A stretch of DNA of 64,000 nt, taken from positions 1,785,501 through 1,849,500 of the forward strand of contig NZ_CP047602.1 of NCBI RefSeq assembly GCF_009905255.1, written 5' to 3'. The notes beneath the pieces were generated by a model. That model searched no databases. It saw only the letters and a program-made list of their open reading frames with translations, and was not told the DNA's origin. The stretch is from Thermoanaerobacterium aotearoense. GTDB lineage: Bacteria > Bacillota > Thermoanaerobacteria > Thermoanaerobacterales > Thermoanaerobacteraceae. Position numbers and translations under genes: made by a program. This document shows positions 1-64,000 of this stretch, one piece after another. The stretch's first letter is position 1; each line of letters starts with the position of its first letter.

Positions 1-1
1 G

Positions 2-586
2 CAATCACAGATAAAGCCTCATTTTCTGTTTAATTCTTTTGATGCAATAAGTGCGTTGATTTTGATGAATGACACGAAAAACGCCAGTAAAATCGTAAAA
101 GCTTTAGGAAAGTTTTACAGATCTTTTTTGATGAACGGCAACGAGGAAATAACTATAAAAGATGAATTAGAAATAATAGACAATTATCTTACGATTCAAA
201 AGATCCGCTTTGGAGACAAATTTGACATCATAAAAGAAATTGACGATAAGACGCTGCCATATAAAATACCAAAACTGATACTTCAGCCTTTAGTAGAAAA
301 TGCATTGAATCACGGTGTAAGAGGAAAAGACGGCCAAGGCATAATAACAATAAAATCTCTTTACGCTTCAAATCAAATAACCCTTATTGTCTCTGACAAT
401 GGAAAAGGCATGAGTGAAGAAAAGCTAAGGGAAATAGAATCCGGTCAATCAAAAGGAGTTGGACTTAGATCTACGATTGAAAGATTGAAAATCTACTATA
501 ATTACAACGATGTTGTGAAGATTCACAGCAAACCAGACGAAGGTACAACCATAGTAATAACTATTCCAATAAATGAGGAGGACTAA
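2..586 (+). CDS. Sensor histidine kinase, YesM-like (5' truncated by window edge)
   Basis: C-terminal 194 residues of a membrane sensor kinase of the His_kinase/LytS-YesM type; the start lies outside the window. The reading frame is open from base 2. It begins with the phospho-acceptor H-box (QIKPHFLFNSF, His at residue 7), followed by an N-box (LVENALNHGVRG) and G-boxes (DNGKGM, GVGLRSTIERL) of the HATPase_c fold. The missing N-terminus should carry membrane segments and a dCache/HAMP region by family. It ends one base before the start of the AraC-type response regulator, so the two are translationally coupled and form one two-component system. Such pairs usually sense extracellular sugars and control neighbouring oligosaccharide ABC transporters, which fits the adjacent xylan genes. 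The signal itself is not visible. Confidence 0.93.
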   Translation, partial: QSQIKPHFLFNSFDAISALILMNDTKNASKIVKALGKFYRSFLMNGNEEITIKDELEIIDNYLTIQKIRFGDKFDIIKEIDDKTLPYKIPKLILQPLVENALNHGVRGKDGQGIITIKSLYASNQITLIVSDNGKGMSEEKLREIESGQSKGVGLRSTIERLKIYYNYNDVVKIHSKPDEGTTIVITIPINEED

Positions 587-587
587 A

Positions 588-2195
588 ATGTTGGAAAATA
601 GCATTAAGGTGTTTATAATAGATGATGAATATTTAGAAAGAAGTCTTTTGAAGCAATGCATAAACTGGGAATCGTTAGGAATGGAGATTGTGGGAGAAGC
701 CTCTAACGCAAATGAAGGCATAAAATTAATCGACGAATTAAAGCCAGATATTGTATTTACCGATATAAAAATGCCTGGAATAGACGGCATCGAATTTAGC
801 GAATTCATTTTAAAAAGACACCCATCCTTAATAATTATAGTTCTTACAGGCTACAATGACTTTAATTATGCCCAAAAATCTGTAAAATTGGGAATCTTTG
901 ATTTTCTGCTTAAACCTATTGACGAAAACGAAGTCTTAACAACAGCAAAAAAAGTGAAATCATACATTGAAGGAAAGAAAAAAGAAAAGAAAGAGCTTGA
1001 TGATCTAAAAAAGCAACTATATGAGAATCTGCCTTATCTAAAAGAGCGTTTTTTAAATGAGTTGATTACTAACAACTTGTCTGAAAATTCTATAACTGAA
1101 AAGCTTAATTTTTTCAAACTTAACTTTAAAAATGGAAATTTTCAAATTGCTGCGATAGAAATTGCTAATTCAACGGACATGGGTGAAGAATCTCGCTTGA
1201 TTCAAAATTTTAAAGTCAACAACTACGTCAAAAGCTATTTTAAAAAGCTAAAAAATATCATTGTGTTCTCTGACCAGATGAATAGAATCGTCATCTTAAG
1301 CAATGACGAAAAGATAGATTTATATAAAATTTGCATGCGCCTTAAAAACAAAATAAATAAAGAGCTTTATTGTACTTTAAATATCGGCATCGGAAATATA
1401 AAAGAAAATATCAGCGAAGTTCGAGCATCTTATATGGAGGCCGTCGACGCATTAAACTATCACATTGCAGTCGGGAACAACAATATAATACATTATAGGG
1501 ACGTACAGTTTAGAGAAAGCAAATCAGACAGTGACACAATGCATCTCTTAAATGAATTAAAATTTTATTTAAAGTCCGGATTAGAAGATGATGCGATAAA
1601 AACTGTAAAAGAAGTTTTTTCTTTGATAGATGTTAAAAGTGAAAATGCACTTAAGTTGATACACGTAAGTGCATTAAACATTATTTCCGTTTGCTTCTCG
1701 GTTTCTCTTGAATTAAAAGAAAATTTTGACGATGTATATTTATCTGAAATAAACACGTATAACAAGATAGTTAATATAGAAACGTTGCCTGAAATGATAG
1801 AGTTTTTATCCTCCATAGTAACAAACACAATAAAAGCTGTCAACAAAGAACAGATTAGCAATATAAATAATTTAATTGATAATGTTAAAAAATTTATAGA
1901 AGAAAATCTTGGTGACAGCAATTTGTCACTATCATTTGTAGCAAAGCATTTTTACTTAAACCCCAGCTATTTAAGCCGTACGTTTAAAAAGGAAACGGGC
2001 ATAAACTTCATAGAATACCTTACAAATAAGCGAATGGAAAAAGCAATAAGCCTTATTAAAGAGAAGAACATGAAATCATTTGAAATAGCTAATGTCGTAG
2101 GCATACAAGACCCAAATTACTTTTCATCATGTTTTAAAAAGTACACAGGCTTAAACGTAAGTGAATATAAAAAATTAATAAAAAATACAGTTTAA
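588..2195 (+). CDS. Response regulator, YesN/AraC type
   Basis: 535-residue DNA-binding response regulator. An N-terminal receiver domain (about residues 5-120) has the acidic pair IIDDE, the phospho-acceptor Asp in DIVFTDIKMPG and the Lys in LLKPID. A poorly conserved middle region (about 130-420) follows, and two AraC-type helix-turn-helix motifs lie at the C-terminus (about 435-535), including AKHFYLNPSYLSRTFKKE and the family signature near IANVVGIQDPNYFSSCFKK. I chose the ATG at 588 because AGGAGG lies 6 bases upstream; an in-frame ATG at 573 would overlap the kinase gene without its own site. It is the partner of the kinase ending at 586 and converges on the xylan operon. It is likely to activate hemicellulose transport or hydrolysis genes, but its target sites were not identified. 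Confidence 0.95.
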   Translation: MLENSIKVFIIDDEYLERSLLKQCINWESLGMEIVGEASNANEGIKLIDELKPDIVFTDIKMPGIDGIEFSEFILKRHPSLIIIVLTGYNDFNYAQKSVKLGIFDFLLKPIDENEVLTTAKKVKSYIEGKKKEKKELDDLKKQLYENLPYLKERFLNELITNNLSENSITEKLNFFKLNFKNGNFQIAAIEIANSTDMGEESRLIQNFKVNNYVKSYFKKLKNIIVFSDQMNRIVILSNDEKIDLYKICMRLKNKINKELYCTLNIGIGNIKENISEVRASYMEAVDALNYHIAVGNNNIIHYRDVQFRESKSDSDTMHLLNELKFYLKSGLEDDAIKTVKEVFSLIDVKSENALKLIHVSALNIISVCFSVSLELKENFDDVYLSEINTYNKIVNIETLPEMIEFLSSIVTNTIKAVNKEQISNINNLIDNVKKFIEENLGDSNLSLSFVAKHFYLNPSYLSRTFKKETGINFIEYLTNKRMEKAISLIKEKNMKSFEIANVVGIQDPNYFSSCFKKYTGLNVSEYKKLIKNTV

Positions 2196-2218
2196 GGAGA
2201 TGCTTAAAGCATCTCCTT
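2194..2218. terminator. Compact terminator between convergent genes
   Basis: A perfect 12-bp inverted repeat (AAGGAGATGCTT, then its complement after one base) spans the stop codons of both convergent genes. The minus-strand side is followed within a few bases by a T-rich stretch. It probably ends both the response regulator transcript and the xylan operon. Confidence 0.7.
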
Positions 2219-3179
2219 ATGAATTTAGCTCCAGCATAAACTGCATCGCTAAATCTCCAAATCCTCTCATAGGTTCATGTCCATAATCAGGATACACTTT
2301 TATATCTTTTTTTGACTGTATGTTGTTGTAGGCTGCAAAAACAGTTGATGGCGGACATACTTGGTCCATAAGCCCAACGCACATTAAGACATCGCCTTTT
2401 ATCCTTTTCGCAAGGTTTTTAACGTCTATATATCCAAGCTTTGTAAATACCTCATTCTCCCTTTCATGCCTTGGGTCAAAAAGCCTGAAATAGTCCGTAA
2501 TCTCTTGATAGGCGTTTTTTGCAAGGTCTAAGTCCCAAACTCTCTTGTAGTCAGATAAAAAAGGATATTCAGATACTACTTTGCGTACCCTTGGCTCCAA
2601 TGCAGCACACGCCAACGACAGCCCTCCGCCTTGAGAAGGTCCCATGACTCCCACTCTATCTTCATCAACTTCTGGCATGTTCATAACTATTCCAGCCAAT
2701 TGGGCAGTGTCTAAGAAAATATGCCTGAAAAGCATATTATCAGCATCATCGTCTAGCCCTCTTATAATATGCCCATTTAAAGTATTCCCAGTTACACCGC
2801 CAACATCTTGAGACTGCCCTCCTTGACCTCTTACATCCATAGCCACAACGGTGAAGCCTGCCGCCACGTAATTTAATTTGTCGTTCCAGTCGCCTGAATT
2901 TGACGAATATCCATGAAATCTTATCAACGCTGGATGTTTCCCTTCTGTCTTAGGTTTTATATACTTTGCATGAATTCTGGCACCACGAACACCTGTAAAG
3001 TACAAGTCATAGCATTCTGCAAAGGATACTTGAAAGCTACTTTCTTTCAATTCAATTTTAGGATCAACTGACCTCATCTCATCTAAAGCCCTATTCCAAT
3101 ACTCATCGAAATCTTCAGGGCATGGATTTGTACCAGTGTATTCTCTAAGTTTTTGTAATGGCATGTCGAAAAGTCCCAT
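2217..3179 (-). CDS. axe1: Acetyl xylan esterase, carbohydrate esterase family 7
   Basis: 320-residue alpha/beta hydrolase of the CE7 acetyl xylan esterase/cephalosporin-C deacetylase family. It removes O-acetyl groups from xylo-oligosaccharides. The nucleophile elbow GPSQGGG places the catalytic Ser near residue 182; Asp near 272 (GLMDQVCPP) and His near 301 (YGHEP) complete the triad. The family RGQGG motif is present near 117. There is no signal peptide, so the enzyme is probably cytoplasmic and acts on imported acetylated oligomers. It is the last gene of the xylan operon, 21 bases after the GH39 xylosidase stop, with a GGAGGG ribosome site. Length is typical for CE7. From memory the sequence is almost the same as Thermoanaerobacterium Axe1. 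Confidence 0.96.
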   Translation of the reverse strand: MGLFDMPLQKLREYTGTNPCPEDFDEYWNRALDEMRSVDPKIELKESSFQVSFAECYDLYFTGVRGARIHAKYIKPKTEGKHPALIRFHGYSSNSGDWNDKLNYVAAGFTVVAMDVRGQGGQSQDVGGVTGNTLNGHIIRGLDDDADNMLFRHIFLDTAQLAGIVMNMPEVDEDRVGVMGPSQGGGLSLACAALEPRVRKVVSEYPFLSDYKRVWDLDLAKNAYQEITDYFRLFDPRHERENEVFTKLGYIDVKNLAKRIKGDVLMCVGLMDQVCPPSTVFAAYNNIQSKKDIKVYPDYGHEPMRGFGDLAMQFMLELNS

Positions 3180-3200
3180 ATCAATCCCTCCAAATGCATA

Positions 3201-6763
<3,563 letters not shown>

Positions 6764-6789
6764 TTAAAACACCTCTTCTTAAATAAATT

Positions 6790-7860
6790 TCATTCAACCT
6801 TTATGGCATTTGTTTGAGCTTCCAGTGCCAGCTCTATTGCTTTAAAAATGTGCTCCTGAGTCATGGCATTTTCTGTCCTGTTTAATGAGTCCAGTATCAA
6901 GTCCCCAAAGAAAGGAAACCCTACCTTCCCTTTTACATCTATTAAAAATTCACCGTCTTTGTTTACCAAGTACACATGGTCTGGAGCATTTTCTCTGGCA
7001 ACATCAATGTACTTTCTTAGCTCTATGTAGCCTTCTGTGCCCAATATAAACAGCCTTCCATCGCCCCATGTGCCAAGTCCATCAGGCGTAAACCAATCAA
7101 GCCTGAAATATCCTGTGGCTCCATTGTCTCCAATTAGCGTCACATCGCCGAAGTCTTCAAATGTGGGATATTGCTTGTGATTGTAATTTGCTACTTTTGC
7201 TGATTGGACTTTTGCGTCTTTTGCACCTGTATAATACAAAAACTGCTCTATCTGGTGGCTTCCTATGTCGCACAGTATGCCTCCAAATTTGTCTTTTTCG
7301 TAAAACCAATCTGGCCTTCCTTTTCCTTCTCTGTGTGGTCCCATCCCTAATACTTGTATTACTCTGCCTATTGCTCCTTTTTCTATTAGCTGTCCAGCAT
7401 AAACTGATGCTTCGTTGTGAAGCCTCTCTCCATAGTACACAGCATACTTTCTACTTGTCTTTTTGACTTTTTCTTTTGCTTTCTCTAATTGCTGCCATGT
7501 CGTCATTGGAGGTTTATCTGCAAAGTAGTCTTTACCTGCATCCATTGCTTTTAAGCCTATGTCACATCTTTCTGACGGTATTGCTGCACTTGCTACTAAT
7601 CTTACTTCACTGTCCATGAGTATTTCATCTTCACCTTTAGCTTTTTTTGCAGTCGGAAATGCTTTTATGAATCTTTCTACTTTTTCTGGATCTTTGTCAT
7701 ATGCCCACTTTACTTCAGCACCAGCTTCTATCAAGCCTTTTGTCATTCCATATATGTGCCCATGATCTAATCCAATGGCTGCAAATTTAAATTCTCCATC
7801 GCCACAGACTTTTTTAGCCCTGCTTTCAGGCATATAGTACATACCGTTTTCTTTGCTCAT
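6790..7860 (-). CDS. Gfo/Idh/MocA family NAD(P)-dependent dehydrogenase 1
   Basis: 356-residue oxidoreductase. It has a Rossmann N-terminus (about residues 22-140, beginning FAAIGLDHGHIYG rather than a clean GxGxxG), the family DKPPMTT motif in place of the usual EKP, and a C-terminal alpha/beta domain with CDIGSHQIEQFLYYTG, similar to the catalytic DxGxHxxD/E motif. Family members act on sugars or their derivatives with NAD(P). The ribosome site is AGAGGAGG. Its place between alpha-glucuronidase and xylosidase genes suggests a step in glucuronate, methylglucuronate or pentose metabolism, but the substrate cannot be read from sequence. It is only distantly similar to the next gene, so the two are not a recent duplication. 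Confidence 0.88.
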   Translation of the reverse strand: MSKENGMYYMPESRAKKVCGDGEFKFAAIGLDHGHIYGMTKGLIEAGAEVKWAYDKDPEKVERFIKAFPTAKKAKGEDEILMDSEVRLVASAAIPSERCDIGLKAMDAGKDYFADKPPMTTWQQLEKAKEKVKKTSRKYAVYYGERLHNEASVYAGQLIEKGAIGRVIQVLGMGPHREGKGRPDWFYEKDKFGGILCDIGSHQIEQFLYYTGAKDAKVQSAKVANYNHKQYPTFEDFGDVTLIGDNGATGYFRLDWFTPDGLGTWGDGRLFILGTEGYIELRKYIDVARENAPDHVYLVNKDGEFLIDVKGKVGFPFFGDLILDSLNRTENAMTQEHIFKAIELALEAQTNAIKVE

Positions 7861-7878
7861 TTGGCGTTCCTCCTCTTT

Positions 7879-9039
7879 TTACTTTATTTCCCTTCCAAAT
7901 GTTATGCGTTCGTCATTGAAATTTTCTACAAACGTTTTTTTCTCATAAAAATGAGGCACTCTTGCCATTATTCCATCTACTGTGTAGAATGGATCATCTT
8001 TTTCAAGTGGCAATTTGACAGCTTCTTTTGTCGTGGCTGCTTTGTATATGGCGGTTATAAGTTCTATTGCATTTCTTCCGTCGCTACCACTTACCAAAAT
8101 TTCATGGTTTGATTCTAATGCTTTTAATACATCGTCAAGCTGTGGGGTGTGCCCTGTGTATTTTGTCACATCAAGGCTGTCGTAGTATTCCTGTATTTTC
8201 CTCTCCAGTTCTTCATCTTCTCCAGATGGAAAACCATTGCTGGATGCTGTAGATGCATATACTTTCCATGGCACTGATATTCGGGCTTTTTTGCCTTGAA
8301 GCACAATTTGTTGCTCTTCTCCATGGTGAACTACCGAACTGGTTACTTGGGCTAAAGCGCCGCTTTTGTACTTTAATATGGCTATGGATATGTCTTCCAC
8401 TTCTGCATTGTCATGCGCTACATTACTCATTACAGCTTGCACTTCTTCAGGCATCCCCAAAAGCCATATAAGCATGTCTATATGGTGTATTGCATGATTT
8501 AATGTGCAACCACCGCCCTCTTTTTCCCATGTGCCTCTCCACCACAAATCGTAGTATGAATGACCTCTCCACCAAAATGAGTCAACTTGTGCATGTACTA
8601 TATCCCCCGCTAAACCTGATTCTACAACCTTCTTTAGCTTCATGAATTGCGTTCTGAAGCGGTTCTGCGCTATTACTGAAAGAAGCTTTTTGTTTTTCCT
8701 TGATGCCTCAATCATCCTGTCGCATTCTTCTAATGATGATGCCATCGGTTTTTCTACGATTACATGTTTCTTAGAATTTAAACTTTCCACTGCAATGTCT
8801 GCGTGTGTGTAAGGCGGCGTACATATGTCCACCAAATCGATATCTTCTCTTTCCAATATCTCTTTGTAATTGCTGTACAATATGGCATCATCTAAGCCAA
8901 ACCGCTTCTTTTTTTCATAAGCCTTGTCTTCGTAGATATCAGCTATAGCGACAATCTTGCACCTATCTTTAAACTCTAAAAAGCCTTGTATGTGAGCAGA
9001 TGAAATATTACCTGCCCCAATTATGGCTATATTAATCAT
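7879..9039 (-). CDS. Gfo/Idh/MocA family NAD(P)-dependent dehydrogenase 2
   Basis: 386-residue oxidoreductase with a clean nucleotide-binding motif (IAIIGAGNISSAH, residues 3-15), the EKPMASS loop near residue 92 and the catalytic-type motif NHAIHHIDMLIWLLG. I start it at 9039 (MINIAII) because GGAGGA lies 8 bases upstream; an in-frame start at 9063 adds eight unconserved residues. It is 18 bases upstream of the first dehydrogenase gene and about 90 bases after the alpha-glucuronidase, in the same operon. The cofactor is probably NAD(H) or NADP(H). The substrate is unknown; glucuronate-derived or methylated sugar acids are reasonable guesses from context. Confidence 0.9.
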   Translation of the reverse strand: MINIAIIGAGNISSAHIQGFLEFKDRCKIVAIADIYEDKAYEKKKRFGLDDAILYSNYKEILEREDIDLVDICTPPYTHADIAVESLNSKKHVIVEKPMASSLEECDRMIEASRKNKKLLSVIAQNRFRTQFMKLKKVVESGLAGDIVHAQVDSFWWRGHSYYDLWWRGTWEKEGGGCTLNHAIHHIDMLIWLLGMPEEVQAVMSNVAHDNAEVEDISIAILKYKSGALAQVTSSVVHHGEEQQIVLQGKKARISVPWKVYASTASSNGFPSGEDEELERKIQEYYDSLDVTKYTGHTPQLDDVLKALESNHEILVSGSDGRNAIELITAIYKAATTKEAVKLPLEKDDPFYTVDGIMARVPHFYEKKTFVENFNDERITFGREIK

Positions 9040-9128
9040 AATAAACTTCCTCCAATCAATCAACTAAGTTATTAATCTAAATTTTTCGATTTTTACTGTA
9101 TTTCTCTCCCAAGCTTCGTCTAAGTCGG

Positions 9129-11198
9129 TTATTCATAAATTTTCCTTCCATGTTCATCTTTTATGCCAGTCTTCCTGTAAAAATAAGTGTTTACAACATC
9201 TCTCCACTCTTTAGCATCAACTACTTGTATGTCAAATCTTTCTAACACAGCCTCATAAATCTCATCGCTTATTTTTCCTTTCAACGTAATCCAAGCATCC
9301 CTCATTTTTTCTGCTCGCTCTACACCTTCAAAATGAGTGTCGTATATGTGTTGTATGACCGTCTTACCTGATTTTAACTTGTGGCTGTACGGTACATGGT
9401 GGAAAAATAGCAAAAGTTCATCAGGACATGTATCTATATTTTCGTACATCTTTGCAACAGGCTCTTTATACTGTGCTGTGTAACCTGTGCCTGTTGCTAC
9501 AGTCCTATCGACGCCTATGCCCTTAAAATCTGCGTAGTGATACGTACCCCAATGAGAATACTCATATCCATCTACATTAGGGCCATAATGATGGCCTGGG
9601 TTTACCATCCACCCTATCCCAAGAGGGCTTGTGTACTCCTCATATATTTCTCTCGATTCCAAAAGCATCGGTACGACTGTATCCAAAACATCTTTATCAC
9701 ATCCAAATGTAAGCCTCACCCATTCTTCAGCTATCTCCCTCGATGAAAGGTCCGGATTCCATGCAAGCCTTCCAAAGCCATAAAGATTTGATTGTGCAAG
9801 TGGATGTCCTGTCCAACACTCACTGTCTCCTACATTGGCCACAGCCACAATCCCACCATATCTTGCTCCAAACAAGCTGCCATTTACAACTTTTTTCACA
9901 AACGAGCCTTCTCCTTTTGCAAATGTATCAAAGTCTAAAGCTTCCTTCCAAAGCGGCACAAGGTAACATAAGTGTTTCTGCTGTCCTGTATACTCTTGAG
10001 TAATCTGGAACTCCATAAAAACATTTGTCTTTTCCATGGCGCCAAATAGTGGTGTGATTGGTTCTCTGATCTGGAAATCCATCGGTCCATTTTTAACTTG
10101 CAAGACGACGTTATCTAAGAATTTTCCATCTAACGGTTTGAAATTATCATAAGCCGCTTTTGCCCTATCTGTAGATCGGTCTCTCCAGTCAACCATGCAA
10201 TTGTATACAAATGTTCTCCAAATGACAATACCTCCATATGGTTTTAATGCCTCAGACAACATATTCGCACCATCGGCATGATTGCGCCCATACGTGAATG
10301 GTCCAGGTCTAAACTCTGAATCTGCTTTCACTAAAAAGCCGCCAAAGTCAGGAATGTAACTGTATATTTTCGATGCTGCATCTTTCCACCACTTCTTAAC
10401 TCCATCGTCAAGTGGATCTGCAGTAGACAAGCCACCTATCTCAACAGGTGATGCAAAATTTATGCTTAAGTACGTCTTTATTCCATAATTCCTAAATACA
10501 TCTGCTATCTTCGCCACATCAGGTAAAAATTCATCTGTAATAAGCTTAGTTTCTTGCTGATGAACATTGACATTATTTATTACGACTCCATTTACTGCAA
10601 TGGATGCAAGCAGCCTTGCATAATCTTTTATCCTGGAAAAGTCTTGGACTATGCGATTATCTCTAAAGAAAATAGATTTTCCCGCATATCCCCTTTCAAT
10701 ATTGCCATCCATATTATCCCAATGATTTAATATCCTAAAATCATTTTGAGGATTTTCAATGCACAATGTATCTTCCAGATTTTTACCGCCAAACACAGAT
10801 CTTATAAGGTGAAAAACACCGTATAAAACGCCCTTTTCGCTTCCGCCAATTATGGACAATACATTTTTACCATTTCTTTTTAATATCTTTAATGCAAATC
10901 CTTCACTTTTAAGTTCATCTTCTAAGTCAACATATAATCCTTCTGATTCAAAATCATCAAGCGTGCCTATAAAAATGCAATCAGATTCTATCATGTGCCT
11001 TAACACTTTTGCATCATCTACAAGCTTTGATAAAGCTTTTTTAAGCTCGTCGACAGCATTATTTATAATCGGATTATCTTTTTTAACGACAATATACTTA
11101 AAATAATCCTTATATTCATCAAGTACTTTTTCATCACAAATTTCATATCTAAGCCAGCAGTCGTACATACTGCCAGCAAATTTCCTATCGCTAATCAT
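9129..11198 (-). CDS. aguA: Alpha-glucuronidase, glycoside hydrolase family 67
   Basis: 689-residue GH67 enzyme that removes (4-O-methyl-)glucuronic acid from the non-reducing terminal xylose of aldouronates. Signature stretches include [32 protein letters not shown] (containing the expected general acid Glu), [14 protein letters not shown] (an Asp and Glu of the catalytic base pair lie here) and [17 protein letters not shown] chose the start at 11198 because GGAGAG lies 7 bases upstream and the length then matches characterised GH67 proteins (about 680); 11243 is an alternative. No signal peptide, so substrates must be imported, consistent with the adjacent ABC transporter. It is separated from the binding-protein gene by a hairpin. 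Confidence 0.97.
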
Positions 11199-11277
11199 AA
11201 TATCACTCTCCACAAGTCCATTATAATAATATGATACCATCATTTTGAACTCTTAAGTAAATTTACCTCACTAACAT

Positions 11278-11313
11278 TTTTCCCTTTGAAGGCACAAGCC
11301 ATCAAAGGGAAAA
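11278..11313 (-). terminator. Hairpin between solute-binding protein and aguA
   Basis: Inverted repeat TTTTCCCTTTGA / TCAAAGGGAAAA (12 bp arms, 12-base loop), with a short T-run on the minus strand. It lies just after the binding-protein stop. It resembles the leaky terminator or 3'-end stabiliser often found after binding-protein genes, which raises binding-protein mRNA above the downstream enzyme genes. Confidence 0.7.
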
Positions 11314-11331
11314 TAGAATGAACATCAATCA

Positions 11332-12999
11332 TTATTTGTTTTTGCTGCTTTTATATACATCATTCGTAAGTTTGACTAATTGATCTACGCCTTTAGCATT
11401 AACTTGTTGTACATAGCTATCCCAGTCTTTGTCTATAGATGCAACACCTGTTATGAATTTCAACATCATCTGTTCTACATAGTCAGAAATTGGCTGGCTA
11501 AGCATATTAGCTTGCTCTCTCTGGCTTTCAGTAAACGGCACAGGCGGTGCAACTGGTAACAGCTTTCTTTGAGTATTAACTTGGTTTTCAAAATTTGCTA
11601 CTTCTGGAGTCATCATCGATTCAGCAAGATCTTTTGGACCACCATACAGCAAGCAGAAGACACCACCAGAGAAACCATAATCTTTCTGCAAGTTCTTTGT
11701 GCCGCTTGGGTTCAAGTTCATGTAGTTTACGTCAGGCATAAGCTGGAACTTACCATTGACTTTCTGATACGTTACGCCTTCAACACCCCACTTTGTAAGG
11801 GTCTCACCTGCTTCGCTGTACCACAACCAGTCTACAAACTTAAGAAGTTGTGGGAAGTTTGGATCGTCTTTTGCTTTAGCCGAGATCATTATACCGTTTT
11901 CAAGACGATTGCCTGCAATAACGCCACCTTTTGGTCCTGCCAATGGTAAAATCTGCGTCACTTTAAAGTTACCTTTTCCTAATGTCTGATTCATCTGATT
12001 GATCATATTCTGAATTTCCTGCGTATTTGTCATGATGACGAATGACTTGCCTGTTACAAATTTCTGTACTGCTTGGTCGTCTGTCTGTGTGAAGCTGGCT
12101 GGATCAAGAAGTCCTTCTTTTACAAGTCTATTGAAGTATGTCAATGTATCTTTGTATTCTTGTGATGTTGGGTAGAATTCCCAATCATCCTTTGCGCTGT
12201 TGTACAAAACAGTTGAAGTTTGAGTCCAATCAAATAGTCCATCGCTTCCTGCAATCGGCACACCAAATGTCGGTAATGCTTCACCTATTAAAGCTTTGCC
12301 TTGCCATCTATCCGACAATGGATATGTGTTTGGATATATTTCTTTCAACTTTTTCAAAGCTGATTCCAATTCATCCCATGTATTTGGAATCGGTATATTA
12401 TTTTTCTCAAAAATATCTTGTCTTATTGCCAGCGAATATTGCATTGTATAAGTTTGATGCAACATTGGCAAAACGTAGAACTTTCCATCAGCTTGCTTTA
12501 ATGAATTGATGTCATTTTGAAGTCCCCACTCTTTTACTTCTCTTGAGAAATTAGGCATTTGATTTATATAGTCGCTTATTGGCAGTATTGCACCTGATGA
12601 AACAAATGGTACCTCTTGTCCTGGATAAGTCTTTGGTATTATCTCTGGTGCCTGGCCTGAGCTAATAAGAAGGCTTCTCTTTTGAGCATAATCACTCATT
12701 GGCACTATAGTAAGCTTTAGCGTGACATTAGTAGCATCTTTTATGGCTTTCCACAAAAGCCAATCTGATTTGTAAGGATAATTTGGATGGTCGCTATAAA
12801 GCATTGTAAATTCTAATGGCTTATCTGATTTAAAGTGTAGGTTTTGTGGATCGCTATTGTTTGTGGCAGTCTGAGTTTGTTTGCTTGTATTGTTGCTGCT
12901 GGACGAAGAATTTTTATTTCCACAGCCTGATAACAAAACACCTACAGCCAAAACTACAACCAGCAAAAACGACAGCAATCTTTTTGCATTTTTACTCAT
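11332..12999 (-). CDS. Extracellular sugar-binding lipoprotein of an ABC transporter
   Basis: 555-residue solute-binding protein of the large LipO/LplA type (family 1). A signal peptide with a hydrophobic stretch (residues 8-23) ends in the lipobox LLSGCG; the lipid-modified Cys is residue 26. A Ser/Asn/Thr-rich linker (about 29-50) follows, as is usual for Gram-positive lipoproteins. It should capture oligosaccharides outside the membrane for the two permeases upstream. Linkage to alpha-glucuronidase and xylosidases points to aldouronates or xylo-oligosaccharides. The ribosome site is GGAGGA. The 144-base gap upstream contains the leader of this gene but no clear separate promoter. Confidence 0.93.
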   Translation of the reverse strand: MSKNAKRLLSFLLVVVLAVGVLLSGCGNKNSSSSSNNTSKQTQTATNNSDPQNLHFKSDKPLEFTMLYSDHPNYPYKSDWLLWKAIKDATNVTLKLTIVPMSDYAQKRSLLISSGQAPEIIPKTYPGQEVPFVSSGAILPISDYINQMPNFSREVKEWGLQNDINSLKQADGKFYVLPMLHQTYTMQYSLAIRQDIFEKNNIPIPNTWDELESALKKLKEIYPNTYPLSDRWQGKALIGEALPTFGVPIAGSDGLFDWTQTSTVLYNSAKDDWEFYPTSQEYKDTLTYFNRLVKEGLLDPASFTQTDDQAVQKFVTGKSFVIMTNTQEIQNMINQMNQTLGKGNFKVTQILPLAGPKGGVIAGNRLENGIMISAKAKDDPNFPQLLKFVDWLWYSEAGETLTKWGVEGVTYQKVNGKFQLMPDVNYMNLNPSGTKNLQKDYGFSGGVFCLLYGGPKDLAESMMTPEVANFENQVNTQRKLLPVAPPVPFTESQREQANMLSQPISDYVEQMMLKFITGVASIDKDWDSYVQQVNAKGVDQLVKLTNDVYKSSKNK

Positions 13000-13143
13000 A
13001 TAAAATATCCTCCTCTTAATTAATTAAAATCAAAAGCTTATCATCATAAAGATTTGGTTTTTTATGTTGCCACCACCCCCTTAAAAATCAACTCAAATGC
13101 TCCCTCCTTTTTTATTGAATTAAATAATCATTAATGATGCCTT

Positions 13144-14016
13144 TTAACCTTTTAATGAACCAATCATGACACCTTGAACAAAGTACTTTTGTATAAATGG
13201 ATATACCATCATGATTGGTATCGAAGTCAATATGACACTGGCTGATTTTAAAGTCGCAGATATTTGAGCCAATTCACTTTGGTCAGATGTACTGCTAACC
13301 GCCGTCTGCTGTGCACCTGCTAAAATATTTCTCAAATAAAGTGCAACAGGAAATTTTGAGCTGTCATCAAGGTATATAAATGGACCAAACCAGTTGTTCC
13401 AAACGCCTACTGCGTAGAAAAGCGCCATAACGTACATTATAGGTTTTGAAAGCGGAAGGATTATCTTAAGAAGAATACCATATGTGCTCATTCCATCAAC
13501 TTCTGCAGCTTCCTCTAACTCCGCCGGTATGCCTTCGAAGAAAGTCTTCATAACCATTACGTTAAACGTGCTGACTGCACCTGGAAGCACAACACCCCAT
13601 ATGGTATTTCTCATGCCTAAAGCGTTTACTAAAAGGTAGGTCGGTATAAGTCCACCACTAAAAAACATAGTAAACACCACAAAGCCTAAAATGATTCCTC
13701 TACCTTTTAATCGCTTTTTAGACAACGGATACGCTAAAAGCGTCGACAAAAACAGTGAAACAAGTGTACCTACAACAGTATAAATAATCGTATTTTTATA
13801 GCTGGTCCAGAATTCTTTTTCTGCCAAAAGAACTTGATACGTCTTTAATGTAAAGCCCTTTGGATATAAAGACACCAAACCTGCATAAACGTATTTTTCG
13901 CCGCTTAAAGACACACTTAATAGATACCAGAAAGGATACAGTGTAACCAATATTACTAAAATCATTATTATTGTATTTACTACTTTAAATATTTTATATT
14001 GTTTCGACTCTTTCAT
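13144..14016 (-). CDS. Carbohydrate ABC transporter permease (LplC/AraQ type)
   Basis: 290-residue inner-membrane permease with six predicted membrane segments. The ATPase-coupling EAA loop reads EAAEVDGMSTYGILLKIILPLSKP (near residue 185). It pairs with the permease encoded just upstream (15-base gap) and with the binding protein downstream. The C-terminal pattern PFIQKYFVQGVMIGSLKG is typical of this subfamily. The substrate is inferred from context as xylan- or glucuronoxylan-derived oligosaccharides. No ATPase gene accompanies the set. Confidence 0.93.
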   Translation of the reverse strand: MKESKQYKIFKVVNTIIMILVILVTLYPFWYLLSVSLSGEKYVYAGLVSLYPKGFTLKTYQVLLAEKEFWTSYKNTIIYTVVGTLVSLFLSTLLAYPLSKKRLKGRGIILGFVVFTMFFSGGLIPTYLLVNALGMRNTIWGVVLPGAVSTFNVMVMKTFFEGIPAELEEAAEVDGMSTYGILLKIILPLSKPIMYVMALFYAVGVWNNWFGPFIYLDDSSKFPVALYLRNILAGAQQTAVSSTSDQSELAQISATLKSASVILTSIPIMMVYPFIQKYFVQGVMIGSLKG

Positions 14017-14031
14017 CTATCATCACTTCCC

Positions 14032-15000
14032 TTACCATAGACTGGATTCTGTGAATTTTCTTGACAAGTAGTTTGCAGTGTAAACCAAAGTAAGACCTAT
14101 CACTGCTTCAAACATGCCTATTGCTGCGGCATAGCTAAAGTTATTTGAAACAAGCCCCATTCTGTACAGATACGTCGATATGACATCTGCCGTAGAATAT
14201 GTCAATGGATTATAAAGTAGCAGTATCTTTTCAAATCCTACTGATAAAAGACCACCAATGTTTAATATCAAAAGTATCATGATCGTAGGCAATATACCTG
14301 GAATAGTCACATATATTGTTTGTTGCCATCTGCTGGCACCATCTATTATAGCCGCTTCGTACAATTCTGGATTGATATTTGTCAGCGCTGCAAGGTACAG
14401 TATAGCTCCCCAACCCATGCCTTGCCAAATACCTGAAACAATGTATATAGTCCTAAACCATTGAGGCTCTGCCAAAAAGTTGATAGTATGCCCAATGTAA
14501 TGTTTTACAATCATGTTAATAACGCCTGACGATGGATCAAGTATCTGCATTATCATATCTGCCACAACGACAGTCGATATGAAGTATGGCAAATATGACA
14601 CTGTTTGGGTAAATCTCTTAAACCACGTACTTTTGATCTCATTCAAAAGCAAGGCAAAAATTATCGGAAACGGAAAGCTTATTACCAAATACTCAACACT
14701 TAAAATTATCGTATTTCTAAATACTTGCCAAAACGATGGGTCATGTATAAACATGTCAAAGTACCTAAGTCCAACCCATTCCGTGCCATATACAGGTCCT
14801 CCAGGAACAAATCTCCTAAAAGCTATGATATTGCCGTACATAGGCACGTATCTAAATATGATGTAATATGCTATAGGTAGTATAAGCAGGCTATATAATT
14901 GCCAATCTTTTTTAATAGCTTTTAATGTTTTCTTAAAATCCCTATTTTTCCCTTGTTTAGCCTCCTTACCCCCACCTTTGTTAATCATTGCAGAATCCAT
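14032..15000 (-). CDS. Carbohydrate ABC transporter permease (LplB type)
   Basis: 322-residue permease. A basic cytoplasmic N-terminus (about residues 1-35) is followed by six predicted membrane helices and an EAA loop (EAAIIDGASRWQQTIYVTIPGI, near 215). The motif FLAEPQWFRTIYIVSGIWQGMGWG is characteristic of LplB-like proteins that work with large LipO-type binding proteins. The ribosome site AAGGAG lies 7 bases before the ATG. It forms the membrane channel with the next permease. Confidence 0.94.
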   Translation of the reverse strand: MDSAMINKGGGKEAKQGKNRDFKKTLKAIKKDWQLYSLLILPIAYYIIFRYVPMYGNIIAFRRFVPGGPVYGTEWVGLRYFDMFIHDPSFWQVFRNTIILSVEYLVISFPFPIIFALLLNEIKSTWFKRFTQTVSYLPYFISTVVVADMIMQILDPSSGVINMIVKHYIGHTINFLAEPQWFRTIYIVSGIWQGMGWGAILYLAALTNINPELYEAAIIDGASRWQQTIYVTIPGILPTIMILLILNIGGLLSVGFEKILLLYNPLTYSTADVISTYLYRMGLVSNNFSYAAAIGMFEAVIGLTLVYTANYLSRKFTESSLW

Positions 15001-15080
15001 ACTTTTTCTCCTTTCTCAGCAAAACAAATAATTAGTTTTAATATAGCCTTTAATACTGTCAACTGTTTTCTTACAATAGT

Positions 15081-16154
15081 TCATTTAGACATCTTATTTA
15101 TTGCTTCCCAAAGTCCATTCAAATACGTCACACCTAAAGCTCTGTCGTAAAGTCCATATCCCGGTCTCGCTTTCTCATTCCATATCATCCTACCATGATC
15201 TGGCCTTATATATCCTTCAAAACCTATATCATAATAAGCTTTCATGATTTCAAACATATCAAATGATCCTTCGCTTGATAAATGCGCTGATTCGTAAAAC
15301 TTTCTCTCTCCTATAAACTTTATATTCCTTACATGACCAAAATGGATTCTTCCCATCTTTCCAAAATGCCTTATAAGCTGCGGTATATTGTTTTCAGGAT
15401 TTGAGCCTAAAGAACCACTGCAAAGCGTCAATCCATTGTAAGGACTGTCTACAAGGTTTACAATCCTTTCAAGATTTTCTTTGCAAGTTACGATCCTTGG
15501 CAGTCCAAATAATGACCATGGCGGATCATCTGGATGTATAGCCATTTTCACATCGTATTCTTCGCATGTCGGTATTACATTTTCCAAGAAGTACTTTAAA
15601 TTTTCAAACAGTTTTTCCTCATCAACATCTTTGTACATATCAAGCAGCGTCTTCAATTCTTTAAGGCGGTCAAGTTCCCACCCTGGAAGTATAAAGCCAT
15701 TTGATCCATTGTCCATGTCTTCAATAAGCTTAAGCGGATCTTTCCCTTTTAACATATCATCATCGTATGACATTACATAAGATCCGTCAGGTAATTCCTC
15801 ATTTAGATTCGTACGTATCCAGTCGAAAACAGGCATGAAGTTGTAGCATACGACTTTTATCCCTAACTTGCCAAGGTTTTTTATAGTTTGTTTATAATTT
15901 TCAATGTATCTATCTCTCGTCGGAAGTCCCAATTTGATGTCTTCGTGAACATTTACACTCTCTATCACCTCCAGTTTAAGGCCGTATGACTCAACTTTTG
16001 TCTTTAATTCAAGTATTTTTTCAATTGGCCAAATTTCTCCTACCGGCACATCATACAAAGCCCCTACAATCCCATAGATACCCGGTATCTGGCGAATTTG
16101 CCAAAGTGTCACGCTGTCGTCTTTTTCGCCAAACCATCTGAAAGTCATCTTCAT
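15081..16154 (-). CDS. uxuA: Mannonate dehydratase
   Basis: 357-residue UxuA-family enzyme. It converts D-mannonate to 2-keto-3-deoxy-D-gluconate in glucuronate catabolism. The N-terminus MKMTFRWFGEKDDSVTLWQIRQIPG, the metal-site region CYNFMPVFDW, MAIHPDDPP and the C-terminal YIRPDHGRMIW match the family. Length is typical. It follows gntR by 41 bases with a GGGAG site. Glucuronate released by the GH67 enzyme would reach mannonate through isomerase (UxaC) and reductase (UxuB-type) steps not encoded under those names here; one of the two Gfo/Idh proteins could stand in, but this is speculation. Confidence 0.97.
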   Translation of the reverse strand: MKMTFRWFGEKDDSVTLWQIRQIPGIYGIVGALYDVPVGEIWPIEKILELKTKVESYGLKLEVIESVNVHEDIKLGLPTRDRYIENYKQTIKNLGKLGIKVVCYNFMPVFDWIRTNLNEELPDGSYVMSYDDDMLKGKDPLKLIEDMDNGSNGFILPGWELDRLKELKTLLDMYKDVDEEKLFENLKYFLENVIPTCEEYDVKMAIHPDDPPWSLFGLPRIVTCKENLERIVNLVDSPYNGLTLCSGSLGSNPENNIPQLIRHFGKMGRIHFGHVRNIKFIGERKFYESAHLSSEGSFDMFEIMKAYYDIGFEGYIRPDHGRMIWNEKARPGYGLYDRALGVTYLNGLWEAINKMSK

Positions 16155-16195
16155 ATATCTTACTCCCTTATTGTAGATTTTTGTTGCAATGTAAT

Positions 16196-16882
16196 TTATT
16201 GTTTAAAGTACTCTGGATATTTTTCTTTCAAAAGTACTACATCTCTGTCTATCATTGTCAAGTGTTCACTTATTATCTTTAAACCTTTTTCTTCATCTTT
16301 CTCCTTTATGGCGCTTACAATATTTTTGTGATCGCTTATGATAGCATCCCAATCAGTATCAGAAGACAATCTCAATGTCCTTATTCTGTCATAATCACCG
16401 CTTATAAACCTTATGGCCGACCATATTCTATCCATTTTACATCCTCTGTATATAAGCTCATGCATCTCGTTGTCTAAGTCGAATATGGTTATATAATTTT
16501 CTTTCATGACACAAAATTCTTGCTGGTTTATATTCGCTTCAAGCTGAAACAAGATGTCATCTGGAAACTCTCTACAAGCCTGTCTTACGATTTCTTTTTC
16601 AAGGTTTTCCCTCATGAATTTTGCTTCTTGAGCGCGCTTTATATCTATCAAAGAAACAAAGGTGCCTTTTTGTGGATAGATTTCAATCAGTTCTTCATTT
16701 GCCAGCCTCGTAAATGCTTCTCTAATAGGTGTCCTGCTGGTTTCAAATGCATTAGCTATATCATTCTCCGATATAACCTCTCCAGGTTTTAGATTGATGT
16801 CGATTATGTTCTTTCTAATCATCCTGTAGATGTAGTCTTTTTTAGACTCATACGTATTGTTTTCCAAAAGTTCTAATCCCAT
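16196..16882 (-). CDS. GntR-family regulator, FadR/UxuR-like
   Basis: 228-residue repressor-type regulator. An N-terminal winged helix (about residues 10-75) contains GEVISENDIANAFETSRTPIREAFTRL. A C-terminal FCD ligand domain follows, with the Asp/His metal-binding pattern (DLDNEMHELI, ISDHKNIVSAI, ISEHLTMI). It is the first gene of the uronate/xylan operon. FCD regulators next to uxuA normally respond to glucuronate, fructuronate or mannonate. Two candidate operators with a TATACTAGTATA-like core lie upstream and suggest autoregulation of the whole operon. Confidence 0.94.
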   Translation of the reverse strand: MGLELLENNTYESKKDYIYRMIRKNIIDINLKPGEVISENDIANAFETSRTPIREAFTRLANEELIEIYPQKGTFVSLIDIKRAQEAKFMRENLEKEIVRQACREFPDDILFQLEANINQQEFCVMKENYITIFDLDNEMHELIYRGCKMDRIWSAIRFISGDYDRIRTLRLSSDTDWDAIISDHKNIVSAIKEKDEEKGLKIISEHLTMIDRDVVLLKEKYPEYFKQ

Positions 16883-16910
16883 CGCTTCACATCCCCTATT
16901 TTTGAATAAC

Positions 16911-16940
16911 TTGTATGCTTGTATACTAGAATATTAATAT
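16911..16940. promoter_or_regulatory. Candidate GntR operator, proximal copy
   Basis: The 22-bp stretch at 16919-16940 begins TTGTATACTAGAAT and ends ATTAATAT. It differs by one base from the copy at 17065-17086. A half-site TTGTATGC lies directly next to it (16911-16918). It is centred about 45 bases before the gntR start. The dyad resembles FadR-subfamily GntR operators, so binding of the adjacent regulator is inferred. Confidence 0.65.
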
Positions 16941-17064
16941 TCATATTTCTATATATTCGACACATTTTTTAAAATTCCTTCTTTTTTATTCAATTTTTTC
17001 TTCCTAAAAATATTTCATAGGGGACATAAAGCAATGAGTTAGTAAAAATCATTTTAGTTTTAAC

Positions 17065-17086
17065 TTGTATACTAGTATATTAATAT
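17065..17086. promoter_or_regulatory. Candidate GntR operator, distal copy
   Basis: It contains the perfect palindrome TATACTAGTATA (17069-17080) flanked by TTG and TTAATAT, and matches the proximal copy at 21 of 22 positions, 146 bases away. A run similar to CCTTCTTTTTT follows each copy at about 58-65 bases, so the two may be a degenerate tandem duplication of one promoter-operator unit. The rest of the 16883-17314 gap is AT-rich with no gene seen. Confidence 0.65.
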
Positions 17087-17190
17087 GTCGCTCTTTATAT
17101 TATAAATATTCTACGCAAATTCAAAAAATCCTTCTTTTTTTAAAAAAATTTTTTATGGAAAAATAAAACAAAGATTGAAATTAAAAATAA

Positions 17191-17216
17191 GGCACAAGAG
17201 AGTTTTCACTTGTACC
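17191..17216 (-). terminator. Terminator of the ferritin-like gene
   Basis: Stem GGTACAAG/CTTGTGCC on the minus strand (one G-U pair, 10-base loop), followed by TTATTTTT. It lies about 100 bases after the stop of the ferritin-like gene. Confidence 0.55.
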
Positions 17217-17314
17217 TTTAAAGCCATATCTTTCCCTTCCTTATTTACGAAATCTAAAAGCGTTATTTTTGTGTATTCATATCAGCATTTCAGTGAAATT
17301 TTACTACACCTAAT

Positions 17315-17617
17315 CTATTTATTTTTTTCAATCATCTCTTCTACTTCTTTTGCTCCTTCTTCATACAGCTTTTCTTCGTCTGGTGATAATTCCTTCAAAA
17401 GCCTTAAGAATTCTCCGGCATGCACTCTTTCTTCGTTAGCTATATCTATTAAAACATCCTTTGCTAATTTATTATCTGTAGACTCTGCCAATTGCATGTA
17501 TAACTGTATAGCCTCATACTCTGCTGCCACCATAAATCGTATAGCTCTTATAAGCTCTTCATGAGTTATTTTGTTTTTATTTGCAAGTCCAGCAAATGGA
17601 GTACCAAAATCAGGCAT
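17315..17617 (-). CDS. Small ferritin-like (rubrerythrin/EncFtn-type) protein
   Basis: 100-residue, mostly helical protein with two iron-ligand-like motifs: AAEYEAIQLY (about residues 30-39) and ANEERVHAGEFLRLL (about 58-72). The E...Y then EE..HA spacing is like the half-size encapsulated ferritins (EncFtn) and small rubrerythrins, which bind di-iron at a dimer interface. The start at 17617 (MPDFGTPF) has a GGGGG site just upstream; an in-frame upstream start at 17659 adds 14 residues rich in Asn. No encapsulin shell gene is nearby, and the C-terminus lacks an obvious cargo peptide. A role in iron or peroxide handling is likely. Confidence 0.82.
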   Translation of the reverse strand: MPDFGTPFAGLANKNKITHEELIRAIRFMVAAEYEAIQLYMQLAESTDNKLAKDVLIDIANEERVHAGEFLRLLKELSPDEEKLYEEGAKEVEEMIEKNK

Positions 17618-17697
17618 ACTGTAGCCCCCTTTTTTATTGTTATTTGATTGTAAATTCATTATATCACAAAATTAGGAATTTACCGAATTAGCATATT

Positions 17698-18180
17698 TTA
17701 TTTATAAACCTTTTTCGACTTATCCAAAACTTCAAGCAAAATAAGGGCTATAATGCTTCCTGTTACTGTATTTATTAAAAATGGAGTGACGAAGAAAAGT
17801 GCTCCCACATCTTTACCAATGATATATTTAGCTATCGGAAATGCCACAAGACCTCCTATTATCCCTGTACCAAAAACCTCACCTAAAGCAGCTAAGATCT
17901 TTCTCCCTGTCAATTTATATAAAACCCCTGCCAATAAAGCACCAATCATGCTGCCTGGAAAAGCCAATAGTGTTCCAGTCCCCATTATGTTTCTGATTAT
18001 GGATATTGAAAATGCGATTAGTACCGCATATCCTGGACCAAGTGTCACTGCAGCTATGACATTAATTATATGCTGTATAGGTGTCGTTTTCGAAACACCT
18101 ACGGGGAAAAATACAAAATTTGCAAAAACTACACCGATTGCAATCAGCATAGCTGAATAAGTGATCTTTTTTATATTCAT
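17698..18180 (-). CDS. thiW: ThiW, thiazole-precursor S component of an ECF transporter
   Basis: 160-residue integral membrane protein with about five hydrophobic segments, of the ThiW family. ThiW proteins are substrate-binding S components believed to import the thiazole moiety of thiamin through a shared energy-coupling factor module. The gene lies 25 bases after thiC, with a GAGGAGG site, so it should be under the same TPP riboswitch. No ECF ATPases or T component are in the window. Confidence 0.9.
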   Translation of the reverse strand: MNIKKITYSAMLIAIGVVFANFVFFPVGVSKTTPIQHIINVIAAVTLGPGYAVLIAFSISIIRNIMGTGTLLAFPGSMIGALLAGVLYKLTGRKILAALGEVFGTGIIGGLVAFPIAKYIIGKDVGALFFVTPFLINTVTGSIIALILLEVLDKSKKVYK

Positions 18181-18205
18181 TTACAATCCTCCTCATTTTA
18201 AAAAA

Positions 18206-19510
18206 CTATTTTAATAGGCTTATATCTTCTCCTGTAATAACTTTATTCATGTTTTTTACAGCACACATATTTCCGCACATTGTACATGTCTCGCTATCAT
18301 GTGGTAGAGATTCATTTCTGTACCTTCTTGCCTTTTCAGGATCTATGGCTAATCTAAACATTTCATCCCAATCAAGCTTTCTCCTGGCATAAGACATATC
18401 ATTATCCCATTTTTCTACATTGCGTATGCCTTTTGCCAGATCTGCTGCATGAGCAGCTATTTTAGCAGCAATGATGCCTTCCTTCATATCTTCAATCGTT
18501 GGAAGCCTCAGATGTTCAGCGGGTGTTACATAACACAGGAAATCCGCTCCACTTGCTGCGGCAATTGCACCACCAATTGCACTTGTAATATGATCATATC
18601 CAGGTGCAATGTCTGTTACGATTGGCCCCAATACATAAAACGGTGCACCATTACATAGCTTTTTTTCCAACAGAACATTTGCTTCGATTTCATTTAGCCT
18701 CATATGACCTGGGCCCTCAATAATCACTTGAACATTCTTTTCATAAGCTCTTTTTGCCAATTCTCCAAGAGTTATAAGCTCTTTTATTTGGCATGCATCT
18801 GTAGAATCATTTATACAGCCTGGCCTCAATGCATCGCCAAGGCTTATTGTTACATCGTACTCAGCGCATATGTCAAGAATATCATCAAAATACTCATAAA
18901 AAGGATTTTCCTTGTCATTTAATTCCATCCACGTATATAACAAAGAGCCTCCGCGAGAAACGATATTTAGAAGTCTTTCATTTCTTTTGAAAATTTCCGC
19001 TGTTTCTCTATTGATACCTGCATGAATAGTCATAAAATCAACGCCATCTTGTGCATGCCTTTCGACGATCTTTATAAATTCCGAAGGAACAATATCTTTT
19101 AAATCTTTGTCGTAATATCCTATAGCATCATATACTGGCACAGTACCTATCATGGCTTCAGAAATGCCTATCAATCTGTTTCTAAATTCAAAAGTTTTAC
19201 CATATGAACTTAAATCCATGATAGACTCTGCCTTCATTTCTATTGCCTTTTTTGCCTTTTCTAATTCTGCATCTATATTGTTGCAGTCCCTTGATACACC
19301 TAAGTTTACATTTATTTTTGTTCTAAGTCCTTCCCCTACGCCTTCAGGACTTAATGCTTCATGATTTTTATTAGCAGGTATGACTACTTTACCAGAAGCT
19401 ACCTTGCTCAGCAATAAATCTACTTCAATGTCCTCTTTTGCTGCCACAACATTCATCTCTTCAGTTATAATTCCTTTTTTTGCTGCGTCTAATTGCGTAG
19501 TGTAGTTCAT
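18206..19510 (-). CDS. thiC: Phosphomethylpyrimidine synthase ThiC
   Basis: 434-residue radical-SAM enzyme that converts aminoimidazole ribotide to HMP phosphate in thiamin synthesis. The unusual ThiC cluster motif CxxCxxxxC is at the C-terminus (CTMCGNMC). Other family blocks include [32 protein letters not shown] and CYVTPAEHL. It belongs to the short class (about 430 residues) lacking the long N-terminal domain of plant and E. coli forms. I place the start at 19510 because GAAAGG lies 9 bases upstream; an ATG at 19519 directly touches that site. The gene is preceded by a TPP riboswitch and terminator and followed by thiW. Confidence 0.96.
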
Positions 19511-19591
19511 TTTGCTCATCCTTTCATAAATTATTTTGTTTTGATATTTGTAAAATGAAGGGGAGAAAGAAGGTTATACTTAAATGTAGTA

Positions 19592-19623
19592 AATAAAAAA
19601 AGCCTTACCGCATGGTAAAGCTT
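19592..19623 (-). terminator. Riboswitch-controlled terminator of thiC
   Basis: The minus-strand stem AAGCTTTACC/GGTAAGGCTT with loop ATGC is followed by a run of seven T. The first arm overlaps an alternative 7-bp hairpin AAGCTTT/AAAGCTT (19618-19638), which would act as antiterminator. The antiterminator's first arm also forms the 3' strand of riboswitch P1. This is a complete transcriptional OFF switch. Confidence 0.9.
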
Positions 19624-19633
19624 TATAATCAAA

Positions 19634-19720
19634 AGCTTGCTTCCCTACGGTAGTATTAACTACATCAGGTTCTAAGGGTCAGGTTTTACCTTCTCAACCA
19701 AAATGGTTCCCCCGCAAACT
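19634..19720 (-). promoter_or_regulatory. TPP riboswitch (THI element)
   Basis: The minus strand carries the conserved TPP-aptamer blocks in order: P1 strand AGTTTGC then GGGGGAACC, GGTTGAGAAGG, ACCCTTAGAACCTGATG, and AATACTACCGTAGGGAAGCA closing with GCAAGCT. P1 pairs over 7 bp. Bound TPP should stabilise P1 and let the terminator at 19592-19623 form, shutting off thiC-thiW. This is established for the family; the base-pairing was traced by eye. Confidence 0.96.
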
Positions 19721-19747
19721 ATTTACGCAAGTATTAAATTTAATCTA

Positions 19748-19776
19748 ATTATACTTTAAAACTCTAAAATTGTAAA
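19748..19776 (-). promoter_or_regulatory. thiC promoter
   Basis: Minus-strand TTTACA, 17-base spacer, TATAAT, located about 28 bases upstream of the riboswitch P1 strand. This is a good sigma-A-type promoter for the thiC-thiW leader. Confidence 0.7.
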
Positions 19777-19832
19777 GGTAAAAATTATATCAACAGTATT
19801 AAGTAAAAGTAATTAGAGCCTTAAGCCTCAAA

Positions 19833-20336
19833 TCACTCATCTCTCATGATAGATTGCATGTCTTCTATAAACTGTACTACATCCATTTTTAAATTATCAA
19901 CAGTATGAGGGAAAATATCTAGTAGCCTTTCAATACGTTCTGATACTAGGTTAAATCCATAAACATTACGAAATACATGACGAAATCCCCTAAACTCATT
20001 AAGCAAAAACTTTGAATTAGAACTAATAAAAGCCGGCCTTTCTCCTTCTATAGGAGTCGACATTTGTTCAAGTAATTCTAAATGCCATTCGGAGCTTGAA
20101 GGGATCAAATTATCTATATTTCTACCCACAATTTTAAACATATTCTCAACGGAAGTATAAAAATCATGAAAAATAGAGCCAACAGCCCTTAGCATGAAAT
20201 CATCAGTCAATTTCTCTTTTCTGTTTTTACTATCTAATAAGCCTCTCTCATTTAAAATATCATACAATTTCTGTATATTCTCAAGTTCTAATTGTAGTCT
20301 TGCTAATGTGACTTTAATTTTATTAATATCCGTCAC
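19833..20336 (-). CDS. HepT-like protein with altered RNase motif
   Basis: 167-residue helical protein resembling HepT/DUF86 (HEPN) toxins. In active HepT the RNase motif is R-x4-6-H-x-Y. Here the matching stretch (residues 119-126, RHVFRNVY) has Asn where the catalytic His is expected; the codon is AAT, one base from CAT. The Tyr that MntA-type enzymes AMPylate is kept. The gene starts with GTG and overlaps the nucleotidyltransferase stop by four bases (GTGA), so they are co-translated. It may be a non-toxic or regulatory relic, or a HepT with a shifted active site. Family assignment is by motif and context. Confidence 0.72.
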   Translation of the reverse strand: MTDINKIKVTLARLQLELENIQKLYDILNERGLLDSKNRKEKLTDDFMLRAVGSIFHDFYTSVENMFKIVGRNIDNLIPSSSEWHLELLEQMSTPIEGERPAFISSNSKFLLNEFRGFRHVFRNVYGFNLVSERIERLLDIFPHTVDNLKMDVVQFIEDMQSIMRDE

Positions 20337-20710
20337 TCTATAATCTTCCCTTCTCTTAATATTTCATTTAGCAGAGATTTATAAGCTTCTTTTTGCGTAA
20401 CTATGCTTATTTTATAAGGCTTTGCAACATTTTCAACATCAATCAGCATCGTCCAATAGTTAAATTTACTATCATCCCATCCATCAATAAAAATATCAAT
20501 ATCAGACAGATTATCAAAACGGTCATCTCTTGCAAGTGAACCATACAATATAACCTTATCAACAAAATACTTTTCTTTTAGAATCTTTGCAATTTTATAC
20601 ACTCTATCAAAAGCTTCTTTTTTTCTATATTTTTCTATTTCTCTATCTTTCTTGAATTTTATACGCCATGTTTCACGCATATTTTTTCTCTCTTGATCCG
20701 AAAGCGGCAC
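20333..20710 (-). CDS. MntA-like minimal nucleotidyltransferase
   Basis: 125-residue nucleotidyltransferase domain. The first motif GSLARDDRFDNLSDIDIFI gives the GS plus D-x-D (Asp70, Asp72) metal site. A third acidic residue usually found in a vDlv-type strand seems replaced by Ser (KISIVT, near 96-101). MntA partners neutralise HepT toxins by AMPylating a Tyr. A basic N-terminal helix (residues 8-35) is unusual for this short family. Start GTG at 20710 with AGGTGG 8 bases upstream. With the HepT-like gene it forms a two-gene module typical of genomic islands. Confidence 0.75.
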   Translation of the reverse strand: MPLSDQERKNMRETWRIKFKKDREIEKYRKKEAFDRVYKIAKILKEKYFVDKVILYGSLARDDRFDNLSDIDIFIDGWDDSKFNYWTMLIDVENVAKPYKISIVTQKEAYKSLLNEILREGKIIE

Positions 20711-20798
20711 AATATCACCACCTAAAATTTATATGGCTTAATTTTATCATTTTACATCAAAATAATCAATTCACTTAAAATATACAATAAACCATCAA

Positions 20799-20825
20799 AA
20801 AAGTGAAGGAGTTTCTTTCACTTTT
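20799..20825 (-). terminator. Terminator of a lost minus-strand gene
   Basis: 9-bp stem AAAAGTGAA/TTCACTTTT with a 9-base loop and a T-run on the minus strand. It lies directly after the coding-like fragment that ends at 20848, so it is probably that gene's surviving terminator. Confidence 0.6.
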
Positions 20826-20847
20826 GAGCTAGTTATCACAAACAGGC

Positions 20848-20994
20848 TTAAGACCTGTATTCAGTTTCTGACCAAAATATTCTATCTGCAACCATAGCTT
20901 CATGGTTTAATTCCACACACTTTAATATAACCTCTTTAAATTTATTGTATCCAACCCTGTCTATCAAGTGACATCCATGGAGATATACTGGCTT
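20848..20994 (-). pseudogene. C-terminal fragment of an unrecognised protein
   Basis: An open frame of 48 codons with protein-like composition (begins KPVYLHGCHLIDR, ends FWSETEYRS then stop) has no start codon or ribosome site and is closed upstream by a stop. A second short protein-like frame on the same strand lies near 21075-21145. The 20711-21217 gap otherwise shows only a terminator and the palindrome at 21164. I do not recognise the family. It is most likely debris of a deleted gene near the HepT/MntA module. Confidence 0.4.
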
Positions 20995-21163
20995 ATGATT
21001 CAATAATTACAACAGCAAATATTTAACGAGTATAATAATAAAAATTTATAAAAACCTAACAGGAACTTATATGTTGAATATCTCTTTAATTGCTTCAAAG
21101 CTTACATAAGCTGAAATTTTCACCTCACTTGCATTCACAATAGAATAGTAGTATCATTATGTT

Positions 21164-21189
21164 ATACCCCATCACAGAGGGGTGGGTAT
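21164..21189. promoter_or_regulatory. GC-rich palindrome upstream of the CMD-like gene
   Basis: Inverted repeat ATACCCC...GGGG.GGGTAT in an otherwise AT-rich leader, ending about 29 bases before the start codon. The TACCC/GGGTA arms recall operators of the CsoR/CstR repressor family, but no such regulator is in the window. It could also be a leader hairpin. Confidence 0.4.
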
Positions 21190-21217
21190 ATATTATTTCA
21201 TTTTTAGGAGTGATAGT

Positions 21218-21601
21218 ATGGCTATAGGTGTTAAATTAGTCAGCAAGGAAGATGCAAGCCCAGAAGTACAGCAAATATTTGAACAAATAGAAAAGCAGAT
21301 GGGATTTGTTCCTCCAACAATGCGTGCAATGGCAAATAAGCCAGAATATTTAAAATTATTTCTTCAGAAATCTCAAGTAGCAATGGGACCAGGAAAAATC
21401 GACTCTAAAACAAAACTTTTCGTCGCTTTAACTGTGTCAATTTTAAACAATTGTGAAATGTGCATAACCACATACACCAATAAATTAAAAGAAGCTGGCG
21501 TAACTGATGAAGAAATAGTAGAGCTTTTATCAGTCATCGATCTAATGAGCGGTTTGAACCACTTCAACAATGGACTAATGATAAAGCCATCTGAAAAATA
21601 A
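21218..21601 (+). CDS. Carboxymuconolactone decarboxylase/AhpD-like protein
   Basis: 127-residue helical protein of the AhpD-like superfamily. The redox motif reads NNCEMCITTYTNKL (near residues 80-93): the CxxC pair is present but the His three residues later, usual in AhpD (CxxCxxxH), is Tyr. Members are peroxidase-linked disulfide reductants or simple decarboxylases. The start at 21218 has TAGGAG 7 bases upstream. It is a single-gene unit with a palindromic leader and a strong terminator. A thiol-redox or peroxide role is a reasonable inference. Confidence 0.87.
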   Translation: MAIGVKLVSKEDASPEVQQIFEQIEKQMGFVPPTMRAMANKPEYLKLFLQKSQVAMGPGKIDSKTKLFVALTVSILNNCEMCITTYTNKLKEAGVTDEEIVELLSVIDLMSGLNHFNNGLMIKPSEK

Positions 21602-21615
21602 AATACGCTTTCACT

Positions 21616-21654
21616 AAAGGCTTTCCTTCTTCTACAAAAAAAGGAAAGCCTTTT
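21616..21654. terminator. Bidirectional terminator
   Basis: 13-bp stem AAAGGCTTTCCTT/AAGGAAAGCCTTT with T-runs on both sides, between the convergent CMD-like gene and the YdcF-like gene. Confidence 0.9.
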
Positions 21655-22237
21655 ACACAATATTTTTTAAATACATATACAATAATGCAGGTACTTCTCG
21701 TAAAAAGCCGTATACTTCTTCATAAAAATACCTTTTTACAAATACTCCTGAATAGCTTGCATTTATTCCGGCTTCTTTCGCAATCATGCTTGCCCTTTTT
21801 AAATGAAAGCTATTTGATACAATTATTGCCGTCTTCAGCGATTTTTCATCCATAATTTTTTTAGAATTTTTAAGGTTTTGCAATGTTGAATACGATTCGT
21901 CATCTTTTAATACTATATTATCAGGTATACCATTTTTCAAAAGATATTTTTTCCCTGCTTCTGCTTCAGATATATCCTCACCAGATCCTTTGCCGCCAGA
22001 CACAATGATATATTTGCCAAATCCCTCTTTATAAAGCTTTATAGCCTCATTTAACCTTTCTTTATAAAAAGGACTGGGGTTTTCACCGTAAACTGCACAA
22101 CCGAGGACGATAATAGCATCAGATTTTAGTGGTTTTATATTATATGCAAATGCTATCACTTGTATTTCTACAATGATATTTAAAATGATGAGAAAAATCA
22201 TTAGGAATACAGTAATCTTTATAAAAAGCTTCATCAT
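21653..22237 (-). CDS. YdcF/SanA (DUF218) family membrane protein
   Basis: 194-residue protein. An N-terminal membrane anchor (about residues 4-30) is followed by a DUF218 domain with DAIIVLGCAVYGENPSPFYKERL, IIVSGGKGSGEDISEAEAG and VSNSFHLKRA. DUF218 proteins (SanA, YdcF, ElyC) are linked to envelope integrity or S-adenosylmethionine binding; the precise activity is not known. The start is not certain, since two ATGs are adjacent and the upstream ribosome site is weak. It stands alone, transcribed toward the terminator at 21616. Confidence 0.85.
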   Translation of the reverse strand: MMKLFIKITVFLMIFLIILNIIVEIQVIAFAYNIKPLKSDAIIVLGCAVYGENPSPFYKERLNEAIKLYKEGFGKYIIVSGGKGSGEDISEAEAGKKYLLKNGIPDNIVLKDDESYSTLQNLKNSKKIMDEKSLKTAIIVSNSFHLKRASMIAKEAGINASYSGVFVKRYFYEEVYGFLREVPALLYMYLKNIV

Positions 22238-22371
22238 GGCAACACCAAATTTTCTATCCTAAAAATGGGGATATTTTTGATAATATCACTACTTTAATTT
22301 AATTCAACATAAATTTTGAAAATCCTTCTTTTGCCATCAAATTTTTAATAAATTTTTTAAATATCGATTAA

Positions 22372-22389
22372 GGCTGCATTAATGCAGCC
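22372..22389. terminator. Palindrome at the pdxT stop codon
   Basis: A perfect 18-bp palindrome GGCTGCATTAATGCAGCC contains the pdxT stop codon. The T-tract is weak, so it may end or merely stabilise the pdxST mRNA. Confidence 0.55.
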
Positions 22390-22945
22390 CTAAAAAATAC
22401 TTGTAAAAACTTAAGTCGTCCGTCAATTCTGGATGGAATGATGTAGCAAAAAGGTTTCCTTCCCTTGCAGCCACTATTTTACCATCGTATATAGATAGCA
22501 CTTTTACATTTTCTCCTACATCCTCAATATAAGGTGCTCTTATAAACACTGCATCTACTTCCTCTTTTGATACGTCAGGCATACTAAGTTTTGCAGTAAA
22601 GCTGTCAAGCTGACTTCCATATGCATTTCTCCGCACCTTTATGTCCATTATGCCTAGATGAACTTTATCGTCATTTGCGATGTGTTTGGCCATCAATATC
22701 ATGCCTGCGCATGTTCCCCATATAGGCATACCAAATCTATAAAGATCTATTATGGCATCTTTTAAGTCAAAGTCATTAAGCATTTTCCCTATGGCAGTGC
22801 TTTCCCCACCAGGCAGTATAAGTGCGTCTATGTTTTTCAAAGTCTCTTTATCTTTTGCCTCCACAGGTGTTATGCCATCTAATCTTTTTAGTTTTTCTAT
22901 GTGTTCTTTTACAGAACCTTGTATTGCAAGGACTCCAACGCGCAT
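22379..22945 (-). CDS. pdxT: Pyridoxal 5'-phosphate synthase glutaminase subunit PdxT
   Basis: 188-residue class I glutamine amidotransferase that supplies ammonia to PdxS. It shows the LPGGEST loop (residues 44-50), the nucleophile Cys79 (GTCAGM) and the C-terminal His-Glu pair (HPEL). The start at 22945 (MRVGVLAIQG) matches the family and lies one base after the PdxS stop, with AGGGGCTGG inside the end of pdxS. An in-frame ATG at 22966 would precede that site. Confidence 0.97.
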   Translation of the reverse strand: MRVGVLAIQGSVKEHIEKLKRLDGITPVEAKDKETLKNIDALILPGGESTAIGKMLNDFDLKDAIIDLYRFGMPIWGTCAGMILMAKHIANDDKVHLGIMDIKVRRNAYGSQLDSFTAKLSMPDVSKEEVDAVFIRAPYIEDVGENVKVLSIYDGKIVAAREGNLFATSFHPELTDDLSFYKYFLGLH

Positions 22946-22946
22946 T

Positions 22947-23825
22947 TTACCAGCCCCTACTTGCATATAAATCTTTTTCTGAAAGATCCCTTATATCGAT
23001 GCTATTCATTGCTTCTCCTAATCCTTCTGATACCTCTGCTATTATCTCTGGTTTATCATAATATGTCGTAGCTTTTACAATCGCTTCAGCGCGCTTTTCA
23101 GGGTTCTCTGATTTAAATATGCCTGAACCTACAAAGACTCCATCTGCTCCAAGCTGCATCATCAGTGCGGCATCTGCAGGTGTTGCAATGCCACCCGCTG
23201 CAAAATTCACAACTGGTAGTCTCCCGTTTTTCGCAACATATTTTACTAATTCATAAGGTGCTTGCAATTCTTTTGCTGCTGTCATAAGCTCTTCTTCGCT
23301 TAGAGTCGTAAGCTTTTTGATTTCGGCATTGATAGTCCTCATATGTCTTACTGCTTCAACTACATTTCCTGTGCCTGCTTCGCCTTTAGTCCTTATCATT
23401 GAAGCGCCTTCGCCAATTCTCCTTAATGCTTCGCCTAAGTTTCTTGCACCGCAAACAAATGGAACTTTAAACTGCCACTTGTTTATGTGATATGATTCAT
23501 CTGCAGGTGTCAATACTTCACTTTCATCTATATAATCTATCTTTAAAGCTTCTAAAACCTGTGCTTCCACAAAATGTCCTATCCTGACTTTTGCCATGAC
23601 AGGTATTGACACAGCTTCTTTGATGGCTTTTATTATCTTCGGATCTGACATCCTTGCTACGCCGCCATGTGCCCTTATATCAGCAGGTACCCTTTCAAGT
23701 GCCATTACCGCAACTGCGCCTGCCTTTTCTGCAATTACAGCCTGTTCAGGTGTTGTAACATCCATTATAACTCCGCCTTTTAACATCTGGGCCAAGTTTT
23801 TATTTAACTCATATCTTTCATTCAT
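22947..23825 (-). CDS. pdxS: Pyridoxal 5'-phosphate synthase subunit PdxS
   Basis: 292-residue (beta/alpha)8 enzyme that builds PLP from ribose 5-phosphate, glyceraldehyde 3-phosphate and ammonia. Family blocks seen are [45 protein letters not shown] (containing an active-site Lys), [11 protein letters not shown] and the phosphate-binding [29 protein letters not shown]. Length is typical. It forms an operon with pdxT in the deoxyxylulose-independent B6 pathway. A strong promoter lies about 50 bases upstream. Confidence 0.98.
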
Positions 23826-23874
23826 TGTACTTATTCCTCCTATTTTTATATAACAATTTTATTAATTTATATCA

Positions 23875-23903
23875 ATTGTATCTATTTAATACAAACATGT
23901 CAA
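23875..23903 (-). promoter_or_regulatory. pdxST promoter
   Basis: Minus-strand TTGACA, 17-base spacer, TACAAT: a near-consensus sigma-A promoter. The spacer and -10 contain a TTGTATT...ATACAA dyad that could bind a regulator. Confidence 0.75.
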
Positions 23904-23924
23904 TCAGTACAATATGAATACAAA

Positions 23925-23950
23925 AAAGGGATACATCACTGTATCCCTTT
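23925..23950 (-). terminator. Terminator of the O-antigen ligase-like gene
   Basis: 10-bp stem AAAGGGATAC/GTATCCCTTT with a 6-base loop holding the gene's stop codon, then TTTTTT on the minus strand. Confidence 0.88.
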
Positions 23951-26443
23951 CAACACTTCTTTTGAGTTTTGTATTATTTGCTTTGTGGCATCAGTCATGG
24001 GTTTTGGCTCTTCTGACTTTGAATTAGCCTTATTAAACAAGTTCTCAACATCTACAGCCTTTTCAAGATATTCTTTAGCTTTTGTTTTATCATTGTTTTG
24101 CAGGTAAAACATGCCTACTTTATTATAAGCATCAGCCAACTGCTGATAATTTTCTGGCCTTAAAGGCTGTACATCGACGGCCTTTTTAACATATTTAAGC
24201 CCATTATCTATCTGACCATGAGATAGATAAAATGCTCCAAGCTGTGCCAAAAGCTGAGAGTTGTGCGGTTCTAAATCGACTGCTTTTTGTTCTTGGGTCA
24301 TCGCTGCTTGATAAGTAGCCCCATCTTTTGTCTGATCTGCTATACTTGCCAATGTCTGACCGTAAGACATCCTGTACTTCGCATTCCACGGATCATAAGA
24401 AACAGCGCTTTTGTAATACTGCATTGCCTGAGGAATATTGTTAGTCTTTGCAAATTGGTCTCCTTTTTCTGCATAGCTCAAAGCTGTGGAAAGTGAGAAA
24501 GACATAAACATGACAACTATGCCTGCTGCCAAAACGCCAAAACTGTAATATCCATTGTATAATTTCTTCCCTTTCACTACAGCTATATTTTTAGGTGCTT
24601 TGCTTATGTTCATGCTGTTTATTATGCCGATAAGGGAATATAAGGCTATTGTGACGGCAGACAGCGAAAGATCAAAATCCATAGCAGCATGGGCATATAT
24701 GCTCAATATGCCTAAAGTTGCTGCCGCCAGCAGTATGCACTCCTCTACGTCTAAGTCGGATTTATAAAGCTTGATAACTGACAGTACTAATGTAACTAAG
24801 AAGAATATCATCGCTAAAGCTCCAACTAAGCCTGTATCAAGCAAAACCTGCATGAAGTAATTATGTGTCTGTGTAGTCCAGTACAAGTATGACTGATATT
24901 TGAAGTAAAGTGACGCCCAAGCACCTCCGCCTGCACCAAAAAGTGGATAGTCTTTGAAAATCTTGAATCCGTCCTTGTAAAACTGCATTCGCTCTGAGCT
25001 ACTATGGCTTGTCAAGCTTATGTCTTGTATCCTTGATGCCACATTTTCAGGCAAGTATTTATATTTAAGCATTATATTTTGAACAGCATTTGGGTCATTC
25101 TTAGGATAGATGTACGCCTTGTCAAATGTCACAGAGGTACCTTTAAAATAGTTTGTAAAAGTAATAGCTAATCTTTTCGTATCTTTCAAAGTGGAGAATT
25201 CTATCGTCTTTTCACCACTGAAAGTTTCTTTGTCGTACACATCTTTTATCTTCGTAGGCTGATCGAGGTCATTTCTGCTTTCTATGGTAATGTCGTACGC
25301 CCAATCCTTATTATCACCATTCTTTGATATCACATCGTACTTCAACACATATATTCTGTCAGCATCCACGTCGACAAATCTTGTAACACTTTTACCGCTA
25401 TCTGCCTCGTTTTGACTATGACTTAGTGTAAGAGGTACTTCCGTTGTCAATACCATATAACCTGCTACGGTTGATAACACACCAACAATGACAATTATGG
25501 ATATGCCTATTTTTAAACTTATCTTGTTTACCGTTTCTACCAAAAAACTCACAATGTACGTAAATAACAATGCTAAGAGGCATCCTACAAGTATCCACAT
25601 AACCAAATTGTGAGGCTTAGATCCATTTACGACAGAGTTAAATTTAAGTATTGGCAACGCTGACGCTACGATTATACCTATCAAGTAAATAAATGGCTCT
25701 ACCCTTTTCCCTTTTGGCATCATTATTATAAGGAATAAAAACAGAAAAGGAAACATCACCCAAGCGCCTCTGGATAGCGTAAAAACATAAGCATAAAGCT
25801 GCATAAAAGCTTCTACTCCGTAAAGTGCTTTTAAATACCTGTTTTCTGTGTACGATATGAGTGCAAAATTTACAAACAAAAATGCCATCAAAAACGATGC
25901 AGCAGTATTAGCATATTGAAATGTGGAATTAATCCTTCCTCCAACCCATGAACCATTGTAGTTTACGTACCCCGCTGCAGACAAAAGACCTACTAAAGCT
26001 ACTCCAAATGAGCTTAAAACAAGCACATTCAAAAGTATCCATATTTTTTTCTTGTCATTGGCAAGTCTGCTGACCAAAAAGTATATAAAAACATAATCGA
26101 CGTACTTTAATACTTCTCCTATTGCAGATCTTACATTTACAGCAAAAAACGTAGAGATTAGATATGCGCCTATTATTGATATTGCAGCATAATCCAGTCT
26201 TTCAGAGATTATCGGCTCTTTTTTTACAATCTTCACCAATGACCATATTATGACGACAATTGAAGTAATGCATATAGTAGGCAAAAACTCATTGTCAAAG
26301 TACATGCCACGAAAATACGGCGGCAATGCTATAAGAAGAAGCAATGATATGTAAAATACAATATTCATCACGTTTGTGTAATCTGTGCTTCTTTTAGAAA
26401 CATCAATGTTGACCTTGTTCTTTTTTGCTGCTTTTTGTGCCAT
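23936..26443 (-). CDS. O-antigen ligase-like (Wzy_C) membrane protein with TPR tail
   Basis: 835-residue membrane protein. About ten to twelve hydrophobic segments cover residues 25-340 and 500-660; a large extracellular loop lies at about 345-500. The Wzy_C signature THNYFMQVLLDTGLVGALAM is near residue 525. Tetratricopeptide-like repeats follow (about 655-820), including AMQYYKSAVSYDPWNAKYR and KYVKKAVDVQPLRPENYQQLADAYNKVG. Ligase/polymerase proteins of this fold join glycans to lipid or protein carriers. No glycosyltransferases are adjacent, so the substrate is unknown; glycosylation of surface or spore proteins is possible. The ribosome site is AAAGGAGA. Confidence 0.85.
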   Translation of the reverse strand: MAQKAAKKNKVNIDVSKRSTDYTNVMNIVFYISLLLLIALPPYFRGMYFDNEFLPTICITSIVVIIWSLVKIVKKEPIISERLDYAAISIIGAYLISTFFAVNVRSAIGEVLKYVDYVFIYFLVSRLANDKKKIWILLNVLVLSSFGVALVGLLSAAGYVNYNGSWVGGRINSTFQYANTAASFLMAFLFVNFALISYTENRYLKALYGVEAFMQLYAYVFTLSRGAWVMFPFLFLFLIIMMPKGKRVEPFIYLIGIIVASALPILKFNSVVNGSKPHNLVMWILVGCLLALLFTYIVSFLVETVNKISLKIGISIIVIVGVLSTVAGYMVLTTEVPLTLSHSQNEADSGKSVTRFVDVDADRIYVLKYDVISKNGDNKDWAYDITIESRNDLDQPTKIKDVYDKETFSGEKTIEFSTLKDTKRLAITFTNYFKGTSVTFDKAYIYPKNDPNAVQNIMLKYKYLPENVASRIQDISLTSHSSSERMQFYKDGFKIFKDYPLFGAGGGAWASLYFKYQSYLYWTTQTHNYFMQVLLDTGLVGALAMIFFLVTLVLSVIKLYKSDLDVEECILLAAATLGILSIYAHAAMDFDLSLSAVTIALYSLIGIINSMNISKAPKNIAVVKGKKLYNGYYSFGVLAAGIVVMFMSFSLSTALSYAEKGDQFAKTNNIPQAMQYYKSAVSYDPWNAKYRMSYGQTLASIADQTKDGATYQAAMTQEQKAVDLEPHNSQLLAQLGAFYLSHGQIDNGLKYVKKAVDVQPLRPENYQQLADAYNKVGMFYLQNNDKTKAKEYLEKAVDVENLFNKANSKSEEPKPMTDATKQIIQNSKEVLKGIQ

Positions 26444-26629
26444 ATCGATTCTCCTTTATATATTTTATAAAAATGCACAAATAATCTTATTCGACAAAAA
26501 AATTTAATTTCCTCCTTGTGAAATCATTTAACAAAATAAAGTAAGAAAAAAACTTCATCTTTTTTCAATCACCATTTACAATTGATAGAATATAATAAAC
26601 TGAAATCAAATTAAATAGGAGGTATCCAC

Positions 26630-27646
26630 ATGAGAGGCAGAAAATTACTTATTTTCACTCTTATACTCATATTTGTACTTACATCTTTCTTATTCACCGG
26701 TTGCAAGGCAAAAGAGCAAAAGCTTACAAAGATAAACTTTATTGAAACCGTGCATTCAATTTTTTACGCGCCATATTATGTAGCTGTCAACAAAGGCTTT
26801 TTCAAAGAAGAAGGACTGCAATTAGAGATAACTACTGCACAAGGCTCAGATAAAGCTGCGACTGCCGTAGTTTCAGGTCAAGCTGACATTGGACTACAAG
26901 GTCCAGAAACCACCGTTTATGTGTACAAAGAAGGAAAACAAGATTATCTCGTAAATTTTGCACAGCTTACTAAGAAAGATGGTTCTTTCTTAGTTGGCAA
27001 AAAACCGGAGCCTAATTTCAAATGGGAAAATCTAAAGGGCAAAAAGATAATAGGCGGAAGACCTGGCGGAATGCCAGAAATGACTCTTGAATATATACTG
27101 AAAGAGCATGGTATAAACCCTAAAAAAGATGTAAATCTTGTAACGAATCTTCAGTTCACAGCGACAGCAGGTGCTTTCATGAGATCAGATGCAGACTATG
27201 TGGCACTTTTTGAACCAACTGCATCACAAGTTGAAAGCGAAAAAGGAGGATACATCGTGGCATCTGTAGGTGCCGCCGGACACGATGTGCCGTATACAAC
27301 ATTTAACGCAAGAAAAAGCTATATAAAGGAGCATCCTGATATCATCCAACACTTTACAAATGCAGTTTACAAAGGCATGTTGTACGTGCAGTCTCATTCA
27401 TCAAAGCAAGTAGCCGAAGACATAAAATCATTTTTCCCAGATACTGATATTGATATAATTGCAAAAGTAATCGACAGGTATAAAAGCATAGATGCATGGG
27501 GCACTACACCACAGATGAAACCATCTGATTTTGATGCTCTTCAGAATGTCTTATTAAACGCTGGTGAAATCGACAGCAAGGTAGATCCAAACGCATTAAT
27601 CGACAATACTTTTGCAGACAAGGCTGTCGCAACAATAAAGAAATAA
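26630..27646 (+). CDS. ABC transporter substrate-binding lipoprotein, NMT1/SsuA type
   Basis: 338-residue periplasmic-binding-type lipoprotein. The signal peptide ends in LFTGC with the lipidated Cys at residue 25. The mature part has the NMT1/THI5 fold pattern (FYAPYYVAVNKGFFKEEGLQLEI, SGQADIGLQGPETTV, GGRPGGMPEMTLEYILKEHGI). The family carries sulfonates, nitrate, riboflavin or thiamin precursors. No riboswitch was seen upstream, so the ligand cannot be fixed. It is followed by its ATPase and permease in one operon ending at a strong terminator. Confidence 0.92.
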   Translation: MRGRKLLIFTLILIFVLTSFLFTGCKAKEQKLTKINFIETVHSIFYAPYYVAVNKGFFKEEGLQLEITTAQGSDKAATAVVSGQADIGLQGPETTVYVYKEGKQDYLVNFAQLTKKDGSFLVGKKPEPNFKWENLKGKKIIGGRPGGMPEMTLEYILKEHGINPKKDVNLVTNLQFTATAGAFMRSDADYVALFEPTASQVESEKGGYIVASVGAAGHDVPYTTFNARKSYIKEHPDIIQHFTNAVYKGMLYVQSHSSKQVAEDIKSFFPDTDIDIIAKVIDRYKSIDAWGTTPQMKPSDFDALQNVLLNAGEIDSKVDPNALIDNTFADKAVATIKK

Positions 27647-27713
27647 TAAATTGGGGACAACCGAAAGATTGTCCCCTGTAAGCATGTCTAAAATATGACA
27701 GGAGGTGCATCTG

Positions 27714-28460
27714 GTGAAGAAAGTAATGGTTGAGCTTTCAAACATATCTCTAAACTATCATACGATAAAAGGCGAGACGGAAGCTATAAAAGACGTATCA
27801 TTTAACGTATATGAAGGAGAATTCGTAGGCGTCATAGGCCCTTCTGGATGCGGTAAATCCACACTTTTGTCTATCATTGCTGGTCTTTTAAAGCCGTCAA
27901 ATGGAAGCGTAATTGTAAACGGAAAAGTAGGATACATGCTTCAAAAAGACCATCTTTTTGAATGGAGAAACATCATGCAAAACGTCCTTTTAGGTCTTGA
28001 GATACAAAACGCTGTCAATGAAAACTCTATAAAAAACGTAGAAGATCTACTGGAAAGATATGGATTATCAGAATTTAAGTACCATTATCCTAATCAAATA
28101 TCCGGTGGAATGAGACAGAGAGCAGCGCTAATCAGGACATTGGCCTTAAAGCCTGATATCATGCTTCTCGACGAGGCTTTCTCGGCCCTTGACTATCAAA
28201 CGAGGCTCGCCATATCTGATGAAGTGTGGACTATTTTGAAAAATGTTAAAAAGACAGCGGTAATAGTAACCCACGATATTTCCGAAGCCATCGCAATGTG
28301 TGACAGGATTGTAGTCTTGTCCAAAAGGCCTGCAGTCGTAAAAAACATATATGAGATACATCTTACGTGTGACGACCGATCGCCTATCGGATGCAGAAAA
28401 GCACCTGAATTCAAAGAATACTTCAACGAAATATGGAAGGAGCTTGATGTGCATGTATGA
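27714..28460 (+). CDS. ABC transporter ATPase, SsuB/TauB type
   Basis: 248-residue ATP-binding subunit. It has Walker A GPSGCGKST (about residues 40-48), signature ISGGMRQRAALIRTLA, Walker B IMLLDEAFSALD and a switch His in VTHDISEA. The start is a GTG at 27714, because AGGAGGT lies 7 bases upstream; the in-frame codon at 27705 falls inside that site. It powers the permease encoded next, whose start overlaps this gene's 3' end. Confidence 0.94.
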   Translation: MKKVMVELSNISLNYHTIKGETEAIKDVSFNVYEGEFVGVIGPSGCGKSTLLSIIAGLLKPSNGSVIVNGKVGYMLQKDHLFEWRNIMQNVLLGLEIQNAVNENSIKNVEDLLERYGLSEFKYHYPNQISGGMRQRAALIRTLALKPDIMLLDEAFSALDYQTRLAISDEVWTILKNVKKTAVIVTHDISEAIAMCDRIVVLSKRPAVVKNIYEIHLTCDDRSPIGCRKAPEFKEYFNEIWKELDVHV

Positions 28461-29262
28461 AGCAACTCAAAACATGTCAAAGGAGCATGTAGAATTTCTG
28501 AAGAAAGTGAAAAGAAAAGAAATCGCCATTAAAATCACTCAAATATCCATACTCGTTGCTTTTTTCGCATTATGGGAAATAGCAGGAAGGCTAAGGCTCA
28601 TAGATCCATTTCTGTTCAGCCAACCATCTCGCATGATAAAGACCATAATAAACTTAAGCGAAGACGGCTCACTTTTTACGCATATATGGGTCACATTAAG
28701 CGAGACGCTTATTGGATTTGCTCTCGGGACATTTTCTGGCATAGTGATAGCTATACTGCTTTGGTGGTCTGACTTTGCCTCAAAAGTCGCAGAACCGTAT
28801 TTGATCGTCTTAAACAGCCTCCCTAAAATCGCCTTAGGACCAATATTTATAGTCTGGATGGGAAATGGCGAAGCACCAATTATAACAATGGGCTTAGCCA
28901 TATCGCTGATTGTGACTATTATAAGCCTCGAGACAGGGTTTAAACAGGTAGATGAAGATAAGATAAAGCTTCTAAAGACATTTGGAGCCACCAAATTTCA
29001 AATACTGACAAAATGTATACTGCCCGCCAGCATACCAACTATCATGTCTGCTATAAAAATCAATATGGGTTTATCCTGGGTCGGTGTCATAACAGGAGAG
29101 TTTTTGGTATCAAAAGCAGGATTGGGATACCTTATCGTCTATGGAGGGCAAGTATTCAAGTTAGACATAGTAATGACAAGTGTCCTTATACTGTCTATCC
29201 TGGCCGCACTTATGTACGTTCTATTAGTCTACATCGAAAAGAAAATCATCAAGTGGCAGTAG
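28447..29262 (+). CDS. ABC transporter permease, SsuC/TauC type
   Basis: 271-residue permease with six predicted membrane helices and the coupling loop LLKTFGATKFQILTKCILPASIP. The start is placed at 28447 or 28453, just after AAGGAG, overlapping the ATPase by 14 or 8 bases. A much longer upstream frame exists but is simply ATPase coding sequence in another frame. It completes a three-part importer with the upstream binding protein. Confidence 0.92.
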   Translation: MCMYEATQNMSKEHVEFLKKVKRKEIAIKITQISILVAFFALWEIAGRLRLIDPFLFSQPSRMIKTIINLSEDGSLFTHIWVTLSETLIGFALGTFSGIVIAILLWWSDFASKVAEPYLIVLNSLPKIALGPIFIVWMGNGEAPIITMGLAISLIVTIISLETGFKQVDEDKIKLLKTFGATKFQILTKCILPASIPTIMSAIKINMGLSWVGVITGEFLVSKAGLGYLIVYGGQVFKLDIVMTSVLILSILAALMYVLLVYIEKKIIKWQ

Positions 29263-29271
29263 TTTTCATTG

Positions 29272-29302
29272 ATACACCGTTTATGCTGGTGTATTTTTTT
29301 TT
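29272..29302 (+). terminator. Terminator of the NMT1-type ABC operon
   Basis: Stem ATACACC/GGTGTAT with a 9-base loop followed by eight or more T residues. Confidence 0.92.
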
Positions 29303-29349
29303 ATTATGTGCTAAAATATCTTTATGAAAATAATTCGAGGTGATACTAA

Positions 29350-30987
29350 ATGAAGATAGCATTAGCACAATTAAATCCGACTGTCGGCGATATAAAAACC
29401 AATTGCGAAAAGATAATCATGAATATAAAAGAGGCTAAAAAAGCCAATATGGATCTTATCGTTTTCCCAGAATTGTCTATAATCGGATATCCTCCAAAGG
29501 ACTTATTATACAACCCTGATTTTTTAGAAACATCATATAGAGCCCTTAATGATATGCTTTTGCCTGAAACAGAAGGTATTGGCGTCATTGTAGGAACCGT
29601 TACAAGAGATGAAGAGAAAGACTATTTGCTTCACAATTCAGCGCTTCTCCTTTACAATGGCAAAATAGTGGGACAAGCAGATAAGACCCTTTTGCCAAAT
29701 TACGATGTATTTGATGAGCAAAGGTATTTTGAACCAGCTAAAAAGCGTACTTGCATCGACTTTAAAGGAATGCGGCTTGCAATCAATATCTGTGAAGACA
29801 TCTGGAACGACAAGGATTTTTGGGAAAGGCCAAGGTACGATATAGATGTCTTGGAAGAGCAGTATAAGTTAAACCCAGACATTTTTATAAATATTTCTGC
29901 ATCTCCATATAACCTTGGAAAACACGAATTAAAAGTACAAATGGTAAAACAAATATCAAAGAAATACAAACTGCCTCTTATATACGTAAATCAAGTAGGC
30001 GGCAATGACGAACTGATTTTTGATGGAAATAGTTTTGTGATAAATTCAAATGGTGATAGAGTAGCAAACCTTAAAGCTTTTTGCGAAGATCTCGTTTTTA
30101 TCGATACTGATGAGCTTAAATATCTTGCGCCTTTAAAAGATGTAAAAGAAGACATATCATGGGTTCACGATGCCCTGATCTTGGGCCTTAAAGACTACTT
30201 CAGGAAAACTGGCTTTAAAAAGGCAGTTGTAGGCTTAAGTGGAGGAATTGACTCTGCTGTCACATGCGCACTTGCAGTAAAGGCTTTAGGGCATGAAAAT
30301 GTGCTGGGTGTTTCTATGCCATCTCGGTATTCATCAGAAGGCAGCAAAGATGATGCAAGAGATCTTGCTAAAAACTTAAACATAGAATATCGGGTAATAC
30401 CTATTGAAGATGTCTTTAAAAGCTACATATCAATTTTTAATAGAAATGGCGATACTGTAGGTGACCTTGCGGAAGAAAATCTCCAGGCCAGAATAAGAGG
30501 CAATTATCTAATGTTCATATCAAATAGAGAAGGTCATATGGTCTTGACAACAGGAAACAAATCAGAGATAGCCGTAGGATACTGCACACTGTATGGCGAC
30601 ATGAGTGGTGGGCTTGCTGTAATATCTGATGTTCCAAAGACAATGGTGTATGAGCTTGCAAAGTATATAAATAAGGAAAAGACAATAATCCCTATATCCA
30701 CTATAGAAAAGGCTCCATCGGCCGAACTTAGGCCAAATCAAAAAGATACAGATTCTCTGCCACCGTATGAGATACTCGACGATATATTGAAGCTGTACAT
30801 AGAAGAAGATAAATCGGTAAGTGAGATCGTGTCAAAAGGCTACGATGAAGCATTGGTAAAAGATGTCATAAGGAAGGTGAATAACGCCGAATACAAGAGA
30901 AAGCAAGCAGCGCCAGGTCTTAAAGTTACCACAAAAGCATTTGGCGTAGGAAGACGGATGCCAATTGCACAGCGTTTCAGACCATGA
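29350..30987 (+). CDS. nadE: Glutamine-dependent NAD+ synthetase
   Basis: 545-residue two-domain enzyme. The N-terminal nitrilase-type glutaminase (about residues 1-265) has a Glu in FPELSIIGYPPKDLL, a Lys in DKTLLPNYDVFDE and the nucleophile Cys in LAINICEDIW. The C-terminal ATP-pyrophosphatase synthetase (about 275-545) has the P-loop VVGLSGGIDSAVT. It makes NAD from deamido-NAD, ATP and glutamine in the cytoplasm. The ribosome site is GAGGTGA. The next gene, an EamA transporter, is 19 bases downstream. Confidence 0.97.
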   Translation: MKIALAQLNPTVGDIKTNCEKIIMNIKEAKKANMDLIVFPELSIIGYPPKDLLYNPDFLETSYRALNDMLLPETEGIGVIVGTVTRDEEKDYLLHNSALLLYNGKIVGQADKTLLPNYDVFDEQRYFEPAKKRTCIDFKGMRLAINICEDIWNDKDFWERPRYDIDVLEEQYKLNPDIFINISASPYNLGKHELKVQMVKQISKKYKLPLIYVNQVGGNDELIFDGNSFVINSNGDRVANLKAFCEDLVFIDTDELKYLAPLKDVKEDISWVHDALILGLKDYFRKTGFKKAVVGLSGGIDSAVTCALAVKALGHENVLGVSMPSRYSSEGSKDDARDLAKNLNIEYRVIPIEDVFKSYISIFNRNGDTVGDLAEENLQARIRGNYLMFISNREGHMVLTTGNKSEIAVGYCTLYGDMSGGLAVISDVPKTMVYELAKYINKEKTIIPISTIEKAPSAELRPNQKDTDSLPPYEILDDILKLYIEEDKSVSEIVSKGYDEALVKDVIRKVNNAEYKRKQAAPGLKVTTKAFGVGRRMPIAQRFRP

Positions 30988-31006
30988 TTTAAGGGAGGCT
31001 TAAATA

Positions 31007-31873
31007 TTGTCTAAAAAATTAAAAAGCGATATAATGTTGGTCTTAGTGACTATCATTTGGGGTTCTACATTTGTCATAGTAAAAAAAGCTACAAGTATAT
31101 TGCCGGTTTACAATTTTTTGTTTTTAAGATTTCTCATAGCGCTCATCGTGCTTGTCATAATGTTCGGCAAGAGACTGCTTCACATTGATAAAAATACATT
31201 TGCAGTTTCTATCATGGTAGGCATAATGCTTTTTTTAGGTTATGCTTTTCAGACATTAGGCTTAAAATACACGACTGCATCAAAATCTGGTTTTATTACT
31301 GGATTTAATGTAGTGCTTGTACCTATATTGGAATCATTTTTCTTAAAAACTAAACTGTCAAAGACATCATGGTTAAGCGTATTATTAGCACTTAGTGGAT
31401 TATTTCTAATGACGGCCAATATTGACTTAAAAATTAACTTTGGAGACTTTCTCACTCTCCTTTGTGCTGTATCTTTTGCGTTTCAAGTAGTTTTGATAGC
31501 AAAATACGCACCATCTGTGGATACCGTATCATTTGCGATAATTCAGATATTTGTCGTAACAATATTAAGCGGAATTTTTTCATTTATTTATGAGAAACCT
31601 GCAATACCGACTGACAAAACCGTTTGGTTTGCACTTATATTGACAGGAATCTTTGCGACAGCATTTGCATTGGCAGTTCAAAACACTATGCAAGCTAATA
31701 CATCAGCTACACATGCTGCCATCATATTCTCTTTAGAACCAGTTTTTTCAGCCATAACTGCTTATTTAGTATCTGGAGAAATCATGACATTGCGATCCAT
31801 CATAGGAGGCTTTCTCATGCTTTTAAGCATGATTTTATCTGAAATGCCGTCTAAAGATAATTTAAGGGCTTAA
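31007..31873 (+). CDS. EamA/DMT family transporter
   Basis: 288-residue membrane protein with about ten hydrophobic segments in two EamA halves (about residues 8-135 and 145-280). The family pattern VTIIWGSTFVIVKK lies near the N-terminus and FSLEPVFSAITAYLVSGE near 240. The start is a TTG at 31007 with GGGAGG 9 bases upstream. It probably exports amino acids or other metabolites; the substrate is not predictable. It is likely co-transcribed with nadE. Confidence 0.9.
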   Translation: MSKKLKSDIMLVLVTIIWGSTFVIVKKATSILPVYNFLFLRFLIALIVLVIMFGKRLLHIDKNTFAVSIMVGIMLFLGYAFQTLGLKYTTASKSGFITGFNVVLVPILESFFLKTKLSKTSWLSVLLALSGLFLMTANIDLKINFGDFLTLLCAVSFAFQVVLIAKYAPSVDTVSFAIIQIFVVTILSGIFSFIYEKPAIPTDKTVWFALILTGIFATAFALAVQNTMQANTSATHAAIIFSLEPVFSAITAYLVSGEIMTLRSIIGGFLMLLSMILSEMPSKDNLRA

Positions 31874-31886
31874 AAAGCCCTTTTTT
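31864..31886. terminator. Terminator between convergent genes
   Basis: Stem AAGGGCT/AGCCCTT overlapping the EamA stop codon, then TTTTTT on the plus strand. It also lies at the stop of the convergent YcdB-like gene. Confidence 0.88.
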
Positions 31887-33342
31887 AATATGGTTTTATT
31901 ATTTCACCTGACTTTGCATCTATTAAACTTGATTCAACAGGATCATCAACTGTATAAACCGGTATAATGCCTTTTTCCGTTTTGTAATATTTCAATGAAA
32001 AATTACATTTCTTCAGGTATTTAGCTGTAACGTCGCCTTGATTCATAATGTCAACAGGCTTTGGATAAGGTATATCGTAGTTTTTGTAAGTATACGAAGA
32101 TACATTTCCATCTCCATCAACATCTACAGTTATGGCATTGTTTATAAAAGGTATGTTGTAATGTTTTAGTGGGAAGACAAAGTGGTATCCATAGATATTG
32201 CTATTCATATTATCAACATCATTAAATCCAAAATCAATATACGGCAATGCTTCTTTGAAATTTTCTCTTACAAATGATTCTGCTTTATTAAGGGCTGTTT
32301 CCCGGGAAATTGATGAATCAAAACTACTTTTACTGCTTTTTAAAATATCCACCACATTTCCCGTATCCGCATTTACCGCTACATGCAAATAGCCTATTCC
32401 ATTTGATTTGTTCCATGAAAACGTCCATACTTTCAAATTAAGCCCACCATATTTTTCAATGTAGGCTGTATCCTTTAATTCATAATCGCTTCCTGCATAT
32501 TTTGCTGCTATCTTAAATGCTTCATCTTTGTTTACAGGTGTTTTGTTTAATACAGGCTCCATATCCATTTTAATATCCACATTGCTTGGAGCACTTAACT
32601 TTACTGCGTTTCCATTTATGTCTATTATGTCGCCTGTATACGCATTTATCATGTACTGAGGCGATGGTGAAACATACACAAGTTTTACATCGCCTTTATT
32701 TCTATTGTAAATTACCGTATAAACCAATCTGGGTTTTAGGTATTCTTTAAAAAGTTTTGTAGCTTCATTTATATCGATCACGTTTTTCAGTGTAGGCAAG
32801 TCCCCTTCTGTCCAATCGTATGTGTAATGAGTGACTAAACCTGTTCTTTTATCTACAGAAACATTTATTGTGTCGTACAGAAACACAATGCCATTTTCTT
32901 CTCTTTTCCATTTAAAACTATATTCATCGTAACTGTCGTTTTTGTAATTTGCATCATACTTGTACTTGCCTAAGTTCTTAGGATTTACTCTGTCCAGAAA
33001 TTCCTCTGCTATCTTTTTCGCATCGTTTCGCTTTATATTCTTATTGCCTTTAAAATCAGTGATAAAATTGTACCTTATTATTTCACCTGTCTTAGCGTCT
33101 ACAGTGACAGTTGTATTCTCAAAAACATCGTTCTTTGTATAGCTTAAAATCCATACAGAGTCTTTGTTTGTAAATTCTCTGTATTGAATATTCTCACTGT
33201 CGTATTTTATGTCTCCCAATTTTTCTTTTACTATAGATATGGCTTCTTCTTTTGAAATAACAGGTGAAGTTTCCGCTGCATAAACATTAAATATTCCTGT
33301 CAAAATTATAAATGCAAATACAGAAGCTATTAATTTTTTCAT
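31885..33342 (-). CDS. Secreted YcdB/YcdC-PepSY domain protein
   Basis: 485-residue exported protein. The signal peptide is residues 1-22 (MKKLIASVFAFIILTGIFNVYAAE). Repeated modules follow, each starting with a helix like SKEEAISIVKEKLGD or DEAFKIAAKYAG and ending VDAKTGEIIRY, VDKRTGLVTHY, INAYTGDIIDI, VNADTGNVVDI or IDAKSGEIIKP. These are PepSY-like propeptide-type units of the YcdB/YcdC family, which may inhibit or escort proteases at the envelope. It lies 81 bases after atpC on the same strand. Its ribosome site sits in the arm of a long hairpin. Confidence 0.87.
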   Translation of the reverse strand: MKKLIASVFAFIILTGIFNVYAAETSPVISKEEAISIVKEKLGDIKYDSENIQYREFTNKDSVWILSYTKNDVFENTTVTVDAKTGEIIRYNFITDFKGNKNIKRNDAKKIAEEFLDRVNPKNLGKYKYDANYKNDSYDEYSFKWKREENGIVFLYDTINVSVDKRTGLVTHYTYDWTEGDLPTLKNVIDINEATKLFKEYLKPRLVYTVIYNRNKGDVKLVYVSPSPQYMINAYTGDIIDINGNAVKLSAPSNVDIKMDMEPVLNKTPVNKDEAFKIAAKYAGSDYELKDTAYIEKYGGLNLKVWTFSWNKSNGIGYLHVAVNADTGNVVDILKSSKSSFDSSISRETALNKAESFVRENFKEALPYIDFGFNDVDNMNSNIYGYHFVFPLKHYNIPFINNAITVDVDGDGNVSSYTYKNYDIPYPKPVDIMNQGDVTAKYLKKCNFSLKYYKTEKGIIPVYTVDDPVESSLIDAKSGEIIKPY

Positions 33343-33350
33343 ATAAAAAC

Positions 33351-33418
33351 ACCTCCACTATTTTCTCCTATTTAGATTTTGGTCTAAATAGGATGTTTTT
33401 ATACACAATGGTGGAGGT
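33351..33418 (-). promoter_or_regulatory. Leader hairpin hiding the ycdB-like ribosome site
   Basis: Nested inverted repeats lie between atpC and the YcdB-like gene: outer arms ACCTCCAC (33351-33358) and GTGGAGGT (33411-33418), inner arms TCCTATTTAGA (33366-33376) and TCTAAATAGGA (33383-33393). On the minus strand the 3' outer arm GTGGAGGT is the Shine-Dalgarno sequence of the YcdB-like gene. It could act as a terminator for the atp operon, a translation block, or both. Confidence 0.6.
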
Positions 33419-33423
33419 AATTC

Positions 33424-33837
33424 TTATATATTTTTGTATTTTTTTGCAATTGTCATTCTCACTAAAGCACGCCTCAATGCTGCTTTAGCGAGAAGATACT
33501 CTTTCTGACTTTTCTTTTGCCTTAGCCTTTCTTCTGCTCTCTCTTTAGCTGCTTCAGCCCTTTTTATGTCTATCTCTTCAGGCCATTCTGCAGCATTAGC
33601 AAGTATTACGACATTGTCCTGCTTCACTTCCATAAAGCCATTTGAAATGCTGGCTTCTTTCCATTCATTGTCGTTTTTTATTTTAAGCGTGCCAATTCCT
33701 AATGCGACAGTCATCGGAATGTGCCCCTTTTGGACTCCTACTTCACCAGCACTTGTAGTAACAATGATCTCCTCCACATCGCCATCGTAAAATTTGCGAT
33801 ATGGAGTCAATACTTCGAGGTGATACTTATTGTCCAT
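33424..33837 (-). CDS. atpC: ATP synthase F1 epsilon subunit
   Basis: 137-residue epsilon subunit: an N-terminal beta-sandwich (YHLEVLTPYRKFYDGDVEEIIV, GEVGVQKGHIPMTVALGIG) and a C-terminal two-helix arm (about residues 90-137) that can inhibit ATPase activity. The start at 33837 has GAGGTG 7 bases upstream. It is the last gene of the atp operon, 10 bases after atpD. Confidence 0.96.
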   Translation of the reverse strand: MDNKYHLEVLTPYRKFYDGDVEEIIVTTSAGEVGVQKGHIPMTVALGIGTLKIKNDNEWKEASISNGFMEVKQDNVVILANAAEWPEEIDIKRAEAAKERAEERLRQKKSQKEYLLAKAALRRALVRMTIAKKYKNI

Positions 33838-33847
33838 GTTATGCACC

Positions 33848-35245
<1,398 letters not shown>

Positions 35246-35271
35246 TCAATCTAAAAAATTTTTCAAAGCCT

Positions 35272-36129
35272 TTAAACGGATGAACCTCCGATTATCTCCG
35301 AAAGCTCCTGCGTTATAGAAGCCTGTCTTAATCTATTGTACTCTAATGTGTACTTCGCAATCATCTTGTCAGCATTTGATGTAGCACCATCCATCGCAAC
35401 CATTCGCGAAAAGTGCTCTGATGCAAAAGCATTTACCAAAAAGCTGTACACCAAACCTTTGATGTACTCAGGAACTAAAAGGTTAAAAACTTTTGTCGGC
35501 GATGGGTCGTATATCATATCGCTTAAAATTTTGACATCTTTATCGCTGTTGAAATTCTTTATGTCTAAAGGCAAGATTTTTACCGTTTTTACAATCTGCC
35601 TTAATCCAGCCATCTCAGTGTAAACAGCGTAAATATCGTCTATTATCCCTCTATCGTAAATATCCACAAGTAAATCAGATATTTCACCTGCTGCTGATGT
35701 GGTGGGATTTTGGGCTGTGTATAAAAATTCCACATCCACATTGTAACCCTTGTTTAGAAAATAGCTGCGTCCCACTTCGCCAATAACCATCAAATTCTGC
35801 GTATCACCATCTATGACTTCCTCCGCTTTTTTGATGACATTGTGATTGTATCCGCCGCACAATCCTTTGTCACCAGTTATGACGATGACTGCCTTTTTCC
35901 TTTTTCCTTTTGCTTCATGCTGTCTTTCAAAATAATGTGAAGTCGCTTCACCGCTATGAATAAGTATATCTTCCATAGTTGATTGTATCTTTTCATAGTA
36001 CGGCCTTACATTGTCCAGCATCGTTTTTGCTTTTCTAAACTTCGCGGCTGAAATGAGATTCATGGCTCTTGTTATTTTGCGAGTCTCTTTTACGCTTTTT
36101 ATTCTGAGTTGAATGTCTCTCTTTCCCAT
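35272..36129 (-). CDS. atpG: ATP synthase F1 gamma subunit
   Basis: 285-residue rotor subunit. The N-terminal helix (RDIQLRIKSVKETRKITRAMNLISAAKFRKA) and C-terminal helix (YNRLRQASITQELSEIIGG) form the coiled-coil shaft; the conserved GDKGLCGGYN motif is near residue 85. Its ATG overlaps the atpA stop by one base (TAATG). Confidence 0.97.
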   Translation of the reverse strand: MGKRDIQLRIKSVKETRKITRAMNLISAAKFRKAKTMLDNVRPYYEKIQSTMEDILIHSGEATSHYFERQHEAKGKRKKAVIVITGDKGLCGGYNHNVIKKAEEVIDGDTQNLMVIGEVGRSYFLNKGYNVDVEFLYTAQNPTTSAAGEISDLLVDIYDRGIIDDIYAVYTEMAGLRQIVKTVKILPLDIKNFNSDKDVKILSDMIYDPSPTKVFNLLVPEYIKGLVYSFLVNAFASEHFSRMVAMDGATSNADKMIAKYTLEYNRLRQASITQELSEIIGGSSV

Positions 36130-37649
36130 TATGCATCACCTTTCGATGCGTATTTGCTCCTGTACTCCTCAATAGCCGCCTTCAACTTTTCGATCGTATC
36201 ATCTTCCAACTTTCCTGTTTCTCTGATAGTTTTCTTTATATCAGGATGATTTATGTCAATAAACTCCAGCAAATCTTTTATAAATTTCTTAACGTCTTGA
36301 AGCTCAACATCCATGAGGTACTTATTCATTACCGTGTATATCATTATAACCTGATCTTCCATTGAAATAGGCTGATACCTTGGCTGCTTAGTTATCTCAA
36401 CAATTCTCTCGCCTTGCCTTAGCAAATCAAGTGTAGATTTATCAAGATCAGATCCAAACTGTGCAAAAACCTCTAACTCCCTGTACTGTGACAGCTCCAA
36501 TCTCATTCTTCCAGATACTTTTTTCATGGCCTTTTTCTGAGCTGCACCGCCGACACGTGACACTGAAAGGCCGACATTTATAGCAGGTCTTATACCTGAA
36601 TAGAAAAGCTCTGACTCCAGATAAATCTGACCATCTGTTATTGATATGACGTTTGTAGGAATGTATGCTGAAATATCGCCTGCAAGGGTTTCTATTATCG
36701 GCAACGCCGTAATCGATCCGCCACCCATGTCGTCAGATAGCTTAGCTGAACGCTCCAAAAGCCTTGAATGCAGATAGAATACATCTCCAGGATATGCCTC
36801 TCTTCCTGGTGGCCTTCTCAAAAGAAGCGAAATCGTCCTGTACGCCACAGCATGTTTTGAAAGGTCATCGTACACTATGAGGACGTCTTTTTTGTCATAC
36901 ATAAAATGCTCTGCCATCGCACAACCTGCATAAGGTGCCAAATACTGAAGTGCCGCTGAATCACTGGCAGTTGACGCAACTACTGTTGTATATGACATTG
37001 CACCAAATTTCTCTAATGTGTTTACGAGTCCAGCAATAGTAGAAGCTTTTTGACCAATTGCCACATATATACAGTAGACATCTTTATCCTTTTGATTGAT
37101 TATCGTATCTACAGCTATGGCAGTTTTACCTGTCTGCCTATCTCCTATTATAAGTTCTCTCTGTCCTCTGCCTATTGGAATCATGGCATCAATTGCTAGG
37201 ATTCCTGTCTGCAACGGAGTATCCACAGACTTCCTCTTTATTATAGGTGGTGCTGGATACTCTACAGGCCTTGTGCCATCACTTTTTACAGGTCCTTTTC
37301 CATCTAAAGGCTGTCCCAATGGATTTACGACTCTACCTAAAAGGCCGTATCCAACAGGTACTTCCACAACTTTCCCTGTTCTTTTTACAACTGTGCCTTC
37401 CTTTATGGACTCAGGCTCTCCTAAGACAATTACGCCTACGCTGTCTTCTTCTAAATTCATCACCATGCCGTATACGCCATTTTCAAACTCTACCATCTCA
37501 CCGTATATGGCTTCGTCAAGCCCGTATATCTTTGCTATGCCATCACCTGCTGTTATAACACGGCCTACATCTTCTGTTTTAATCGAGAAATCAAAATTTT
37601 TTATCTTGTCTTCCAGAATTGATGTGATTTCTTCAGGTTTTATATCCAT
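36129..37649 (-). CDS. atpA: ATP synthase F1 alpha subunit
   Basis: 506-residue non-catalytic nucleotide-binding subunit. Walker A is [11 protein letters not shown] and the alpha signature [14 protein letters not shown] contains the arginine finger. Length is typical. It lies 29 bases downstream of atpH and overlaps atpG. Confidence 0.98.
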
Positions 37650-37678
37650 ATATTCACCTTCTATTTTTAAAGTCTAAT

Positions 37679-38212
37679 TCAACTTACACTTACTAAATTT
37701 TTAAGCATTGTTTCAAGTTTTCCCTTTATAGAACCATCAATGACTTTGTTTCCAATCATAATCTTCAATCCACCCAGTATAGACTCATCAACTGTAGGAT
37801 TTAAATTGACTGTTTTCTTGAAATTCGACTCCAATCTGCTTTTTATATCTTCAAGTGTTTTTGAGTCAAGCGGGTGTGCAGAAACTACTGTGGCATTTAC
37901 GATACCTTTGTAGTCTAAGTACAGTTTCTCATATTCATTAAATATCTCTTGAAAGATGTGTTCTCTGTGTTTTGATATGATGAGCTTTATAAAATTTATG
38001 ACTTCTTTATCATAACCATTTAAGATGTCATCTATCAAGCGCATCTTTTGTTTGATGTAGATGCCCCTTGTTGTAATAATTTTGTATATTTGTCTATTTT
38101 TTAACATTTCAGATATGCTTTTAAGCTCACTGTAGTATTTTTCGATGCTGTCATTTTCTCTGGCGGCGTTAAAAAGAGCACGTGCATATTTTTTTGCTAT
38201 TACTTGTTCCAA
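37679..38212 (-). CDS. atpH: ATP synthase delta subunit
   Basis: 177-residue stator subunit (OSCP type). An N-terminal helical bundle begins IAKKYARALFNAA; the C-terminus has VDESILGGLKIMIGNKVIDGSIKGKLETMLKNL. It overlaps the 3' end of atpF by 13 bases. Confidence 0.96.
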   Translation of the reverse strand: MEQVIAKKYARALFNAARENDSIEKYYSELKSISEMLKNRQIYKIITTRGIYIKQKMRLIDDILNGYDKEVINFIKLIISKHREHIFQEIFNEYEKLYLDYKGIVNATVVSAHPLDSKTLEDIKSRLESNFKKTVNLNPTVDESILGGLKIMIGNKVIDGSIKGKLETMLKNLVSVS

Positions 38213-38688
38213 GATGCACCTGCCTCCTTAACCACCTCATTTATTATTTTGTCGTCATCGATGTTGATATTGCCAATAGCCTTTGAGGCTGCTTCTATTA
38301 TAAGGTGTGACAAGCTAACCCTAAGATCGTGCATCGCCTTTATCTTTTCAGTCTCGGCTTCTTCTTTTGCCCTTTCTATTATGGCTTTTGCCTCTATGTT
38401 TGCCTCTTCTATGATCTTTTCTGCCTTTTCTTTTGCATACTTTTCTGCTCTGTCGATGATGGCTTTTCCTTCATCATCTGCTTTTTTCAATATTTCTTCA
38501 TATTGCGCTTTTAATTCGTTAGCTTCATGAACCTTTCTATCTGCTTCGTCCAGAGAATTTTTTATCCTCTGCGACCTTTCCTCCATAAATTGCGTGACTG
38601 GTTTAAACAAAAATTTTCTCAATATCAAGTATAAGACGACAAGATTTATTATGGTGAAAATGAAAGTATACGGATTTATAAGGCTCAA
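38200..38688 (-). CDS. atpF: ATP synthase Fo b subunit
   Basis: 162-residue peripheral stalk protein. One N-terminal membrane helix (about residues 7-25) is followed by a long charged coiled coil rich in Lys/Glu/Ala (about 35-150), which dimerises and binds delta. Confidence 0.95.
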   Translation of the reverse strand: MSLINPYTFIFTIINLVVLYLILRKFLFKPVTQFMEERSQRIKNSLDEADRKVHEANELKAQYEEILKKADDEGKAIIDRAEKYAKEKAEKIIEEANIEAKAIIERAKEEAETEKIKAMHDLRVSLSHLIIEAASKAIGNINIDDDKIINEVVKEAGASWNK

Positions 38689-38710
38689 TTTATTACCTTC
38701 TTTCGTATCA

Positions 38711-38953
<243 letters not shown>

Positions 38954-39017
38954 TTAATTTTAATTATATCTTTTGCTAAAACATTTCAATTATCAACAAA
39001 TCATCTAAATTATATTA

Positions 39018-39674
39018 CTATTCAACTGCTTCTTCAATATAAAGCATGGTCAAAAATACAAACACCACCATCTGCAGTGCACCATCGAATAAATCAAAGT
39101 ATATGCTGAATATGGCCGGTACGACTATTGGTACTACTTTGCTTATTAAGCCCATGATTATAAAAGCTGCTATGATGTTGCCAAACAACCTGGCTGCAAG
39201 TGATAGTGGTCTTGTAAACATATCAAGAATCTTCATAGGGAAAAAGAATGGCATCGGCTCAAAAAATGATTTTGCGTAGCCTTTCAAGCCCTTAGCTTTA
39301 ATCGACGCAATTATGACTACTATGATAGACATGATTGCCAAAGCTGAAGTTGCGCTTAAGTCTTTTGTAGGAGGTGTCAAACCAAATAAATCGATAGTGT
39401 TTGCAAGTATCAGATACAAAGCAACAGTCCCTAAATACGGTGCAAATGATGCCCAATACTCCCCTAACGCATCTTTTGTAAAAGAATTTAATACGTCTAT
39501 GATGGTCTCAACAAAATTCTGCACACCAGTAGGAACCTGATTCCAACCTCTGGTGACGATGAGAGAAGCTATCGTCAATATGGCCATTATTATCCACGTA
39601 ACTACGACTGTAGTTGTGACTGGAATGCCTCCAAATATGGGGATCGTAAACACTACCGATTGTCCTATTTCCAC
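39018..39674 (-). CDS. atpB: ATP synthase Fo a subunit
   Basis: 218-residue membrane protein with five or six helices forming the ion half-channels. The essential Arg is in PLSLAARLFGNIIAA (near residue 158). It is the first gene of atpBEFHAGDC. No atpI or atpZ gene precedes it. A near-consensus promoter lies about 35 bases upstream. Confidence 0.95.
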   Translation of the reverse strand: MEIGQSVVFTIPIFGGIPVTTTVVVTWIIMAILTIASLIVTRGWNQVPTGVQNFVETIIDVLNSFTKDALGEYWASFAPYLGTVALYLILANTIDLFGLTPPTKDLSATSALAIMSIIVVIIASIKAKGLKGYAKSFFEPMPFFFPMKILDMFTRPLSLAARLFGNIIAAFIIMGLISKVVPIVVPAIFSIYFDLFDGALQMVVFVFLTMLYIEEAVE

Positions 39675-39707
39675 TTATATCACCCCTTTCGCTCATTGAT
39701 AAATACA

Positions 39708-39736
39708 ATTATAATACTTCATGATGTAAATTTCAA
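39708..39736 (-). promoter_or_regulatory. atp operon promoter
   Basis: Minus-strand TTGAAA, 17-base spacer, TATAAT, 34 bases before the atpB start codon. The rest of the gap up to engB (39737-39897) is AT-rich and shows no gene. Confidence 0.75.
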
Positions 39737-39897
39737 ATCCTATTTTCATGCAACAACTTAGAAAAAATTTCTTCTCATTATCATTATTCGCATAATTACT
39801 TTTATATGCTTCATTTAAACACAAATTACGGCTTTATCGCCTCATCAATTATATCGTCTATCATCCCATTTACTTTAATGCTATATCATAAAAAATT

Positions 39898-40500
39898 TTA
39901 CTCAATCGTCACATCATTATGTTCAACAATTGAATCCAAGTAGGTGTAGACATCATCTACACCTGTCTTTTTTAAGGAAGAAAATGGTATAATCTTCTCC
40001 TTATCAACCAAAAGCGTCTCAGATATGACTTTTAAAGACATCTGTATCTCATATCTTTTCAACTTGTCTGACTTTGTAGCAACTACTTGAAAGTCAATGC
40101 TTCTATTCTTTAAGTAGTCAACCATTAAGACATCGTCATCTGTAGGTTTATGCCTTATATCAACCAACATTATGGCACCTACCAGGCATGTTGATGTGTT
40201 TAAGTACGTCTCAATATTTTTAGCCCATTGCTTCTTAAGCTCTTTTGATACCTCTGCATAGCCATAGCCCGGCAAATCCACCAAGTAAAAAGAATCATTT
40301 ACGATGTAGAAATTAATTCCCTGAGTCTTTCCAGGTTTTTGGCTTACCCTTGCAAAATTGTTTCTGTTTACTATTGCATTTATGAAAGACGACTTCCCTA
40401 CATTAGACCGGCCTATTACTGCAATTTGCTTAAGTCCATCATTTGGATACTGTGTCTTATTGTATGCTGAAATTTTAAGCTCTATTGACTTTACCTTCAT
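39898..40500 (-). CDS. engB: Ribosome-assembly GTPase EngB (YsxC/YihA)
   Basis: 200-residue small GTPase. G1 is GRSNVGKSSFINAI, G2 region PGKTQGINFY, G3 DLPGYGYAEV, G4 TKSDKL and G5 FSSLKKTG. It assists 50S ribosome maturation. I prefer the ATG at 40500, with AGGTGAT upstream; a GTG at 40506 overlapping the lon stop is an alternative. It is the last gene of the tig-clpPX-lon run. Confidence 0.96.
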   Translation of the reverse strand: MKVKSIELKISAYNKTQYPNDGLKQIAVIGRSNVGKSSFINAIVNRNNFARVSQKPGKTQGINFYIVNDSFYLVDLPGYGYAEVSKELKKQWAKNIETYLNTSTCLVGAIMLVDIRHKPTDDDVLMVDYLKNRSIDFQVVATKSDKLKRYEIQMSLKVISETLLVDKEKIIPFSSLKKTGVDDVYTYLDSIVEHNDVTIE

Positions 40501-40502
40501 AG

Positions 40503-42821
40503 TCACTCATCACCTACTAACGACAGTTTCAAAACTTCATCTATGTTTGAAACAAATTTAAATTCCATTTTCTTCTTTACACTTTGCGGTATCTCATCTA
40601 AATCCCTTTTGTTGTCTTCTGGCGCAATTACTTTAAAAATACCTGCTCTATGTGCAGCCAGCACTTTTTCCTTTAAGCCGCCTATCGGTAAGACTTTACC
40701 TGTAAGGGTTATTTCGCCGGTCATGGCAATATCGCCTTTTACAGGAACTTTCTTTATCGCAGATACCATAGCCGTAACCATTGTTACGCCTGCTGATGGG
40801 CCATCTTTCGGTATCGCACCTTCAGGCACATGTATGTGAATGTCTAAATTTTTGTAAAAATCGCTATCTATTCCCAAAGCATCTGCATTTGACCTTATAT
40901 AGCTGAAACCTGCTTGTGCCGATTCTTTCATCACATCTCCCAACTGTCCTGTCAATGTGAGTTTTCCGCTTCCAGGCATCGTAGTCGCTTCAACAGTAAG
41001 CGTATCACCACCTACCCTTGTCCACGCAAGTCCTGTCACCATGCCTACTTTATCTTTCAGATTGGCCTTGTCTACCCTGTATATTGGCTTCCCAAGGTAT
41101 TTTTGCAGATTTTTCTTTCCTACTTTTATAGACTTTTCTTTATTTTCTACTATGGCCTTTATGGATTTTCGCACAACTTTTGCAATGTTTTGCTCAAGTG
41201 ATCTCACACCGGCTTCTCTGGTGTACTCAGAGATTATGCCTACGATTGCCGAATCTTGTATCTTTATGATGTCTTCATTAGCACCGTGCTCTTTTAAAAT
41301 TTTTGGAATCAAATACTCCTTAGCTATGTTCAACTTTTCTTCTTCTGTATATCCAGAAATGTATATAACTTCCATCCTGTCTAAAAGCGGAGCCGGTACC
41401 GTATCAAGTGTATTGGCTGTAGTCACAAATAACACTTTTGACAAATCAAATGGCAAATCTATGTAATGATCTCTGTACGTAGAATTTTGCTCTGGATCCA
41501 AGACTTCCAGCATGGCTGATGCCGGATCCCCTCTAAAATCAGAGCTCATTTTATCGATCTCATCAAGAAGAAACACTGGATTCTTTGAACCAGCTATTTT
41601 CAAAGAATTTATTATGCCACCTGGTATAGCTCCTACGTACGTCCTCCTGTGACCTCTTATCTCGGCTTCATCCCTTACGCCGCCCAATGACAGACGCACA
41701 AATTTTCTGTTCATGGCTCTCGCGATTGACTTTCCTAAAGAAGTCTTCCCTACTCCTGGAGGTCCTACAAGGCACAAAATAGGGCTTTTCATTTTCTCAT
41801 GGAAGCTCCTTACAGCCAAAAACTCTAAAATCCTCTCTTTGACTTTTTTTAATCCATAGTGATCTTCATTTAATATTTTCTCGGCTCTTTTTATATCAAG
41901 CACATCTTTAGTCTCTTCATTCCACGGCAGGTCTAAAAGCCAATCGATGTACGTCCTTATGACAGAAGCCTCTTGATAGCCTGGTCCCATTCTGCTTAGC
42001 CTTCTTAATTCTTCTCTCGCTTTTTCCTTTACGTAATCAGGCAAATCCTTTGATTCGATTTTTTCTTCATACTCGTCTATTTCTTGATCAATCTCGTCAG
42101 CTTCACCAAGTTCTGCTCTTATCGCTTTTAATTGCTCTCTCAAATAGTATTCTCTTTGGCTTTTGTCTATCTGCTTATGAACTCGCATGTTGATCTTTTT
42201 TTCAATCTCCAGTATGTCAAGCTCTTTTAAGATAAATCCTAATAATTTTTCCAACCTTTCTCTTGGATCAAAGCACTCTAAAAGCTCTTGATTTTTGTCT
42301 TGGTTTAAGCTTAAATGTTCTGCTATCACATCAGCTAACCTTCCAGGTTCTTCAATCGTCACGACATTGTAAATGCTATCCAACGGTATTTTTGACGAAA
42401 TGCTTATATATTCTTCAAAAGCTGACGTTACACTTCTCATCAAAGCCTCTAATTCGCTGTCTTTTTCTACCTCTAAATCTATCTTCTCTAAAACTTCTAC
42501 TTCATAAAAGCTTTCATCGCTAATAAGATTTTTTAATTCTGCTCTGGAAATGCCTTCCACCAAAACCCTTACGACTTCTCCCGGAAGTTTAAGCATCTGT
42601 TTTACTTTTGTTATGGTGCCAACTCTATATATATCATCTATTGAAGGCTCATCTATATCAGCTTGTTTTTGCGTAACCAAAAAGACAAGTTGATTTCTAA
42701 GCATTGCCTCTTCAATAGCTTTAACAGATTTTCCCCTTCCTACATCAAAGTGCATGACCATATACGGAAACACTGTTATGCCTCTTAGCGGAACCATCGG
42801 TAGTATGTATTTCTTGTCCAT
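40503..42821 (-). CDS. lon: ATP-dependent protease Lon (LonA type)
   Basis: 772-residue Lon: N-terminal substrate-binding domain (about residues 1-305), AAA+ module with Walker A LVGPPGVGKTSLGKS and Walker B PVFLLDEIDKM, and a C-terminal Ser-Lys protease domain with the active Ser in PKDGPSAGVT and Lys in GGLKEKVLAA. The start at 42821 (MDKKYILPMVPLRG) has GAGGTGA 6 bases upstream. It degrades misfolded and regulatory proteins in the cytoplasm. It follows the truncated LonB-like gene. Confidence 0.98.
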   Translation of the reverse strand: MDKKYILPMVPLRGITVFPYMVMHFDVGRGKSVKAIEEAMLRNQLVFLVTQKQADIDEPSIDDIYRVGTITKVKQMLKLPGEVVRVLVEGISRAELKNLISDESFYEVEVLEKIDLEVEKDSELEALMRSVTSAFEEYISISSKIPLDSIYNVVTIEEPGRLADVIAEHLSLNQDKNQELLECFDPRERLEKLLGFILKELDILEIEKKINMRVHKQIDKSQREYYLREQLKAIRAELGEADEIDQEIDEYEEKIESKDLPDYVKEKAREELRRLSRMGPGYQEASVIRTYIDWLLDLPWNEETKDVLDIKRAEKILNEDHYGLKKVKERILEFLAVRSFHEKMKSPILCLVGPPGVGKTSLGKSIARAMNRKFVRLSLGGVRDEAEIRGHRRTYVGAIPGGIINSLKIAGSKNPVFLLDEIDKMSSDFRGDPASAMLEVLDPEQNSTYRDHYIDLPFDLSKVLFVTTANTLDTVPAPLLDRMEVIYISGYTEEEKLNIAKEYLIPKILKEHGANEDIIKIQDSAIVGIISEYTREAGVRSLEQNIAKVVRKSIKAIVENKEKSIKVGKKNLQKYLGKPIYRVDKANLKDKVGMVTGLAWTRVGGDTLTVEATTMPGSGKLTLTGQLGDVMKESAQAGFSYIRSNADALGIDSDFYKNLDIHIHVPEGAIPKDGPSAGVTMVTAMVSAIKKVPVKGDIAMTGEITLTGKVLPIGGLKEKVLAAHRAGIFKVIAPEDNKRDLDEIPQSVKKKMEFKFVSNIDEVLKLSLVGDE

Positions 42822-42891
42822 AAAGTCACCTCTTTTGCCTATTTGCCTTATGATAAATATATTATACATTAAAATATTCTAATCTCAAAAA

Positions 42892-43752
42892 CTATAAAAT
42901 CACTCTTTTTAAGTCATCTGCAGTTATTTCATCTCTCCCATGCTTTAGCGCTTCAATAGCCAGATGCTGAAGCATACCTACAGCATCTTCTCCATTTTTT
43001 GCAGCGTCAGCAATTTTTATGCATACTCCATCATCAACGTGAAACATCCCCTTATTAGCAGCATTTTTGATTATATCTGCCAATACTCTTTTATGGTATT
43101 CCTTAAATTGAATGATTTCGCATAAATCTAACAATTCATCTGGTAAAAATGTAAAATCATCTGCATTAACAGCAACACGAAAATCTGCCGGAAATCCTTC
43201 TTTTAAAAAGCGCTTCACATGATCTGGAGCATTTAAAATCAAACTGTCTTCGTAGTGCACTTTTTTCGATTTCATAACATCTAAAAGCTTTAAAATATTG
43301 TCTGACGTCAAGTTTTCTGCATTACTAATGTAAAGAATCCCCTTATTTGCCCTTGTGACAAGCCCTATCTTTATTTTTTTCACTTTGTAAAAGCCAAAAG
43401 CAGTTTCATATACGTATCCAAACAATGAATTGCTAATAAAGACATCGCTGGTTTTCATATCAGGATAGTATTCTACAAACTCTCCACTTTTAAAGAAGCT
43501 TCCTTCGCTATTTTTAACCTCTCTAAAACACGCTCTTAAAATATCCCTTTTCCACGAACCTCCAGGACCAGTTAATACCATGCTCTTAGGGTTTTGGCTC
43601 CGCAAATTATTCAGTATTTTTAACACAGCCTCATCTTGACCTAAAATATCACCAACCTTTTGCACCCGGCACTTTTCTTTAAGAGGTTCATCAAGATGCA
43701 TTTGAATGAATTTTTGCCTATCTTCGTATGGCATCGCAGTATTTTGTGTCAT
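42892..43752 (-). CDS. LonB-like AAA+ pseudo-enzyme, protease domain absent
   Basis: 286-residue protein sitting where LonB is found in Bacillus (clpX-lonB-lonA-engB order). It aligns by eye with the AAA+ part of LonB: LKEKCRVQKVGDILGQDEAVLKIL, ANKGILYISNAENL, EGFPADFRVAVNAD and ITADDLKRVI. Walker A is degraded (GPGGSWKR, residues 62-69, for GPPGVGKT) and Walker B has lost its Asp-Glu (LYISNAE, 140-146, for LFIDEIGE). The N-terminal membrane anchor and C-terminal Ser-Lys protease domain of LonB (about 550 residues) are missing. The frame is intact with a strong ribosome site, so it seems kept as a non-catalytic protein, perhaps a regulator or adaptor for Lon or ClpX. Confidence 0.82.
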   Translation of the reverse strand: MTQNTAMPYEDRQKFIQMHLDEPLKEKCRVQKVGDILGQDEAVLKILNNLRSQNPKSMVLTGPGGSWKRDILRACFREVKNSEGSFFKSGEFVEYYPDMKTSDVFISNSLFGYVYETAFGFYKVKKIKIGLVTRANKGILYISNAENLTSDNILKLLDVMKSKKVHYEDSLILNAPDHVKRFLKEGFPADFRVAVNADDFTFLPDELLDLCEIIQFKEYHKRVLADIIKNAANKGMFHVDDGVCIKIADAAKNGEDAVGMLQHLAIEALKHGRDEITADDLKRVIL

Positions 43753-43756
43753 AAAA

Positions 43757-43797
43757 AACCTCCTTCTACATCTGATATTATGTGATAGAAGGAGGTT
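43757..43797 (-). terminator. Hairpin with T-run containing the LonB-like ribosome site
   Basis: A perfect 12-bp stem lies between clpX and the LonB-like gene. On the minus strand AACCTCCTTCTA pairs with TAGAAGGAGGTT across a 17-base loop and is followed by TTTTTT and then the ATG. The 3' arm is the Shine-Dalgarno sequence. It can act as an intrinsic terminator after clpX and, when read through, would mask the ribosome site. Confidence 0.72.
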
Positions 43798-43813
43798 CTT
43801 ATATACTTACTTG

Positions 43814-45088
43814 TTACGATACAGACTCAGATTTCTTGACTCTCTTTTTTGTCTTTTGCGACTCTGAGTAAACAATCGTAGGTGGAGCATTGTTTAAAAC
43901 TGTTTCTTCTGTTATGATGCACTTCTCAATGTTGTCGCTGGATGGTATCTCATACATTACATCAAGCATAAGCTCTTCAAGTATAGACCTTAATCCTCTC
44001 GCGCCCGTCTTCCTGTCTATTGCCTTTTGTGCAATAACACTTAAGGCTTTTTTGTCAAACTCAAGTTTCACGCCATCCAATTCAAACAACTTTTCATACT
44101 GCTTTGTAAGTGCATTTTTAGGCTCTGTCAATATGCGTATCAAAGCATCCTTATCAAGAGAATCAAGTGTCACAACAATAGGAAGCCTTCCGATAAACTC
44201 TGGAATAAGTCCAAATTTCAAGAGATCTTCAGGCATGATATTCTTTAAGATCTCACCTATCTTCTTCTCCTGTTTGCTCTGAATCTCTGATCCAAAACCT
44301 AATGACTTTTTACCTATCCTGGATTCTATTATCTTTTCAATGCCGTCAAAGGCACCGCCAACAATGAACAAGATGTTTGTGGTATCAATCTGTATGAATT
44401 CTTGATGAGGGTGTTTCCGCCCACCTTGAGGTGGAACATTTGCCACAGTACCTTCTAAAATCTTTAACAATGCTTGCTGTACACCTTCACCAGAGACATC
44501 ACGCGTAATCGACGGATTCTCTGATTTTCTGGCTATCTTATCAACCTCATCAATGTATACAATACCTTTTTCTGCCTTTTCTATGTCGTAATCTGCCGCC
44601 TGTATAAGCTTAAGAAGGATGTTTTCCACATCTTCACCTACATAACCCGCTTCCGTAAGTGATGTAGCATCTGCTATTGCAAACGGCACATTAAGCATCC
44701 TGGCTAATGTCTGTGCAAGAAGCGTCTTACCGGAACCAGTAGGGCCTAACATCAGGATATTGCTTTTTTGAAGCTCTACATCGTCAGATTTTACTCTGCT
44801 ATTAATCCTCTTGTAATGATTGTAAACCGCTACTGCCAACGCTTTTTTTGCCTTGTCTTGACCTATTACATACTGGTCAAGAAACTCTTTTATCTCCTTT
44901 GGCTTCGGAAGTTCACCTATCTCTACATCGATGTTTTCTTCAAATTCTTCATCGATGATTTCTTGGCAAAGCTCTATACACTCGTCACAGATATATACGC
45001 CTGGACCGGCAACTAATCTTTTTACCTGATCCTGTGACTTCCCGCAAAAAGAGCACTTCAACTGTTTTTGATTATCATATTTAGCCAT
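43814..45088 (-). CDS. clpX: ClpX, ATPase subunit of ClpXP protease
   Basis: 424-residue AAA+ unfoldase. The N-terminal zinc finger has four Cys (CSFCGKSQ...CDECIELC, residues 12-43). Walker A is [13 protein letters not shown], Walker [12 protein letters not shown], the sensor/arginine region [16 protein letters not shown]-like block and [10 protein letters not shown] are present, as is the ClpP-docking IGFG-type loop (LGFG). It feeds unfolded substrates to ClpP, encoded 20 bases upstream. Confidence 0.98.
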
Positions 45089-45108
45089 TTTTTCACCTCT
45101 TCCGGGGC

Positions 45109-45693
45109 CTATTTTCTCTTCACTAATATATCATCAATGAGCCCATAAGCTTTTGCTTCTTCTGGGTCCATGAAAAAGTCCCTTTCTGTATCTCTTTCAA
45201 TTTTTTCTAATGGTTGTCCAGTCCTCTCTGACAATATCTTATTTAGTTTTTGCTTCATTTTTATGATTCTCTCAGCGTGAATCTTTATGTCTGTAGCTTG
45301 ACCCTGTGTACCACCTAATGGCTGATGTATCATTATCTCGCTGTTTGGAAGCGAAAATCTCTTGCCCTTTGCACCTGCAGCAAGCAAGAATGCACCTGCC
45401 GATGCTGCCATACCAACGCACATCGTGACAACATCAGGTTTTATATACTGCATCGTATCGTATATGGCAAATGCAGATGTTATGGAACCACCAGGGCTAT
45501 TTATATAAAGCCAAATATCCTTATCAGGATCTTCTCCCTCTAAAAACAAAAGCTGCGCAACGACGAGACTTGCTGATACGTCGTTTATCTCTTCCCCCAA
45601 GAAGACTATCCTGTCTTTTAAAAGCCTGGAATATATGTCGTAAGAGCGCTCTCCTCTATTTGTTTGCTCTACAACGATAGGCACTAAGCTCAT
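45109..45693 (-). CDS. clpP: ClpP, proteolytic subunit
   Basis: 194-residue serine protease with the triad Ser98 (GMAASAGA), His123 (MIHQPLGG) and Asp172 ([10 protein letters not shown]). It forms the barrel of ClpXP and other Clp complexes. It lies 4 bases downstream of tig with GAGGAG before the ATG. Confidence 0.98.
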
Positions 45694-45697
45694 AATA

Positions 45698-46996
45698 TCA
45701 CTCCTCTTTATCTATAATTTTACTATTCTCAAAAATAAAGTCAATCGTCTTAAAGTAGACTATATCGTCTTTTATATTGTTTATCTGAGACTCAGTCAGC
45801 TCTTTCTTCAAATCTTCCACTTTTACATTGTAATTTGTTGCCATTTCATTAAGTCTCTTATCTACTTCTTCATCTGTAGCTGTTATATTCTCTATTTTCC
45901 CTATCTTATCAACTACCAATTGTGTCTTAACTCTTAAAGCTGCATCATCGTGCATTTCTTTCCTTAAATCTTCTTTGCTCTTGCCTGTTATCTCTAAGTA
46001 TTTGTCGAGATCCAATCCTTGATATCTCAAATTGTAATCGAGATCTCTTAAAGATATGTCAATTTGTCTATCTATCATTATTTCTGGTATATCAACCTTA
46101 GAATTTTCAACAACTGCCTTTACAGCATTTTCTTTCATTTCTTCTTTAGCGCTAAAATCATACTGTTCTTGTAATTCTCTCTTTATGTCCTCTTTCAATT
46201 CATCTAATGTATCAAACTCGCTTACGTCTTTTGCAAAATCATCATTTAGCTCCGGCAATTCTTTGTGCTTTATTGAAAGCAATTTTACTTTAAATACTAC
46301 ATCTTTTCCTTTTAACTCTTCAGCTCTGTAATCCTCAGGGAATTTTACATTTACGTCAAACTCCTCATTAACATTGTGTCCAACTATTTGCTCCTCAAAC
46401 CCTGGAATAAATGTCTTAGAGCCTAACTCTAATGAATAATTATCACTTTTGCCTCCTTCAAATGGCACGCCGTCCAAGAAGCCTTCAAAACTTATGTCAA
46501 CTATATCGCCCATCTGAGCTGCTCTGTCTTCTACTGGTACTACTCTCGCATTCCTCTGTCTCATCTGTTCAAGTCTATTATTAATGTCTTCGTCTTTAAC
46601 ATTATACTCTACTTTTTTGACTTCTATACCCTTGTACTGTCCAAGCTCTACATCGGGCAATACTGGCACTACTGCCTCTATGATAAGATCTTGACCCTTC
46701 CCAATCTGCAAAATGTCAATTGTTGGGTTGTCTATCGGTTCCAATTTAAAAGAGTCAATAGCTTCTTGATATGCATCTGGAAATACGTGCTCTATAGCGT
46801 CTTCATAAAGCACACCCTCGCCGTAATACTTCTCTACGATAATCCTCGGAGCCTTTCCACGCCTAAAGCCTGGTATATTAAATCTACCTACATTTTTTTT
46901 GTATGAAAAGTTTAATCCTTCTTCAAATTTTTCCTTTGGAATATTTAACTCGATTGTTGCAACACTGTTCTCTATTTTTTTAAGATTACTGCTCAT
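45698..46996 (-). CDS. tig: Trigger factor
   Basis: 432-residue ribosome-associated chaperone and peptidyl-prolyl isomerase. The ribosome-docking loop GFRRGKAPR is near residue 44; the FKBP-like domain covers about 150-240 ([20 protein letters not shown]); the C-terminal helical chaperone domain is 250-432. The start at 46996 (MSSNLKK) has AGGAGGA 8 bases upstream. First gene of tig-clpP-clpX. Confidence 0.97.
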
Positions 46997-47117
46997 TAAA
47001 TAAATCCTCCTATTCATTTGTTTGCGTTAATAACTTCTATTTATTATATCATAAAAATTATTTTAAGCAAATGTCTATACTTTATTTTATCATTTTCCAG
47101 CATAAATGAAACTATTT

Positions 47118-48029
47118 TTATGAGTTTTTAAAGCGCAGTTCTTTTGTCATCATATCAAATCCGACAACGCTATTTTCAAATACATCCTTAGCGTACTTTA
47201 GATATTTGTCTGGATTTTTCAATGAAGGACTAAAATGCGTCAGCCAAAGCTCTTTCACATTGGCTTCTTTCGCCACCAAAGCCGTCTCTAAAAACGTGGA
47301 ATGGTATTTTTTTACTGCTTTTTCTGCATCTGATGGATCGCCGTACATTCCTTCCCCAACAAAAAGATCGCTATTCTCAGCAAGTTTTATGAGGTCTTTT
47401 GTAGGGCGAGTGTCGGTAGAGTAACTTACCTTTAATCCCTTTCTATCGGAACCTAACACCATTTCAGGTGTATACATGATGTTGCCATCTTTTGCAATGC
47501 TTTCGCCGTGCTGAAGTCTATGCCAGTATTCAACGGGTATGTTTAATTCCTTCGCTTTTTTTGCATCAAATTTCGGAAGTCTTTTGACTTCAAAGCTGTA
47601 AGCAAGGCACAATGATGTATGCTGCATTACAGCATTTTTTACTGCTATTCCACCCACATTTAATGAATCTTCATCTTTTAATTCAGTATATTCAACTTCA
47701 AACGGCATCTCCACAAAAAGAACATTTAAAAGATTTTTCAATACATCTATTCCTTCAGGACCTATTAAATTAAGCTTCTTTTTCCGCTCTTGGTTTATCA
47801 TCTGATATATTATGCCAGGAAGCCCCATAATGTGGTCTGCATGATAATGCGTGAAAAATATCGTATCTATATTCAAAAAGCCCCATCCTAATTTTTGAAG
47901 TGGAACTTGCGTGCCTTCACCACAGTCCACCAATATAGAAACACCACCATACCTCAATATTAAAGAGGATAGGTTTCTTCCTGGCACAGGCATCATACCT
48001 CCTGTACCCAATAAACATACGTCAAACAT
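47118..48029 (-). CDS. rnz: Ribonuclease Z
   Basis: 303-residue metallo-beta-lactamase-fold endonuclease that trims tRNA 3' ends. The zinc motif is FFTHYHADHIMGLPG (near residue 63), with further ligands in YSTDTRP and WLTHFSP. The ribosome site is GAGGGA. It lies 21 bases after nfo in the same direction. Confidence 0.96.
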   Translation of the reverse strand: MFDVCLLGTGGMMPVPGRNLSSLILRYGGVSILVDCGEGTQVPLQKLGWGFLNIDTIFFTHYHADHIMGLPGIIYQMINQERKKKLNLIGPEGIDVLKNLLNVLFVEMPFEVEYTELKDEDSLNVGGIAVKNAVMQHTSLCLAYSFEVKRLPKFDAKKAKELNIPVEYWHRLQHGESIAKDGNIMYTPEMVLGSDRKGLKVSYSTDTRPTKDLIKLAENSDLFVGEGMYGDPSDAEKAVKKYHSTFLETALVAKEANVKELWLTHFSPSLKNPDKYLKYAKDVFENSVVGFDMMTKELRFKNS

Positions 48030-48050
48030 ACAAATCCCTCAAATCAAAAA

Positions 48051-48884
48051 TCAATCATTATAAAGGCTTCTCAAGAGCTTTATTTCCTCTCCGTAACCTT
48101 CAAGATCATTGGGCGTCTCCAATATAAATGGCAGGTGTTTTAAACTTGGGTGATTTATGACTTTTGCTATAGCATCTATACCTATATATCCTTTGCCGAT
48201 CTTCTCATGCCTGTCTTTATGGCTGCCTATAGGATTTTTGCTATCATTTAAGTGTATAGCAAAAAGTTTATCTAACCCTATGATTTTGTCAAACTCCTCT
48301 AACACTCCATCGAGATTATTTACTATATCATAACCTGCATCATAAACATGGCATGTGTCAAAGCACACACCTATTTTTTCTTGCAAATCTACTCTATCTA
48401 AGATCTGCTTCAGTTCGTCAAAAGACCGGCCTATTTCAGTCCCTTTTCCTGCCATCGTCTCTAAAAGCACAATCGTAGACTGATTTGGCTTTAATATTTG
48501 ATTTAACGTTTCAACAGTATAGTCTATGCCCTTTTGAGCACCTTGCTTCACATGGCTTCCCGGGTGAAAATCATAAAGATTGCCTGGAAGATACTCTAAC
48601 CGCATAAGATCGTCCGCCATTACTTCTTTGGCAAACTCTCTCGTCCTATCATCTGGTGAAGACGGATTTAGAGTATATGGTGCATGTGCGACAACCTTAG
48701 AAAAATTATTTTTGTCCGCAATTTCTAAAAACGAATTGCAGTCATTCTCATCAATATCCTTCGCCTTGCTACCCCTTGGATTTCTCGTGAAAAATTGCAG
48801 TGTATTGGCATCAAGCTTTAACGCTTCCTCCGCCATTGCTTTATATCCATTTGAAACTGATAAGTGACATCCTATATATAACAT
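48051..48884 (-). CDS. nfo: Endonuclease IV
   Basis: 277-residue AP endonuclease. It has the zinc-binding family motifs [35 protein letters not shown] and [25 protein letters not shown]. It acts in base-excision repair. The start at 48884 (MLYIGCHLS) has AGGAGG 6 bases upstream; an in-frame start at 48905 lies upstream of that site. Confidence 0.97.
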
Positions 48885-49005
48885 AAATTTCCTCCTAAAG
48901 TGCATTTAGACAGATGCCTTTTTCTTCATTATAATATATGACTGCAATTTCTCCAAACAAAACAACATTAAAAGATCCCCATTTACAATAAATCTCAATT
49001 TATTT

Positions 49006-49389
49006 CTATTTCGCATTTTTTAGCTCTTTCTCTTTCTCAACCAATAATCTCTCATACACTTCAATTTTATAGTTTAATCGCTCTAATGTTTTATTCATGT
49101 CTTCTATTTTTTTTATTAGATGATTGCGCTGCTCAATTAGAAGTTCTTTCCTTGCCTCAATAGTTTCGTCACCTTTTTCCACCAGCGAAACATATTCAAT
49201 TAATACTTCAATTGAAAGACCTGCATTCCTCATACATTTGATAAATTCAACCCACTTACAGTCTTCATCCGTATAATCCCTGTTTCCGCTTTTATTGCGG
49301 TTCACAGGAGGAATCAATCCAATCCGTTCATAATAGCGAAGTGTATCTTGCGATATATCGTATTTTTCACTTACTTCTGCAATCGTCAT
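49006..49389 (-). CDS. MerR-family regulator (AdhR/NmlR-like)
   Basis: 127-residue regulator. The N-terminal winged helix is TIAEVSEKYDISQDTLRYYERIGLIPPVNRNKSGNRDYTDED; a coiled-coil dimer helix (about residues 80-122) follows. It lacks the C-terminal Cys cluster of metal sensors, like the AdhR/NmlR group that responds to aldehydes or electrophiles. The promoters at 53996 and 55464, with 19-base spacers and a GAGTTAACTC dyad, are its likely targets. The ribosome site is AGGAGGT. Confidence 0.92.
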   Translation of the reverse strand: MTIAEVSEKYDISQDTLRYYERIGLIPPVNRNKSGNRDYTDEDCKWVEFIKCMRNAGLSIEVLIEYVSLVEKGDETIEARKELLIEQRNHLIKKIEDMNKTLERLNYKIEVYERLLVEKEKELKNAK

Positions 49390-49414
49390 AAATTATTACC
49401 TCCTAATAACCAAT

Positions 49415-49445
49415 ATTATATCATAATTACAGTGTTTAAAGTCAG
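49415..49445 (-). promoter_or_regulatory. Candidate merR promoter with 19-bp spacer
   Basis: Minus-strand CTGACT, 19 bases, TATAAT, ending about 26 bases before the merR start. The long spacer suggests autoregulation. Upstream to 49640 nothing else is clear except a 27-codon frame beginning at an ATG after TTGACA, and an imperfect hairpin near 49504-49556. Confidence 0.5.
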
Positions 49446-49640
49446 CCGTGAGAATGTAAAATTCTTTAACCTCCTTCATGTTTTTATTTGTCAATATATA
49501 AAAAACAGGGTTATTCTTTATACCAACAAAAATTGTGCATCAAGAAAAACCCTGCATACAGAAGGTTTTTAATAACAATCTAACTGTTTGTGAATAAAAA
49601 CTAATTGTTATCAAGTAGCAAAATCATCTTTTTATTTTAT

Positions 49641-50120
49641 TTACAAACCAAGATGTTTTACCCATGAAGCAAGCTCCCCTCTGGATGGCTTTCCATTTAA
49701 AATCCTACCTTCCTTAATTTTTGCCTCTGGCGAAACACTATTTTTAAGTTTTTCCATCGTTTTCCCAAAACCGCTTCCTCCAGAAGTGGCAAATGGTATG
49801 ATAGTTTTCCCTGAAAAATCATAGCTTTCCAAAAAGGTATTTATAATGTTTGGTGCCGTATACCACCATATGGGAAATCCAAGAAAGACAACTTCATACT
49901 CCATCATGTTGGAAACTTTGCCTGCAATAGCAGGTCGTGAGGACGGATCTTTCATCTCCATCGAACTACGGCTTTTCTTGTCCATCCAATTAAGGTCTGC
50001 ATCGGTATAAGGCACCTCAGGCTTGATTTCATAAAGGTCAGCTCCAGCTACATCAGCAAGAATTTCCGCCACATTTTTTGTTGTACCAGTACATGAAAAA
50101 TAAGCTACTAAGCAGATCAT
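49641..50120 (-). CDS. Flavodoxin-family protein, start created at a deletion junction
   Basis: 159-residue flavodoxin. The FMN phosphate loop is SCTGTTKN (residues 9-16), followed by [15 protein letters not shown] and [11 protein letters not shown]. It probably acts as an NAD(P)H-quinone or redox carrier protein. The only sensible start is the ATG at 50120, but no good ribosome site precedes it: the bases upstream belong to an aldo/keto reductase fragment, in another frame, that breaks off exactly here. The gene therefore seems to have lost its own leader by deletion, and its expression is doubtful. An upstream in-frame ATG at 50159 would add 13 residues read from that fragment. Confidence 0.8.
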
Positions 50121-50311
50121 AATCAAAATACTCAACGCCGCATTTTTCAAGCTGTTCATTAAAAATACGCTCCATATCTTGTCGTGTTTTCAGAAACATT
50201 GTGGGCATTTTTGTTGTCAAAGTAAAACTGTCGCGAGAGTGCCTTTTTACTTGACTGATCGTTATTGTCTAATAATGGCAGGCGCATCAATCCAAAGCCT
50301 AATTTCTTCAT
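50118..50311 (-). pseudogene. Aldo/keto reductase remnant
   Basis: It starts with a good ribosome site (GGAGAG) and ATG at 50311 giving MKKLGFGLMRLPLLDNN, the usual N-terminus of the ferredoxin-type aldo/keto reductases. It then breaks frame. In another frame the text resumes as [20 protein letters not shown] and [11 protein letters not shown], internal sequence of the same family, and stops at the flavodoxin start. At least one internal deletion and one terminal deletion are required. Confidence 0.8.
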
Positions 50312-50429
50312 AATGTTTTATTCTCTCCTTTTTTAAAGCTTCAAATATATTTTCAAGTATTTTTAGGTTTTAAAAAAACATTATCATACTAAAGATGAAC
50401 ATTTGCTCTGTTGACACAATACTCCTTCA

Positions 50430-50762
50430 TCACAAGCATTCCATCAGGATTTCATAAATTTCATCCCTGCTCAGTTCACGAGGATTATATTTTATGATAT
50501 TGCAGGTATCGGCTACTTTACGCAGCACCTCTGGTGTAATCTCCACTTTAGATTTCAGTTGCCCCATTTTTGTTGGCAATCCGCACTCCTTGATAAAGTC
50601 GGTCAGAGCGTCAATACCTGCCTTAGCATTATCAACATTAAACACGATCTTTGCAAACCGAGTAAATTTTTCCTCCGCATCTTTTACGATATGGCGATAG
50701 TAGGCAGGGTGGATAACAGCCAGCCCTTGACCATGGTTACAATCGGTAAAAGCTCCAAAAAG
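50430..50762 (-). pseudogene. C-terminal remnant of iron-containing alcohol dehydrogenase
   Basis: An open frame of 110 codons reads GAFTDCNHGQGLAVIHPAYYRH and then a helical tail ending EIYEILMECL. The CNHGxxxAxxxP pattern, with a metal-ligand His, is the C-terminal half of group III (BDH/YqhD-like) alcohol dehydrogenases, normally about 390 residues. A stop codon closes the frame at 50763 and the nucleotide-binding N-terminal domain is absent, so it is a 5'-truncated relic. Confidence 0.82.
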
Positions 50763-50830
50763 CTAAACTTACTTTTGTCCATTTATATATTCTTACATCG
50801 CAATCACATTCATTTCTCTTTTAAATTTTT

Positions 50831-51448
50831 TCATCGAATAAAATTGGTAGCAATCCGCTGCTCTTTTTCTGGCAATCCAAACTTTTCTTTGCCTAATGCA
50901 ATGCTCTTGATTAAAAATGCCATATTTTTGCCTAGTGTGCGCATTGTTTGCAGTCCTTCTTCGTCTTTTTTAACATCATCTGGCGTATATCCATGAACAC
51001 TGTTCCAATATTGACTTGAAGCAATTGGCATACCTGAAATTGTAAAATATTTATTGATTTCATCAAATGTTGCTGAGCATCCGCCTCTTCTTGCCGATAC
51101 AACCGCCGCTCCTACCTTCATGGTTTTATCAAACGGCACACTATAAAAAAGACGATCTAAAAAAGATATAAGCGTTCCATTCGCCGATGCGTAATATACA
51201 GGCGATCCGACTACAATGCCATCGGCTTCTTCAAATTTAGGCGCCGTTTCATTTACAATATCATTAAAAACGCATTTGCCTATAGTTTTGCATCTGCGGC
51301 ATCCGATACATCCTCTGATGTCCTTATTCCCCACATGGATAATTTCTATTTCAATTCCTTGCTCTGTCAAAGTTTTTGCTACTTCGCTCAAAGCTGTATA
51401 TGTGCATCCTTTCTCATTAGGGCTTCCGTTAATAAGTAATACCTTCAC
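50831..51448 (-). CDS. NAD(P)H-dependent FMN reductase/iron-sulfur flavoprotein type
   Basis: 205-residue flavodoxin-fold oxidoreductase. The FMN loop is INGSPNEKGCTYTAL; the Cys-rich segment IRGCIGCRRCKTIGKCVFND (about residues 45-65) resembles the cluster site of iron-sulfur flavoproteins. VGSPVYYASANGTLISFLDR and SARRGGCSATFDEINKYF are family motifs. The start is a GTG at 51448 with AGGAGG 7 bases upstream. It belongs to the redox cluster with the aldo/keto reductases. Confidence 0.9.
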   Translation of the reverse strand: MKVLLINGSPNEKGCTYTALSEVAKTLTEQGIEIEIIHVGNKDIRGCIGCRRCKTIGKCVFNDIVNETAPKFEEADGIVVGSPVYYASANGTLISFLDRLFYSVPFDKTMKVGAAVVSARRGGCSATFDEINKYFTISGMPIASSQYWNSVHGYTPDDVKKDEEGLQTMRTLGKNMAFLIKSIALGKEKFGLPEKEQRIATNFIR

Positions 51449-51539
51449 ACTATTTCCTCCTAATCTCAACTAATCTTTTTCGCTATAGCCTTTGTATTTC
51501 CCGTGCATAAAGTCCCATTTCAATACCCACTTTAATAGC

Positions 51540-52412
<873 letters not shown>

Positions 52413-52425
52413 TTAAAATCAAGAA

Positions 52426-53388
52426 TTAAAGTGCACCGACTATTTTGTGTGGAACATACAGTTCCTCAAGGTAGGCAATGTCATCGTCTGTAAGTCTTAC
52501 ATTGAGAGCACCTACAGCGTCGTCTAAATACTTTGCCTTTGTTGCACCAATAATTGGCGCTGTAACTCCCTTAGCAAAATGCCATGCAAGAGAAATTTGC
52601 GTCATTGTTACATCATACTTCTTAGCAAGTTCATTTACGCGAAGTACTATTCCATAGTCTGTCTCTTGGGTACTATCGTACTTTGACATTGCAGTTTTAT
52701 CTGTCTGGCTTCGTTTCGTATCTGCCTTCCATTCAAGACGTGAAAGCCTTCCAGCAGCAAGTGGACTGTATGGAGTAAGTGCAACATTCATTTGCTTGCA
52801 AATCGGAATAAGTTCCCGCTCATCCTCACGGTAAAGCAGATTGTAGTGATTCTGCATTGAAACAAACTTTGTCCAACCGTTCTTCTCGGCAGAAAGCTGC
52901 ATATTGTAGAACTGGTAGCTATACATTGCTGAAGCACCGAGAGCTCTCACCTTTCCTGCCTTGACAAGACTGTCAAGTGCTTCCATCGTTTCCTCTATCG
53001 GTGTGTCGTAATCAAAGCGATGGATAATGTAAAGATCAACGTAATCTGTGCCCAACCGTTTTAGTGAGCCATCAATCTCACGAAGTATCGCTTTTTTTGA
53101 AAGTTTGCCTTCGTTAAAATAAACTTTAGTAGCTATAACTACCTTATCACGAGCTATATTGTTCTTTATCGCACGGCCAAGATATTCTTCACTGGTATCG
53201 CCAGAATATACATTTGCAGTGTCAAAAAAATTTATGCCAAGATCAAGAGCATGTTTGATTATTGCTTCACTATCTTCAGCGTTTAGTGTCCATGCATGAA
53301 AATTACTTGACGTGTCACCAAAGCTCATGCAACCTACGCAAATACGAGAAACAAGAATATCAGAATTTCCTAATTTTGAATATTCCAT
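52426..53388 (-). CDS. Aldo/keto reductase, YajO/Tas-like
   Basis: 320-residue NADPH-dependent aldo/keto reductase: FFDTANVYSGDTSEEYLGRAI (Asp, Tyr), VIATKVYF (Lys), YIIHRFDYDTPIEETMEAL (His) and APIIGATKAKYLDDAV at the cofactor site. The start at 53388 (MEYSKLGN) has AGGAGGA 8 bases upstream and follows the flavodoxin stop closely. It is co-transcribed from the MerR-type promoter at 53996. Confidence 0.94.
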   Translation of the reverse strand: MEYSKLGNSDILVSRICVGCMSFGDTSSNFHAWTLNAEDSEAIIKHALDLGINFFDTANVYSGDTSEEYLGRAIKNNIARDKVVIATKVYFNEGKLSKKAILREIDGSLKRLGTDYVDLYIIHRFDYDTPIEETMEALDSLVKAGKVRALGASAMYSYQFYNMQLSAEKNGWTKFVSMQNHYNLLYREDERELIPICKQMNVALTPYSPLAAGRLSRLEWKADTKRSQTDKTAMSKYDSTQETDYGIVLRVNELAKKYDVTMTQISLAWHFAKGVTAPIIGATKAKYLDDAVGALNVRLTDDDIAYLEELYVPHKIVGAL

Positions 53389-53389
53389 T

Positions 53390-53941
53390 TCACTTTTCCT
53401 CCTCAAAATTATTTATGTATTTTTGCAGCCATTTCTCAATCTCAGGCTGAGCTGAATGTACATTGCTACCTTTTATAGCAAGCCCTTTTTCAAGCCTTAC
53501 ATTTGGACAAGTCTTTCTTATATCGCTTTCGCTGTGTCCCAAACCACTTCCTTCATGTGTACAGACCGGAATAATGGTTTTTTCGGTAAAGTCATATTTC
53601 TCAAGAAAAGTAAATACAGGCATAGGCATAGTTCCCCACCAATTGGGATAGCATAATATGATAATTTCATAGTCGTCAATATTATCAAGATATTCTGAAA
53701 GCTCAGGTCTTGCATTATCACGTAATTCTTGCTGAGCAACTTTTGTAGCTTCTTTATAATTATCAGGATATTTTTTTACCGTGTTAATGCGGAACAGTTC
53801 ACCGCCGGTTATTTTCTGAATCATTTTAGCTACAACTTCCGTATTTCCAACCGACAAATTCACAATGCGACCACTGACATAATTGCCCCCTTCTCTTGAA
53901 AAATAGGCTATTAAAATTTTTTTGTCATTAAATTTATTCAT
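53390..53941 (-). CDS. Flavodoxin
   Basis: 183-residue flavodoxin. The FMN phosphate loop is unusual (YFSREGGNYVSGRIVNLSVGNTEVV, with an insertion before NTE). IILCYPNWWGTMPMPVFTFLEKYDF and CTHEGSGLGHSESDIRKTCP are typical of the flavodoxin_4 group. It probably works with the reductases as a quinone or aldehyde detoxification redox partner. It is the first gene after the 19-bp-spacer promoter and has an AGAGGTG site. Confidence 0.9.
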   Translation of the reverse strand: MNKFNDKKILIAYFSREGGNYVSGRIVNLSVGNTEVVAKMIQKITGGELFRINTVKKYPDNYKEATKVAQQELRDNARPELSEYLDNIDDYEIIILCYPNWWGTMPMPVFTFLEKYDFTEKTIIPVCTHEGSGLGHSESDIRKTCPNVRLEKGLAIKGSNVHSAQPEIEKWLQKYINNFEEEK

Positions 53942-53995
53942 TTCTACTCACCTCTTTAAATCAATGCTTTAAGGATATAATTATGTATTAATATC

Positions 53996-54026
53996 ATGAT
54001 AAGTCTTTGAGTTAACTCTAAGTCAA
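53996..54026 (-). promoter_or_regulatory. MerR-type promoter, copy 1
   Basis: Minus-strand TTGACT, 19-base spacer, TATCAT. The spacer holds the palindrome GAGTTAACTC. The over-long spacer is the hallmark of MerR-activated promoters, and the dyad matches AdhR/NmlR-like sites. It drives the flavodoxin-aldo/keto reductase genes; the -10 is about 55 bases before the flavodoxin start. Confidence 0.85.
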
Positions 54027-54113
54027 GAGGTTTTCAACAAATATTTTTTGATATGCCCAATTCTTGCGCATACCCCACACTCATTGTAGGAAACATATCC
54101 AATGAAATTTTGA

Positions 54114-54275
54114 ACACATAGGACATATATAATTACAAAAAACGGCAAAACCATTGCCAAACTTACAAATACAAAACAGGACAAAGTTGAAATGGCAAAA
54201 TCCTTGTTTGGTATACTGCCTGCCGATGTTTCTTTGGAGCAGGCGAGAAAGGAGCATTTGACAAAAAATATATGA
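54114..54275 (+). pseudogene. Antitoxin remnant (Phd/YefM-like C-terminus)
   Basis: An open frame reading YIITKNGKTIAKLTN, then KVEMAKSLFGILPADVSLEQARKEHL, ends at a stop at 54273. This is the usual C-terminal half of a Phd-type antitoxin. The N-terminal DNA-binding part is missing: a stop lies just upstream and there is no start. Confidence 0.65.
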
Positions 54276-54441
54276 GATCAAAAAAATCTTCAACATCCTT
54301 TACGCCACTGGCTCCGACTGCGAGAAGGCACTTGAGCTGCCCATTGAAGATTATGAGAATGCTTTGCTTACCACATGCGCCAAGCGCAGGAAAATGGAAT
54401 GCATCATTACTTCGTCGATTCCAATCATAGTCTGCATTTAA
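54271..54441 (+). pseudogene. PIN-domain toxin remnant
   Basis: It overlaps the antitoxin stop. The frame reads KIFNILYATGSDCEKALELP, then IEDYENALLTTCAKRRKMECIIT, the middle of a PIN-domain (VapC-like) RNase toxin including the acidic ED/E helix. The N-terminal metal-binding Asp region and the C-terminal Asp strand are absent, so it should be inactive. Nearby gap sequence to 54474 shows nothing else. Confidence 0.65.
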
Positions 54442-54474
54442 TGCATTCAGAAACAAACACTTTATTTAAAAATT

Positions 54475-54885
54475 TCAAAGTAGTTTGTTATACTCTTCAT
54501 CGGTAACCGGTTCACACCATTCAGTGTTTGCTCCTTCCGTCGGAACTGTTAATGAAAGATGTGCAAACCCTTCATCCTTGACGGCGCCGTGCCAATGCTT
54601 AATCTCCGGTGGTATATATACTACATCGCCGCTTTTTAATAGTCGTGCATCTTTCCCAGCTTCTTGATATAAGCCATACCCACCAACACATATAAGTATC
54701 TGACCACAGCCATGATGTATATGCCAATTGTTTCGGCATCCAGGTTCAAACGTAACATTATGAATATTTACTTCTTTATCATTTAAGAGGCTTAAATAAC
54801 TCTTTCCAGTAAAATATTGTGCAAATGCTACATTTTCCTCACCTAATGGAAAATCAGATATCTTTTCTAATTCATATCTAACCAT
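54475..54885 (-). CDS. Cupin-domain protein
   Basis: 136-residue single cupin. Motif 1 has NNWHIHHGCGQILICVGGYGLYQEAG with two His ligands plus Glu/Gln, and motif 2 has GDVVYIPPEIKHWHGA. These proteins, often found beside AhpD-like genes, bind a metal; the activity is unknown. The start at 54885 has GGGGTGA 8 bases upstream; an ATG at 54906 overlaps the preceding gene's stop and is less likely. Confidence 0.88.
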   Translation of the reverse strand: MVRYELEKISDFPLGEENVAFAQYFTGKSYLSLLNDKEVNIHNVTFEPGCRNNWHIHHGCGQILICVGGYGLYQEAGKDARLLKSGDVVYIPPEIKHWHGAVKDEGFAHLSLTVPTEGANTEWCEPVTDEEYNKLL

Positions 54886-54902
54886 AATAAAATTCACCCC
54901 AT

Positions 54903-55235
54903 TCAATTTTTTGATTGTTCAGCATATATATCTTTTGCCAACAAAAATGCTGCCCATGCATTAGGCCATCCTGCATAGAATGCTAAATGTGTGATTATTT
55001 CTGCCATTTCCTCAGCACTAATACCATTGTTTTTTGCATTGGCAATGTGATGTTTTAGAGAATTGTCAAAAATTCCTTTTGCTATGAGAGCAGTCACAGT
55101 GATAATACTGCGATCTCTTAATGATAATTTGTCTTCTCTAGACCAAACTTCTCCAAAAAGAACGTCATCGTTTAATTCAGCAAATTTTGGTGCAAATGCT
55201 CCCAGGGCATCTCTACCTGCAGTCTGTTTTTTCAT
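54903..55235 (-). CDS. Carboxymuconolactone decarboxylase family protein
   Basis: 110-residue helical protein of the gamma-CMD type (FGEVWSREDKLSLRDRSIITVTALIA, LKHHIANAKNNGISAEEMAEIITHLAFYAGWPNAWAA). It has the conserved His but no CxxC pair, unlike the copy at 21.2 kb. It is paired with the cupin downstream, a common arrangement in Firmicutes stress islands. It has an AGGAGGG site. Confidence 0.9.
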   Translation of the reverse strand: MKKQTAGRDALGAFAPKFAELNDDVLFGEVWSREDKLSLRDRSIITVTALIAKGIFDNSLKHHIANAKNNGISAEEMAEIITHLAFYAGWPNAWAAFLLAKDIYAEQSKN

Positions 55236-55259
55236 CTTAAAACTTCCCTCCTAAATACT

Positions 55260-55442
55260 TTATATTTTCTTAATTATTTTTGCAGGCACTCCGCCTACAA
55301 CAACATTTATAGGGATATCCTTTGCTACAACCGCACCAGCAACGATTAAGCGCCATAACCAATGGTTACACCTGGAACTACAAATCCAAATATCTTTGCC
55401 GATCATAATAGATGCGGGATGCATAGTATATGATTTACACAT
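55260..55442 (-). pseudogene. Frameshifted acetyltransferase remnant (maltose O-acetyltransferase type)
   Basis: The C-terminus reads IVAGAVVAKDIPINVVVGGVPAKIIKKI, the usual end of hexapeptide-repeat acetyltransferases, and the front reads MIGKDIWI. Between them the expected VVPGVTIGYGA is in a different frame, so two frameshifts separate the blocks. The N-terminal two thirds are missing. Confidence 0.8.
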
Positions 55443-55463
55443 ACACCTATAAATGTTAATATA

Positions 55464-55494
55464 ATGATAATCCTTTGAGTTAACTCCAAGTCAA
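55464..55494 (-). promoter_or_regulatory. MerR-type promoter, copy 2
   Basis: Minus-strand TTGACT, 19-base spacer, TATCAT with the same GAGTTAACTC dyad as copy 1; about 40 bases are nearly identical between the two. It is positioned to drive the decayed acetyltransferase and then the AhpD-like and cupin genes. Confidence 0.85.
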
Positions 55495-55880
55495 GAGGTT
55501 TTTTAATTGTTTTTCTATGTTATCATAAAAATAATCTTTCTTAAAATATATAAACTTATACTAATCATCAGACATGGTTATCTTAATATCGCCTACAACG
55601 AGCTTTCAATGCCAAGTTACCGCCCATGCCGGGAGCACAGCAAAAAAGCATCGTTTAAACGATGCTTTTATCAATTAAAAAGGAGCATGTGTGAAATCCC
55701 CTATATGTTCAAAAACAAACCCATAGATAAATTATTGTACCTATAACAATACACATAAAACATGAAATCTTTTCCTTAAAGATTCCCATTATTCCGGCCA
55801 TAAAAAACAACTAATATTTGCGCACAGAATAGGTGCTAATCCAAATAATAATCCGATTAATGGTTCCACCATACAACTTT
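55495..55880. other. Gene-poor stretch with debris
   Basis: No gene I can support. A perfect 26-bp palindrome with A/T ends (55644-55669) looks like a bidirectional terminator. Before it, GC-richer sequence near 55575-55645 seems foreign to its surroundings. On the minus strand a 27-codon frame (55789-55872, MVEPLIGLLFGLAPILC...) resembles the end of a membrane protein and may be a relic. Confidence 0.5.
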
Positions 55881-57239
55881 CTACATTTTTTTGTTTTTCA
55901 ACAGCACCACCGTCTCCACATGATATGTGTGAGGAAACATATCAACGCATTTTACTTTTTCCACTTTGTACTGTCTCTCAGTAAGCATCTTTAAATCCCT
56001 TACCAGGGATACAGGATTGCATGATACGTAGATTATCTTTTCTGGGTCTAATTTTATGATGTCCATTATAGCCTTTGGGTTTACTCCTGGTCTTGGAGGA
56101 TCTAATACAACCACATCCGGCTTCTCGTTTATTTCCCTTATCTTTTGTGCGACATCACCTGCTATAAAATGTATATTACTAAGCCCATTTAATCGCGCAT
56201 TTTCTCGTGCAGCATCAACGGCTTCTTCAACAAGTTCTATGCCTACTACTTTTTTAGCAAGTGGTGCCATTATTATCCCTATGGTTCCCGTGCCACAGTA
56301 CAAGTCAAATAAAGTTTTATTGGATATTTCACCTGCAAATTCCCTTGCTACGCTGTAGAGCTTCTCTGCGCCTTTTGAATTGGTCTGAAAAAACGAAAAT
56401 GCACTTATCTTAAATTTAAGGCCGAGTATTTCTTCCATTATATAGTCTCTGCCATATAACACTTCAAGTTTTTCACATTTAACTGCATCAGAATAACTGT
56501 CATTTACAGTGTGCAATATGCCAACAAGCTTGCCGTTTAATTTTGCATTTATAAGCTCATTTACAAGATTGCTAAAATCGTGTTTTAGCTGAGATGTTGT
56601 AACGATATTTATGAGAATTTCACCTGTGTTTGCAGCTTTTCTAATGACTAAGTATCTCATATAGCCTTCGTGTGTCTTTATATTATAATGTGGTAAACCT
56701 TGCTGCCTTGTATAATTTAAAACATTTTTTAAACATGCAATAAAATCGCTGTCTACAATCCTGCAGTCATCCGTCGTTATAATATCGTAATACCTGCCTT
56801 TTACATGAAGTCCCAATTGTGTCGCGTCATTGTCATCTTTTCCAAACGTGTACTCCATCTTGTTTCTGTACGAAAAAACATCAGGGCTCCCTACAATTCC
56901 TAAAAATTCAAAATCTTTTATGCCTGCTTCATCAAGAAGCTTTTTTACATAATCTTCTTTTAACCTTAATTGATTCTCATAATTTATATTTAAATATGCA
57001 CAGCCACCACATTTGCCAAAGTGTTTGCATACATTATCATGTTCTAAAGGTGATCTCTCGAGTATCTCTACGATATCTGCTTCAATTTCTTTGCCTTTTA
57101 CTTTTTTTATTCTTCCCCTTACTTTCTGTCCCTTAACGGCTCCTCTCACTTTAATGATATTTTCATCCAAATGTGATAATCCATAACCATCTAAATTCAT
57201 ATCATCTATATAAATCATTACCTCATCGTTTTTCTTCAT
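55881..57239 (-). CDS. 23S rRNA (uracil-5-)-methyltransferase, RumA/RlmCD type
   Basis: 452-residue SAM-dependent RNA methyltransferase. An N-terminal TRAM domain (about residues 1-60) is followed by the iron-sulfur Cys cluster CKHFGKCGGC with a fourth Cys in DDCRIVDS. The SAM-binding region is LFDLYCGTGTIGI. The catalytic motif is YVSCNPVSLVRDL with its nucleophile Cys, and DPPRPGV is present. It makes m5U in 23S rRNA. It is monocistronic with an AGGAG site. Confidence 0.94.
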   Translation of the reverse strand: MKKNDEVMIYIDDMNLDGYGLSHLDENIIKVRGAVKGQKVRGRIKKVKGKEIEADIVEILERSPLEHDNVCKHFGKCGGCAYLNINYENQLRLKEDYVKKLLDEAGIKDFEFLGIVGSPDVFSYRNKMEYTFGKDDNDATQLGLHVKGRYYDIITTDDCRIVDSDFIACLKNVLNYTRQQGLPHYNIKTHEGYMRYLVIRKAANTGEILINIVTTSQLKHDFSNLVNELINAKLNGKLVGILHTVNDSYSDAVKCEKLEVLYGRDYIMEEILGLKFKISAFSFFQTNSKGAEKLYSVAREFAGEISNKTLFDLYCGTGTIGIIMAPLAKKVVGIELVEEAVDAARENARLNGLSNIHFIAGDVAQKIREINEKPDVVVLDPPRPGVNPKAIMDIIKLDPEKIIYVSCNPVSLVRDLKMLTERQYKVEKVKCVDMFPHTYHVETVVLLKNKKM

Positions 57240-57384
57240 ATCGCATTACTCCTAACCTAATTTATATACAATATATATACCATACAAAGCAGAATACGTC
57301 AAAACAACCTGCATTCGCATATTATCACACAAATATATATTTTTGAATATTATATATCGAAAACATTAAATGGGGGTTTTATAT

Positions 57385-57567
57385 ATGTATGAGTATAATG
57401 GATTTTATATACAAAGCTATGACGTAGGTCAAAAAGGTTTAGCTGAAGCGTATATTCCAATGCAAAGATATGTATCATCATATCCTCCTGAACAAGGTTT
57501 AAAGCGCGGAACTATCTTCCCAGAATTAGATAAACCTTACATGGAAGAAAAAATGAGGGGGTACTAA
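57385..57567 (+). CDS. cotJA: Spore coat protein CotJA
   Basis: 60-residue CotJA-family protein (GLAEAYIPMQRYVSSYPPEQGLKRGTIFPELDKPY). The start at 57385 is placed 8 bases after GGGGG; an ATG at 57370 would precede that site. It opens a three-gene operon (cotJA-cotJB-cotJC) expressed in the mother cell during sporulation by family precedent. The 57240-57369 upstream gap is very AT-rich; a clear sigma-E or sigma-K promoter could not be fixed. Confidence 0.93.
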   Translation: MYEYNGFYIQSYDVGQKGLAEAYIPMQRYVSSYPPEQGLKRGTIFPELDKPYMEEKMRGY

Positions 57568-57569
57568 CA

Positions 57570-57830
57570 ATGGACGCGAATCAAGTAGCTCTCATCAAAA
57601 GAATAATGGAACTGGATTTTGCTTGTATCGATTTAAATCTATACCTTGACACACATCCTGATGACCAAAAAGCACTTAGAGACTACAACTACTATAGCCA
57701 ACAGTCAAGATCTCTAAAGGCGCAATATGAGCAGCTTTACGGTCCATTGATGTCTTTTGGCGAAACACCTTCACAATGCAACAGATTTAAATGGGTAGAT
57801 GATCCATGGCCATGGGAAATCCAATATTAA
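57570..57830 (+). CDS. cotJB: Spore coat protein CotJB
   Basis: 86-residue CotJB-family protein, with the conserved MELDFACIDLNLYLDTHPDD and the C-terminal PWPWE motif. It starts 2 bases after the cotJA stop with GAGGGGG overlapping the cotJA end. It functions in spore coat assembly with CotJC. Confidence 0.94.
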   Translation: MDANQVALIKRIMELDFACIDLNLYLDTHPDDQKALRDYNYYSQQSRSLKAQYEQLYGPLMSFGETPSQCNRFKWVDDPWPWEIQY

Positions 57831-57842
57831 AGAGGTGATATT

Positions 57843-58415
57843 ATGTGGGTGTATGAAAAGAAGTTAGAATACCCTGCCAATGTGTGTAAACCAGACATTA
57901 AAATGGCCAAATTTTTAATTGCACAGTATGGTGGACCGGATGGTGAATTGGCGGCGGCGTTGAGATACCAAACTCAAAGATACACAATGCCTACAGGCCA
58001 AGCAAAGGGAACATTGACAGACATATCCACAGAAGAATTCGGGCACTTAGAAATAATTGCCACATTGGTCTTTAAGCTACTAAAAGGTGTTCAAGTAGAG
58101 GAGCTTAAAAGGGAAGGCCTTGGAGAACAGTACACAGAACACGATAGAGCTCTTTTCTACAGCGATACGACAGGTATGCTATGGAGTGCTGCATATATCC
58201 AAGCAAAAGGCGACATAATCGCAGATCTTCACGAAGACATGGCAGCAGAAGAAAAGGCGAGAGCAACGTATGAACACCTTATAAATCTAACTGACGATCC
58301 TTGCGTAAAAGATACATTAAGGTTTTTAAGAGAAAGGGAAATTGTACACTTCCAGAGATTCGGAGAGACTTTGGATCTGGTGCAAGAACATCTAAGAAGC
58401 AAGAAAATATTTTAA
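57843..58415 (+). CDS. cotJC: CotJC, spore coat manganese catalase-like protein
   Basis: 190-residue protein of the manganese catalase family with di-metal ligands in GELAAALRYQTQRY, STEEFGHLEIIATLVFKLL, HEDMAAEEKARATYEHL and REREIVHFQRF. It may protect spores from peroxide. It is the last gene of cotJABC and ends at a strong terminator. Confidence 0.95.
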   Translation: MWVYEKKLEYPANVCKPDIKMAKFLIAQYGGPDGELAAALRYQTQRYTMPTGQAKGTLTDISTEEFGHLEIIATLVFKLLKGVQVEELKREGLGEQYTEHDRALFYSDTTGMLWSAAYIQAKGDIIADLHEDMAAEEKARATYEHLINLTDDPCVKDTLRFLREREIVHFQRFGETLDLVQEHLRSKKIF

Positions 58416-58439
58416 AAAAGCCGGCTATACCGGCTTTTT
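58415..58439. terminator. Bidirectional terminator between cotJC and metH
   Basis: 10-bp stem AAAAAGCCGG/CCGGCTTTTT with a 5-base loop; T-runs on both strands. It ends cotJABC and the convergent metF-metH unit. Confidence 0.95.
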
Positions 58440-58445
58440 GTCTGC

Positions 58446-60860
58446 TCAATTCGTATTTAATTCACTAAACACTTTATCTGCTATCCTTACAGCTTCTTGC
58501 GCGTTAGCTCCGTAGTAATCGGCTCCAATCTTCAATGCATAATCTTTTGTAAGGACAGCACCGCCTACCATTATCTTTATGTCCTTTATGTTTCTCAACA
58601 CTTCAATAGTCTTTTCCATATTATTTAACGTAGTTGTCATCAGTGCGCTAAGCCCTACAAGCTTCGCATTTGTCCTTTTTACTTCATCTACAATTATAGA
58701 TGGTTTAACATCTTTCCCAAGATCTATAACTTCATAGCCATAATTTTCAAGCAGCACTTTTACTATATTTTTACCTATATCGTGTATGTCGCCTTCAACT
58801 GTTGCCAGTATTATTTTACCTTTAGAGCCCATACCTTTAGGCATCTTTTCCTTTAAAACTTTAAAAGCACTTTCAACGACTTCTGCTGAATTTAAAAGCT
58901 GTGGAAGAAAATATATTCCTTTATCATATTTATCTCCTACATCTTTAAGCGCTGGTATTACAGTATTGTCAACTATGCTTAATGGTTCTACGCCCTCATT
59001 AAGTATTTCCAGCACTAATCTATCTATGTCAGCCTTTTTGCCTTCTAATATATTTCTATAAAGCATATCGCTTGCATTGACATCAGTTTTTTTCTCTACA
59101 GATGATACTGGCGTCTTATTTGTCCCATCATCTTTTTTGTATGTATTTATGTATCTTTCGCATCTTTTATCTCTTGATGATAAAACCATTGAAGCGTTTA
59201 ATATATCCATCGTTATCTTATCATTTGGATTGACTATAACAGCATCTAAACCGTATGATACTGCCATTGCGAGAAATGCAGTATTTATAAACTGCCGCTC
59301 AGGCAATCCATAAGATATGTTGCTGAGTCCTATAACCGTACTTACTCCAAGCTTAGACTTGACAAGGTTGATGGCTCTTAATGTTTCCATTGCTGCCGTC
59401 TGTTCAGATGATACTGTAAGCGCGATACAGTCAATTATTATATCCTCTTTTGGTATTCCATAGTCTAAAGCGGCTTTTACTATTTTCTCGGCATTTTTAA
59501 GCCTTTCATCTGCATTTTTAGGAAGACCATCGTCACTTATTGTCAAGCCTATAACGCTTGTACCGTATTTTTTTACAATAGGCAACACTTCTTGTAGGCT
59601 TTTCTCTTTTGCGCTGACAGAATTTATAATAGGTTTACCTCTGACTACCCTAACCGCTTTTTCGATCGCCCTTACATTGCTACTGTCTATCTGCAACGGC
59701 ACGTTGACGATATTCTGTACCTGTGAAATGATTTTAGGCATCAATTCCTCTTCATTTATACCCGGTACACCGATATTTACGTCAAGTACGCTTGCACCAA
59801 GCTTTTCCTGAGACAAAGCTTCATCATATATTAGATTAAAATTGCCTTCTCTTATGGCTGCACTTAATTTTTTCTTTCCTGTAGGATTTATCCTCTCTCC
59901 GATTATGCACACCGGATAATCGCTGCCTATAAAAATGGTCTTTGTGTTTGATGAAACCGCTGTGTATTTTTTTACGATAGAGTCTTTCTCTGTACCGTGT
60001 ACCTCCGCTTTCAAAAGCTTGATGAATTCCGGAGTCGTACCACAACAACCGCCAACAATAGATGCCCCGCATTCTAAAAGCTTTTTTGTCTCAACGGCAA
60101 ATTGCTCTTTCGTAATGTCGTAAAGAGTCTTCCCATCTTCTAAATGAGGCATTCCTGCGTTGGGCTGAGCTAAAATCGGTATTCTTGAGACTTCAGCCAT
60201 CTTTTTCACTATGTCTGCCATCATGTCAGGTCCCGTAGAACAATTGACACCTATAGCGTCAAGGCCAAGCCCTTGGAGGCTTACTACTGCTGTAACAGGA
60301 TCTGTCCCCATAAGCGTCCTTCCGTCTTCTTGAAACGTCATGGTGCAAATTGCCTTTAAATTAGTATTCTCCTTTACAGCGAGAATAGCCGCTTTCGCTT
60401 CTAATATATCTGACATAGTCTCAATAAGCGCCAAATCAGCACCAGCTTTTTCCCCTTCTACAGCAACCTCAGCAAAAGCACTATAAGCCTCGTCAAATGT
60501 CAGTTTGCCAAAAGGTTCCATTAATTCGCCAATAGGCCCTATAGAGAGAGCAACAGCTTTATCACCAGCAGCTTTTCTGGCTATCTGCACTGCACTTTTG
60601 ACTATTTCAGGCAATTTATCTGAAAGATTGTAGGATTTTAATTTTATCCTATTAGCACCAAATGTATTCGTCTCAATCACATCAGCACCTGCATCTATGT
60701 ACGACTTGTGGATTTCGTACACAATGTCAGGATGCGAAAGATTGTAATACTCTGGGCATTCTCCTGTTTTAAGGCCTTTCTTCTGCAGCATAGTGCCCAT
60801 TGCTCCGTCAAAGACGATTGCACTATTCTTTAGATTTTCAAAAATATCCAATTGCAACAT
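58446..60860 (-). CDS. metH: Cobalamin-dependent methionine synthase lacking the reactivation domain
   Basis: 804-residue enzyme that transfers a methyl group from methyltetrahydrofolate to homocysteine through B12. The homocysteine domain (about residues 1-290) has zinc Cys ligands in GVNCSTGPD and GGCCGTTPE. A pterin-binding domain (about 315-560; GERINPTGKKKL, DVNIGVPG) and a B12 cap plus binding domain (about 595-800; DIHDIGKN, GLSALMTTT, GGAVLTKDYA) follow. The C-terminal SAM-dependent reactivation domain of E. coli MetH (about 1,220 residues) is absent, as in Thermotoga-type MetH. The ATG at 60860 touches AAGGAG; a TTG at 60851 would have ideal spacing. It follows metF by 13 bases. Confidence 0.95.
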   Translation of the reverse strand: MLQLDIFENLKNSAIVFDGAMGTMLQKKGLKTGECPEYYNLSHPDIVYEIHKSYIDAGADVIETNTFGANRIKLKSYNLSDKLPEIVKSAVQIARKAAGDKAVALSIGPIGELMEPFGKLTFDEAYSAFAEVAVEGEKAGADLALIETMSDILEAKAAILAVKENTNLKAICTMTFQEDGRTLMGTDPVTAVVSLQGLGLDAIGVNCSTGPDMMADIVKKMAEVSRIPILAQPNAGMPHLEDGKTLYDITKEQFAVETKKLLECGASIVGGCCGTTPEFIKLLKAEVHGTEKDSIVKKYTAVSSNTKTIFIGSDYPVCIIGERINPTGKKKLSAAIREGNFNLIYDEALSQEKLGASVLDVNIGVPGINEEELMPKIISQVQNIVNVPLQIDSSNVRAIEKAVRVVRGKPIINSVSAKEKSLQEVLPIVKKYGTSVIGLTISDDGLPKNADERLKNAEKIVKAALDYGIPKEDIIIDCIALTVSSEQTAAMETLRAINLVKSKLGVSTVIGLSNISYGLPERQFINTAFLAMAVSYGLDAVIVNPNDKITMDILNASMVLSSRDKRCERYINTYKKDDGTNKTPVSSVEKKTDVNASDMLYRNILEGKKADIDRLVLEILNEGVEPLSIVDNTVIPALKDVGDKYDKGIYFLPQLLNSAEVVESAFKVLKEKMPKGMGSKGKIILATVEGDIHDIGKNIVKVLLENYGYEVIDLGKDVKPSIIVDEVKRTNAKLVGLSALMTTTLNNMEKTIEVLRNIKDIKIMVGGAVLTKDYALKIGADYYGANAQEAVRIADKVFSELNTN

Positions 60861-60873
60861 CTCCTTATGATGA

Positions 60874-61776
60874 CTACAATACTTCTTCTATATCGTTTTG
60901 TCCTATGTTTTTTACGCCATTTACAATGTCAACAACTATATCTGTCTTGCCAAGCGGCATGATATGGACACCACCTACTTTATCTTTTATCTTATTTATA
61001 AATTCTATTGCAATTTTTGTCCCTTCACCCTTTTCACCGTTTTTTAACCTGTCTATTATTTTCTCAGGTATCTCTATGCCAGGCACCTTTTCGTTCAAGT
61101 TTACAGCCATTTTATAACTTTTAAGCGGCAATACTCCAACTAATACGGGAATATCAAACTGCTTTACAGCATCAAGAAATCTGTATAAAATCTCCTCATC
61201 GTAAACAGGCTGAGTCTGTATAAAAGATGCTCCACTTTCTATTTTCGTCTTTAATTTTTCTATTGATTCAGATCTTAAATCATTTGGATTTGCTGTTGTC
61301 CCTATGCAGAAATTTGTAGATGATTCTAATTTATTTCCGCTGTAGTCAAATCCATCATTTAGTGATTTTGCTATCTTCACAAGACCTACAGAATCTACAT
61401 CATACACACCTGTTGCCTGGGGCACATCGCCTCGCTTTGGGTCATCTCCTGTAAGGGCAAGAATATTTCTAACTCCCAGAGCATACGCTCCCAATAGCTC
61501 TGCCTGAAGTCCAATAAGATTTCTGTCTCTACACGTTAAATGGAATATGGTCTCTATATTTAGATGATTTTGCAAAAGGTGTGCCAATGCAATAGGGCTC
61601 ATTCTCATGTTTGCCATAGGACAGTCAGTTATATTTAAAGCATCTGCTATTCCATATAGTTTTCTCGCTTCTTCAATAGAATTTGAAATATCAGCTCCTT
61701 TTGGCGTCGATATCTCCACAGTTATGACAAATTGCTTATTTTTAAGCTTTTGACATAAGTTTATAGACTTTGGCAA
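60874..61776 (-). CDS. metF: Methylenetetrahydrofolate reductase
   Basis: 300-residue flavin-dependent reductase that makes 5-methyltetrahydrofolate for MetH. Family blocks are FVITVEISTPKGAD, HLTCRDRNLIGLQAELLGAYALGVRNILALTGDDP, GASFIQTQPVYD and VLVGVLPLKSYKMA. The start is a TTG at 61776 with AAGGAGG 7 bases upstream. Only about 20 bases of its leader remain before the probable edge of an insertion sequence; the SAM riboswitch that should precede it is 2 kb away. Confidence 0.94.
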   Translation of the reverse strand: MPKSINLCQKLKNKQFVITVEISTPKGADISNSIEEARKLYGIADALNITDCPMANMRMSPIALAHLLQNHLNIETIFHLTCRDRNLIGLQAELLGAYALGVRNILALTGDDPKRGDVPQATGVYDVDSVGLVKIAKSLNDGFDYSGNKLESSTNFCIGTTANPNDLRSESIEKLKTKIESGASFIQTQPVYDEEILYRFLDAVKQFDIPVLVGVLPLKSYKMAVNLNEKVPGIEIPEKIIDRLKNGEKGEGTKIAIEFINKIKDKVGGVHIMPLGKTDIVVDIVNGVKNIGQNDIEEVL

Positions 61777-61803
61777 AACAACCCCTCCTTAAAAATAAAG
61801 AAT

Positions 61804-63769
61804 ATTTTCGGCAACTTCTGTTGCCTGATATATCTGAATTTCAGGAGACATCTTTTAAATTTATCCCCCAAAATTTCATTCTGAAATCCTTTTTCGATTT
61901 CCAATTCATTTACATCTTTATTTACATTGTAAGATTTTTTCTTTATATTTCCCTTTATTTAACATATATGGTTGCATTCTATCTTGACTTTTTTAAATCG
62001 CCCCAATAATCGAAATGGATGGTGTTTTTACCATACTACTTGTTATTGAGGTGATTTTATGTTGGGCGCATGGCGTTCGCATTCTGATTATCAGTCTTTC
62101 CTTGTCGAAAATATTCAACCCATTTATGCTTCAGATAAAAATCGTGTCCTTCAATTTTCTGAAGCTTTATCTAAACTCTATAATTTAGATCTTGATGTTC
62201 TTAAACCTGTACTGGAACCTTATTACTCTAATACTGGTTCTCCAGCCAAAAATCAGCCTGAAGTTTTTCGGTCTTTTGTACTTATGTCTCTTCTTAAATG
62301 TCACAGTATTACTAAATGGGTTTACACGCTTCATCATGATAATCTTTTGTGTTGCATGATTGGCGTGTCTCCTGATAATATTCCTGGTGTTGGTACTCAT
62401 TATGACTTGATTAACAGGTTATGGCTTGAGGATCCTGATATTGAAAAAGACCGACAGGATTCTCTCCATCCTTTTAAACGCAAACCACGTAAAAAACTTG
62501 CTAAAAATCAGAAGCTCCCACCACGCCACCCTGGTATTATACAGAAATTTGTTGATTTGGCTTTACAGGGTAAAATTTTTGAGTCAAGACCTGAGAAGCT
62601 TCTTCAACAAATTTTTGCCGATGTTGCTGTTAGGCCTTCCGCCAATGATGGCATCCTCGGTGATATTGAAAAACTTACTATCTCCGGTGACGGTACTTGT
62701 ATTAAAACCGGCGGAAGTCCTTTCGGTATTAGAACTTGTGATTGTGCTAATAAGGGTATATTTAATTGTGACTGCCATCGCAAGTTCTCTGACCCCGATG
62801 CTCGCTATGGTTGGGATAGTTATCATGAGACATGGTTTTATGGTTATTCTGGTTATTTTTTAGTGACATACAACGAAGAGCTTAAATCTGATATTCCGAT
62901 TTATCTTCGCTTGGTTGAGGCTCCTCGTTATGATGGTGTTACTGCTATTATTGCTTTGTCTGAAGCAAGGGCTTTGTATCCTGATTTCGTTTTTGATAAA
63001 TTTATTGGTGATTGTGCTCATGATAATTACCCTACTTATCATCTTCTTAATAAGTGGAATATTAAACCTGTAATTCCGCTTAATAAGAAGAATAAAAACA
63101 ACAGCAAGTACCAAGGTACTATTAAAATCAATGAAAATGGTATTCCTGTCTGTATGGCAGGATTATCTATGGTTTACAATGGTTTTATGAAAGACCGTAA
63201 CAGAATTAAATGGCGCTGTCCTTTTGCGACTGGTAAAGTTGATTCATGTAATTGTAAAGATAAGTGCTCCTCTTCTGATTATGGTAGAACCGTTTATACG
63301 AAGCCTTCATCTGATCCTCGCTTGTTTACCGTCATTCCACGTGGTTCTGATGAATGGAAATGCGAGATGAAAAAGCGAACTTCTTCTGAGCGTGTTAACA
63401 AAAGGCTTCTTAATGACTATGAGTTGGAGCTATCTAAAACCAGAGGCAAAAAGCGTTGGTCTTTCTGGATTATGATACATTCTATTAATATCCATCTTGA
63501 TGCTAGATTGAAAAAATCTAAGTTTGATTTTATTTCTATGCTTGATGGATTATTAGGTAGAGCAGCATAAATATTGAGATTCCATATACTGTTAATTTTT
63601 AAACCTATTTTATTAGGCTTTATTTCTTATACTCTTTTTTTAAATTGATTTTCATTATTTTACATTTTCTTTCCTCTTTTCAGTATTTTATCGCAAAGGC
63701 TTTGTTATTTTCTGTATCTAATTTCTAATTTATGCCATAGTATGACGCTGGAAATTAGTTTCCGAAATC
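61804..63769 (+). mobile_element. Insertion sequence, about 2 kb, in the metF leader
   Basis: It carries one transposase gene. Imperfect terminal inverted repeats are suggested by TTTCGGCAACT at 61806-61816 and its near complement AGTTTCCGAAA ending at 63767 (10 of 11 match). I could not find a target-site duplication, so the ends are approximate. Base and codon use differ from the host: Ile is mostly ATT rather than ATA and Arg mostly CGT/CGC. The non-coding flanks (61804-62058 and 63571-63769) hold no other gene I can support. Confidence 0.75.
62059..63570 (+). CDS. DDE transposase (IS4/IS5/IS1182-like superfamily)
   Basis: 503-residue transposase. An N-terminal helical region (about residues 15-125) is followed by a DDE core: first Asp in LTISGDGTCIKTG, second Asp in DKFIGDCAHDNYPTY, and the Glu probably in MKKRTSSERVNKRL. 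A Cys-rich insert (CDCANKGIFNCDCHRKFSD and CPFATGKVDSCNCKDKC) could bind zinc. The frame is intact with a GAGGTGA site, so the element may be active. The exact IS family is not settled from sequence alone. Confidence 0.9.
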   Translation: MLGAWRSHSDYQSFLVENIQPIYASDKNRVLQFSEALSKLYNLDLDVLKPVLEPYYSNTGSPAKNQPEVFRSFVLMSLLKCHSITKWVYTLHHDNLLCCMIGVSPDNIPGVGTHYDLINRLWLEDPDIEKDRQDSLHPFKRKPRKKLAKNQKLPPRHPGIIQKFVDLALQGKIFESRPEKLLQQIFADVAVRPSANDGILGDIEKLTISGDGTCIKTGGSPFGIRTCDCANKGIFNCDCHRKFSDPDARYGWDSYHETWFYGYSGYFLVTYNEELKSDIPIYLRLVEAPRYDGVTAIIALSEARALYPDFVFDKFIGDCAHDNYPTYHLLNKWNIKPVIPLNKKNKNNSKYQGTIKINENGIPVCMAGLSMVYNGFMKDRNRIKWRCPFATGKVDSCNCKDKCSSSDYGRTVYTKPSSDPRLFTVIPRGSDEWKCEMKKRTSSERVNKRLLNDYELELSKTRGKKRWSFWIMIHSINIHLDARLKKSKFDFISMLDGLLGRAA

Positions 63770-63775
63770 ACTCAT

Positions 63776-63802
63776 AAAAAACCTCTTCGCCAAAAGAAGA
63801 GA
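63776..63802 (-). terminator. Terminator of the SAM riboswitch
   Basis: Minus-strand stem CTCTTC/GAAGAG with a 7-base loop, followed by six T. It lies 8 bases after the P1 3' strand of the aptamer, the usual place for S-box transcription control. Its T-run ends about 7 bases before the insertion sequence's edge. Confidence 0.88.
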
Positions 63803-63810
63803 TATTTTTG

Positions 63811-63905
63811 CTCCCATCTTTCAGCGATATGCTGCTGGAATTGGCACCGTGATATCCGGTTGCCGAGCTTCATAGGGCCAGTCCCTCCGCTACTCTTGAT
63901 AAGAG
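63811..63905 (-). promoter_or_regulatory. SAM-I riboswitch (S-box leader)
   Basis: The minus strand shows the S-box blocks in order: CTCTTATCAAGAGTAGCGGA, GGGACTGGCCC, TGAAGCTCGGCAACC, GGTGCCAATTCC, and GAAAGATGGGAG. P1 pairs CTCTTATC with GATGGGAG (two G-U pairs). SAM binding should favour the downstream terminator. The only minus-strand genes downstream are metF and metH, now beyond the insertion sequence. Confidence 0.97.
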
Positions 63906-63931
63906 TTTACCATATTAATTTATTAAATTAT

Positions 63932-63960
63932 ATGATACCGTCCTCTGGTACAATTGTCAA
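63932..63960 (-). promoter_or_regulatory. Promoter of the SAM riboswitch leader
   Basis: Minus-strand TTGACA, 17-base spacer, TATCAT, 26 bases before the S-box P1 strand. The promoter, riboswitch and terminator are all intact. Confidence 0.8.
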
Positions 63961-64000
63961 TGAAATATTTGTTGAAATGTTAAAATTACTTAGGCTTTTT

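Follow-up and report, generated by a model that had tools for sequence, protein, structure and literature searches.

A two-gene oxidoreductase module that accompanies GH67 alpha-glucuronidase genes and may convert 4-O-methyl-D-glucuronate to D-glucuronate

Introduction

Much of the glucuronic acid in hardwood xylan is 4-O-methylated, and methanol is reportedly released from methylglucuronoxylose by Enterobacter asburiae JDR-1. Related background includes the redox glycan pathway of the Withers laboratory and rhizopine demethylation by mocDEF. The locus described here raises the question of how the methyl group is removed from the acid that a GH67 enzyme frees. No 4-O-methylglucuronate demethylase was found described in our literature search, which covered few subscription journals and is weak evidence of absence. 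The available portions of a Paenibacillus JDR-2 transcriptomics paper (PMC4765114) and of a termite spirochete paper (PMC13067680) contain nothing on demethylation. In the accessible part of a Geobacillus paper, the GH67 product enters kdgKA-uxaC-uxuAB directly as D-glucuronic acid, and no demethylase is named. The sugar demethylation found described, in the part of the source available, is a P450 monooxygenase route (PMC10033563).

A P450 monooxygenase route cannot serve strict anaerobes. Here we analyze a 64,000-nucleotide stretch from the thermophile Thermoanaerobacterium aotearoense (the window, C1:1785501-1849500) in which two oxidoreductase genes, B and A, lie beside a GH67 gene. A two-gene candidate travelling with GH67, GH115 and uronate genes makes the demethylation gap directly testable.

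Results

Two unlike Gfo/Idh/MocA genes follow aguA

The preliminary description placed two unlike Gfo/Idh genes directly after aguA, and open reading frames, Pfam and BLASTP agree (Table 1). Both products score above the cut-offs of Gfo/Idh/MocA Pfam models, and they are strongly dissimilar (23% over 198 aa by BLASTP). The upstream aguA is separated from B by 89 bp, and B from A by 18 bp. The mechanical ORF of B, 7879-9063, begins with TTG; most relatives align from the ATG at 9039, so the start given earlier is the better fit to the family. The uxuA gene reported in the operon is also present. Gene order of the operon is identical in five genomes of the genus Thermoanaerobacterium (the window and L212-L215). 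Promoter and terminator scans of the window gave matches no more numerous than in shuffled sequence.

Table 1. Genes and features of the operon, in window coordinates
Feature	Position	Strand	Basis
GntR/FCD regulator, first gene of the conserved stretch	16196-16882	-	Domain match, gene-order comparison
uxuA, mannonate dehydratase	15081-16154	-	Domain/family matches
ABC permease	14032-15000	-	By-eye reading; conserved order
ABC permease	13144-14016	-	By-eye reading; conserved order
Solute-binding lipoprotein of ABC importer	11332-12999	-	Domain match; lipoprotein signal by eye
aguA, GH67 alpha-glucuronidase, all three GH67 domains present	9129-11243	-	Domain matches
B, Gfo/Idh/MocA oxidoreductase, 386 aa from ATG	7879-9039	-	Pfam, ORF, alignment of relatives
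A, Gfo/Idh/MocA oxidoreductase, 356 aa, 2p2s/3u3x family	6790-7860	-	Pfam, alignment, predicted structure
GH52 (beta-xylosidase family), 26 bp past A	4721-6763	-	Domain match, gene-order comparison
GH39	3201-4814	-	Domain match; TTG of ORF overlaps GH52, real start probably downstream of it
Acetyl xylan esterase, AXE1 family	2217-3179	-	Domain match
Terminator-like hairpin, operon end	2193-2219	-	Consensus scan; scan count not above shuffles

The glucuronate pathway is encoded elsewhere in the genome

With uxuA in the operon and no uxuB, it had been suggested that one of the two proteins replaces fructuronate reductase. The window indeed lacks uxaC and uxuB; both kinds exist elsewhere in the genome. 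In a whole-genome search UxaC was matched only at C1:394670 (676.6 bits, cut-off 387). Mannitol_dh (UxaB/UxuB-type) was matched twice, at C1:403299 and at C1:415859, of which the latter is taken as uxuB; none of the three loci is in the window. The 538-aa UxuB-type protein scores 125 against the NCBIfam fructuronate reductase cut-off of 603, and it is called UxuB for its domain and because its 51-62% relatives lie close to uxuA. Canonical uxaC and uxuB in the same regulon, together with inactivity of both proteins on uronates, had been named as the findings that would overturn the earlier suggestion; the genomic half of this holds in part, as uxaC and a uxuB-type gene are in this genome at another locus. 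In the sister species G017 the operon reads GntR-UxuB-UxuA-permeases-SBP-GH10-GH67-B-A-GH52, so that uxuB and the pair stand together, and UxuB is near B-A in L047, L048 and L113 (about 7 kb off in the last). The mannitol dehydrogenase domains PF01232 and PF08125 are in neither A nor B. These results speak against the replacement of UxuB by A or B, which we regard as very improbable.

Protein A belongs to a family of solved structures with no assigned function

The nucleotide loop of A, GLDHGH (IGLDHGHIYG), replaces GxGxxG and is about three residues shorter. Lacking the classical loop, A is placed in Gfo/Idh/MocA by fold, domains, K116, D198 and H202. Unusual chemistry had been read from its altered DKPP motif, a view that the alignment does not support: all 92 A sequences keep D115 and K116, A proteins usually have DKAP at this place, and the change of E to D is mild. 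The predicted model (pLDDT 86.7) matches Gfo/Idh/MocA structures with Z of 29.6-47.6 among the 50 matches listed. Closest are 2p2s from Erwinia/Pectobacterium (53% identity over 333 residues, Z 47.6) and 3u3x from Sinorhizobium meliloti (44% over 329 residues, Z 46.7), members of the same family solved as putative oxidoreductases. We also compared both proteins with the NCBIfam equivalogs for levoglucosan dehydrogenase, inositol 2-dehydrogenase, UDP-GlcNAc 3-dehydrogenase and the BT_2158/BT_2159 families; the best score of A was 44.8, below the cut-off of 450 (UDP-GlcNAc 3-dehydrogenase).

In a plasmid search A-like genes were present in 171 records, of which Rhizobium accounts for 129; 13 of the 15 matches listed show 43-49% identity. 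In two plasmid regions inspected, A adjoins Gfo genes with an ABC importer nearby.

Protein B is related to dehydrogenases of uronates

B matches PF01408, PF22725 and PF02894 over their cut-offs. It has both domains of the Gfo/Idh/MocA family, the GxG loop, the EKP lysine and the N/D..H pair; G16, G18, E104-K105-P106, N189 and H193 are invariant in 40 sequences. The catalytic lysine and histidine are kept in both A and B. Against the NCBIfam equivalogs, B reached at best 133.9, below the cut-off of 355 (inositol 2-dehydrogenase). The best solved matches, at 150-153 bits, are 3q2k, a WlbA solved with the uronate UDP-GlcNAcA, and 3q2i, which we take to be another WlbA. The glucuronide-3-dehydrogenase P2B11 (8tdi) follows at 111 bits, level with 3ezy and with DgpA, a glucoside 3-dehydrogenase. 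WlbA and P2B11 share with B a W-x-R..YY..WR[GA]-x-W stretch, EKP and the N..H residues; at bit scores of just 150-153 and 111, this kinship suggests a uronate as the substrate of B, and B would by the same kinship oxidize C3 of the uronate ring.

The motif W-x-R-x(2,3)-YY-x(2,5)-W[RA] is found in all 40 B and all 41 G1 proteins and in none of 92 A proteins. It is present in WlbA and P2B11 and absent from DgpA, DgpA1 and 3ezy. It also occurs in G2, in RP and in one other Gfo protein of the window genome. We therefore rejected it as a uronate signature and use it as a clade marker only.

The B-A pair recurs beside glucuronate genes

B directly precedes A in 32 of 80 loci, which were picked by similarity to A alone (in L049 a contig end cuts B). 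Together with the conserved order in L212-L215, this indicates that the pair is not a chance neighborhood. The two-gene unit ranges from Bacillota to Chloroflexota and the enterobacteria. Among 398 genomes drawn from the phylum of the window, 13 encode B and all 13 also encode A, which lies elsewhere in the genome, apart from B, in four (G101, G139, G360 and G399). On a tree of A proteins, pairing with B changes 13 times, compared to 29.5 when labels are shuffled. Pairing is therefore clustered, yet has been gained or lost repeatedly, and we rejected a single origin of the B-paired A proteins.

Within the fetched flanks, uxaC, uxuA or uxuB is found at six of the 32 B loci (L047, L048, L049, L053, L056 and L113) and at one of the 48 others. 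L056 is a unit of an AraC-type regulator, B, A and UxaC, an order that makes the product of B-A plausibly a UxaC substrate. G097 (L194) has a GH115 gene whose end lies 6 kb ahead of B-A, with UxuA two genes further on. Xylan enzymes neighbor B-A in the genus of the window, in G034 and in L046, as they would if the pair served another xylan sugar (xylose, arabinose or acetylated sugars) and owed its place in the operon merely to xylan. We consider this improbable, as B-A also stands with uxaC, uxuA or uxuB in lineages with no xylan gene recognized in the flanks.

The same linkage bears on whether the pair oxidizes or interconverts a free uronate without demethylation, for redox balance or as a side route. 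Across many sugars, Gfo/Idh enzymes oxidize C1, C2 or C3, and epimerization is possible with two dehydrogenases that differ in stereochemistry; C1 oxidation to an aldarate, or an epimerization in which one enzyme oxidizes and the other reduces, would fit this general knowledge. It would also fit the several sugar contexts of A, which has other partners (G1 and RP), occurs in a rhamnosidase context and, in Paenibacillus, adjoins methionyl-tRNA-synthetase-like genes on its own. However, the UxuA of the operon itself and the UxaC/UxuB genes close to B-A at other loci suggest glucuronate as the product, and a role on free uronates is in our view rather unlikely.

B genomes commonly encode GH67 or GH115

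GH67 is encoded in 11 of the 13 drawn B genomes compared to 24 of the 398 overall, and GH67 or GH115 in 12 of 13 compared to 32 of 398, the exception being G139. The association is significant by genome (Fisher, 2e-13) and by genus (9e-7; five of seven genera). Fifty genomes were also tested through loci. There, GH67 or GH115 is present in 19 of 24 non-enterobacterial B genomes, none of the eight enterobacterial B genomes tested and 12 of 18 A-only genomes. The five non-enterobacterial B genomes without either (L047, L048, L049, L053 and L113) are as expected of free-acid scavengers; they are mostly small metagenome assemblies in which absence is unsure. In the draw, GH67 is in 13 of the 19 A genomes, leaning towards B as the better marker of GH67 genomes; given the loci counts, we dropped that claim. 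Neither A nor B is found in 11 of the 24 GH67 genomes, seven of them in one genus, and a comparable GH10-GH67-GH52-CE7 stretch in L208 lacks B-A, so the pair is not needed wherever GH67 works.

The main rival explanation is that B-A takes part in non-hydrolytic cleavage of glucuronide bonds, in aldouronates or in further glucuronides from plants: the uronide would be oxidized at C3, the aglycone lost by beta-elimination, and hydration followed by reduction by A would yield free (methyl)glucuronate. G1, the other main partner of A, is close to P2B11 (348 bits) and often accompanied by an AP_endonuc_2 TIM-barrel gene. The levoglucosan route, in the text available, likewise pairs Gfo/Idh with separate elimination and hydration enzymes. 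The enterobacterial GPH symporter has a glucuronide transporter as its second-best NCBIfam match, below cut-off, and the A model resembles NAD-dependent sulfoquinovosidases at a Z of 32.8, a value shared by many other members of the family. On the other hand, of the 44 separate B genomes screened for GH67 and GH115, 30 encode at least one of them (12 of 13 from the draw and 19 of 32 from loci; L045 and G012 are one genome, counted once), so the module mostly accompanies a hydrolytic alpha-glucuronidase rather than replacing it. Relatives of TIM2 and TIM5, the two TIM-barrel families searched for, are in none of the 32 B-locus flanks, and the L056 unit contains no lyase. We judge this role of B-A unlikely.

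Discussion

We tentatively favor the reading that the B-A module produces D-glucuronate from a modified form of this acid, most likely from the 4-O-methyl-D-glucuronate that GH67 releases. Plain glucuronate requires no extra redox pair. That two oxidoreductases could act on the methylated acid had been suggested before; the co-occurrence with GH67/GH115, the linkage to uxaC/uxuA/uxuB and the kinship of B to WlbA give this candidate activity circumstantial support. The D-glucuronate formed would pass through UxaC, UxuB and UxuA to KDG.

B would use NAD+ to take a hydride from the uronate ring (from C3, by kinship), and the hydride would be given back by A, a Gfo/Idh reductase unlike B, making the cycle redox-neutral and oxygen-free. 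For the loss of the methoxyl group we can only speculate on two options. In one, the C3 ketone would enolize to a 3,4-enol ether, which would be hydrolyzed to a C4 ketone and methanol before A reduces C4; two enzymes would be needed as two different carbons change. In the other, a C2 ketone would allow beta-elimination of the C4 methanol, followed by re-hydration and reduction. That B-A is an oxygen-independent sugar O-demethylase of the first kind, with C3 oxidized, methanol lost and C4 reduced on 4-O-methylglucuronate, is a possibility that we put forward with considerable doubt. A C3 ketone does not make the C4 methoxyl a beta leaving group. Demethylation by the pair must also be weighed against the presence of A in other contexts and with other partners, and against the GH67 linkage of A-only loci and drawn A genomes, which does not single out B. 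If true, the module would be a portable cassette that opens the chief side-chain acid of hardwood xylan to anaerobes and scavengers, and would matter for Thermoanaerobacterium bioprocessing.

Comparison with known systems

In the P450 system for 6-O-methyl-D-galactose, as far as its available text goes, a methyl ether is removed from a polysaccharide-derived sugar, as proposed here (PMC10033563). That system is a monooxygenase and yields formaldehyde, whereas the window operon has no recognized P450 gene. Another comparison, in the part of the source available, is the levoglucosan pathway of LgdA, LgdB1, LgdB2 and LgdC (PMC7676230), in which an oxidizing and a reducing dehydrogenase achieve net hydrolysis of an ether bond and LgdC is annotated as Gfo/Idh/MocA. 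It requires two more elimination/hydration enzymes, unlike the window operon, where none were recognized, and A and B both fall short of the NCBIfam cut-off for levoglucosan dehydrogenase. YjhC (PMC7315737, available in part) and the NAD-dependent glycosidases carry out NAD-dependent, redox-neutral C-O cleavage on a Gfo/Idh fold; A shares this fold at 14-17% identity, with Z tied with many family members. There a single enzyme runs the whole cycle, in contrast to the two enzymes proposed for B-A. To the extent of the texts available, YjhC and LgdA/LgdC are a precedent for ether cleavage through Gfo/Idh redox cycles.

Gene organization around A and B

A and B, the two Gfo/Idh/MocA oxidoreductase genes that directly follow GH67 aguA, belong to a conserved minus-strand run. 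It codes for a GntR/FCD regulator, UxuA, two ABC permeases, a solute-binding lipoprotein, GH67, B, A, GH52, GH39 and an AXE1 esterase, with intergenic gaps of at most 144 bp. The gene order is kept in four further genomes of the genus (L212-L215), the one exception being L215, where 2.1 kb of additional DNA separates the binding-protein gene from a permease gene. Relatives of A in Thermoanaerobacterium match at 92%. A GH10 gene precedes GH67 in L216, L217, and the sister species G017 (L203); L216 and L217 are contig fragments, the latter with additional DNA ahead of GH10. The mechanically called GH39 reading frame starts at TTG and overlaps GH52 by 94 bp; the true start is probably internal.

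The sister species also encodes two additional copies of A (90%; L202 and L204) beside a different Gfo protein, RP. Their neighbors include a zinc alcohol dehydrogenase, a fumarate-reductase-like flavoprotein and a dihydroorotate-dehydrogenase-like protein. One copy has a GH106 rhamnosidase gene nearby, and the other is followed by GH52-GH39-CE7.

Canonical uronate genes in the genome

The window's genome is complete (2.67 Mb) and encodes UxaC, two Mannitol_dh proteins and a protein matching the KDPG/KDG-aldolase family outside the operon. The second Mannitol_dh protein has 62% identity to a G017 protein that sits between GntR and UxuA and has both mannitol dehydrogenase domains. Its relatives are also found close to UxuA in L047, L048 and L113. 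The genome thus appears to have a route onward from glucuronate that does not involve A or B. In G017, UxuB lies ahead of UxuA in the operon that carries A and B. Together these remove the main reason for the suggestion, in the preliminary description, that A or B replaces fructuronate reductase.

Features located in the window, the chromosome (C1) and related loci
Feature	Location	Strand	Remark
GntR/FCD regulator	window 16196-16882	-	first of conserved gene run
GH39, mechanical ORF	window 3201-4814	-	
UxaC	C1:394670-396061		755.7 bits to PF02614; NCBIfam equivalog over cut-off
Mannitol_dh protein, first	C1:403299		genome search
Mannitol_dh protein, second	C1:415859		genome search
KDPG/KDG-aldolase family match	C1:299078		
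Gfo with YY..WR motif	L015:5066-6094 (C1:51077)		own genome
Iron-containing alcohol dehydrogenase	L196:10927-12270		genome G056

Features of the two proteins

A and B are members of a known superfamily. A belongs to a family with two solved proteins annotated without function, 2p2s (412 bits) and 3u3x (300 bits). Its AlphaFold2 model (pLDDT 86.7) matches them with Z scores of 47.6 and 46.7, while other Gfo/Idh proteins reach at most 34.6; 1,5-anhydrofructose reductase, NAD-dependent sulfoquinovosidases and levoglucosan dehydrogenase lie close together among these lower matches. K116, D198 and H202 are invariant across 92 A sequences, and on this basis A looks catalytically competent. Its nucleotide loop reads GLDHGH, a shortened form without the customary glycines.

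Among solved structures B scores best against 3q2i (152.6 bits), then 3q2k (149.5 bits), which is WlbA solved with NADH and UDP-GlcNAcA. Next, at 111-113 bits, are 3ezy, DgpA, DgpA1 and the glucuronide-3-dehydrogenase P2B11. In a sequence comparison B, 3q2i, 3q2k and P2B11 have in common a W-x-R..YY..WR[GA]-x-W stretch that is absent from DgpA, DgpA1 and 3ezy. The motif is present in 40 of 40 B sequences and in all 41 of G1, another Gfo protein accompanying A. As other partners of A also bear it, we read it as a clade marker only. In the model of B (pLDDT 83.9), residues 166-177 are precisely the part that is poorly predicted. Another Gfo with the motif is encoded elsewhere in the window's genome, with a 272-aa gene before it and ABC-importer-like genes after.

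Distribution of the pair

A pattern-based scan of 84,980 species, one genome each, identified 292 relatives of A, and the analysis continued with the 80 best loci. A B ortholog (53-92%) is directly upstream of A in 32 of these 80. The distance between the matched stretches, measured in 34 cases with the window among them, ranges from 7 to 219 bp. Other A genes accompany G1, a close P2B11 relative (348 bits, Kluyvera protein); an AP_endonuc_2 TIM-barrel gene and another Gfo gene, G2, are frequently present too. The clusters are LacI/G1/B/A/G2/GPH symporter in Kluyvera, B/A/G2/GPH in Rahnella and Buttiauxella, and G1/A/G2 in Pseudocitrobacter. A motif-bearing reading frame is found within 6 kb of A in 63 of the 80 loci and is missing from that interval in 17. 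On the tree of A the label "with B" needs 13 changes versus 29.5 in shuffles; pairing with B is clustered on the phylogeny yet has changed repeatedly.

In four Paenibacillus loci (L054, L059, L082, L090) a gene that by eye resembles methionyl-tRNA synthetase is followed by a solitary A, which has no partner with the motif inside 6 kb. In G056 B-A has an iron-containing alcohol dehydrogenase gene some 0.3 kb downstream, a single case that could be chance.

Co-occurrence with GH67 and GH115

A single sample of 398 genomes, drawn from the phylum to which the window belongs, contains 19 with a match to A (E up to 1e-40), 13 to B (E up to 1e-70), 24 to GH67 and 14 to GH115. All 13 B genomes encode A, adjacent to B in nine and elsewhere in four (G101, G139, G360, G399). 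GH67 is found in 11 of the 13, and GH67 or GH115 in 12, versus 32 of 398 overall (the union of both lists, six genomes having both families); only G139 has neither. By genus, GH67 is present in 5/7 with B versus 11/266 (Fisher 9e-7). With post hoc omission of the window's genus (five) and the matching family-f26 genomes (six), it is in three of the four remaining B genomes (p 1.5e-4). In six of the 11 genomes having both, B and GH67 lie on separate contigs or with over 300 kb between them; inheritance as a single operon therefore does not account for the co-occurrence. G097 (L194) has GH115, GH43, a sulfatase, B, A, a radical-SAM/SPASM gene and UxuA in one cluster. GH67 occurs in 13 of the 19 A genomes; 11 of the 24 GH67 genomes, seven from one genus, encode neither A nor B. 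L208 (G409) has a GH10-GH67-GH52-CE7 stretch resembling the window's without B-A, making it a natural comparison for the pair's contribution.

The search for GH67 and GH115 was extended to 50 genomes behind the 80 loci: every one of the 32 with B and 18 of the 48 lacking it. One or the other is encoded in 19 of 24 non-enterobacterial B genomes, in none of the eight enterobacterial ones, and in 12 of the 18 with A only; this set does not tie B to GH67 more than A alone. Neither was found in L047, L048, L049, L053 and L113, four of them metagenome assemblies of 1.6-2.2 Mb in which absence is unsure; these five are the ones in which uxuA, in some cases together with uxuB, is close to B-A (at roughly 6 kb in L113). 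Most B-A organisms are thus degraders of xylan side chains or resemble scavengers that have uronate genes or an importer.

A possible role in 4-O-methylglucuronate demethylation

Within the fetched flanks, which differ in length, uxaC, uxuA or uxuB is encoded in 6/32 B loci versus 1/48 others (L116). The clearest case is L056, with a regulator that clusters with the AraC-type protein of L094, then B, A and UxaC. As UxaC is the next gene, the two-enzyme unit should produce glucuronate. Plain glucuronate would not require it, and for organisms with GH67 or GH115 the usual modified glucuronate is the 4-O-methyl form, favoring demethylation of 4-O-methylglucuronate. B and A, two unlike dehydrogenases, would act in a redox-neutral cycle that releases methanol. 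We propose this role tentatively, at somewhat less than an even chance. The main rival is redox cleavage of glucuronide bonds, consistent with A often accompanying a P2B11-like enzyme; however, no lyase gene was recognized in B-A units, and 30 of 44 distinct B genomes encode a hydrolytic alpha-glucuronidase.

A literature search, with most subscription journals outside its reach, found no description of the B-A module or the proposed role. Demethylation is also favored by Gfo/Idh precedents for a redox-neutral cycle. Oxidation, elimination, hydration and reduction are proposed for the single protein YjhC (PMC7315737), whereas B-A has two dehydrogenases. The Lgd pathway, like B-A, has two, but LgdA and LgdC bracket two further enzymes (PMC7676230).

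Follow-up and report, generated by a model that had tools for sequence, protein, structure and literature searches.

We report a gene, located between clpX and lon, whose product is by its sequence a descendant of spore LonB, yet does not qualify as a LonB protease on any of the catalytic features that we tested, and which is under purifying selection at the protein level. The account that we prefer, and to which we give an even chance of being right, is that the gene arose once from spore LonB, that its product has become a catalytically dead AAA+ scaffold, and that it forms a sporulation-linked unit of its own. The gene and its 2 neighbours are positioned as follows in the window, by which we mean the whole 64-kb stretch of DNA that was analysed.

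Positions 42892 to 43752, minus strand: gene for a truncated LonB-derived AAA+ protein of 286 aa, recognised by homology to positions 44-329 of the 531 of spore LonB and by its orthologues.
Positions 43814 to 45088, minus strand: clpX, the upstream neighbour, recognised by gene order.
Positions 40503 to 42869, minus strand: lon (LonA), intact, the downstream neighbour, recognised by gene order and profile; its likely start codon is at 42821.

The open reading frame (ORF) has the location and the sequence given for it in the initial annotation of this DNA. Its best-matching family is spore LonB (NCBIfam TIGR02902), with homology restricted to the AAA+ half of that protein: the match scores 108.8 bits over profile positions 44-329 of 531, far from the full-length match above the curated cut-off of 723 bits by which a spore LonB is recognised. 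The Ser-Lys protease domain is wholly missing, as had been claimed in the annotation, and so is the N-terminal hydrophobic (membrane) segment of full LonB, the profile match starting only at position 44. When the genome was searched with Lon, no detached LonB-like protease domain was found elsewhere; the gene is therefore not one part of a split LonB whose protease domain is encoded at another site. Compared with spore LonB/LonBA of the Firmicutes (TIGR02902; B. subtilis LonB, PMC9569914), the ORF has a homologous AAA+ core and lid and the same place between clpX and lon. Unlike those proteins, its product has neither the membrane segment nor the protease domain, its Walker A and B motifs are degenerate, the Arg finger and the sensor-2 Arg are gone, and the pore-loop insert is shortened. 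The literature searched, which covered few subscription journals, contained no account of spore LonB being conserved in a truncated or inactive form.

The truncated form was observed between clpX and lon in 8/8 Thermoanaerobacterium genomes in which lon was found, and also in G009, which belongs to another genus of the same family; in all 9 carriers the reading frame is open. In G008, the ninth assembly from Thermoanaerobacterium (610 contigs, 89% complete), not even lon was found, which makes it uninformative. Sequencing error or a pseudogene confined to a single strain is ruled out, since nine species carry the same truncated form. The order clpX-ORF-lon-engB, which had been pointed out for this window and includes the order clpX-lonB-lon by which a spore LonB is recognised, holds in the Thermoanaerobacterium carriers and in G009, although clpX could not be scored in G003, where the contig ends inside it. 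Among relatives, 10 genomes of a Thermoanaerobacter-like genus (g3, probably Thermoanaerobacter itself) are without the gene and have lon directly after clpX, family f2 has no LonB gene, and the 2 genomes of the sister family f3 have a full LonB with intact motifs. In one of the g3 genomes (G019) lon was seen as two abutting frames, L053 and L057, which reflects a frameshift or a sequencing error.

Phylogenetically, the truncated forms make up one monophyletic clade with long branches (support 100/100), and the attachment of this clade to LonB is suggested by best-match scores and gene order rather than by the tree. Among the matches listed for 299 genomes sampled across the phylum, LonB is full-length except for a few shortened frames near contig ends; the open frames of less than 500 aa outside the clade, again among the matches listed, measure 324, 410 and 479 aa, and each lies near a contig end. 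The relatives found among genome contigs were 2 Thermoanaerobacterium records (T. saccharolyticum and T. butyriciformans), 1 full LonB and 2 weak AAA+ matches, and none was found among viral contigs.

The residues that would be expected to act in catalysis were compared with those of full LonB and across the 9 orthologues, and the 2 Walker motifs could be placed.

Positions 43546 to 43569, minus strand: degenerate Walker A, residues 62-69, GPGGSWKR, with the Thr lost.
Positions 43318 to 43338, minus strand: degenerate Walker B, residues 139-145, ILYISNA.

Full LonB has GPPGVGKT at the first of these sites, and GPGGSWKR in the ORF keeps the Lys but not the Gly and Thr; at the second, LFIDEI of full LonB is replaced by LYISNA, and the Asp-Glu pair is gone. 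We observed that G62, P63, G65 and K68 of Walker A are invariant in 9/9 orthologues; the Lys is preceded by W, E or G (Trp or Glu within Thermoanaerobacterium) and followed by K or R. None of the 9 has the Walker B Glu, and the Asp position of that motif is occupied by D, N or S. The protein had been described as one without ATPase motifs; the GPGGSWKR and LYISNA replacements on which that description was based are indeed seen, but the motifs are degraded and not wholly absent. The sensor-2 Arg (NGRDAV in LonB) is E, N or S in the orthologues, as in NGEDAV, and the Arg-finger region RSRC, at positions read from the LonB alignment, has become LDLC or similar, an Arg being left only in G009 (RRMC). 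Part of the pore-loop insert is lost as well; the GQ box, at about residues 36-39, is kept. Because the Walker B Glu, the Arg finger and the sensor-2 Arg have been lost and the pore-loop insert has been shortened, ATP hydrolysis and polypeptide translocation by the ORF product are very unlikely. In the aggregate, residues of the fold and of the P-loop scaffold are invariant and catalytic residues drift, and the series from GVGKK in G009 through GIEKK in G004 to TWKK and SWKR in the others puts successive stages of P-loop degradation on show.

The invariance of the 4 Walker A residues in 9/9 sequences, together with the kept GQ box, could also be read to mean that the protein still binds nucleotide through its GPxGxxK loop and, without hydrolysing it, signals through a change of conformation. 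We regard such a nucleotide-sensing switch as quite improbable, for in Thermoanaerobacterium Trp or Glu stands in place of the Gly before the Lys, and Lys or Arg in place of the following Thr/Ser, changes that should disturb the binding of phosphate and Mg, and the sensor-2 Arg and Arg finger are gone.

With regard to the fold, the structure prediction that had been proposed for this protein was carried out with AlphaFold2 from four sequences, and the resulting model, which is of moderate confidence (pLDDT 63, pTM 0.55), recovered the AAA+ order of strands and helices, followed by a helical lid. Foldseek and VIA-align matched the model to AAA+ chains of RuvB and of the RFC clamp loader (E 4e-9, Z up to 14.1, rmsd 4.8 over 201 residues). 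Catalytically dead AAA+ subunits are known in the clamp-loader delta and delta-prime proteins and in BchD of Mg-chelatase. As predicted here for the ORF product, these have kept the AAA+ fold and lost ATP hydrolysis, with a presumed role as scaffolds; however, each of them shares a complex with active AAA+ paralogues, whereas the genome of the ORF yielded no paralogue of the LonB or LonC type.

The initial annotation had claimed that a pseudo-AAA protein is retained at this locus, and an alignment of the orthologues with a test for selection bears this out: dN/dS of the truncated gene in close pairs is 0.15-0.30 (Nei-Gojobori). Neutral simulations that started from the window gene and used the observed number of base changes gave 74-84% amino-acid identity (sd 1.1-1.4), as against 85-89% observed; for the pair G000-G002 the values were 78.9% (sd 1.2) in simulation and 88.4% in observation. 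At close-pair divergence the frame was open in only 1-5% of the neutral runs. Also, 25% of residues are invariant across the nine sequences, in which synonymous sites are near-saturated. Amino-acid identity above that of the simulations, and the rarity of open frames in neutral runs, therefore establish the purifying selection stated at the outset. Active LonB in close relatives combined with neutral drift here, which would have spoken against retention, was not what we observed, the close orthologues being equally truncated.

The constraint on the truncated gene is nevertheless clearly weaker than that on lon, for which dN/dS is 0.006-0.12 and mostly below 0.06. Non-synonymous change in the truncated gene is 3.5-11 times faster than in lon (G000 compared with G009, G001 and G002); the same ratio for full LonB in the sister family is 1.26. 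Values for engB, and for clpX of G003, were disregarded because of misplaced frames or ends. The fast non-synonymous change, the drift of catalytic residues and the absence of the gene from the 10 Thermoanaerobacter genomes and from family f2 are what would be seen under the main rival to our account, namely slow decay, in which LonB was no longer needed in this family, protease and ATPase were lost, and the ORF is a weakly selected relic heading for a loss like that in Thermoanaerobacter. Mutants of B. subtilis in lonB show little phenotype, which would allow such erosion. We find slow decay rather unlikely, however, in that dN/dS remains within 0.15-0.30, none of the nine frames is interrupted where neutral simulations leave so few of them open, a quarter of the residues are invariant despite the near-saturation of synonymous sites, and the start codon, Shine-Dalgarno sequence and upstream hairpin are conserved. 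If the gene is the retained scaffold that we propose, it offers a traceable case of an energy-dependent protease that is without protease and ATPase activity, with selection keeping the AAA+ fold, the position and the control region.

The control region lies in the gap between clpX and the ORF, and a further element lies in front of lon.

Positions 43753 to 43799, minus strand: hairpin between clpX and the ORF with a stem of ~14 bp, the Shine-Dalgarno sequence AGAAGGAGGT in its 3' arm and U6 just before the AUG, recognised by folding, shuffles and conservation.
Positions 43775 to 43782, minus strand: CATAATAT in the hairpin loop, a sporulation-type -10 element of a putative promoter, recognised by sequence match and conserved.
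Positions 43800 to 43802, minus strand: ATA, a putative sigma-E-like -35 element 17 nt upstream of CATAATAT, by the element definition in PMC3789822.
Positions 42861 to 42888, minus strand: separate sigma-A-like promoter of lon, TTGAGA-N16-TATAAT (11/12), conserved in 8 genomes.

The hairpin at the end of clpX has a z of -3.64, and 0/200 shuffles were as stable. It buries the Shine-Dalgarno sequence in 9/9 carrier genomes, in which the start codon and the Shine-Dalgarno sequence are conserved as well; the ribosome site, which had been called strong, is strong in sequence but sits in the 3' arm of a stable hairpin. In the hairpin alignment 93.6% of cells pair and two both-side changes are seen, and covariation support is weak (44/500 shuffles reach the value) because few sequences differ. 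The terminator scan omits this hairpin, its loop being longer than the 8 bases that the scan allows, and Rfam gave no credible match. One occurrence of ACCTCC...GGAGGT was counted in the 64-kb window, where 0 are expected. Although the gene is gone from the g3 genomes, their clpX-lon gap still contains a hairpin with CATACTA in its loop, and the hairpin may on that account serve clpX or lon. In the g3 gaps L041-L050, which are without the LonB gene, the loop of the persisting hairpin contains CACATACTA.

The -10 element in the loop varies among carriers, being CATAATAT in the ORF's hairpin, CATACTAT in G004 and CATATAAT in G009, with ATA 16-18 nt upstream. By a pattern chosen after inspection, the pair of ATA and -10 element is expected 0.002 times per 60 nt and strand in the window. 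Mother-cell -10 boxes of C. difficile are CATATTAT and CATATAAT, and its sigma-E -35 element is ATA (PMC3789822). In B. subtilis, lonB is listed as a forespore gene of sigma-F (PMC3416734), and no strict sigma-F promoter was found for the truncated gene; the elements in the loop resemble those of sigma-E/K more than the sigma-F type of B. subtilis lonB. Given that listing, either the truncated gene may use another sigma factor than B. subtilis lonB, or our promoter assignment may be in error. In the sister family, the genes for full LonB have a comparable leader, with a Shine-Dalgarno hairpin and the layout CACCTC...CACATAATAT...GAGGAGGTG, and because they share it the control region appears to be older than the loss of catalysis. 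In the full LonB genes L010 and L011 the first in-frame ATG overlaps the Shine-Dalgarno sequence (ATGCATGAGGAGGTGATT); the true start codon is for this reason probably further downstream, and may be non-standard.

These features bear on the operon that had been supposed to join the gene to its neighbours. The gene has a fixed position between clpX and lon in all carriers, as would be the case if it belonged to an operon with clpX and lon and if, during growth, its product served ClpX or LonA as a constitutive subunit or adaptor. The operon is weakened as an explanation, and we hold this reading to be very improbable indeed, in that clpX ends in a hairpin followed by U6 that separates it from the gene, the Shine-Dalgarno sequence is hidden in RNA reading through from clpX, and lon has a conserved sigma-A-like promoter of its own. 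The control region suggests a role in sporulation more than one in general proteostasis.

A comparable arrangement has been described for sigG of B. subtilis, where a large hairpin has been proposed to keep read-through RNA silent, a hairpin that cannot form in transcripts started at the sigG promoter itself (PMC5942855). At the truncated gene, likewise, a stable hairpin encloses the Shine-Dalgarno sequence in read-through RNA from the upstream gene, and by analogy it would not form in RNA from the gene's own putative promoter. Unlike in the sigG leader, U6 and then the start codon come after the stem here, and the loop contains the -10 element, as placed by sequence match.

Under our preferred account, the Shine-Dalgarno sequence of clpX read-through RNA would be hidden by the hairpin, or that RNA would be ended at the start codon. 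Transcription of the gene would proceed from the sporulation-type promoter with its -10 element in the hairpin loop, and the short RNA started in the loop would alone have a free Shine-Dalgarno sequence. Being without ATP hydrolysis or translocation, the protein would exert its effect in sporulation through binding. Its likeliest role would be that of an adaptor or decoy, with former LonB clients or LonA/ClpX as partners, although these partners are guesses. A more specific version, in which the product regulates LonA or ClpXP as a non-catalytic AAA+ protein specific to sporulation, expressed from a promoter nested in the hairpin that ends the clpX message and hides the ribosome site, is one that we consider unlikely and put forward tentatively. 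The gene makes testable what a Lon-type AAA+ module can do without ATP hydrolysis.

Similar leaders were observed elsewhere in Thermoanaerobacterium. The perfect pattern CCTCCTT...AAGGAGG occurs 3-6 times per genome in this genus, and a reversed control gave 0 matches. The sites that recur lie, besides at the truncated LonB gene, upstream of two M23 genes, one spoIIQ-like and located between spoIID and spoIIID, the other spoIVFA-like and followed by an M50 gene, and also upstream of an ORF of 66-69 aa in the ctsR region and of a permease gene. Upstream of dacF-spoIIAA the hairpin is of a looser kind. At the spoIIQ-like gene (L083, 1501-1559) a sigma-F-like promoter, GTATA-N14-GGTTAAAAT, lies wholly inside the hairpin, the 3' arm of which is the Shine-Dalgarno sequence, and this hairpin is conserved across the genus. 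Sporulation genes account for 3/7 of the other gene starts with such hairpins, a small set that was judged after the fact. These searches have singled out a few Thermoanaerobacterium genes whose leader is of the promoter-in-hairpin type, and several of these are sporulation genes. The ORF of 66-69 aa, which is of no known family, is conserved in the genus upstream of a CtsR-like gene and has the same leader with the Shine-Dalgarno sequence in a hairpin (L096, at C1:2294157-2294205 on the minus strand of the window's own genome; also L100, L108, L110, L112, L114 and L115). Possibly, it encodes an unrecognised sporulation protein.
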